Virus record (IMG/VR): IMGVR_UViG_3300032242_002235
Span: 1-28,109 of that record
Length of the DNA: 28,109 nucleotides
Reading direction: 5' to 3' (one strand)
Source: a virus
The notes under the pieces were generated by a model. It did no database searches. It was not told where the DNA came from and saw only the letters and a list, made by a program, of their open reading frames with translations. Below are positions 1-28,109 of this stretch, one piece after another. Each line of letters begins with the position of its first letter. Position 1 is the first letter of the stretch. A program made the position numbers and the translations under genes.

Positions 1-111
1 CAAATTTTTAGTTTCATCTACTGGATGAACTGGATCGTGTAGTACTAGTTTAATCCATTCTTGGTTAAACTCTTCGCTGATGTGATTGATGACTCTGTGT
101 AAGATTTCCAT
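1..111 (-). CDS. Unrecognised protein, N-terminal part only
   Basis: An open frame starts with ATG at 111-109 and leaves the window at position 1 after 37 codons with no stop. It begins MEILHRVINH. A Shine-Dalgarno-like AAAGGGAG lies just upstream on the minus strand, and a T4-type late promoter core (TATAAATA) sits at 139-132, so the start is well supported. It is transcribed away from the plus-strand genes. Too little is present to assign a function. Confidence 0.6.
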   Translation of the reverse strand, partial: MEILHRVINHISEEFNQEWIKLVLHDPVHPVDETKNL

Positions 112-131
112 TTTCGCTACTCCCTTTAAGC

Positions 132-139
132 TATTTATA
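132..139 (-). promoter_or_regulatory. T4-type late promoter, TATAAATA
   Basis: The minus strand reads TATAAATA, the exact core of T4 late promoters recognised by the gp55 sigma factor with gp33/gp45. It lies about 20 bases before the ATG at 111, leaving room for a short leader with the AAAGGGAG ribosome binding site. It overlaps a plus-strand TATAAT at 136-141. Confidence 0.55.
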
Positions 140-141
140 AT
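136..141 (+). promoter_or_regulatory. Possible -10 box for the plus-strand genes
   Basis: TATAAT lies about 35 bases before the TTG start at 177. The sequence 17 bases upstream (TTCGCT, 113-118) is a poor -35 box, so this could be a weak or activator-dependent promoter. Another TATAAT at 180-185 falls inside the coding frame and is less likely to serve this gene. Confidence 0.3.
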
Positions 142-176
142 AGTAGCAGTTTTTATTGTAGTAACAAGGAAAAATA

Positions 177-413
177 TTGTATAATGTATTTACAAAAGAA
201 GAATTCCCTCTTGCCAGTTGTTCTTCATTAGCAAGTGCAATGGCAACAGCAAAAGCATATGGACAGTTTGTAAAAATTCGTGGTCCTGATGGCATGGAAT
301 TTGTAGGTATGTTTGGAGTTGACTCTATCAAAGATGGTGTATGCCCAGATGGTGTCAAGTATGATTGGAACAAAGCAAGTCGAATAGGCAGAATGAAGAA
401 AGAGAGAATATAA
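177..413 (+). CDS. Small conserved phage protein of unknown function
   Basis: A 78-residue frame. The only start that keeps the whole frame is TTG at 177, which has AAGGA at 166-170 at a suitable 6-base spacing; the next in-frame ATG is at codon 22. The region DGMEFVGMFGVDSIKDG followed by DGVKYDW looks like a compact beta-rich domain. The stop overlaps the next ATG (TAATG at 411-415), so the two genes are translationally coupled. I do not recognise a function. Confidence 0.6.
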   Translation: MYNVFTKEEFPLASCSSLASAMATAKAYGQFVKIRGPDGMEFVGMFGVDSIKDGVCPDGVKYDWNKASRIGRMKKERI

Positions 414-808
414 TGAAACTGACAGTATACAGCCGCAATCGTATTCTGGAAACTTTTAAACACTGGGAAGTACCTAAAGAGTTTGCTGAGCCCATGTACA
501 ATTACCTGGTTCACGGATTCAATCCCGGCAGTTGTTTTACATCAGTTTTGGCCAATGATTTTCATGGTGCAATTCTTAGAAGTCATCCTAGCAATACTGT
601 TGAATCACTAAAAGCCCTAACAGGGTGGATATATGATACTGTGCCACGCGATGCTCGCGGCAACTACAAAGCTGTTGATGACTGGTGTTATCTTAAAGAT
701 GCAGAACGTCGATCAATCTTAGAAAGAAAAAAGTTAGTCCACACTGAACAAGAAGAAATCATGCTTACGCTAAAAGAAGTACCAACACAAGAACCTATCT
801 TGTATTAA
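413..808 (+). CDS. Conserved hypothetical phage protein, 131 residues
   Basis: The start is the ATG at 413, overlapping the previous stop; the frame is open upstream to 365, but that extension is inside the preceding gene and has no ribosome site. The purine-rich AAGAAAGAGAG precedes the ATG. The protein begins MKLTVYSRNRILETF and has an N-terminal helical part with several aromatic residues and a charged, Glu/Lys-rich C-terminal third. It resembles small proteins carried by marine T4-like phages, but no catalytic motif is visible and no function can be given. Confidence 0.7.
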   Translation: MKLTVYSRNRILETFKHWEVPKEFAEPMYNYLVHGFNPGSCFTSVLANDFHGAILRSHPSNTVESLKALTGWIYDTVPRDARGNYKAVDDWCYLKDAERRSILERKKLVHTEQEEIMLTLKEVPTQEPILY

Positions 809-816
809 GGAATAAT

Positions 817-1011
817 ATGCAAATATCAAGAATACAACAACATCAGATACAGCAGTACAATCTAGAACAAGTTCGTCTACAACACAAACGTGAGGAAGAT
901 TATCAGAAGGTTGTTGAGAAACAAAAATTTGATCGTACTGTTGCAGAACGTATAGAAAGAAATCGTCGATTAGGTCTTGATAAAGGCCAACACGTTGATG
1001 TAGAATGTTAA
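817..1011 (+). CDS. Small charged, probably coiled-coil protein
   Basis: A 64-residue protein preceded by AAGGAATAAT. Gln-, Glu-, Lys- and Arg-rich throughout (starts MQISRIQQHQIQQYN) with hydrophobic residues spaced as in an amphipathic helix. It sits 8 bases after the previous gene and 10 before the phosphatase gene, so it belongs to the same transcript. Function unknown. Confidence 0.6.
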   Translation: MQISRIQQHQIQQYNLEQVRLQHKREEDYQKVVEKQKFDRTVAERIERNRRLGLDKGQHVDVEC

Positions 1012-1021
1012 GGAGGCAACT

Positions 1022-1513
1022 ATGCCATGGATTGAAAATGTAGCGGCTGCTAATATTCCAATTGGATTTCATCACGATGCAGGACCTAACAGTATGTTGA
1101 TTAGTATTGTTGATCCAGCAAGCTGGAGACCCGAGGCCAAGCACGAATTCAAAGAGCGTCACAACTTTGAGTTTTTGGATGTAGAGGAAAAGGATGAAGT
1201 TCTTGAAGAAGCTATGAAGTGCAGTCAAGATCAGGCCAACGAACTAGTACGACTATTGCAACACGCTCTAGATAATCGCATGAACGTGGTTGTACATTGT
1301 TATGCGGGTGTTTGCCGTAGTGGTGCTGTATGTGAAGTTGGAGTCATGATGGGCTTCAACGATACTGAGAGATTTCGTAGTCCTAACCTACTGGTCAAGC
1401 ATCGCATGATGAAGGCGCTAGGTTGGACCTATGATGAGCAAGAAGAAATTCGTCATCGTCCGTACTTGTATCAGCAAGATGAAAATCCTACTTGGACAGC
1501 AGACGGCAGTTAA
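1022..1513 (+). CDS. Cys-dependent protein tyrosine/dual-specificity phosphatase-like protein
   Basis: A 163-residue protein with a strong ribosome site (AAGGAGG, 1010-1016). The signature HCYAGVCRSG at residues 92-101 matches the HCxxGxxRS/T P-loop of Cys-based phosphatases: Cys93 would be the nucleophile and Arg99 binds phosphate. The preceding strand MNVVVHC and the following helix fit the family fold, and the length fits single-domain dual-specificity phosphatases. An Asp general acid is likely among upstream residues but cannot be placed with confidence. Related genes occur in T4-like phages; the substrate is unknown and could be a phosphoprotein, nucleotide or RNA 5' end. Confidence 0.85.
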   Translation: MPWIENVAAANIPIGFHHDAGPNSMLISIVDPASWRPEAKHEFKERHNFEFLDVEEKDEVLEEAMKCSQDQANELVRLLQHALDNRMNVVVHCYAGVCRSGAVCEVGVMMGFNDTERFRSPNLLVKHRMMKALGWTYDEQEEIRHRPYLYQQDENPTWTADGS

Positions 1514-1516
1514 CCT

Positions 1517-1532
1517 GTTGTAAAAATACAAC
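1517..1532. repeat. Perfect inverted repeat after the phosphatase gene
   Basis: GTTGTA and TACAAC arms separated by AAAA, starting four bases after the stop codon. It lies just before a second, stronger inverted repeat. It may help 3'-end formation or be a protein-binding site; there is no T-run directly after it. Confidence 0.5.
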
Positions 1533-1535
1533 ACA

Positions 1536-1559
1536 ATACCCTGCACATTGACAGGGTAT
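1536..1559. repeat. 8-bp inverted repeat overlapping the -35 box
   Basis: ATACCCTG (1536-1543) and CAGGGTAT (1552-1559) are perfect complements with an 8-base loop. The loop and right arm contain the TTGACA -35 box. It could be an operator for a repressor, a weak terminator of the upstream transcript (only a short T-run follows), or both. Confidence 0.55.
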
Positions 1560-1576
1560 CCGTTTGAATGTATAAT
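1548..1576 (+). promoter_or_regulatory. Consensus sigma70 promoter
   Basis: TTGACA at 1548-1553 and TATAAT at 1571-1576 with a 17-base spacer, a perfect match to the bacterial housekeeping consensus. Start of transcription is expected near 1583, giving an ~18-base leader with AAAGGGA before the ATG at 1601. This excludes the earlier in-frame ATG at 1568. Confidence 0.9.
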
Positions 1577-1600
1577 ACACATATGAAGAAAGGGATAACC

Positions 1601-1798
1601 ATGATGATTGTAGCAAAAATGAAAGATAAGATTGTACAAATCGTCAGAGTTGCCGAGACTGTACAATTTTCAGAACACAGGGGCTGGGTCCTTGTCTGCT
1701 TTGACTTTGAGAAACCCATGCGCAAGCGGGAACATGTCAAGTGGATGAAGACCAGCGAAACTCACTTCGAGTGGGTGCGAGAATTTACAGGTGAATAA
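1601..1798 (+). CDS. Small protein of unknown function
   Basis: A 65-residue protein starting MMIVAKMKDK. The start at 1601 is chosen because AAAGGGA lies 5-11 bases upstream and because upstream ATGs lie inside or before the promoter. The pattern of alternating hydrophobic residues in the first half (KIVQIVRVAETVQF) suggests a small beta-barrel, followed by a basic segment (KPMRKREHVKWMK). It directly abuts the phosphoesterase gene (stop TAA, then ATG). No family recognised. Confidence 0.65.
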   Translation: MMIVAKMKDKIVQIVRVAETVQFSEHRGWVLVCFDFEKPMRKREHVKWMKTSETHFEWVREFTGE

Positions 1799-2347
1799 AT
1801 GAAAACATGGGTAACTAGTGACTTGCACTTTGGGCACAAGAACATTATGAGTTTTTGTCCCCAAACTCGAGCACGTTTTAATAACGATGTTGCCTACATG
1901 AACAATGCAATGGCCGAAGAATGGAACAATAGGGTAGAACCAGATGACCTTGTTTATATCTTAGGAGATGTAGCGTTCATGTCAGGTAGCGATGCCGGTA
2001 GAATGATTAATCGTTTAAACGGCACAAAGATTTTAGTTGAAGGTAATCACGATCGTAAAACCTTGTTGGATGTAACATTCCGTACAGCATTTAAGGAGAT
2101 TCACAAGTATTTGGATATTACATATGATGGTCACAGGATTGTCATGTTCCATTATCCGATCGCCGAGTGGGATCAAATGCATCGTGGAGCATTGCACTTT
2201 CACGGACACTTGCACGGAGGTGCTAGTGGTTTAGAAAAATATCGTGCATTGGATGTAGGTATGGACTCAACGGGTGAGATTGTTATTTCAATGGAACGTG
2301 CTATTCGATTGATTAAGGATAAGGAAATTAAAGGTCATCATGTCTAA
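1799..2347 (+). CDS. Calcineurin-like metallophosphoesterase
   Basis: A 182-residue protein with the full set of binuclear metallophosphoesterase motifs: DLH at residues 8-10, GDV at 56-58, GNHD at 82-85, a His at 118 and HGHLHG at 135-140. These coordinate two metal ions and hydrolyse phosphomono- or diesters. The length matches the small phage/bacterial branch of the family. The gene overlaps the next one, a P-loop kinase, by 8 bases, which suggests the two act together, for example in processing RNA or DNA ends. The substrate cannot be read from the sequence. Confidence 0.9.
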   Translation: MKTWVTSDLHFGHKNIMSFCPQTRARFNNDVAYMNNAMAEEWNNRVEPDDLVYILGDVAFMSGSDAGRMINRLNGTKILVEGNHDRKTLLDVTFRTAFKEIHKYLDITYDGHRIVMFHYPIAEWDQMHRGALHFHGHLHGGASGLEKYRALDVGMDSTGEIVISMERAIRLIKDKEIKGHHV

Positions 2348-2804
2348 ATGTTATCAACTAGTCGGTGTGGCTGCATCGGGCAAAAGCACATGGATTAAGA
2401 ATCAAGACTGGGCGTTAGGTCTGACTATAGTTTCAACTGATGCGTTTGTAGAAGACTATGCTAGATCCCAAGGCAAGACTTACTCAGAAGTGTTTAAGGA
2501 TTATATGCCACGGGCAGTTGAACTAATGGTCGAACAGGTTGTAAGAGCACGTGAGCTTGGTCATACTATAATTTGGGATCAGACTAGTACGACCATTGCC
2601 AGTCGTGCTAAGAAATTCCGTATGTTGCCCGACTACGAACATATTGCAGTTGTATTCCAAACGCCTGATGAAGAAGAGCATCAACGCAGATTGGCAACTC
2701 GTCCAGGAAAGATAATTCCTGAAGCAGTACTGTTTGACATGGTATGGAACTTTGAAATGCCAACTGAAGAAGAAGGCTTTAAGGAGATATGGTATGCAAG
2801 TTGA
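2340..2804 (+). CDS. P-loop kinase, polynucleotide-kinase-like (AAA_33 type)
   Basis: A 154-residue protein. The Walker A loop GVAASGKST is at residues 9-17, followed by STDAF (residues typical of phosphate-acceptor binding in polynucleotide kinases), WDQT in the central strand, and RLATRPGKIIP near the C-terminus, which would form the lid. This layout is that of the 5'-kinase domain of T4 Pnk and related small kinases, without the fused phosphatase domain. It starts inside the upstream metallophosphoesterase gene. Gluconate- or shikimate-type kinases are alternatives, but the STD and DQT motifs favour a nucleic-acid or nucleotide substrate. Confidence 0.75.
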   Translation: MSKCYQLVGVAASGKSTWIKNQDWALGLTIVSTDAFVEDYARSQGKTYSEVFKDYMPRAVELMVEQVVRARELGHTIIWDQTSTTIASRAKKFRMLPDYEHIAVVFQTPDEEEHQRRLATRPGKIIPEAVLFDMVWNFEMPTEEEGFKEIWYAS

Positions 2805-2991
2805 TGAAAGTCATTTGCCCGTAGCAGAACAAAGTCTAGTATTTCGTTTAAGAAAACGTGCTGAAATACGCAGACAGATACCCGGCAGACTATCAGTTCT
2901 AGAAAATAAACCAGATAGGATCGCTGACTTATTAGATGAAGCCGCTGACGAAATTGAAAATTTAAAAAAACTATTAGCATCATTAAAATAA
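2794..2991 (+). CDS. Small helical protein, C-terminal coiled coil
   Basis: A 65-residue protein starting at the ATG at 2794, with AAGGAGAT at 2781-2788; it overlaps the kinase gene by 11 bases. The C-terminal third (RIADLLDEAADEIENLKKLL) is a clear amphipathic helix likely to form a coiled coil. Small proteins ending in this way are common in phages; no function is known to me. Confidence 0.7.
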   Translation: MQVDESHLPVAEQSLVFRLRKRAEIRRQIPGRLSVLENKPDRIADLLDEAADEIENLKKLLASLK

Positions 2992-3007
2992 TTATAGCCA
3001 AAGCCTA

Positions 3008-3037
3008 TTGATTTTGCACTTTAATAGACTATATACT
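3008..3037 (+). promoter_or_regulatory. Possible sigma70 promoter for rubrerythrin
   Basis: TTGATT (3008-3013) and TATACT (3032-3037) with an 18-base spacer lie in the only non-coding gap before the rubrerythrin gene. Start of transcription would be near 3044, just before AAGGAG. It is weaker than the TTGACA promoters elsewhere in the window. Confidence 0.45.
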
Positions 3038-3057
3038 ATTACACACAAGGAGACATT

Positions 3058-3507
3058 ATGTCAATTACAATTAAGAACTTAGAGGCGGCACTAGCCGGTG
3101 AGTCACAAGCTCATATTAAATATCGATACTTTGCAAAACTAGCCCGTGCAGAAGGTTTTGAAGATGTTGCAAAACATTTCGAACATACAGCTGACCAAGA
3201 ACTGCTACATGCATGGGGTCATTTGGAACTGCTAATTGGCAAACCCTCTACTAAAGAATGTTTAGAAATGGCCATTGAAGGCGAAACATATGAGTTCACT
3301 ACAATGTACCCAACTATGCAGAATCAAGCTGTAGAAGAAGGTATTGTATATGCTGTTGATCTTGCACAAGAACACATCAACGAAAGTAAAGAACATGCTG
3401 ACCAATTCAAGGCAGTATTGGCCAAGGCAGAAAAACGTTTCAATGCACTAAAAGGTGTAGAGAAGCGTCATGCGGCTGCATATCAATCGGTATTGGAGAC
3501 ACTATAA
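3058..3507 (+). CDS. Rubrerythrin-type diiron protein without rubredoxin domain
   Basis: A 149-residue four-helix-bundle ferritin-like protein with an excellent ribosome site (AAGGAG). The N-terminal half shows AGESQAHIKYRYFAKLAR (residues 13-30) and DQELLHAWGH, and the second half shows EGETYEF, MYP, EEG and ESKEHADQF: the two ExxH-type pairs plus extra Glu ligands expected for a rubrerythrin diiron site. Rubrerythrins reduce hydrogen peroxide with electrons from a rubredoxin domain. That domain is missing here but is encoded by the next gene, which overlaps its stop codon. An intrinsic terminator follows the pair. Confidence 0.92.
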   Translation: MSITIKNLEAALAGESQAHIKYRYFAKLARAEGFEDVAKHFEHTADQELLHAWGHLELLIGKPSTKECLEMAIEGETYEFTTMYPTMQNQAVEEGIVYAVDLAQEHINESKEHADQFKAVLAKAEKRFNALKGVEKRHAAAYQSVLETL

Positions 3508-3641
3508 TGGAATTAGCACACATTTGCGTAGTCTGCGGACACGAACACAATGAAGAAAAAGAAGGAAAATGGGATGAACTTCCAGAAGACTTTGAATGTC
3601 CAGAGTGTGGTGTAGGTAAAGACGACTACATTGAAGTATAA
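3507..3641 (+). CDS. Rubredoxin, 44 residues
   Basis: ATG overlaps the rubrerythrin stop (TAATG at 3505-3509), giving MELAHICVVCGHE. Two knuckles, CVVCG (Cys7, Cys10) and CPECG (Cys31, Cys34), bind one iron; DELPEDFECPECG matches the conserved rubredoxin C-terminal half. It is shorter than a free-standing rubredoxin (about 52-54 residues) but longer than the C-terminal domain of fused rubrerythrins. Its role is inferred as electron donor to the adjacent rubrerythrin; translational coupling would give roughly equal amounts. Confidence 0.92.
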   Translation: MELAHICVVCGHEHNEEKEGKWDELPEDFECPECGVGKDDYIEV

Positions 3642-3645
3642 TTAT

Positions 3646-3670
3646 AGCCCGCCGAAGCGGGCTTTCTTTT
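3646..3670 (+). terminator. Intrinsic terminator after rubredoxin
   Basis: A perfect 7-bp stem AGCCCGC / GCGGGCT with the stable CGAA tetraloop, followed by TTCTTTT. It lies 5 bases after the rubredoxin stop and would end the upstream transcript before the tRNA-like gene. Confidence 0.9.
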
Positions 3671-3694
3671 GGCTATTATTTTTATAAGTACCGC

Positions 3695-3723
3695 TTGCAA
3701 TGATACATACACTATGTTATTAT
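3695..3723 (+). promoter_or_regulatory. Likely promoter of the tRNA-like gene
   Basis: TTGCAA (3695-3700) and TATTAT (3718-3723) with a 17-base spacer. The expected start, about 7 bases after the -10 box, is the first base of the acceptor stem (3730). It sits between the terminator and the tRNA-like gene, so the RNA is probably a separate unit. Confidence 0.55.
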
Positions 3724-3729
3724 TAACAT

Positions 3730-3839
3730 GCGGTCGTGAGTGGAACATGGTAGACCTCCGTTTTGTTGTAATACAAAATTGGGATTGGGCAAGGTCCTAG
3801 ACAACGCCTATGTAGGTTCGAATCCTACCGACCGTACCA
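3730..3839 (+). tRNA. Atypical tRNA-like gene, isotype uncertain
   Basis: A 7-bp acceptor stem pairs 3730-3736 (GCGGTCG) with 3829-3835 (CGACCGT), followed by A and an encoded CCA (3837-3839). The T arm is canonical: GTAGG, loop TTCGAAT, CCTAC (3812-3828). A D-like region with GGTAGA follows the acceptor stem, resembling tRNA-Leu. The anticodon arm would be TTTTG...CAAAA (3761-3778) but its loop is 8 bases (TTGTAATA) rather than 7, so the anticodon is ambiguous (UAA Leu or GUA Tyr). About 33 bases separate it from the T arm, making the gene 110 nt, longer than normal class II tRNAs. It may be a decayed tRNA, carry an insertion, or be a tRNA mimic. Confidence 0.6.
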
Positions 3840-3853
3840 ATTTATAAAAGATT

Positions 3854-4219
3854 ATGACAAGACAAACAGGTAGAGTAGAAAAAGGTTGGGGCTATGAAGT
3901 TATCTGGGCCACTAATGACAAGTACTGCGGAAAGATTATGGTGTTTACTGAAGTAGGTGCCAAGTTTAGTATGCACTTTCACAGTGAAAAAGAAGAAACC
4001 TGGTTTGTCAATGCCGGGGCATTTTTAGTTAGATGGATAGATACTAAAGATGCTAGTCATCACGAACGAGCTCTAGGTGAAGGTGATACGTGGCATAATC
4101 CCCCACTTCGACCACATCAACTAGAAGCACTTGTACCTAACTCAATGATCATTGAAGTATCAACTCCGGATTCAGTAGAAGACAATTATAGAGTAGCAAA
4201 AGGTGATAGTCAAAAATGA
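3854..4219 (+). CDS. Cupin-fold protein, mannose-6-phosphate-isomerase-like
   Basis: A 121-residue single-domain cupin. Metal-ligand candidates are His41, His43 and Glu47 in HFHSEKEETW and His88 in RPHQLEALVP, the usual spacing of cupin motifs 1 and 2. KGWGYEVIW near the N-terminus is typical of sugar-associated cupins. It heads the heptose cassette and overlaps the nucleotidyltransferase by 4 bases (ATGA), so it probably acts on the same sugar pathway, as an isomerase or epimerase or as a binding protein. The exact reaction is not visible; it is not a GmhA or GmhB homologue by sequence. Confidence 0.8.
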   Translation: MTRQTGRVEKGWGYEVIWATNDKYCGKIMVFTEVGAKFSMHFHSEKEETWFVNAGAFLVRWIDTKDASHHERALGEGDTWHNPPLRPHQLEALVPNSMIIEVSTPDSVEDNYRVAKGDSQK

Positions 4220-4617
4220 CCGCTGTATTAGTCAACGGTACATTTGATATTTTACACCCGGGGCACATTGCCTTGTTAAACACTGCAAGAAGTTACGGTG
4301 AATGGTTGATTGTAGCTATTGATACTGATCGTAGAGTTAAAGAATTAAAGGGCGATAGTCGTCCAATTAACAATCAAAACATTCGTAGAATTATGCTACA
4401 GAATCTCAAGGCAGTTGATATTGTAGAATTCTTTGACAGTAAAGAAGAACTAATTGATTTAATTAAGCGTTACAAACCAGATATAATGGTCAAGGGTAGT
4501 GACTATAAAGGCAAGAGTGTTGTAGGAGAAACCTACATACCTAAAGTAATTTACTATGATAGAATAAATGAATACTCAACAACAAACATCATTCAAGATA
4601 TTATTGCTCGGGGATAA
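4216..4617 (+). CDS. hldE2-like: D-glycero-beta-D-manno-heptose 1-phosphate adenylyltransferase (HldE C-domain type)
   Basis: A 133-residue nucleotidyltransferase-fold protein. The NGTFDILHPGHI segment (residues 7-18) carries the HxGH catalytic motif at His14-His17; LKGDSRPIN, VKGSDY and the C-terminal STTNII match the RfaE/HldE adenylyltransferase domain in order and spacing. It would transfer AMP from ATP to heptose 1-phosphate to give ADP-heptose in the cytoplasm. In many bacteria this domain is fused behind the kinase; here it is separate and encoded before it. Glycerol-3-phosphate cytidylyltransferase is the main alternative, but the neighbours argue for heptose. Confidence 0.85.
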   Translation: MTAVLVNGTFDILHPGHIALLNTARSYGEWLIVAIDTDRRVKELKGDSRPINNQNIRRIMLQNLKAVDIVEFFDSKEELIDLIKRYKPDIMVKGSDYKGKSVVGETYIPKVIYYDRINEYSTTNIIQDIIARG

Positions 4618-5320
4618 TTGTACTGATGTGTATCAGTATGGTACTATTGATCGATTAAGTCCCGAAGCGCCGGTACCTGTATTTGTTCCTACTTATACAG
4701 AAGAACGTAGCGGAATGGCCGGCAATGTGTTTAACAATCTCGAAGCACTAGGTTGTTATGTTAATTACCTGCATAGTGAAACCAGCATCAAAACTAGACT
4801 TATTGACGAACGCAGTAGGCAACAGATTGTTCGCATAGACAACGATGCCAAGGCAACTCCTATTAAATTTGACACTGATATACCTAACATATACGATGCG
4901 GTGGTTATCAGTGACTACAACAAAGGTAGTATTAGTTACGAACTTATGGAAGAAATCATCGCCGTAGTTAACTGCCCTGTGTTTATTGACACTAAGAAAA
5001 CAGACCTACAACGATTACAAGGTGCCTGGGTTAAGATTAATGAGTTAGAGTACAGCAAAATTAAAAGCGAATGTACCGGATTAATTGTTACTCGAGGCAG
5101 TCGAGGTGCAGAAGCAATTCATCACGAGATTACCTGCCCGGCTGTTAATGTAGAAGTTGTAGATGTTACCGGTGCTGGAGATACATTTCTAGCGGCACTT
5201 GCCTACTATTATATAGACACTGGTGATATTAAACAGGCGATACAATTTGCCATCCAAGCGAGTGCTGTGACAGTACAGCATTTAGGAGTATATGCTCCAA
5301 CATTAAAGGAAATGGGATGA
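4568..5320 (+). CDS. hldE1-like: Heptose 7-phosphate kinase (PfkB family, HldE N-domain type), compact
   Basis: A 250-residue PfkB-family sugar kinase. RLSPEAPVPVF (residues 29-39) and SGMAGNVFNNLEALG (48-62) are hallmarks of the RfaE kinase domain, and DVTGAGDTFLA (199-209) holds the catalytic Asp205 and anion hole. The bacterial domain is about 310-320 residues; this one lacks roughly 25 residues after the GGxANV region and about 20 more before the C-terminal strands, so it is a trimmed version. The start at 4568 lies 50 bases inside the preceding gene and is needed to include the first beta strand FKILLLGDN; no later ATG would do so. Confidence 0.85.
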   Translation: MNTQQQTSFKILLLGDNCTDVYQYGTIDRLSPEAPVPVFVPTYTEERSGMAGNVFNNLEALGCYVNYLHSETSIKTRLIDERSRQQIVRIDNDAKATPIKFDTDIPNIYDAVVISDYNKGSISYELMEEIIAVVNCPVFIDTKKTDLQRLQGAWVKINELEYSKIKSECTGLIVTRGSRGAEAIHHEITCPAVNVEVVDVTGAGDTFLAALAYYYIDTGDIKQAIQFAIQASAVTVQHLGVYAPTLKEMG

Positions 5321-6195
5321 TTATTTTAACAGGTGCCGGCGGATTTATTGGCAGTGTTGTATTAGGTTATCTAAACAAACAAGGTATTAACGACATTGTG
5401 TTGTTTGACGATTTACCTAATCCAGAGCAATATAAAAATTTAATAGATAAAGAATTCAACAGCATTTATCTACACACTGTTGACGAAGTAACAAAGTTTT
5501 CTCCGGATGAAATTGATTGTGTTGTTCATCTTGGCGCTAACAGCAATACATTAGAACAAGACTGGATGAGTATCTACAAGACTAATGTGCAATCAACACG
5601 CAGATGGTCTAAGTTTTGTCTAACAGCAGGCATCCCGTTTATCTTTGCATCAAGTGCAGCGGTCTATGGAAACAGCAATAGACCACTTAATCAATATGCA
5701 TTTAGCAAACAGATAAGTGAGAATGAAATTACAAACGGGGTAATCCTACGTCTGTTCAATGTGTATGGGCCAAATGAATATCACAAAGGTCGTATGGCCA
5801 GTACTATTATGCACTGGCATGACAAGATCAAGAATGGTGCCGATATTCCCCTATTTGTTGGATCAGATAACTATTGTCGAGATTTTATCTATGTAGAAGA
5901 TGTGGCACGTATCATCTATCACTTCATCCAAAACTACAAGCCTGGAGTCTATGATGTAGGAACGGGCACATCAATTAGTTTTGCCACATTGGCCAACGAA
6001 CTAATTGCACAAATGGGCAAGGGCAATATTAAAGACGTTGTCATGCCCGATGATTTAGAATCTCAATATCAGACCTACACAAAAGCTGATATTGCAAATT
6101 TGGAGCAATCTGGATTTGACACAGGGTCTTTAATACCGTATACTGATGGTGTTAGAGCATATATAACTTACTTAGATAAAAAGTTATACTATTAA
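5317..6195 (+). CDS. hldD-like: ADP-L-glycero-D-manno-heptose 6-epimerase-like (HldD/RfaD)
   Basis: A 292-residue extended short-chain dehydrogenase. The NAD(P) loop is GAGGFIG (residues 6-12), SSAAVYG supplies the catalytic Ser region, and Tyr127-Lys131 (YAFSK) is the YxxxK pair. FNVYGPNEYHKGRMAS (147-162) and RDFIYVEDVA (188-197) are closely like HldD, which uses HKGxMAS in substrate binding. It would invert C6 of ADP-D-glycero-D-manno-heptose to the L form used in LPS core. It overlaps the kinase by 4 bases and ends the cassette. Other sugar epimerases share the fold, but the HKG motif and context favour HldD. Confidence 0.88.
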   Translation: MIILTGAGGFIGSVVLGYLNKQGINDIVLFDDLPNPEQYKNLIDKEFNSIYLHTVDEVTKFSPDEIDCVVHLGANSNTLEQDWMSIYKTNVQSTRRWSKFCLTAGIPFIFASSAAVYGNSNRPLNQYAFSKQISENEITNGVILRLFNVYGPNEYHKGRMASTIMHWHDKIKNGADIPLFVGSDNYCRDFIYVEDVARIIYHFIQNYKPGVYDVGTGTSISFATLANELIAQMGKGNIKDVVMPDDLESQYQTYTKADIANLEQSGFDTGSLIPYTDGVRAYITYLDKKLYY

Positions 6196-6209
6196 ACAAA
6201 GGAAATAAT

Positions 6210-6407
6210 ATGTCAGCAACAATTCAAACAATTAAAGATCAAGTCGCAGCATGGGATGCAGAAGATAGCAAGTTCGTCGGTGGAAACTCCGCAGCTGGTA
6301 CTCGCGCTCGTAAAGCACTTGCAGAACTCAGCAAGTCTATCAAGGCCCGCCGTAACGAAATCACAGCAGAGAAGAACGCACGTAAAGAAGCCAAGGCTGC
6401 AAAGTAA
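6210..6407 (+). CDS. Small basic protein, possibly nucleic-acid binding
   Basis: A 65-residue protein with AAGGAAAT before its ATG. The N-terminal part (DQVAAWDAEDSKFVGGNS) is acidic to neutral; from residue 31 on it is Lys/Arg/Ala-rich (RARKALAELSKSIKARRNE and later NARKEAKAAK), resembling the tails of bacterial histone H1-like proteins. Similar small proteins occur in marine T4-like phages. DNA or RNA binding is an inference from charge only. Its stop overlaps the next ATG (TAATG). Confidence 0.65.
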   Translation: MSATIQTIKDQVAAWDAEDSKFVGGNSAAGTRARKALAELSKSIKARRNEITAEKNARKEAKAAK

Positions 6408-6940
6408 TGAAAGACGAATCTCGGGATGAAAGTTTTGAGATAGATCTAGGTAAGATCGATTCCACTGTAGATGACAATTTGTCTTATATCAGCAGTGGAA
6501 CTGATACTATTACTATCACTGGAATTGATTCTAGCAACACCTATACTTGGGGTAATATGAATTCAACAATCTCACCGTTAACAACTGGATCTATTACGTT
6601 GCCAACAGGTAGTTTAAATTATAGTCATTCTCCTTACAGTATCAATACTGGATCGTCTGGACAGTTTTTAACAAGTGGCAGCAATGGAACCAGCTGGGCC
6701 AACGGTTCAGGCAACGGCACCGTTAATATCAGTACTACTGGTATTGACATGGCAGCTGGTACTGATCTTAAAATAGATGGAAAAAGTCTAAAAGACTTCA
6801 TGTCTAAAATGGAAGAACGGTTGGCCATACTTGTACCCGATCCTGCTAAATTAGAAAAATTTGAAGCATTGAAAAAGGCCTATGAGCATTATAAAACAAT
6901 GGAATCGTTGTGTTTCGACGAACCAAAAGAAGAAGATTAA
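6407..6940 (+). CDS. Fibre- or virion-associated protein with helical C-terminus
   Basis: A 177-residue protein. The first two thirds are Ser/Thr/Gly/Asn-rich, with SGQFLTSGSNGTSWANG, a module also seen in the fibre genes at 24454 and 25010. The C-terminal part (LKDFMSKMEERLAILVPDP followed by a Glu/Lys-rich stretch) is helical and typical of proteins that cap or attach to phage structures. Expression is coupled to the upstream gene. It is likely a small structural protein; the exact place in the virion is unknown. Confidence 0.6.
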   Translation: MKDESRDESFEIDLGKIDSTVDDNLSYISSGTDTITITGIDSSNTYTWGNMNSTISPLTTGSITLPTGSLNYSHSPYSINTGSSGQFLTSGSNGTSWANGSGNGTVNISTTGIDMAAGTDLKIDGKSLKDFMSKMEERLAILVPDPAKLEKFEALKKAYEHYKTMESLCFDEPKEED

Positions 6941-6945
6941 ATACT

Positions 6946-7638
6946 ATGCATGTTAAATTACTCAGCTACTCACAACCCACTGCAGAATTTGCCAGCATGG
7001 GTGTCGATGATGCACAGGAACTCATTGCCTATTGCGCCCGTGTCAGCAATCCTGCCAACCAATTTAACACCGAAACATCGGAACGACTCATCAAGTATCT
7101 TATCAAGCACCAGCACTGGAGCCCACTCGAAATGGTCTCAGCCTGTTGCGAAATTGTCACAACCCGTGACATTGCCCGACAGATTCTACGTCACAGAAGT
7201 TTCAGCTTTCAAGAGTTCTCCCAGCGATATGCTGATCCTACAGCTGAACTCGATGAAGCGTTTGTGCTACGTGAGGCACGATTCCAAGACACCAAGAATA
7301 GACAGAATAGCGTAGAGTTAGACATGTCTGACGAAGCACAGAAGCTATTGGCGATTGAATGGGAACGTGCTCAGAAGCGTGTGTTGTTCTCAGTGAAGCA
7401 AGAATATTCCTGGGCTATCAAGAACGGTATTGCCAAAGAGCAGGCTCGTGCAGTTCTACCGGAAGGCCTTACTGTTAGCCGCATGTATATGAATGGCACA
7501 CTACGGTCATGGATTCATTATATGGAACTGCGTTCAGCTAACGGTACACAGAAAGAACATCAAGAAATTGCCATTGCCTGTGCCAAGGCCATAGCCGCTA
7601 TCTTTCCCATGACCGAATCGCTAGTAGCAAATGGATAA
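6946..7638 (+). CDS. thyX: FAD-dependent thymidylate synthase ThyX
   Basis: A 230-residue protein starting at ATG 6946 (MHVKLLSYSQ). RHRSFSFQEFSQRY (residues 82-95) is an exact match to the RHRx7S ThyX signature that binds FAD and dUMP, and EQARAVLPEG with WIHYMELR near residues 165-196 form the substrate site and the rest of the tetramer interface. It methylates dUMP to dTMP using methylenetetrahydrofolate and NADPH. ThyX in place of ThyA is common in aquatic phages. The frame is open further upstream, but that part overlaps the previous gene; the ATG follows its stop by 5 bases. Confidence 0.97.
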   Translation: MHVKLLSYSQPTAEFASMGVDDAQELIAYCARVSNPANQFNTETSERLIKYLIKHQHWSPLEMVSACCEIVTTRDIARQILRHRSFSFQEFSQRYADPTAELDEAFVLREARFQDTKNRQNSVELDMSDEAQKLLAIEWERAQKRVLFSVKQEYSWAIKNGIAKEQARAVLPEGLTVSRMYMNGTLRSWIHYMELRSANGTQKEHQEIAIACAKAIAAIFPMTESLVANG

Positions 7639-8011
7639 AAAGCTACAAGAGTTCTGCAAGAACTATGAAGTAAAGGTAGTAAACGATACACAGCGTTATG
7701 CTAGGTATCGCCCGCCTACTTTCTTTACAGATCCAGAACGTGCAGATGTCATTCGAAATGATCTAATAGAATATCAAACTGAAAAGCTCTTCACTGTCCA
7801 AATTCCCGAAAGCAGACTCAATACACTAGTTGAAATGGAAAAGCGTTTCTATAATTGGCGTGATAGTAGTCATGCAAGAGACATGTTTGAAACCTTAATG
7901 GACAAAGAGCGAGAAGAATCTTTCTACAGAAATTCTAATGCTGCTGTCCAAAAAGCCTATGAACAATATAGTATGTTACTCAATCTAGCTGGCTATCAAA
8001 GAAAGTTTTGA
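7631..8011 (+). CDS. Conserved hypothetical protein, 126 residues
   Basis: Overlaps the thyX stop by 8 bases and begins MDKKLQEFCKNYEVKV. It is rich in charged and aromatic residues with an RYARYRPPTFF segment, and its second half appears helical. No catalytic motif or membrane segment. Translational coupling suggests co-expression with ThyX; no function can be inferred. Confidence 0.65.
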   Translation: MDKKLQEFCKNYEVKVVNDTQRYARYRPPTFFTDPERADVIRNDLIEYQTEKLFTVQIPESRLNTLVEMEKRFYNWRDSSHARDMFETLMDKEREESFYRNSNAAVQKAYEQYSMLLNLAGYQRKF

Positions 8012-8028
8012 ATCAAAAAAGAATCCTC

Positions 8029-8057
8029 TTGACAGGTTTTTAAAAAGACTGTATAAT
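8029..8057 (+). promoter_or_regulatory. Consensus sigma70 promoter, nearly leaderless
   Basis: TTGACA (8029-8034) and TATAAT (8052-8057) with a 17-base spacer. The expected start is around 8063-8065, two to four bases before the ATG at 8067, and no Shine-Dalgarno site lies between. The spacer contains TTTTTAAAAA. Confidence 0.88.
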
Positions 8058-8066
8058 TACTTTATT

Positions 8067-8915
8067 ATGGCACATCACACACATTACTGGAGTTGTACTC
8101 CGTTCGCAGACTGGCTTCGCGGCACTAAAAAATTGAGTGCGGCAACAGCCGAAGAGTGGGACGAGTGGACAACTTCGGCCCAAATGAAGCACAACTTCCG
8201 TTACTGGCTAGCAGAAGAAGGTCTTAGCCATCTGCAGGATTTCGTTACCTGGCCTGTAAGAAAACTTTATGATATTAAGTACTATATTAACAATCGTTGG
8301 GTATCTCGTACTCATTCTCTTACTGCCCATCCTCGCGATATCAAACCTGGTAGTTGGAGTGATGTGGGTAATAGATTTCTTCCTTGCCTGTTTAATGAGC
8401 TTGTGGATTTTGTTGAAGTAGAACAAGCATGGAGTCATATTGCTTGGGGCGACGAAAAGGATAAGGCCAAATACAATGCACCATTCTGGGCCACAGGTTG
8501 GTTCCGTTGGCGCACATGGCGTTGCCCACAAGCCGGTCTTGATCATCTTGACTGGGCAATGAGTCTAACCTGCGGAGAAGACTGGGGTGTAGACAAAGAT
8601 AGTCCCGACTACGGCAAACCTACTAGTCAAGCAATCCGTGCAAAAGAGATCAAAGAACTGTACACTTGGTGGACTGTGACTTATCGTAATCGTCCAGACC
8701 CATATGATGCCAGTGGGTGGACTGATTATTGCGAAGCAAGCCGTATAGCAAATGGCGGTAAGCTAAGTTGGCTGGGCGGTGATAAATCTCCAGAACTTAA
8801 AAAGATGAGCGACAAAGCACACAAGCTACTACAAAAAATTGAAGCCGCTTACGAAAAAGAAGATGAAGAAATGATGATTCGTCTTATCAAAGCTCGTGAT
8901 AGTCTATGGACCTAA
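8067..8915 (+). CDS. Conserved hypothetical protein, Trp-rich, 282 residues
   Basis: Starts MAHHTHYWSCTPFADWLRG directly after a consensus promoter and without a ribosome binding site. It is unusually rich in Trp and Asp, with segments such as WFRWRTWRCPQAGLDHLDW that suggest a compact globular domain, and a charged helical C-terminal tail. It looks like a protein family found in large T4-like phages, but I recognise no catalytic motif. A stand-alone promoter for this gene suggests early expression. Confidence 0.75.
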   Translation: MAHHTHYWSCTPFADWLRGTKKLSAATAEEWDEWTTSAQMKHNFRYWLAEEGLSHLQDFVTWPVRKLYDIKYYINNRWVSRTHSLTAHPRDIKPGSWSDVGNRFLPCLFNELVDFVEVEQAWSHIAWGDEKDKAKYNAPFWATGWFRWRTWRCPQAGLDHLDWAMSLTCGEDWGVDKDSPDYGKPTSQAIRAKEIKELYTWWTVTYRNRPDPYDASGWTDYCEASRIANGGKLSWLGGDKSPELKKMSDKAHKLLQKIEAAYEKEDEEMMIRLIKARDSLWT

Positions 8916-9079
8916 TTTGCGAAGATTGCAATGAAAGAAAATCATACTCATTAGAGTATGATGCTTACTACTGCAAGCCCTGTAACAAATGGTGCGAGAA
9001 TACATGCACAGATCCAAAATGTCAATATTGTAACAATAGACCACCTAATCCAAATGACCAAAGTAGCATCAAGCCCTGA
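8906..9079 (+). CDS. Small 8-Cys zinc-ribbon-like protein
   Basis: A 57-residue frame, below usual gene-calling limits, starting at ATG 8906 and overlapping the previous gene by 10 bases. It begins MDLICEDCNERK and carries Cys at 5, 8, 23, 26, 30, 34, 39 and 42, in CxxC pairs (CEDC, CKPC, CQYC) as in zinc ribbons or RING-like knuckles. The overlap, the Cys pattern and the fact that the next gene starts inside it argue for a real gene. It could bind two zinc ions and contact nucleic acid or protein; function unknown. Confidence 0.75.
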   Translation: MDLICEDCNERKSYSLEYDAYYCKPCNKWCENTCTDPKCQYCNNRPPNPNDQSSIKP

Positions 9080-9593
9080 ACGCCATACCTTCCAGAAGGA
9101 CGGGTATGTCAAGCGTTGCGAGGAAAAAGGCAAGGAGCCTAATCCTGACTATGTTAATATGTACAAGACTTGGCGTGAACAAGATGAAGAAAATCTTGTA
9201 GATCCAAAATGGCAAAAGAATAACATGGAGTATGATCTCCGCAGTACGGTATGGATCTGCGACAAAGTTAAGGCTAACGATAACTATGCTCAAAATTTGT
9301 ATGCGGCTATGTGTAACAGACAGTTTCAAAAATTAGATGTACTGCCCTTGCTCAAAGACGAACGCTGGAGTTGCAGTTGGCGACATGCCGGAGGCATCAT
9401 TTCCGACATGCAAGAAAAGGGCGACTACATTAATTGGTATTGTAGCGGTATAGGTGACAAAGATACCGGCTACGGTCTCGATTATAGACCGGCTACTGGT
9501 TTTGTACCCGAAGGTCAAGTAACAAAAGAAATCCGCGAGGATCTAAAACAATTAGGTTGGATTGTTTTGGACGAAGAAGATGACAACCGATAA
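9054..9593 (+). CDS. Conserved hypothetical protein, 179 residues
   Basis: The start at ATG 9054 (MTKVASSPERH) is chosen over an upstream in-frame ATG at 8958 because the upstream part is antiphase to the Cys-rich gene and lacks homology-like composition. Its start overlaps that gene by 26 bases. The body contains ERWSCSWRHAGGIISDM and DYINWYCSGIG, with paired aromatic and Cys/Gly residues that look like a folded domain. The family appears restricted to phages as far as I can tell, and no function is evident. Confidence 0.7.
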   Translation: MTKVASSPERHTFQKDGYVKRCEEKGKEPNPDYVNMYKTWREQDEENLVDPKWQKNNMEYDLRSTVWICDKVKANDNYAQNLYAAMCNRQFQKLDVLPLLKDERWSCSWRHAGGIISDMQEKGDYINWYCSGIGDKDTGYGLDYRPATGFVPEGQVTKEIREDLKQLGWIVLDEEDDNR

Positions 9594-9613
9594 AAGGAAC
9601 TAAGAGTAACAAA

Positions 9614-9817
9614 ATGAACTGGGAACTGTATGAAGTATGGGGCATCTTTGAAGATGACACCGAAGAGCTAATTGAAACTACCAAAAGTCTCAAGGAAGCC
9701 AAAGCAATAGCCAAACTAAGTCTTGAGGACGAGGACGAGGATATTGTCGAATGTGTCATCTATTACGAAGATGAAAATGGCAATTTGGTTGAAGTAGAAT
9801 CTGTATCTCCTGGTTGA
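9614..9817 (+). CDS. Small very acidic protein
   Basis: A 67-residue protein starting MNWELYEVWGIFEDDTEE. The middle SLEDEDEDIVE and the C-terminal YYEDENGNLVEVE make it strongly negative. The purine-rich AGGAACTAAGAG precedes the ATG. The acidic, compact layout could mimic DNA, as anti-restriction proteins do, but this is only a composition-based idea. Confidence 0.6.
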   Translation: MNWELYEVWGIFEDDTEELIETTKSLKEAKAIAKLSLEDEDEDIVECVIYYEDENGNLVEVESVSPG

Positions 9818-9842
9818 CAACATGTCAAATCGGTGTTATAAT
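9814..9842 (+). promoter_or_regulatory. Consensus sigma70 promoter with palindromic -35
   Basis: TTGACA (9814-9819) and TATAAT (9837-9842), 17-base spacer. TTGACA is followed after ACA by its own complement TGTCAA (9823-9828), so the -35 is one arm of a perfect inverted repeat. The -35 box overlaps the last codons of the upstream gene. A ~25-base leader carries AGGAG before the ATG at 9874. Confidence 0.9.
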
Positions 9843-9873
9843 ATACATATTGTTTAATACATAGGAGTGAAAG

Positions 9874-11070
9874 ATGGCTACAGTTGCAGGCGTTAAAATT
9901 AAAACTAAATCCAAAAAGATTACTTCGCAGTCTATCCGCGAACACGCTAAGAAAGATCATAGCCCACGTTGGGACGGTTGTGAGACTTGGTCTGAAAGTC
10001 AATTCCTGCGTCACTTTCACGCTGCCATGCAGTACTACCGTTTAGAAAGTTCCGGTAAAGAACTTAAAGTTAAGGTAATCGATTGGATGGGTCGTAATGG
10101 TTACGACAAGGCAACAATTTCCGCTTTTAAGAAAACCAAAGACAATCGTTGCGGTACAACAGTAGGTGCAGTTGCAGCCTGTTTAATCCGCGGTATGCAA
10201 TCATGTCGCCCGGATTTTAACAAAGGTCGCGATACTGCTACATGGTTAGGTGCTGAAATTGCCAAAGTTATTGCAGAAGGCAAGGACGATATTGACGACG
10301 AAGCAGTTGCCGAAGTTAAAAGTACAGTGCCTGTTATTAGTATTCAAGATCGTGTTCGCGATGCCAGTTATGCAATGACTCTTGAGATTGAAGATGCAAT
10401 TGAAGCGTTTTCTAACGATCCAGACTCTTTTGATCCTAAGGCATTTAAGGTATTGAATCTTCTTAAGGGTCATCAAGCCAAGGCAGCACATGCTCGTATC
10501 ATCAAGGGCTTTTACGAACGTAACTTGAACGAACTTGTAGAAGCGGCTACTTCCAAAGATGAACAGGTTAAGGAAGCATACAGTCACCTGAGCAAGGCCA
10601 ATCTCAAGAAGATTACAGCGTTTTATCAAGAAGTTGTCAGTGCCTGTGATATGTTGGCGGCAGAAGCCAAGGTCAATCGTGCTCCACGTAAGACCAAAGC
10701 TGTGAGCAAAGACAAACTTATTGCCAAACTCAAGTACATGAAGAGTAATGAGCCACTGAAATTAGTGTCTGTTAATCCAGTAGATATTATTGGTGCCAAG
10801 GAATTGTGGGTTTACAATAATAAAACTCGCAAGTTAGGCAAGTATGTTGCTGACGAATACAAAGAATTGGCCGTAAAAGGCACAACAATTCTTAATTTTA
10901 GTGAGTCACAGAGTGTACAAAAGACTCTGCGCAAGCCCGTAGAGCAGTTAAAAGCGTTTAAAGATGCTGGAAAAGTAGCTCTGCGCAAGTTCCTTGAAGA
11001 CATTAATGCTGTGGATACCAAGCTCAACGGTCGTGTAAACGAAGATATTTTGTTGCTTAAGGTAGCTTAA
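9874..11070 (+). CDS. Conserved phage protein of unknown function, 398 residues
   Basis: Starts MATVAGVKIKTKSKK with a good ribosome site (AGGAGTG) behind its own consensus promoter. Basic N-terminus, a first domain containing DWMGRNGYDKATISAF and TVGAVAACLIRGMQSC, then a long helical middle from about residue 160 to 280 with a Lys-rich linker (NRAPRKTKAVSKDKL), and a C-terminal beta-rich segment with KELWVYNNKTRKLGKYVA and VKGTTILNF. The composition suggests a DNA- or RNA-associated protein. I have seen similar proteins in marine T4-like phages, without a known role. Confidence 0.75.
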   Translation: MATVAGVKIKTKSKKITSQSIREHAKKDHSPRWDGCETWSESQFLRHFHAAMQYYRLESSGKELKVKVIDWMGRNGYDKATISAFKKTKDNRCGTTVGAVAACLIRGMQSCRPDFNKGRDTATWLGAEIAKVIAEGKDDIDDEAVAEVKSTVPVISIQDRVRDASYAMTLEIEDAIEAFSNDPDSFDPKAFKVLNLLKGHQAKAAHARIIKGFYERNLNELVEAATSKDEQVKEAYSHLSKANLKKITAFYQEVVSACDMLAAEAKVNRAPRKTKAVSKDKLIAKLKYMKSNEPLKLVSVNPVDIIGAKELWVYNNKTRKLGKYVADEYKELAVKGTTILNFSESQSVQKTLRKPVEQLKAFKDAGKVALRKFLEDINAVDTKLNGRVNEDILLLKVA

Positions 11071-11090
11071 TACATTGTTCATCGGTGCAG

Positions 11091-11098
11091 TATAAATA
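11091..11098 (+). promoter_or_regulatory. T4-type late promoter, TATAAATA
   Basis: Exact T4 late core. The ATG of the fibre-like gene follows at 11106, so transcription would begin around 11104-11105 and leave almost no leader. Placement before a virion-type gene fits late expression. Confidence 0.6.
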
Positions 11099-11105
11099 CT
11101 GTACC

Positions 11106-12230
11106 ATGAGCAAAATCGACCAAGCATTAGAAACCCTGGCACTAGCCCTAAAAGACCTAGAGCCAACTCCTCCTGTAATTGACTACAAACAAGTAGTTAA
11201 CAGCCTACCTTTACGAGCCCTAAGTGGCAATCATATCGAAGGCGGTATAATCAGAAACTTCGCCAGTTCGGGCATTACTGATACCGCAATGACTGAGCAG
11301 ATCAAGATTGCAGATTCTGGAGTAACTATTACTTCATTGTCAGTTGCAACAGTTGCAAATGATGTTACCTTTACTAAATCTGTTACAGTCAACGGTACTG
11401 TTAAGGTACAGCGTCTTGAAGTTAACGAACTTCAAGCAGACTTGAGAATTGAACGTTCTAGCTCACTAGAATTTAAAACAGGAAAGAACGATCCTGTTTA
11501 CGGTAAAGGTCTACTATGGATTGGTAACGGTGCTACTAAGCAGTTGGTATACAATGCAGATCCTGATAGATTCTTTAGTTCTGAAACTATTGATCTTGCC
11601 AACGACAAGAGTTTTTCTATTAATGGTATTAATGTACTAAGTGCAACGGGTCTTGGATCAGGTGTAGAAAAGAGTAATCTACGTGAAGTAGGTCGTCTAC
11701 GTTCGTTATCAGTCAACGGCGATGTTAACATAAACAATAATATCTATTACAATGCTGCTAGTCGCAGATTAGGCATGGGCACAGATACGCCCAACGCTGC
11801 AATTTCTCTAGTTGATAACAACATAGAATTGGTACTAGGAGGCACTCAGGAATCTCGCGGTGCGATAGGAACATTCACACACAGTGATCTAGAACTAGTC
11901 ACTGACAATGTTTCTCGTGTTACTATTACTTCAAACGGTGATATCACACTTGGCAACAAGACCAAACAGCCATCGCAGGTTACTGTTCAAGGTAAGTTGT
12001 CCGTGGGTGTGAACAATCCAGATCCCGGTGTTGATCTACATGTTAGTGGTGCAATTAAATTCAGTAACAATCTACACACAGCCAGTGATGCCGCTCCATC
12101 ATACGGTGCATTTACACTAGGTGACATTGTTTGGAATACTAAACCAGCACCGGGTGGATGGATTGGTTGGGTATGTATTGCCTCGGGCAGTCCGGGACAA
12201 TGGACACCGTTTGGTGCCGTTGCTAGATGA
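11106..12230 (+). CDS. Tail fibre or baseplate-associated structural protein
   Basis: A 374-residue protein starting MSKIDQALETLALAL, with a helical N-terminus, then repeated beta-strand motifs: SVTVNGTVKVQRLEV, RSLSVNGDVNINNNI and TSNGDITLGN. These alternating hydrophobic strands with Asn-Gly turns are typical of trimeric beta-stranded fibres. The end (GDIVWNTKPAPGGWIGWVC ... GQWTPFGAV) is the sort of C-terminal cap found on phage fibres and on tail spike proteins. No ribosome site is visible; the gene overlaps the next by 4 bases. Confidence 0.75.
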   Translation: MSKIDQALETLALALKDLEPTPPVIDYKQVVNSLPLRALSGNHIEGGIIRNFASSGITDTAMTEQIKIADSGVTITSLSVATVANDVTFTKSVTVNGTVKVQRLEVNELQADLRIERSSSLEFKTGKNDPVYGKGLLWIGNGATKQLVYNADPDRFFSSETIDLANDKSFSINGINVLSATGLGSGVEKSNLREVGRLRSLSVNGDVNINNNIYYNAASRRLGMGTDTPNAAISLVDNNIELVLGGTQESRGAIGTFTHSDLELVTDNVSRVTITSNGDITLGNKTKQPSQVTVQGKLSVGVNNPDPGVDLHVSGAIKFSNNLHTASDAAPSYGAFTLGDIVWNTKPAPGGWIGWVCIASGSPGQWTPFGAVAR

Positions 12231-12805
12231 TTGTAGTCGGTAATGGCGAAAGCCGTAAAGACATAAATTTAACCAACTTAAAAAACATTGTAGGGTGCAA
12301 TGCCCTACATAGAGATTACCGTGTTGACCATTTAATATGTGTTGATCGCCGGTGTGTTCTTGAAGCACTCAATTCCCCTAATTGCACCAATACTAAAATA
12401 TACACTAGACCAGAGTGGCTTGGCCATTTTAATCACTCTAATCTATTGCCAGTTCCTGTTCTGCCCTATGACGGTGAACTTAGACAAGATGATCCATTCC
12501 AATGGGGCAGTGGCGGATTTGCCTTGGTGTTGGCCGCACAGTTATCTGATCGTATAGACATTATTGGTTTTGATCTTTGGGGTAATGGCAAACAGGTCAA
12601 CAACATTTATAAAGACAGTAAAAACTATGCTAAGACTGATAGTCACAGTGTTGATCCTAGCTATTGGATATACCAAGTTGGCAGGGTCTTTGAGTGCTAC
12701 CCTGATAAGTACTTTACTGTGTACAATGCAGATGGTTGGCAAATGCCTGATATGTGGCAATTGGCAAATGTTAATTTTAAAACTATTGACATGTTCCAGC
12801 AATAG
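12227..12805 (+). CDS. Putative sialyltransferase-fold glycosyltransferase
   Basis: A 192-residue protein. It starts MIVVGNGESRKDI, a nucleotide-binding-like first strand and Gly-rich loop, followed by VGCNALHRDY and DHLICVDRR. The segment QWGSGGFALVLAAQLSDRI then IDIIGFDLWG resembles the motif of GT29/GT42-type and DUF115 enzymes in which a small-residue loop leads to a helix and a VxVxGFD strand. It would use a CMP- or NDP-sugar. Substrate unknown. Context (other glycosyltransferase at 13542, heptose genes upstream) supports a role in glycan modification. Confidence 0.55.
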   Translation: MIVVGNGESRKDINLTNLKNIVGCNALHRDYRVDHLICVDRRCVLEALNSPNCTNTKIYTRPEWLGHFNHSNLLPVPVLPYDGELRQDDPFQWGSGGFALVLAAQLSDRIDIIGFDLWGNGKQVNNIYKDSKNYAKTDSHSVDPSYWIYQVGRVFECYPDKYFTVYNADGWQMPDMWQLANVNFKTIDMFQQ

Positions 12806-12807
12806 TT
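12781..12807. repeat. 8-bp inverted repeat spanning the queD promoter
   Basis: AACTATTG (12781-12788) and CAATAGTT (12800-12807), perfect complements 11 bases apart. The left arm holds the start of the -35 box and the right arm ends one base before the -10 box, an operator-like position. Confidence 0.55.
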
Positions 12808-12814
12808 GTATACT
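12786..12814 (+). promoter_or_regulatory. Sigma70 promoter for queD
   Basis: TTGACA (12786-12791) and TATACT (12809-12814), 17-base spacer. It overlaps the end of the upstream gene. The expected start near 12821 gives a leader of about 80 bases with a 5'-terminal stem (AGCGG 12826-12830 with CCGCT 12850-12854) and AAAGGAG before the ATG. Confidence 0.82.
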
Positions 12815-12901
12815 AATTACTTGGCAGCGGACTTTTTACGTCATTCATCCCGCTTTATAAACTCTGCATGTCGTCAAACTTGCTCATAAAGGAGACTAGA
12901 G

Positions 12902-13351
12902 ATGGCAAAATTTTACTCAACAAAACATTACGGACACAACATTGGTCTGTCAGCGGTATTCCGTCAACCAAATGCAGATCACAGTCACTGTCATTTGCTA
13001 CACGGTTACAGTCTAGCGTTTACATTTACATTTGGTTGTGACACATTAGATAACAAAAACTGGGCAGTAGACTTCGGCGGACTCAAACCGCTCAAGGCAT
13101 GGCTCGAAGATAACTTTGATCACAAATTGGCCTTAGATAAAAATGATCCACACTTGACTAAATTTCAAGAACTGGAAACATTAGATCTAGCTGAGATTAG
13201 AATATTCGATGGAGTAGGTGCAGAGAAATTTGCCGAACATGCTTTTATGTTTGCTGATCAATTAATTAGAGAAAAGACTGGCAATCGTTGTTATTGTGTA
13301 CGAGTTGAGTGCGCAGAACATGGAGCCAATAGTGCAATTTATGAGGCTTAA
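12902..13351 (+). CDS. queD: 6-carboxytetrahydropterin synthase-like (QueD/PTPS family)
   Basis: A 149-residue member of the PTPS/QueD family. SHCHLLHGYSLAF (residues 28-40) is the active-site segment with Cys30 as the expected nucleophile and His34 as a metal ligand; WAVDFGGLKPL and NFDHKLAL match the family's VxDFxxLK and LDHxxLN segments, and AEHGANSAIY (residues 138-147) is the C-terminal catalytic region. The second His of the usual HGH is Tyr here (HGY), a variant I have seen in phage homologues. It would convert dihydroneopterin triphosphate toward preQ0, for tRNA queuosine or 7-deazaguanine DNA modification. The other pathway genes are not in this window. Confidence 0.85.
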   Translation: MAKFYSTKHYGHNIGLSAVFRQPNADHSHCHLLHGYSLAFTFTFGCDTLDNKNWAVDFGGLKPLKAWLEDNFDHKLALDKNDPHLTKFQELETLDLAEIRIFDGVGAEKFAEHAFMFADQLIREKTGNRCYCVRVECAEHGANSAIYEA

Positions 13352-13542
13352 TGAATACAGTAGAAAAAATTTGGGCTAGAGCAACTGGCCATTTAATGGG
13401 GCATACCGATGACGATCGTCCCGATGTTCCTATCCTCACAATAAAAGAAGCCCGTTGGGCTTTGTTCTTTAAAACATTCTGGGTCATAATGCATATTGTA
13501 ACCTGTTGTTTTATTATTGCAGGCATTATTAGGCACTGGTAA
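13351..13542 (+). CDS. Small single-pass membrane protein
   Basis: A 63-residue protein whose ATG overlaps the queD stop (TAATG). The first half, with GHTDDDRPDVPILTIKEA, is soluble and acidic; residues 38-60 (FFKTFWVIMHIVTCCFIIAG) form one hydrophobic segment, followed by IIRHW. Similar proteins occur in marine T4-like phages. It could be holin-like or anchor a modification enzyme, but neither is shown by the sequence. The stop codon overlaps the next start. Confidence 0.7.
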   Translation: MNTVEKIWARATGHLMGHTDDDRPDVPILTIKEARWALFFKTFWVIMHIVTCCFIIAGIIRHW

Positions 13543-14240
13543 TGCTAAATGTTCTGTGTCTAAAGCACGGTACAAAATACGGTGCGGACTATGTAAACAA
13601 GCTGTTCAATATGATCGAGCGGCATTTAACGGTGCCGCATCGATTTGTTTGCTTTACAGATAATCCATCTGATTTAAATTCCAATATTGAAATAAAAATA
13701 CTTCCACAAAATGCTAGTCTATCGGGATGGTGGTGGAAAACATATCTATTTAAACAAGGGCATTTTGAAGATGGAGACATTAACTTGTTCTTTGATCTTG
13801 ATATGGTCATTATTGGCAACATTAATAACATCGCCACATACTTGCCCACAGAATTTGTTGGCCTAATGGATGTCGGTCGAGTGTTCCAACGTCTAAATCC
13901 CAAGTTAGGCAGTGCAGTTATCAAGTGGCCTGCTAATCAATATAGTGATATATGGGATCGTATTGAATCAAATCCTACTGAGGCAAATAGAATGCACGGT
14001 GATCAAGATTGGATTTGGCACTTGCATAATGATAAGATCAAGTTCTTTCCGGAAATATGGATACAGAGTTACAAATGGGAAATACGAACTAGAGACGAAC
14101 TTGTTCGACAGGGCGGTAAGTTTGTATTCAATACCGTCAAAAATCCCACAGTAGATCCACAAACCAATGTGTTGGCCTTTCACGGTACACCTAATCCAGA
14201 AGATGTAATGGATCCTATCATAGTTGACAACTGGCAGTAA
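13542..14240 (+). CDS. Glycosyltransferase, DxD-containing, GT8-like
   Basis: A 232-residue protein. Begins MLNVLCLKHGTKYGADYVNKL; PHRFVCFTDN (residues 32-41) and SGWWWKTYLFK resemble nucleotide-sugar-binding segments of GT8-type enzymes, and NLFFDLDMVIIGNI contains the DxD (Asp85, Asp87) that binds metal and the nucleotide sugar. HGDQDWIWH supplies a further metal/acceptor motif. It is a soluble cytoplasmic enzyme with no signal or membrane segment. Acceptor unknown: LPS, phage DNA bases or virion proteins are possible. Confidence 0.8.
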   Translation: MLNVLCLKHGTKYGADYVNKLFNMIERHLTVPHRFVCFTDNPSDLNSNIEIKILPQNASLSGWWWKTYLFKQGHFEDGDINLFFDLDMVIIGNINNIATYLPTEFVGLMDVGRVFQRLNPKLGSAVIKWPANQYSDIWDRIESNPTEANRMHGDQDWIWHLHNDKIKFFPEIWIQSYKWEIRTRDELVRQGGKFVFNTVKNPTVDPQTNVLAFHGTPNPEDVMDPIIVDNWQ

Positions 14241-14252
14241 CGATATTATACT
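14224..14252 (+). promoter_or_regulatory. Sigma70 promoter, leaderless
   Basis: TTGACA (14224-14229) and TATACT (14247-14252), 17-base spacer. The expected start coincides with the ATG at 14259, with no Shine-Dalgarno site. The -35 box lies in the small palindrome AGTTG-A-CAACT (14222-14232). Confidence 0.82.
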
Positions 14253-14258
14253 AGTTGT

Positions 14259-14555
14259 ATGACTACACTTACACGCGAACAACTATCCGAACTCCTACGC
14301 ACAGGCGAGTGCATAGTAGAATTTACCAAAGTAGACGGCACGGTCCGTACTATGCCTTGTACTCTAAGCGATGCTCTAATTCCTCCAGCACCACCCAAGG
14401 TACTTGTCGAAGGCGAAGTTGCCAAGGTAAAGAAATCTAACCCAGACGTGTTTAGCGTTTGGTGTTTGGATAAGAAGGAATGGCGATCATTCCGTTTTGC
14501 TAATCTTATTTCTGCAAAAACAAAAGATGTTGAGAATACAAGAACTGCTGGATAA
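14259..14555 (+). CDS. Small SH3-like (WYL_2/DUF2693-type) protein
   Basis: A 98-residue protein beginning MTTLTREQLSELL. GECIVEFTKVDGTVRTMPCTL followed by IPP and ending VWCLDKKEWRSFRFANLIS matches small phage proteins with an Sm-like SH3 barrel (WYL_2 family), thought to bind nucleic acid or protein. The start is at the expected transcription start of the promoter at 14224-14252. The 3' end overlaps the next gene by 29 bases. Confidence 0.75.
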   Translation: MTTLTREQLSELLRTGECIVEFTKVDGTVRTMPCTLSDALIPPAPPKVLVEGEVAKVKKSNPDVFSVWCLDKKEWRSFRFANLISAKTKDVENTRTAG

Positions 14556-14721
14556 AGAAGCTGAACTATCTAACAGAGGTCAGAACAATGACTTTCGTTG
14601 GATTATTCATGCAGAGATTAAACAACTTCGTGGTGAAGTTGCACCTGCTTGTTGGGGTGAAGACGATTGTTCAACTAATATTTTAATGCGCTGTCCTTGG
14701 AGAATTGACTGTGGTAACTAA
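14527..14721 (+). CDS. Small Cys-containing protein
   Basis: A 64-residue protein starting MLRIQELLDKEAEL at ATG 14527, inside the previous gene. The N-terminus is helical; the C-terminal half has four Cys in ACWGEDDCSTN and MRCPWRIDCGN, which could bind one zinc or iron. The endonuclease gene starts 11 bases before its stop, so these genes are translationally coupled. A conserved phage type, function unknown to me. Confidence 0.65.
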   Translation: MLRIQELLDKEAELSNRGQNNDFRWIIHAEIKQLRGEVAPACWGEDDCSTNILMRCPWRIDCGN

Positions 14722-15739
14722 ACGAATTGGCTTTGCCTGCAAATGGATCGATCACCCTGAACAAGTCAATGGCATTAAAGCCACTGATGAGTGTAAGGCT
14801 CTTAACACAGGGTCCACTACCGTTGCGTGGTTAAATAGACAAACGAAGGAAGTAGCTGAACAAAAGCTGTGGGACCTAATGGTAGGCAACATCGAAGCTA
14901 CTCGTAAACTCGTTGAAAAGGTAGGTTCACTCGATGAAAATCTTAGAATGGTACGACTCTCAAGCGATATATTGCCTGTATATACTCAGCGTGATTGGGC
15001 TGGCTTTTGGCGGACTAGCGCCGTTAGAGCCTATTGCGAAAGAGCATTTGGAGCCGTGGGAGCTTTGGCTCGCAAGAATAACGTTAGGTTGTCTATGCAT
15101 CCTGGCCAGTTTACTGTGCTGGCAAGTGAAAACCCTGGCATTGTAGATCGTTCAATAGAAGAATTTGAATATCATGCAGACATGGCCCGTTGGATGGGGT
15201 ATGGTAAATCTTTTCAAGATTTCAAGATCAATGTCCACATCTCAGGTAAACTTGGCCCTGATGGTATTCGAAGTGCCTATCAACATCTCACTCCAGAAGC
15301 ACGTAACTGCATTACTATTGAAAACGAAGAAAACGCATGGGGATTAAATGACTGTTTACTTATTAGCGATATCGTTCCTATTGTGCTCGATGTACACCAT
15401 CATTGGATTCGTGAAGGGGAGTATATCTCTCCGACAGACGATCGTGTTAAGCGTGTTGTGGACAGTTGGCGTGGTGTGCGCCCTACTATGCATTACTCAG
15501 TTAGTAGGGAAGATTATCTTGTGGGCCATGACGGATCTACCTCACCTGTTCATGCCCAACTCCTTTTAGACGGATACAAAAAGCAAAAGCTCAGAGCGCA
15601 TTCAGACTTCTACTGGAATACAGCGACGAATGAATGGGCTTTGAGCTTTCTTAACTCACACGATATTATGTGCGAATCGAAGGGCAAGAACCTAGCTAGC
15701 TTTGCCCTGCATGAGCAACGATTAAGCTGCGGGCTTTGA
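14711..15739 (+). CDS. uvdE: UV-damage endonuclease (UvdE/UVDE family)
   Basis: A 342-residue TIM-barrel nuclease. The GTG at 14711 is preferred because GGAG (14699-14702) is 8 bases upstream; a TTG at 14705 is too close. Conserved metal-site segments appear in order: RIGFACKW near the N-terminus, RLSSDILPV, LSMHPGQFTVLASE, INVHISGKLG, TIENEENAWG, VLDVHHHW and TMHYSVSRED. It nicks DNA 5' of UV photoproducts, giving a phage-borne repair route suited to sunlit habitats. Length fits the family (about 300-350). It ends overlapping, tail to tail, with a minus-strand gene. Confidence 0.93.
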   Translation: MVTKRIGFACKWIDHPEQVNGIKATDECKALNTGSTTVAWLNRQTKEVAEQKLWDLMVGNIEATRKLVEKVGSLDENLRMVRLSSDILPVYTQRDWAGFWRTSAVRAYCERAFGAVGALARKNNVRLSMHPGQFTVLASENPGIVDRSIEEFEYHADMARWMGYGKSFQDFKINVHISGKLGPDGIRSAYQHLTPEARNCITIENEENAWGLNDCLLISDIVPIVLDVHHHWIREGEYISPTDDRVKRVVDSWRGVRPTMHYSVSREDYLVGHDGSTSPVHAQLLLDGYKKQKLRAHSDFYWNTATNEWALSFLNSHDIMCESKGKNLASFALHEQRLSCGL

Positions 15740-16024
15740 TTTAGGCTTTTTAGGGCTATTCTTAGCGCCGGCTGGCTTAGGTGCTTGCGGTAGTTTTACC
15801 TTAGGTGCTTGCGGCTTTTTAGCAGGTTGTTGCTTCTTAGGCGCAGGCGCTTTCTTAGGTGCTGCTACAGGTGCAGGAGCAGCTACTGGTGCTACCGCTT
15901 CTACAACAGGCGCAGGTGCTGTTTCTACAACAGGCGCTGCCTCTACCTTGTATGGTACTGCTTCAACAACAGATGTTGTCTCGGCTGGTTTTGCACCAAA
16001 TAGTTTTTTAATAAATCCGATCAT
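15722..16024 (-). CDS. Ala/Pro/Lys-rich protein with basic C-terminal tail
   Basis: A 100-residue protein starting MIGFIKKLFGAKPAETTS with a strong ribosome site (AAGGAG) and a CATAAATA late-type promoter upstream. A short amphipathic N-terminus is followed by a disordered Ala/Pro/Val region and a Lys/Pro-rich tail (such as KPKSKPAA), like histone H1-type or DNA-condensing tails, so nucleoid or DNA-packaging roles are plausible. Its last 18 bases overlap the 3' end of uvdE. Repetitive composition makes homology weak evidence. Confidence 0.65.
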   Translation of the reverse strand: MIGFIKKLFGAKPAETTSVVEAVPYKVEAAPVVETAPAPVVEAVAPVAAPAPVAAPKKAPAPKKQQPAKKPQAPKVKLPQAPKPAGAKNSPKKPKSKPAA

Positions 16025-16044
16025 ATCGAAATCTCCTTGTATTT

Positions 16045-16052
16045 TATTTATG
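16045..16052 (-). promoter_or_regulatory. Late-type promoter, CATAAATA
   Basis: A one-base variant of the TATAAATA core on the minus strand, about 20 bases before the ATG at 16024, with the AAGGAG ribosome site in between. Supports late expression of the Ala/Pro/Lys-rich protein. Confidence 0.5.
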
Positions 16053-16063
16053 TTAGTAGTTTA

Positions 16064-16351
16064 CTATAGTCTACTAATATCGGCTGAACTATTTACAGAC
16101 ATATCCCAAACTAGTCTACGTTCCACACCCTTCTTTTGAGCAAAACGTTTTGCATCGCAATTGGTGCAGACATGAAAGTAGTTGTTGCTTATACGTTTCG
16201 GATCAACTGACTTCTGATCCCTGCGGAACTCTTCATCACAATTATCACATCTAAACACCAACACAGTTTTTGTTCGTTGGTGAGCATGTTCACGACCTAG
16301 TTTACTAGTTCGTGTATATGTTGTAATAGCCTGTTCTGTTTTTATGAACAT
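16064..16351 (-). CDS. Small zinc-finger protein, 95 residues
   Basis: Starts MFIKTEQAITTYTRT. Two knuckles, RCDNCDEEF and HVCTNCDAKRF, about 30 residues apart, form a probable zinc-binding site, flanked by basic segments (REHAHQRTKTV and KKGVERR). It is likely to bind nucleic acid or a partner protein. The gene is transcribed away from the giant fibre gene. There is a GTAAATA-like sequence next to its start. A conserved type in T4-like phages, role unknown. Confidence 0.7.
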   Translation of the reverse strand: MFIKTEQAITTYTRTSKLGREHAHQRTKTVLVFRCDNCDEEFRRDQKSVDPKRISNNYFHVCTNCDAKRFAQKKGVERRLVWDMSVNSSADISRL

Positions 16352-16383
16352 AGAGTATTTACATTCGGCTTACAAAATAATCC

Positions 16384-16390
16384 GCTAAAT
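16384..16390 (+). promoter_or_regulatory. Late-type promoter motif CTAAATA
   Basis: CTAAATA, the variant of the T4 late core seen in marine T4-like phages, lies about 34 bases before the ATG of the giant fibre gene in the divergent gap with the minus-strand gene. It would place that gene under late control. Confidence 0.5.
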
Positions 16391-16423
16391 AATGATAGAA
16401 GAATACTTTCTCGGGGTAATACA

Positions 16424-19400
16424 ATGTCAAGACTACCAATTAATATCGGTACAACAGGTAATGATGCTACAGGTGATAGCATCAGAGAAGCGTTTAGAAA
16501 AACCAACGCTAATTTCACAGAATTATACACATCATTAGGCCTAGGTGACAGACAAAAATTCACTAACCTAGCTGATGTACCCAATGGTAATGATGCATAT
16601 AACGATCAAGCAGGTAAAGTACTTGCGGTTAATGCAGCAGAAGCTGGATTAGAATTCCTTAGAATGGAAGGTGCCGGCGGTATAAACGTCAGCACAACAT
16701 CCACTCCGGGTAGTATTGTTATCACCAACACACGTAGCAGTATTATCACTGATACAACTCCGCAGTTGGGAGGTGATTTAAACGCCGGCAATAAGAAAAT
16801 TTACAATCTTAGTAACCCAACAGAACCACAAGATGCAATGAATTTGCGTTCTGGTTTGTTAAAAAGCGGATATACTGACCAATTCCCCGATAACAAAATG
16901 ACCGGTCCATTGATCTTAAATAGAGATCCGATTGTGTCAGATGACAGAAACTTCAATGGCCTAATTGCTGCAACCAAAAAATACGTAGACAATAGTAGCT
17001 ATGTTAGTACTGTAAACTTCTATGTATCAACATCGGGTACAGACTATCGTGCTGATCTTCCGGAGAACAAACGTGGACGCTTTTGGTCCTATGCTTTTAG
17101 AACTGTTCAACGTGCATGTGAAGCAGCAGAAGCTGTTATTAATGCAACGCCATTAGAACTTGGACCATACCAAAAAATTCTAACCTATGACGGCGGACAA
17201 TCAGAAGCCGCAGTTATTTCTTACATTGACCAGAGCGGCGGCATATTCAATCTATCGTTATACACCGCTAGTCTGCGCACTGACTATGAAAACGATCTAC
17301 GTCCCGGACTATATTTACAAGGTGACGTAAGCGGAGCATTGGCAAAGATTGTATCTATTAATCCTGTATTGAGCAGCGGCAATGAAATATTTGTAGTTAC
17401 ACCAGTTACTGGTACATTCATAGCAGGTGAGAAGGTAAGATACAGTGATGCGGTTCAGGCTGTACAAATTACAATTCTAGTTGAGTCTGGAATCTACACT
17501 GAAAACTTTCCAATTAAACTTCCACCAAACGTATCAGTTGTAGGCGACGAGTTTAGACGTGCAATCATTCGCCCACGTAACAGCATCAGCGGTAGCCCAT
17601 GGGTAGCATCAGTATTCCGTCGTGACAAGGTCTTTGATGGATTGAGATTGACTGACTATATTGGCAGTAACCTTGCATCATTTACCACTGCAACCCCAAG
17701 TGCTGCTACAGGAACTATTACAGTTACTCTAGGTACTACAGTACCGTCCAATGCATCACAATGGATTGGGGGATTCTTTCGTGCTGCCCAATCAGGATCA
17801 ACTAAATTTGCAGAAGGTGTTATTACCGCAGTTGGAGCAAGTTCTTTTACACTGGTAGTACACGATGATTTTATTAATCTGTCTGCTGTTCCTGCAGGAA
17901 AATGGACCGTTTATCAAACCAGTACATATGGCAGACACTATCTAACGGACATTACTAGACCAATTTATCCAGTAGTTAACTACGGCAATCATAGTAATGC
18001 CGCTAGAATTTTAACACTAAACAAGGCATTTATCCAAGCTGAAGTTACTTCATTCCTTGATTATACCTACGGCGGTACCAGCACATTTAGTTATGATCAG
18101 GCGGTATTTCAGTATAACATTAGACTAATACTCGATGCAGTAGTATCTGACATGGTACTAGGTTCCAATTATCGAAGCGCAGCCGCTGCTATTGCCTACT
18201 CTAATATTATTTTGCCTTCACAAAAATCACAGATAATTTCAGGTATCAGTAAGGCCAGACAACTGACAATTGCCACAGTGTCAGGTAATGCCGATGCTGT
18301 TGCAGCATTAACCATTGGATTCAATAATGTAATTCGCATTATCACTAACGGCTTATCCGCAGTGCCTGCATTGGACTATCCTAACCCAACTGGGCTTTCG
18401 GATCCAAACAGATATGCAAAAGTATTATTAATTGCCAATAGAACATTTATACAAAAAGAAGTATCAGCATGGTTGGCCGCAAACTATACAGTATCATCTA
18501 TTCCAAATTATAGTAGTTCAACTCACGAAAGAGATGTTGGCTATGTTCTTGATGCTCTAGTTTATGATTTAACCTACGGCGGTAATAGTCGAACTGTAGC
18601 GGCAGCTCTAGCATATGTAACTGGATCAGCGATAGGTGAGAATGCTGGAAACACCGCGGGCATATTATCTAAAATTCCAGGACAAGAAGCATACATGGCC
18701 GCTGCATACGGTCGTATGAAAACTGTAGTTCAAAGTATTTCACGTGATCAAACTGTGTCGGTGACCTCCACTGGTACTAATCCAAATACACAAACACAAG
18801 TTAGAAAAGCCACATTGGGTATTACTGATGCACTAACAGATACTTCAGCATCTACTGCATTGGGATTAAAACTAGACAATGTCATTGATGTTGTTAACAG
18901 TATTGATGTTACATCTCCATATACAACTCCTGTAACTATTCCAGTTATCGTATACCCAACATTTACTACAGGTACAGCTGAATTACAGGCAGCAAAAACG
19001 TTTATTGATGCTGCACAGGTTACTATCAGTGCTGGTGCTGTCAATTATCTAAACACACGTTATTCAGGTACGTTCAAATATAACAAAGACAAGTGTGCCA
19101 GAGATGTGGGCATCATTGTGGATGCCATGGCATTCGACTTAAAATACAGCGGCGGACAAAGAACCATTGCTGCGGCATTGACCTACTATCAAGCAAGTTC
19201 AGCGCTGGTCCTTTCGGATCAGTTAGAGGAAACAACTGCGGCATACCAATACCTACACGATCTTGCAGAAACGTTAATTACCAATCCGTTAACACTAATT
19301 CCTCCATATACTGTGGTTGGATCACACGTTGGCTATCGTTATCAAAACGTTGTACCACAGGTGTTTGCCCGAGCCCAATCATCAATTATTAGTTTCACTG

Positions 19401-22400
19401 CATCAACTAAGGCAATTACCAGTAGCAATGTAAACGTTGTTAACTTTATTGATCTTGGTTTCTTAGCCGGTGATAGAATTATTGTTTCGGGTACTGTAAA
19501 TAACGATGCAACATATACCGTTGCCGCAGTAAGTGAATCTACTATTACTGTGTTAGAAACAGTGACCACTGAAACTGCTGGACCAACTGCAACATTTACC
19601 ATTACCAACGACCTCACAATCAATGCGGGATCAACAGATGCAGTCACTCAGTTAACCAACGCTGTGATAGGCATTATTAATAATGATGTTAATTTTAATC
19701 CACCGTTGCCAAATGATCAATTAGATGTATTCTTATGCAATGATGCAGTGATGGTACGCAATATTACATTCCAGGGTCATGGCGGATTTACCATGGTCTT
19801 TGACCCGGAAGGACAAATTAGAACCAAGTCACCTTATGCACAGACTTGTTCTAGTCTGACTCGCAGTATCAACAGTCAGGTATTTGCAGGTGGTCAATTT
19901 GTTGATGGTTTTGCTGGCAACGTTGCAACAGCAGCCATACCAGCAACTAGTACTACTAAAACCGCAACATTTACTTCTACTATTAGCGGAACAACATTAA
20001 CCATTACCAGTTTGATCAGCGGAACTGTCAATGTTGGCATGACACTAAGTGGCGGTAGTGTTACTGCCGGAACTTATATTGTTTCAGGAACTGGAATAAC
20101 ATGGACGTTAAACAAATCAGCTACTGGTACTCCGACATCGGGCACTAGCTACACTACATTAGGTGTATTGGGATTAGCTCGTCAGCCACAAGTTCCTTGT
20201 TCTTTTGTCATCGGCGGAACTAGTTACTCAGTATCAACTATCAATAATTACAGTAACATTGACGGGTCAGCAGTTCTTAATCTAAGTGCTCCATTACCAA
20301 CTTCAATTGTTAGTATAGTAACTGCTGGTAGTTTTGTTGCTGGATTATTATACACAATTAAAACTATTGACAATACCGATTATACACTAATAGGTGCAGC
20401 AAGTAACACTATCGGATTAACATTTACTGCCACAGGTGTAGGCAGTGGCACAGGAACTGCCTACACTGCTATCGAATTAATCACTGCAGGTAATCGTTCG
20501 ATGTTATCCAATGACTTTACACAGGTTAATGATCTTGGCTACGGACTAGTTGCTACTAACAACGGTTTGATTGAAGCAGTGTCTGTGTTTACCTACTACA
20601 ACTATACTGCCTACTATTCATTAAATGGTGGACAGATTCGTTCATTGAACGGATCATGTGCCTACGGTCTAAATGCTCTTAAAGCAGAAGGTAGTGATCC
20701 ATTAGAAGTTCCAGATGACATTACATTAAAATATGATCTAGTGCAAACTGCCAAAGTATATGCCCCGGTCACGATGACGCTAAGTGCAGCCATTACTGGT
20801 GTTGTTACCATTGGCACAGTAGTAACACAGGCAACAAGCGGATTAACTGGAACTATTGTTGATGTTAATACTGGAAGAACAAGTATTACGGTATTGCCAA
20901 TATTACCTAGAGTATCGGGTACTGTGATTGGAATCACAGGCGGCACTAACACTGGTACATTTACCAGCTCGGGTTCAGGAGTCGTTAACTTCTCAACTGC
21001 AGGATTTACTGCTAATCAGTATATTACAATCTACGGTACAGTCAGCAACGATGGTAGCTATAAGATTGCCTCTGTTAGCTCAGCGGGACAAACTTCGATT
21101 ACCGTAAATCAGAAATTTGTCAATGGTGCGTGGACCAGTACGTTTACTACCGTAACTGAATCACCAGGAACATACTTAACTGTTGCTGCAACTGGTTCAT
21201 TCTTAAACACATCAAGTGACACGTTATCTGCAACTGGGTGGACTAATACACCATATCCAACAACCACTGGTTCGGACTATGCGACAGCCGCAGCAGGTTT
21301 AACTCTTTACGTTGACACTGCCAGTTATCTGCCAAACAACCTAAGTGAAATTGAAATAGTATTCACAGGTGCATTGAATAGAGTGTATCGTTATGAAGTC
21401 AGTAGTTCTTCACTGGTAACATCGATCGTACCAACAGCAACAACTGCTGGCTCATTTGTAGTTGGTATAAAGTACACAATCGCCACATTAGGAACTACTA
21501 CAACGCAGGCCAACTGGAATACCATTGCAGGAACAAGCGGCGTTACTTATATTGCGGGATCAATATTTACTGCCGCTACTGTAGGTACAGGTAATGGTAC
21601 TGCAACTAGAAATGATTTTATTGCTAATAATACAACATCAGTTTACAAACTAAACATATCAGCTGGTTCAACTAGTGTTGGATCAACTGGTTTGTATTCA
21701 GCTATTCCACACGGACAGTACGTTACACTAAGACAGAATAGAACACTATGGTTAGATGGTCTAAAAGAAGTTGTAGCAGTTCGTCCGTCAACTGCGTTGG
21801 TTATTGCTGATCAACCAACAAGTGTATATCGTGTACTGTCGTTTACATTGGTTAACGCACAAACTGGAACCTTTGTATGGAGCGGAACAACTGCAACCAT
21901 TGCTGCAACTGCGCATGGATTAACCAATGGGGTAACTGTTCTAGTATCGTTCTCAGGCGGTACGTATGGTAATCCGGCAACAGCGGCCTATGTTGTTACC
22001 TATATTGGTGCTAATTCGTTTAGTATTAATATTGGTTCTGCAAACGGAACAGGATATGATTCACTTGGTGCTGTGGCATTCTCACAGTCTACTGGACAGG
22101 GCTATGCTAACCTACGTGAACCATACGGGTCAATCATTGTTAACGACTATGCTGTAACTGGCGGTGTTGCATATCCAGCAAGCCATGGCGGTATTGGTGA
22201 TACAAAAATTGCCTGTATTGGAATTGGCCTAAACGACATTCCACGTATTGTTGGAATGAAGTTTGCATGGTATAATACAATCCACACCATTACTGCATAT
22301 CTACCTCCAGGTGTAGTTGGTGGTACAACAGATACAGGTACAGTCTATGGTAGACTAACATTTACTCCTGCACTAACTACACCTTTCCAAAAGCTACTAG

Positions 22401-24454
22401 GTAATTATGATAGTATCAACGCAGTTAGAGCTGTACAGATTGCTGGACAAACTGGTAACATTAGTGTTAACATTTCAACCATGCGTGCCACAGGTCATGA
22501 CATGTTGTCAATTGGTACCGGTAGCTATGCTGATAGTAACTATCCAAATAACATTTATGGACCTCCAATTACATCAGCAGCAAGTTCTAAAGAAGTACAA
22601 GAGATTGGTAAAGGTCGTGTGTTCTATGTAAGCACTGATCAAGATGGTAATTTCAAAGTTGGTGAGTTCTTCAAGGTAGACCAAGGTACTGGTACTGTTA
22701 CATTCTCAGCAAGTATTGCTCTGAGTAACTTAAACGGTCTTGGATTTAAACGTGGTGTTGCGATTAGTGAATTCTCAACAGATGACACCATGACTGACAA
22801 TGCTGCTGATACTGTTCCAACAGAGCAGGCAGTACGTGGATATCTTGAAAAACGTCTTGGTATTACTCATACCGGCGGCCTTACTCCGTCAAGCACACTG
22901 ATTCCAGTAGGTGGCGGATTTGTGGATCGTAAAGGTCTGTTGAGCATGACCGGCTCATTAAAAATGGGCGGAAACATAGTTACCGATCTAGGTAATCCTT
23001 CGGGAAGCGGAGATGCAGTTCCTTACAGTTGGTTAACATTTGGCAGACTACAAGACTTCGACGATAATAATATTCAAGGCGGTGACTTGTTAGTGATGAC
23101 CGGTAACGGTACGCATGTTACCAATGCCAATGTAACTGGTCCTGTTACATTTAATTTAACAGCAGGTGATAGTAGTACTCCGCAGATTCGTAGTGCAATT
23201 GGTGACGGACAAATTACCAATACCATGTTTAGCAGTAACAGCGGTGACAAATTAGCATTAGCTAAAATTGAAACTATTCCGACTGCAACTATAGGTACTT
23301 CGATAGGAACAGGTCCGGGACAAGCAACCAAAGGTTTAGCAGCATTTAATTCTACACAGTTTAGTTCAGCAAGTGGGTTTATTTCTTTTACCGGAACTGT
23401 TGCATTAAGCAGCATTGGAACTATTTCTGCATACACGTTACTAGGAAACAACAGCCCAACTACAACTGCTCCGGCTGCGGTTGCGTTTAGTGATGTGGTT
23501 ACAGTCGGTGGGGCACTGAGAAAAGATGCATTTACTCAAACTGGTATAATGCAAGTTACTTCAGCAACACCAGGAGCACAGACATTTGCCAGTAGTTTAC
23601 AATACACATCAGCTATTACAGGAGAAACTCTAGTAAAACGTGATAGTAACGGAGATTTTATTGCCAATACTATTACACTGGGCACAACAGGTGCAGGTGG
23701 ATTAAAATTATCAGACGGTGGTAATGGCGGATTAGTCACTGCCAATGTGGCAAATGTAGTAACAAGTCAACGAATTAGCACCGGCGTTGGACAGCATATA
23801 TTAAGTGCATACGACGGCAACGCAGCTATTCAAATGCAGAGCGGTACTGGTTACAATAAGACCTTGTACAATGCTGGGTCACATGATTTTAGAGATAAAG
23901 CAGGTAGTGGCGCTGGAACAATAACATTGGGCGCGGGCGGCAATATTACACTGGGTGCTGCAAGTACAATTACTATTGGAAGTGGAGGTACACTTACTAC
24001 CGGTGGAGAGACTACAACTGGTAACATAACTGGACGTTGGTCATTAACTGGTACAAGTAGATTAGAAGCTACATATGCTGACTTGGCGGAATATTATTCA
24101 AGTGATAAAGAGTATCTAGTAGGTTGGGTTATGATGTTCGGTGGAGACGCAGAAGTTACTGCTGCTAATGTACTTGGTACAACTCGTGTAGCAGGTGTAG
24201 TATCAACTGATCCAGCATACATCATGAACAGCGGCTTAGAAGGTATTAGAGTATGCCTAGCACTACAAGGTCGTGTACCATGCCGCGTAGTTGGTAAGAT
24301 TAAGAAAGGTGATTTAATCATTGCCAGTGACATTCTTGGTGTTGCGATCAGCGCAGGTGATACAGCACGGGCAGGTACTATTATTGGTAAGGCATTGGAG
24401 GATTACGATAGTGATCACATTGGCCTAATTGAAGTCGCAGTAGGGAGAGTATAA
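16424..24454 (+). CDS. Giant tail fibre / adhesin, 2676 residues
   Basis: One uninterrupted frame. Residues 6-39 (including NDATGDSIREAFRKTNANF) form an attachment module shared with the gene at 24454. After a hinge, FYVSTSGTDYRADLPENKRG and a segment with SVVGDEFRRAIIRPRNS indicate a beta-helix. Three copies of a helical repeat follow (about 18015-19195), then another beta-helix region with NITFQGHGGFTMVF and YGLVATNNGLIEAVS, then long Thr/Ser/Gly-rich beta-fibre repeats. The C-terminus (YADLAEYYSSDKEYLVGWVM ... RVAGVVSTDPAYIMN) resembles the intramolecular-chaperone or peptidase-G2-like caps of marine T4-like fibres. It probably binds the host surface. The size is large even for fibre proteins. 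Confidence 0.9.
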   Translation: MSRLPINIGTTGNDATGDSIREAFRKTNANFTELYTSLGLGDRQKFTNLADVPNGNDAYNDQAGKVLAVNAAEAGLEFLRMEGAGGINVSTTSTPGSIVITNTRSSIITDTTPQLGGDLNAGNKKIYNLSNPTEPQDAMNLRSGLLKSGYTDQFPDNKMTGPLILNRDPIVSDDRNFNGLIAATKKYVDNSSYVSTVNFYVSTSGTDYRADLPENKRGRFWSYAFRTVQRACEAAEAVINATPLELGPYQKILTYDGGQSEAAVISYIDQSGGIFNLSLYTASLRTDYENDLRPGLYLQGDVSGALAKIVSINPVLSSGNEIFVVTPVTGTFIAGEKVRYSDAVQAVQITILVESGIYTENFPIKLPPNVSVVGDEFRRAIIRPRNSISGSPWVASVFRRDKVFDGLRLTDYIGSNLASFTTATPSAATGTITVTLGTTVPSNASQWIGGFFRAAQSGSTKFAEGVITAVGASSFTLVVHDDFINLSAVPAGKWTVYQTSTYGRHYLTDITRPIYPVVNYGNHSNAARILTLNKAFIQAEVTSFLDYTYGGTSTFSYDQAVFQYNIRLILDAVVSDMVLGSNYRSAAAAIAYSNIILPSQKSQIISGISKARQLTIATVSGNADAVAALTIGFNNVIRIITNGLSAVPALDYPNPTGLSDPNRYAKVLLIANRTFIQKEVSAWLAANYTVSSIPNYSSSTHERDVGYVLDALVYDLTYGGNSRTVAAALAYVTGSAIGENAGNTAGILSKIPGQEAYMAAAYGRMKTVVQSISRDQTVSVTSTGTNPNTQTQVRKATLGITDALTDTSASTALGLKLDNVIDVVNSIDVTSPYTTPVTIPVIVYPTFTTGTAELQAAKTFIDAAQVTISAGAVNYLNTRYSGTFKYNKDKCARDVGIIVDAMAFDLKYSGGQRTIAAALTYYQASSALVLSDQLEETTAAYQYLHDLAETLITNPLTLIPPYTVVGSHVGYRYQNVVPQVFARAQSSIISFTASTKAITSSNVNVVNFIDLGFLAGDRIIVSGTVNNDATYTVAAVSESTITVLETVTTETAGPTATFTITNDLTINAGSTDAVTQLTNAVIGIINNDVNFNPPLPNDQLDVFLCNDAVMVRNITFQGHGGFTMVFDPEGQIRTKSPYAQTCSSLTRSINSQVFAGGQFVDGFAGNVATAAIPATSTTKTATFTSTISGTTLTITSLISGTVNVGMTLSGGSVTAGTYIVSGTGITWTLNKSATGTPTSGTSYTTLGVLGLARQPQVPCSFVIGGTSYSVSTINNYSNIDGSAVLNLSAPLPTSIVSIVTAGSFVAGLLYTIKTIDNTDYTLIGAASNTIGLTFTATGVGSGTGTAYTAIELITAGNRSMLSNDFTQVNDLGYGLVATNNGLIEAVSVFTYYNYTAYYSLNGGQIRSLNGSCAYGLNALKAEGSDPLEVPDDITLKYDLVQTAKVYAPVTMTLSAAITGVVTIGTVVTQATSGLTGTIVDVNTGRTSITVLPILPRVSGTVIGITGGTNTGTFTSSGSGVVNFSTAGFTANQYITIYGTVSNDGSYKIASVSSAGQTSITVNQKFVNGAWTSTFTTVTESPGTYLTVAATGSFLNTSSDTLSATGWTNTPYPTTTGSDYATAAAGLTLYVDTASYLPNNLSEIEIVFTGALNRVYRYEVSSSSLVTSIVPTATTAGSFVVGIKYTIATLGTTTTQANWNTIAGTSGVTYIAGSIFTAATVGTGNGTATRNDFIANNTTSVYKLNISAGSTSVGSTGLYSAIPHGQYVTLRQNRTLWLDGLKEVVAVRPSTALVIADQPTSVYRVLSFTLVNAQTGTFVWSGTTATIAATAHGLTNGVTVLVSFSGGTYGNPATAAYVVTYIGANSFSINIGSANGTGYDSLGAVAFSQSTGQGYANLREPYGSIIVNDYAVTGGVAYPASHGGIGDTKIACIGIGLNDIPRIVGMKFAWYNTIHTITAYLPPGVVGGTTDTGTVYGRLTFTPALTTPFQKLLGNYDSINAVRAVQIAGQTGNISVNISTMRATGHDMLSIGTGSYADSNYPNNIYGPPITSAASSKEVQEIGKGRVFYVSTDQDGNFKVGEFFKVDQGTGTVTFSASIALSNLNGLGFKRGVAISEFSTDDTMTDNAADTVPTEQAVRGYLEKRLGITHTGGLTPSSTLIPVGGGFVDRKGLLSMTGSLKMGGNIVTDLGNPSGSGDAVPYSWLTFGRLQDFDDNNIQGGDLLVMTGNGTHVTNANVTGPVTFNLTAGDSSTPQIRSAIGDGQITNTMFSSNSGDKLALAKIETIPTATIGTSIGTGPGQATKGLAAFNSTQFSSASGFISFTGTVALSSIGTISAYTLLGNNSPTTTAPAAVAFSDVVTVGGALRKDAFTQTGIMQVTSATPGAQTFASSLQYTSAITGETLVKRDSNGDFIANTITLGTTGAGGLKLSDGGNGGLVTANVANVVTSQRISTGVGQHILSAYDGNAAIQMQSGTGYNKTLYNAGSHDFRDKAGSGAGTITLGAGGNITLGAASTITIGSGGTLTTGGETTTGNITGRWSLTGTSRLEATYADLAEYYSSDKEYLVGWVMMFGGDAEVTAANVLGTTRVAGVVSTDPAYIMNSGLEGIRVCLALQGRVPCRVVGKIKKGDLIIASDILGVAISAGDTARAGTIIGKALEDYDSDHIGLIEVAVGRV
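18015..19195 (+). repeat. Three imperfect helical repeats in the giant fibre
   Basis: Copies near 18015-18200, 18430-18620 and 18985-19190 each read roughly FI..EV, a Tyr-rich turn, RDVG..(V)DA...DL.YGG and then AAALxY. Copy 1 has diverged at the RDVG position (FQYNIR). They differ at DNA level, so the duplication is old. Confidence 0.7.
20329..21610 (+). repeat. Two copies of a ~45-residue Gly/Thr module
   Basis: Segments near 20329-20463 and 21451-21610 both start GSFV(A/V)G followed by YTI and end in a (T/F)(T)A(A/T)(G/V)G..GTGTA-type run. Similar modules recur in phage fibres and may be exchange units. Confidence 0.55.
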
Positions 24455-24990
24455 TGACTAAGCAACTCATAAACATCGGAACATCGGCCAACAAGGGTAA
24501 CGGTGATCCGTTACGTACTGCCTTTAATAAAATTAATGAAAACTTCAGCGAACTGTATACACAATTAGACGGGTTTGGATTAAACAATTCAATTCCTAGC
24601 CTAACTGGCAATGATGGTAAGTATTTGTCCAATGACGGTGCAGCATTGGTTTGGCATACACTTACTATCCCAACTGATATTAATCAACTTGCTGACTCTA
24701 GTCATTTACTGCCTAGTCCAGATCTAGTAGCATCTGTTGGCACTACACCGCCTGGGGTTCACCCAACAGGTACATTATGGTACGATTCAACCAGTGGTAG
24801 ATTATATGTTTACTTCGACAGTAGTTGGATTGATGCTAGTCCCAAAGGTACTGCCAGTGCTATAACCTATGCTACCAAGGCAGCAAATGCTACAGGTGTA
24901 GCTGGACAGATCAGCTACGATGCAAACTGGATTTATATTTGTACATCAACGAATACATGGAAGCGTTCGCCATTAACAGGCGCATATTAA
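24454..24990 (+). CDS. Fibre-associated protein sharing the giant fibre's N-terminal module
   Basis: A 178-residue protein whose ATG overlaps the fibre stop (TAATG) and is preceded by AGGGAGAG. Its first residues, INIGTSANKGNGDPLRTAF and KINENFSELY, are the same attachment module as the giant fibre's N-terminus. It continues with NDGKYLSNDGAALVWH, the GxxL module seen in other fibre genes, and a C-terminal domain with Trp and Tyr repeats (GTLWYDSTSGRLYVYF). Probably a short fibre or an adaptor joining fibres to the baseplate. Confidence 0.75.
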   Translation: MTKQLINIGTSANKGNGDPLRTAFNKINENFSELYTQLDGFGLNNSIPSLTGNDGKYLSNDGAALVWHTLTIPTDINQLADSSHLLPSPDLVASVGTTPPGVHPTGTLWYDSTSGRLYVYFDSSWIDASPKGTASAITYATKAANATGVAGQISYDANWIYICTSTNTWKRSPLTGAY

Positions 24991-24993
24991 ATA
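24986..24993 (+). promoter_or_regulatory. Late-type promoter motif ATTAAATA
   Basis: An NTAAATA core overlapping the stop of the 24454 gene, about 18 bases before the ATG of the collagen-like fibre, with TTAGGAGCG as ribosome site. Plausible but weaker than an exact TATAAATA. Confidence 0.35.
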
Positions 24994-25009
24994 CAATTAG
25001 GAGCGAGCA

Positions 25010-28000
25010 ATGGCAATGTTAGATTTTCCAAGTAATCCAGAATCCGGTGATGTATACCTAGGCGACAACGGAGAGACCTACACCTTCGACGGTGTTAAAT
25101 GGATAGGTCAAGAAATCAGTGTCGGCGGGGGTGGAGCAAGTCTTCCCGAACAGTCTGGACATGCTGGAGAGTTTTTAACCACAGACGGCAATGGAAATAT
25201 TTCTTGGGCCGACAATAGGGGTCCAAGAGGATATGCTGCTACTATAACATTAGGTACAGTTGCTACAGGATTACCTGGATCCGATGTCGTCATTAACAAC
25301 AGTGGTGATAGTGCTGACGCTGTATTTGATTTTACCATTCCTCGTGGTGACAAGGGCGATGCTGCTACTATTGCTGTAGGTGCTGTTAGTACCGGCTTGC
25401 CTGGATCTGATGTTGTTATTACTAACACCGGTGATACCAATAATGCAGTATTTGCGTTTACTATTCCCCGTGGTGATACCGGAGAACAAGGTGTTCGTGG
25501 ACTACAAGGCGAACCTGGTGCTCAAGGACAAACTGGAAGTCAGGGTACTCCTGGTGTTAAAGGTGACCAAGGTGTTCCAGGACAAAAGGGCAATCAAGGT
25601 GAGCCAGGTAATACTGGTCCTAAAGGCGATCCTGGAAGTCCAGGTGCTCCTGGAGCCGATGGTGCTAAAGGAGATCCGGGCAACACTGGTCCACGTGGTG
25701 AAAAAGGTGATCAAGGTATTCCTGGCAATGACAGCACAGTTCAAGGACCAAAAGGTGATACTGGAGCACAAGGTGTTTCAGTAGTCCTACAAGGAACAAA
25801 GGCAACAATTGCAGACTTGCCAGCGGCACCTACAGATTGGAATGACTATGCTGGTCATGCTTGGATTGTCACTACCGGTGATGTAGGTGCTGGACACCTA
25901 AACGGTGCCCTATGGTTCTGGAACTTGTCAACAGGACAGTGGAATGACATTGGTAAAATTGTTGGGCCACAAGGCGACAAAGGCGATCCTGGAGCACAGG
26001 GTGCTAAGGGCAATCAAGGTGAGCCAGGTAATGATGGAGCACCAGGTGCTGACGGTGCTAAAGGTGATACAGGAGACACTGGACCACGTGGTGATCCAGG
26101 TTTACCAGGTTCTCAAGGTGCTAAGGGCGATCAGGGACTGCCTGGAGAACCAGGACAGCAAGGACAGCAGGGAGAACAAGGACAGCAAGGTGAGCAAGGG
26201 GTTCCTGGTGTTGCTGGACCAGGTGTTTCCACAGGCGGAACCATTGGTCAAGTATTGGCCAAGTTGTCTAGTGATGACTACGACACAGGCTGGATTGACC
26301 AACTTACTAATATTGATAGATTAACCGCCGGGGACCAGCAACTGATATTAAGCACAGGCGGTGGCTTAACATTCCCTAATCTATCTTCTTTCACTGGTGC
26401 TGACTTTTATGCGGCTCCTGGAAATTATATTGAATTTGCCAGCAACAACAATGAAACTTATGTGGGTGTTGACGACACTAATGCTTTCATACAAACAGCC
26501 TTTAATACTCATAACTATACTTGGACCTTTGGTCCTGATGGTACTACACAGTTTCCTCAAAATACCGTAAAATTAACTAACGGTGATGACCTCAATGGAG
26601 CTAATGGTTGGAATCAAATATTATTTGGATTCAACGGATCAACACTTCAGACACACTTTATTAGAACTCGTCACAATGACGATGCTACTGTCGCCGGCGC
26701 CGGCAATGCGTTTGATTTTTATACAAACGCCAATAACACAGAAGGATCAAATAATCCTGTACTAGGATTAACCATTGAAAACGGTGTAGTCATAGTTCGT
26801 AGTGAAATTAAACCACAAGACGGTAATGATTTAAATCTTACAGCATGGAATCCTACAGTAGAAGGACAACCTGGTGGTGTCACCATTAGTCTACAAAACC
26901 GAGATGTAGATAGTGGTGGTAGAAATACACAACTTGATGTAGCACCAAATAATATTACACTAACTACAGATTTTGATAACAATCAATATCAATGGGTATT
27001 TGGTGCGGATGGTGAACTATCTTTACCAACTAACACATATACTGAAGCAGTTATTAAAGAACTTGATGCTACAGCATTAGTATTGTTTGCTCAAAGTGCA
27101 GGTGGAAATATTAAACTATTAGCAGGAGCGACTTCTGCGGCAAATGCCAAACAATGGTTGTTCAACGGCACAGATGGTTCTTTTACAGCTCCTGGACCAA
27201 TCTATGGTGGCAGCAACACCATAGGCCTTGTAACTCCTGCTCCTTTGAATCTAAACAACACAGGACCAATAGGTCAAGTTAAAACACAATTGAACTTGAT
27301 CAACACCGCAGGCAACGCAGGTACTGGTAGTGCTATCGATTACTTTACTTATGTTGATCAAGGTAACGGCTTGCCTGGTGTTAGACTTCAAGCGGTAGAC
27401 GATAATGCCTATAGTGCTAATTTCAGTATAGCATTAAAAGGCAAAGGCAACACTGGCAACAACGGATTAACAACAGTATGGACCTTTGGCTCAGATGGTA
27501 CAACTTCATTCCCTAACAATGCTATTACCACATCTAATACACCACTAACAATACAAACTAAATTACCTGCTACATATGGTCCGTTTTACACAGCGTATTT
27601 TGAAAGTGGCAATGGCAGTGTAAACGGTGTTCATCCGGGAACTTATGCTGGATATTTTAATATTACTACTGTCAATATTAACAACGATGGAACATATTCA
27701 GTTAGTGGTTATCCAGCATCTATACAGAACGGAACTAATCCAACTTATACAATATCGGGTGTAGACTTAGGCGGTACTTCCCCTGCCAACGACTGCCTAT
27801 TAACTGTTACCACAGTCAATGACATTATTACAAATGTAGTAGTATCCGGTACTGCGCTTTTACCTAAATGGACCTTTGGTCCTGATGGCGTATTAACATT
27901 ACCATTTAGTAGCACCATCAATGATATTAGATCATTTAATAACTTCGCTATAGCAACTGATTATAATTCTGGAAGTTGGGGTGGTAATGCCGTTGGCTTT

Positions 28001-28109
28001 GTCAATGTTTCTATATTATTGCAACATGAATTGTCATTACTCGAATTGGGCGATTTTATATCGATAACCACTGCTAGAACAGGAACTTTTTCAACTACAG
28101 TAACTGCCG
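25010..28109 (+). CDS. Collagen-like tail fibre, C-terminus beyond the window
   Basis: Open from ATG 25010 (AGGAG upstream) to the window end, at least 1033 residues. It starts MAMLDFPSNPESGDVYLGD, then GEFLTTDGNGNISWADN (shared GxxL..W module), a 42-residue tandem repeat, a collagen-like Gly-X-Y stretch, an inserted globular domain with WNDYAGHAWIVTTGD and LWFWNLSTGQWNDIG, a second Gly-X-Y stretch, and then a long fibre with at least five copies of a WxFGxDG motif about 80-150 residues apart. Gly-X-Y fibres form triple helices, so this is likely a trimeric adhesin. Confidence 0.85.
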   Translation, partial: MAMLDFPSNPESGDVYLGDNGETYTFDGVKWIGQEISVGGGGASLPEQSGHAGEFLTTDGNGNISWADNRGPRGYAATITLGTVATGLPGSDVVINNSGDSADAVFDFTIPRGDKGDAATIAVGAVSTGLPGSDVVITNTGDTNNAVFAFTIPRGDTGEQGVRGLQGEPGAQGQTGSQGTPGVKGDQGVPGQKGNQGEPGNTGPKGDPGSPGAPGADGAKGDPGNTGPRGEKGDQGIPGNDSTVQGPKGDTGAQGVSVVLQGTKATIADLPAAPTDWNDYAGHAWIVTTGDVGAGHLNGALWFWNLSTGQWNDIGKIVGPQGDKGDPGAQGAKGNQGEPGNDGAPGADGAKGDTGDTGPRGDPGLPGSQGAKGDQGLPGEPGQQGQQGEQGQQGEQGVPGVAGPGVSTGGTIGQVLAKLSSDDYDTGWIDQLTNIDRLTAGDQQLILSTGGGLTFPNLSSFTGADFYAAPGNYIEFASNNNETYVGVDDTNAFIQTAFNTHNYTWTFGPDGTTQFPQNTVKLTNGDDLNGANGWNQILFGFNGSTLQTHFIRTRHNDDATVAGAGNAFDFYTNANNTEGSNNPVLGLTIENGVVIVRSEIKPQDGNDLNLTAWNPTVEGQPGGVTISLQNRDVDSGGRNTQLDVAPNNITLTTDFDNNQYQWVFGADGELSLPTNTYTEAVIKELDATALVLFAQSAGGNIKLLAGATSAANAKQWLFNGTDGSFTAPGPIYGGSNTIGLVTPAPLNLNNTGPIGQVKTQLNLINTAGNAGTGSAIDYFTYVDQGNGLPGVRLQAVDDNAYSANFSIALKGKGNTGNNGLTTVWTFGSDGTTSFPNNAITTSNTPLTIQTKLPATYGPFYTAYFESGNGSVNGVHPGTYAGYFNITTVNINNDGTYSVSGYPASIQNGTNPTYTISGVDLGGTSPANDCLLTVTTVNDIITNVVVSGTALLPKWTFGPDGVLTLPFSSTINDIRSFNNFAIATDYNSGSWGGNAVGFVNVSILLQHELSLLELGDFISITTARTGTFSTTVTA
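25235..25486 (+). repeat. Tandem 126-bp repeat in the collagen-like fibre
   Basis: Two adjacent 42-residue copies (25235-25360 and 25361-25486): AATIT/AVG..S/ATGLPGSDVV..N..D....VF.FTIPRGD. The copies differ at many positions at DNA level, so the duplication is not recent. Confidence 0.8.
25481..25775 (+). repeat. Collagen-like Gly-X-Y block 1
   Basis: Continuous triplets starting GEQGVRGLQGEPG, with many Lys, Gln, Pro and Asp in X/Y positions, interrupted once by GNDSTVQGP. Expected to form a collagen triple helix in a trimer. Confidence 0.9.
25964..26224 (+). repeat. Collagen-like Gly-X-Y block 2
   Basis: A second block starting GPQGDKGDPGAQG, with a Gln-rich end (GQQGQQGEQGQQG). It is separated from the first by a globular domain of about 60 residues, an arrangement suited to a knobbed stalk. 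Confidence 0.9.

Follow-up and report, generated by a model that had tools for sequence, protein, structure and literature searches.

A cupin proposed to replace GmhA in the ADP-heptose gene block of a phage and in DPANN archaea

Organization and family membership of the four-gene block

Genes for three steps of ADP-heptose synthesis stand behind a cupin gene in a phage sequence that contains no gene for the isomerase GmhA, and the question raised by this locus is which protein, if any, would supply the first step of the pathway. The window, by which we mean the whole stretch of DNA analyzed, comprises 28,109 nt of IMG/VR record IMGVR_UViG_3300032242_002235.

All four genes are encoded on the plus strand. 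The first, at positions 3854 to 4219, specifies a 121-amino-acid cupin that is predicted to be a sedoheptulose-7-phosphate isomerase taking the place of GmhA. This gene is followed by those for a nucleotidyltransferase (NT) of the HldE-C/HldC type (positions 4216 to 4617; 133 amino acids; phrog_7878), a short-form PfkB kinase of the HldE-N/HldA type (positions 4568 to 5320; 250 amino acids; phrog_8133) and an HldD-type ADP-heptose 6-epimerase (positions 5317 to 6195; 292 amino acids). ORF coordinates gave overlaps of 4 bases each for the cupin/NT and kinase/epimerase pairs, while a 50-base stretch at positions 4568 to 4617 of the same strand was read directly as encoding both the C terminus of the NT (STTNII...) and the N terminus of the kinase. 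An earlier note on this DNA had described compact, overlapping adenylyltransferase, kinase and epimerase genes behind a cupin gene, with the kinase encoded after the NT and a 50-base overlap between the two, and the ORFs were positioned exactly in this manner. The intact motifs that it had listed were all detected in the block (HPGH, GAGD, GAGGFIG, YAFSK and HKGRMAS), and its estimate that the kinase was about 65 residues short agreed with an alignment in which the phage protein had 250 amino acids and the E. coli kinase domain had 318. GmhA and GmhB had been reported as missing from the window; neither was apparent among the ORFs, and no phosphatase was found in the 28-kb window, whose ORFs lacked the HAD motif DxDG[TV]. 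As the cupin and NT genes of the window overlap by 4 bases, there is no GmhB gene between them.

The best NCBIfam model was a heptose enzyme for each of the three proteins downstream of the cupin. Scores of 126.4 bits for the NT (TIGR02199, HldE domain II), 147.9 bits for the kinase (TIGR02198, HldE domain I) and 243.0 bits for the epimerase (TIGR02197, ADP-heptose 6-epimerase) were obtained, with E values of 7e-37 to 4e-72, and all three were below the curated equivalog cut-offs of 181.5, 345 and 274.6 bits, respectively. The HxGH and STT motifs by which TIGR02199 is recognized were present in the NT as HPGH and YSTTNII. The kinase retained the PfkB catalytic motif GAGD, the RfaE signature SPEAPVPV and the motif SDYNKG, and alignment with the E. 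coli domain attributed its shortening mainly to gaps of 26 and ∼19 residues, both outside the catalytic motifs, together with smaller losses. The di-glycine motif of HldE, GGAANV, reads GMAGNV in the phage kinase. An AF2 model of this protein (pLDDT 90.8) had Burkholderia HldA (4e84_B) as its nearest fold, with a Z score of 26.9 over 243 residues and an rmsd of 2.5 Å, and the next non-HldA match, to other PfkB kinases, had a Z score of 23.8. The epimerase matched E. coli HldD (1eq2) in a phmmer search with an E value of 4e-53, and alignment of the two proteins indicated conservation of Y140, K144 and K178, the catalytic residues of the E. coli enzyme. Overall, these comparisons supported the assignment of the block as a phage-encoded set of three putative ADP-heptose-type enzymes with intact motifs.

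Properties of the cupin

Cupins catalyze many different reactions, and the fold of the window cupin was shared by proteins of several activities. Residues H41, H43, E48 and H88, which make up an HxH/E/H site, and K27, K46, E101 and R113 were invariant in 28 phage cupins and were kept in the archaeal ones; 18 alignment columns, including the metal residues and two lysines, were invariant across the phage and archaeal proteins together. With E values of up to 1 allowed, Lyx_isomer (PF07385) matched all 28 phage cupins and MannoseP_isomer (PF01050) matched 19 of the 28. The window cupin scored below the Pfam cut-offs for both families (15.2 of 20.8 bits for PF07385 and 14.2 of 23.6 bits for PF01050), and one archaeal cupin, L095, scored above both (24.4 and 29.9 bits, respectively) and its top-scoring NCBIfam model was GMP_PMI, matched at the isomerase (mannose-6-phosphate) end. 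Alignment with the D-lyxose isomerase 2y0o revealed the common elements Y-C-x-K, HxH, KxE, H and ExS, and alignments with quercetinase and oxalate decarboxylase had mainly the metal residues in common.

The AF2 model of the cupin (pLDDT 92.2) was a beta-barrel, and its structural matches included the Thermococcus phosphomannose isomerases (7zvm/7zvy) with a Z score of 14.7. CapF, KdgF and quercetinase matched this model with equal or higher scores, so the function of the cupin is not given by fold alone; by profile and fold, quercetinase and oxalate decarboxylase scored as well as the isomerases. A beta-barrel with an HxH/E/H site was found in place of the SIS fold of GmhA, and the cupin is not a GmhA by descent. 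It resembles aldose-ketose isomerases of the D-lyxose/mannose type, sharing with these cupin isomerases (PF07385; the type II mannose-6-phosphate isomerases, PF01050; and 7zvm/7zvy) the fold, the metal residues and several invariant Lys and Glu residues at ∼12 to 21% identity in structural alignments, while its proposed substrate, a heptulose phosphate, differs from theirs. The conversion of mannose-6-phosphate to fructose-6-phosphate is the same chemistry as that of GmhA on a substrate one carbon shorter.

Recurrence of the gene set in phages

The ADP-heptose module is already known in phages, being carried by cyanophages such as P-SSM2, and a publication mentions heptose genes in one cyanophage (PMC7378029). 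The same families were found in complete cyanophages as T4-GC 304-308, and 39 IMG/VR loci were retrieved with the window kinase. The cyanophage set (P-SSM2, S-CAM1, S-SSM7 and P-TIM68) has the NT, short kinase, cupin and epimerase of the window at ∼31 to 48% protein identity, and the NT/kinase overlap is likewise present in P-SSM2 and others; it differs in the addition of a HAD protein of ∼105 amino acids and, in some phages, in an epimerase gene on the other strand. The order of NT before kinase, the overlap and the short kinase were common to most phage relatives and therefore represent traits of the family and not, as the earlier note had implied, peculiarities of one phage. Recurrence of the same gene set in dozens of phage loci also means that the block is not a chance arrangement.

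A cupin gene was present in 43 of the 49 kinase loci (the window, 9 cyanophage loci and the 39 from IMG/VR). In five of the six cupin-less loci, under 1.7 kb separates the start of the locus from the point where the available sequence stops; the remaining one, in S-SM2, has its cupin gene elsewhere in the genome. A scan with the cupin only identified 80 viral loci, every one of which had the NT, kinase and epimerase genes and none of which had GmhA; GmhB was present in 35 and a short HAD protein in 3. Conversely, the cupin was missing from 8 viral loci in which GmhA accompanied the kinase and NT. For 18 phage records with the module, including 9 complete cyanophages, no match to TIGR00441, SIS_2 or SIS was obtained in any record, and the cupin was detected in all 18 with scores of 162 to 182 bits. 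The earlier note was correct in placing a cupin ahead of the three genes and had overlooked its role as a conserved member of the pathway, probably the first enzyme.

That note had also suggested looking for gmhB in related phages, and either GmhB or a short HAD protein was found in these relatives. GmhB-family proteins were detected in 14 phage loci among the first loci found; where position was read, the gene was between the cupin and NT genes (L020) or just behind the cupin gene (L028), and the two proteins had NCBIfam GmhB scores of 136 to 137 bits. No convincing match to a GT9 heptosyltransferase was obtained, the highest being 22.6 bits against a cut-off of 22, with weaker matches in ORFs preceding the carbamoyltransferase gene of cyanophages and in G001 and G002.

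Two standing annotations of cyanophage genes look wrong in light of these comparisons. The ∼105-amino-acid protein with a DxDGT motif (T4-GC 306; L002, positions 6719 to 7063) is named phosphoheptose isomerase, yet those genomes have no SIS domain, and its best NCBIfam match was a HAD phosphatase of capsule biosynthesis with a score of 35 bits; it may be a GmhB-like phosphatase. The protein named cysteine dioxygenase (T4-GC 307; L002, positions 7044 to 7400) is the cupin of the heptose module. Cysteine dioxygenase activity was considered as the function of the cupin and rejected as improbable, since the gene accompanies heptose genes and swaps with GmhA.

Mutual exclusion of cupin and GmhA in DPANN archaea

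When genomes were searched with a profile of the phage cupin, DPANN archaea were found whose operons had the order cupin-HldD-kinase-GmhB-NT. From 194 genomes of the phylum, 41 were surveyed; these had TIGR02199 scores of approximately 140 bits or more, apart from a few (4 to 6) that were reached through the cupin. Thresholds of at least 185 bits for strong GmhA and at least 100 bits for the cupin were set after the scores had been seen, there being a clear gap for both. By these thresholds, 20 genomes had strong GmhA, 18 had the cupin, none had both and 3 had neither, although the MAGs among them may be incomplete. The cupin was therefore present in 0 of 20 genomes with strong GmhA and in 18 of 21 without it (Fisher P = 7.5e-9, or 5.5e-7 without six cupin-selected genomes), with SIS proteins of 87 to 117 bits in three cupin-bearing genomes counted as not GmhA.

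The two genes also occupied the same position in otherwise matching operons. GmhA-HldD-kinase-(GmhB+NT) in L126, L127 and L128 corresponded to cupin-HldD-kinase-(GmhB+NT) in L140 and L141; as five separate genes, GmhA-HldD-kinase-GmhB-NT in L129 corresponded to cupin-HldD-kinase-GmhB-NT in L093, L095, L096 and L142; and GmhA-x-kinase-GmhB-NT in L130 corresponded to cupin-x-kinase-GmhB-NT in L143. Fusions followed the same pattern: L132 and L133 have a kinase+GmhA protein, whereas L136, L137 and L138 have a kinase+cupin protein. Further fusions of GmhB+cupin+NT (L135) and cupin+HldD (L086) were observed. On a tree of kinase domains, at least 8 changes between the cupin and GmhA labels were required, at least 3 of which were forced by well-supported branches, and the cupin-bearing L143 and GmhA-bearing L130 were sisters with support of 100/100. 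Exchange of this kind within one slot is characteristic of non-orthologous gene displacement.

Exceptions to the exclusion were also encountered. Two viral contigs (L194 and L239) had both GmhA and a cupin of the same family, with a divergent NT and no kinase, possibly pointing to a second use of the cupin. An SIS ORF was present near the cupin gene of L090, and several cupin-bearing bacterial MAGs held gmhA elsewhere in the genome. These cases leave room for a second role of the cupin and lower our confidence.

Proposed pathway and alternative explanations

Because related archaea hold either the cupin or GmhA in one slot and none of those surveyed holds both, the cupin is proposed as the stand-in for GmhA. 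We consider it likely, with a probability of about 0.7, that the cupin, kinase, phosphatase, NT and epimerase make an NDP-heptose, most likely ADP-heptose, with the cupin replacing GmhA. The cupin would convert sedoheptulose-7-phosphate to D-glycero-D-manno-heptose-7-phosphate as a non-homologous, metal-dependent aldose-ketose isomerase, and the kinase would convert this heptose-7-phosphate to the 1,7-bisphosphate. The 7-phosphate would then be removed by a phosphatase, which would be GmhB or, in other phages, a short HAD protein and which for the phage of the window would be encoded outside the window or supplied by the host. The NT would form ADP-heptose, and the epimerase would invert C6. 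Sequence and comparative genomics establish which genes are present, how well they are conserved and how the cupin and GmhA exclude and replace each other; from these we infer what each enzyme does, the substrate of the cupin, which sugar is made and where it is attached. As the earlier note suggested, the product could enter LPS, act against superinfection through the host surface or decorate fibres or DNA.

An alternative is that the host supplies GmhA, and the phosphatase, and that the cupin has another job in or after the pathway, such as epimerizing a sugar or altering the product. GmhA is present in host bacteria whose LPS contains heptose, and the bacterial MAGs and the two viral contigs with both genes are in keeping with such an arrangement. 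This explanation leaves the distribution of the cupin in the DPANN genomes unaccounted for, as well as its exchange with GmhA in identical operon slots and in kinase fusions, and we regard it as unlikely. RmlC-type epimerases are, to our knowledge, without a full HxH/E/H site, whereas the cupin has one. In favor of an epimerase role, small cupins are reported to act as C3/C5 epimerases when Campylobacter modifies GDP-heptose (PMC7949155).

Repurposing of the enzymes for the synthesis of some activated sugar that is not a heptose would explain the scores below the equivalog cut-offs and the shortened kinase, and the altered di-glycine motif and the likeness of the cupin to D-lyxose/mannose isomerases also fit this idea. 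It is made improbable by the choice of a heptose enzyme as best match in every case, the proximity of the kinase model to HldA, the retention of the HldD catalytic residues, the true GmhB adjoining the module in relatives and the swapping of the cupin with GmhA in full-length archaeal heptose operons. That the block is what is left of LPS genes taken from a host and now decaying or inactive, as the short kinase and the missing phosphatase gene could suggest, appears more improbable still, given that the motifs are intact, the overlaps are tight and the same short kinase is highly conserved over dozens of phage loci.

Relation to known systems

Compared to the bacterial ADP-L,D-heptose pathway (GmhA, HldE, GmhB and HldD), the kinase, NT and epimerase of the window are homologous, as is the GmhB of phage relatives. 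The window differs in having a separate NT and kinase in reversed order, a kinase shorter by ∼68 amino acids and a cupin in place of the SIS-fold GmhA. The phage module itself being known, the new element is the cupin as isomerase, probably a substitute for the absent GmhA that had not been recognized before. A literature search whose coverage took in few subscription papers gave no description of a cupin acting as the isomerase of a heptose pathway. As far as the work of Tang et al. (Science, 2024) is represented in PMC11461863 and PMC11573728, ADP-heptose can be produced by heptose enzymes from viruses and archaea, the phosphatase was reported to be absent in viruses and no cupin is mentioned. 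The present survey differs from that cross-kingdom set in the finding of GmhB and short HAD proteins in phages and in the proposal of the cupin as isomerase, and the GmhB genes bear on the statement, as given in those two sources, that viruses lack the phosphatase.

It is likely that sedoheptulose-7-phosphate isomerases comprise a second class, not homologous to GmhA, to which the cupin belongs, and that this class catalyzes the opening step toward ADP-heptose in archaea without GmhA and in hundreds of phages. Such phages would encode the isomerase, kinase, NT and epimerase, and in many cases also the phosphatase, and would depend on the cell for nothing but sedoheptulose-7-phosphate and ATP. 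If this is true, the gap at the start of heptose synthesis in phages and archaea is filled, the two cyanophage annotations are corrected to a short HAD protein and an isomerase, and the cupin becomes a marker gene for heptose producers missed by GmhA-based surveys. Large marine and freshwater phages would then carry nearly whole nucleotide-sugar pathways, and not single auxiliary genes, which would open the target of decoration, whether host surface, virion or DNA, to direct tests.

Neighboring features of the window

A rubrerythrin gene and a 44-codon ORF (positions 3508 to 3641) with rubredoxin-like CxxC pairs, an unusual pair for a phage, occupy positions 3058 to 3641. A strong terminator-like hairpin at positions 3646 to 3671 (AGCCCGCCGAAGCGGGCT, followed by a T-rich run) lies after this small ORF and sets the heptose block apart from the genes before it. 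Immediately 5' of the cupin gene, at positions 3730 to 3838, is a tRNA-like element with paired acceptor ends, a good T arm and an ACCA end; it has ∼30 extra bases in the middle and scored 25.5 bits with the Rfam tRNA model (cut-off, 29), and no tRNA was called in the window by ARAGORN. Downstream of the block, glycosyltransferase-like genes were observed at positions 12227 to 12805 and 13542 to 14240. Beyond these genes, an ORF of 2,676 amino acids (positions 16424 to 24454), followed by a baseplate/fibre-connector-like gene (positions 24454 to 24990), probably encodes a giant tail fibre.
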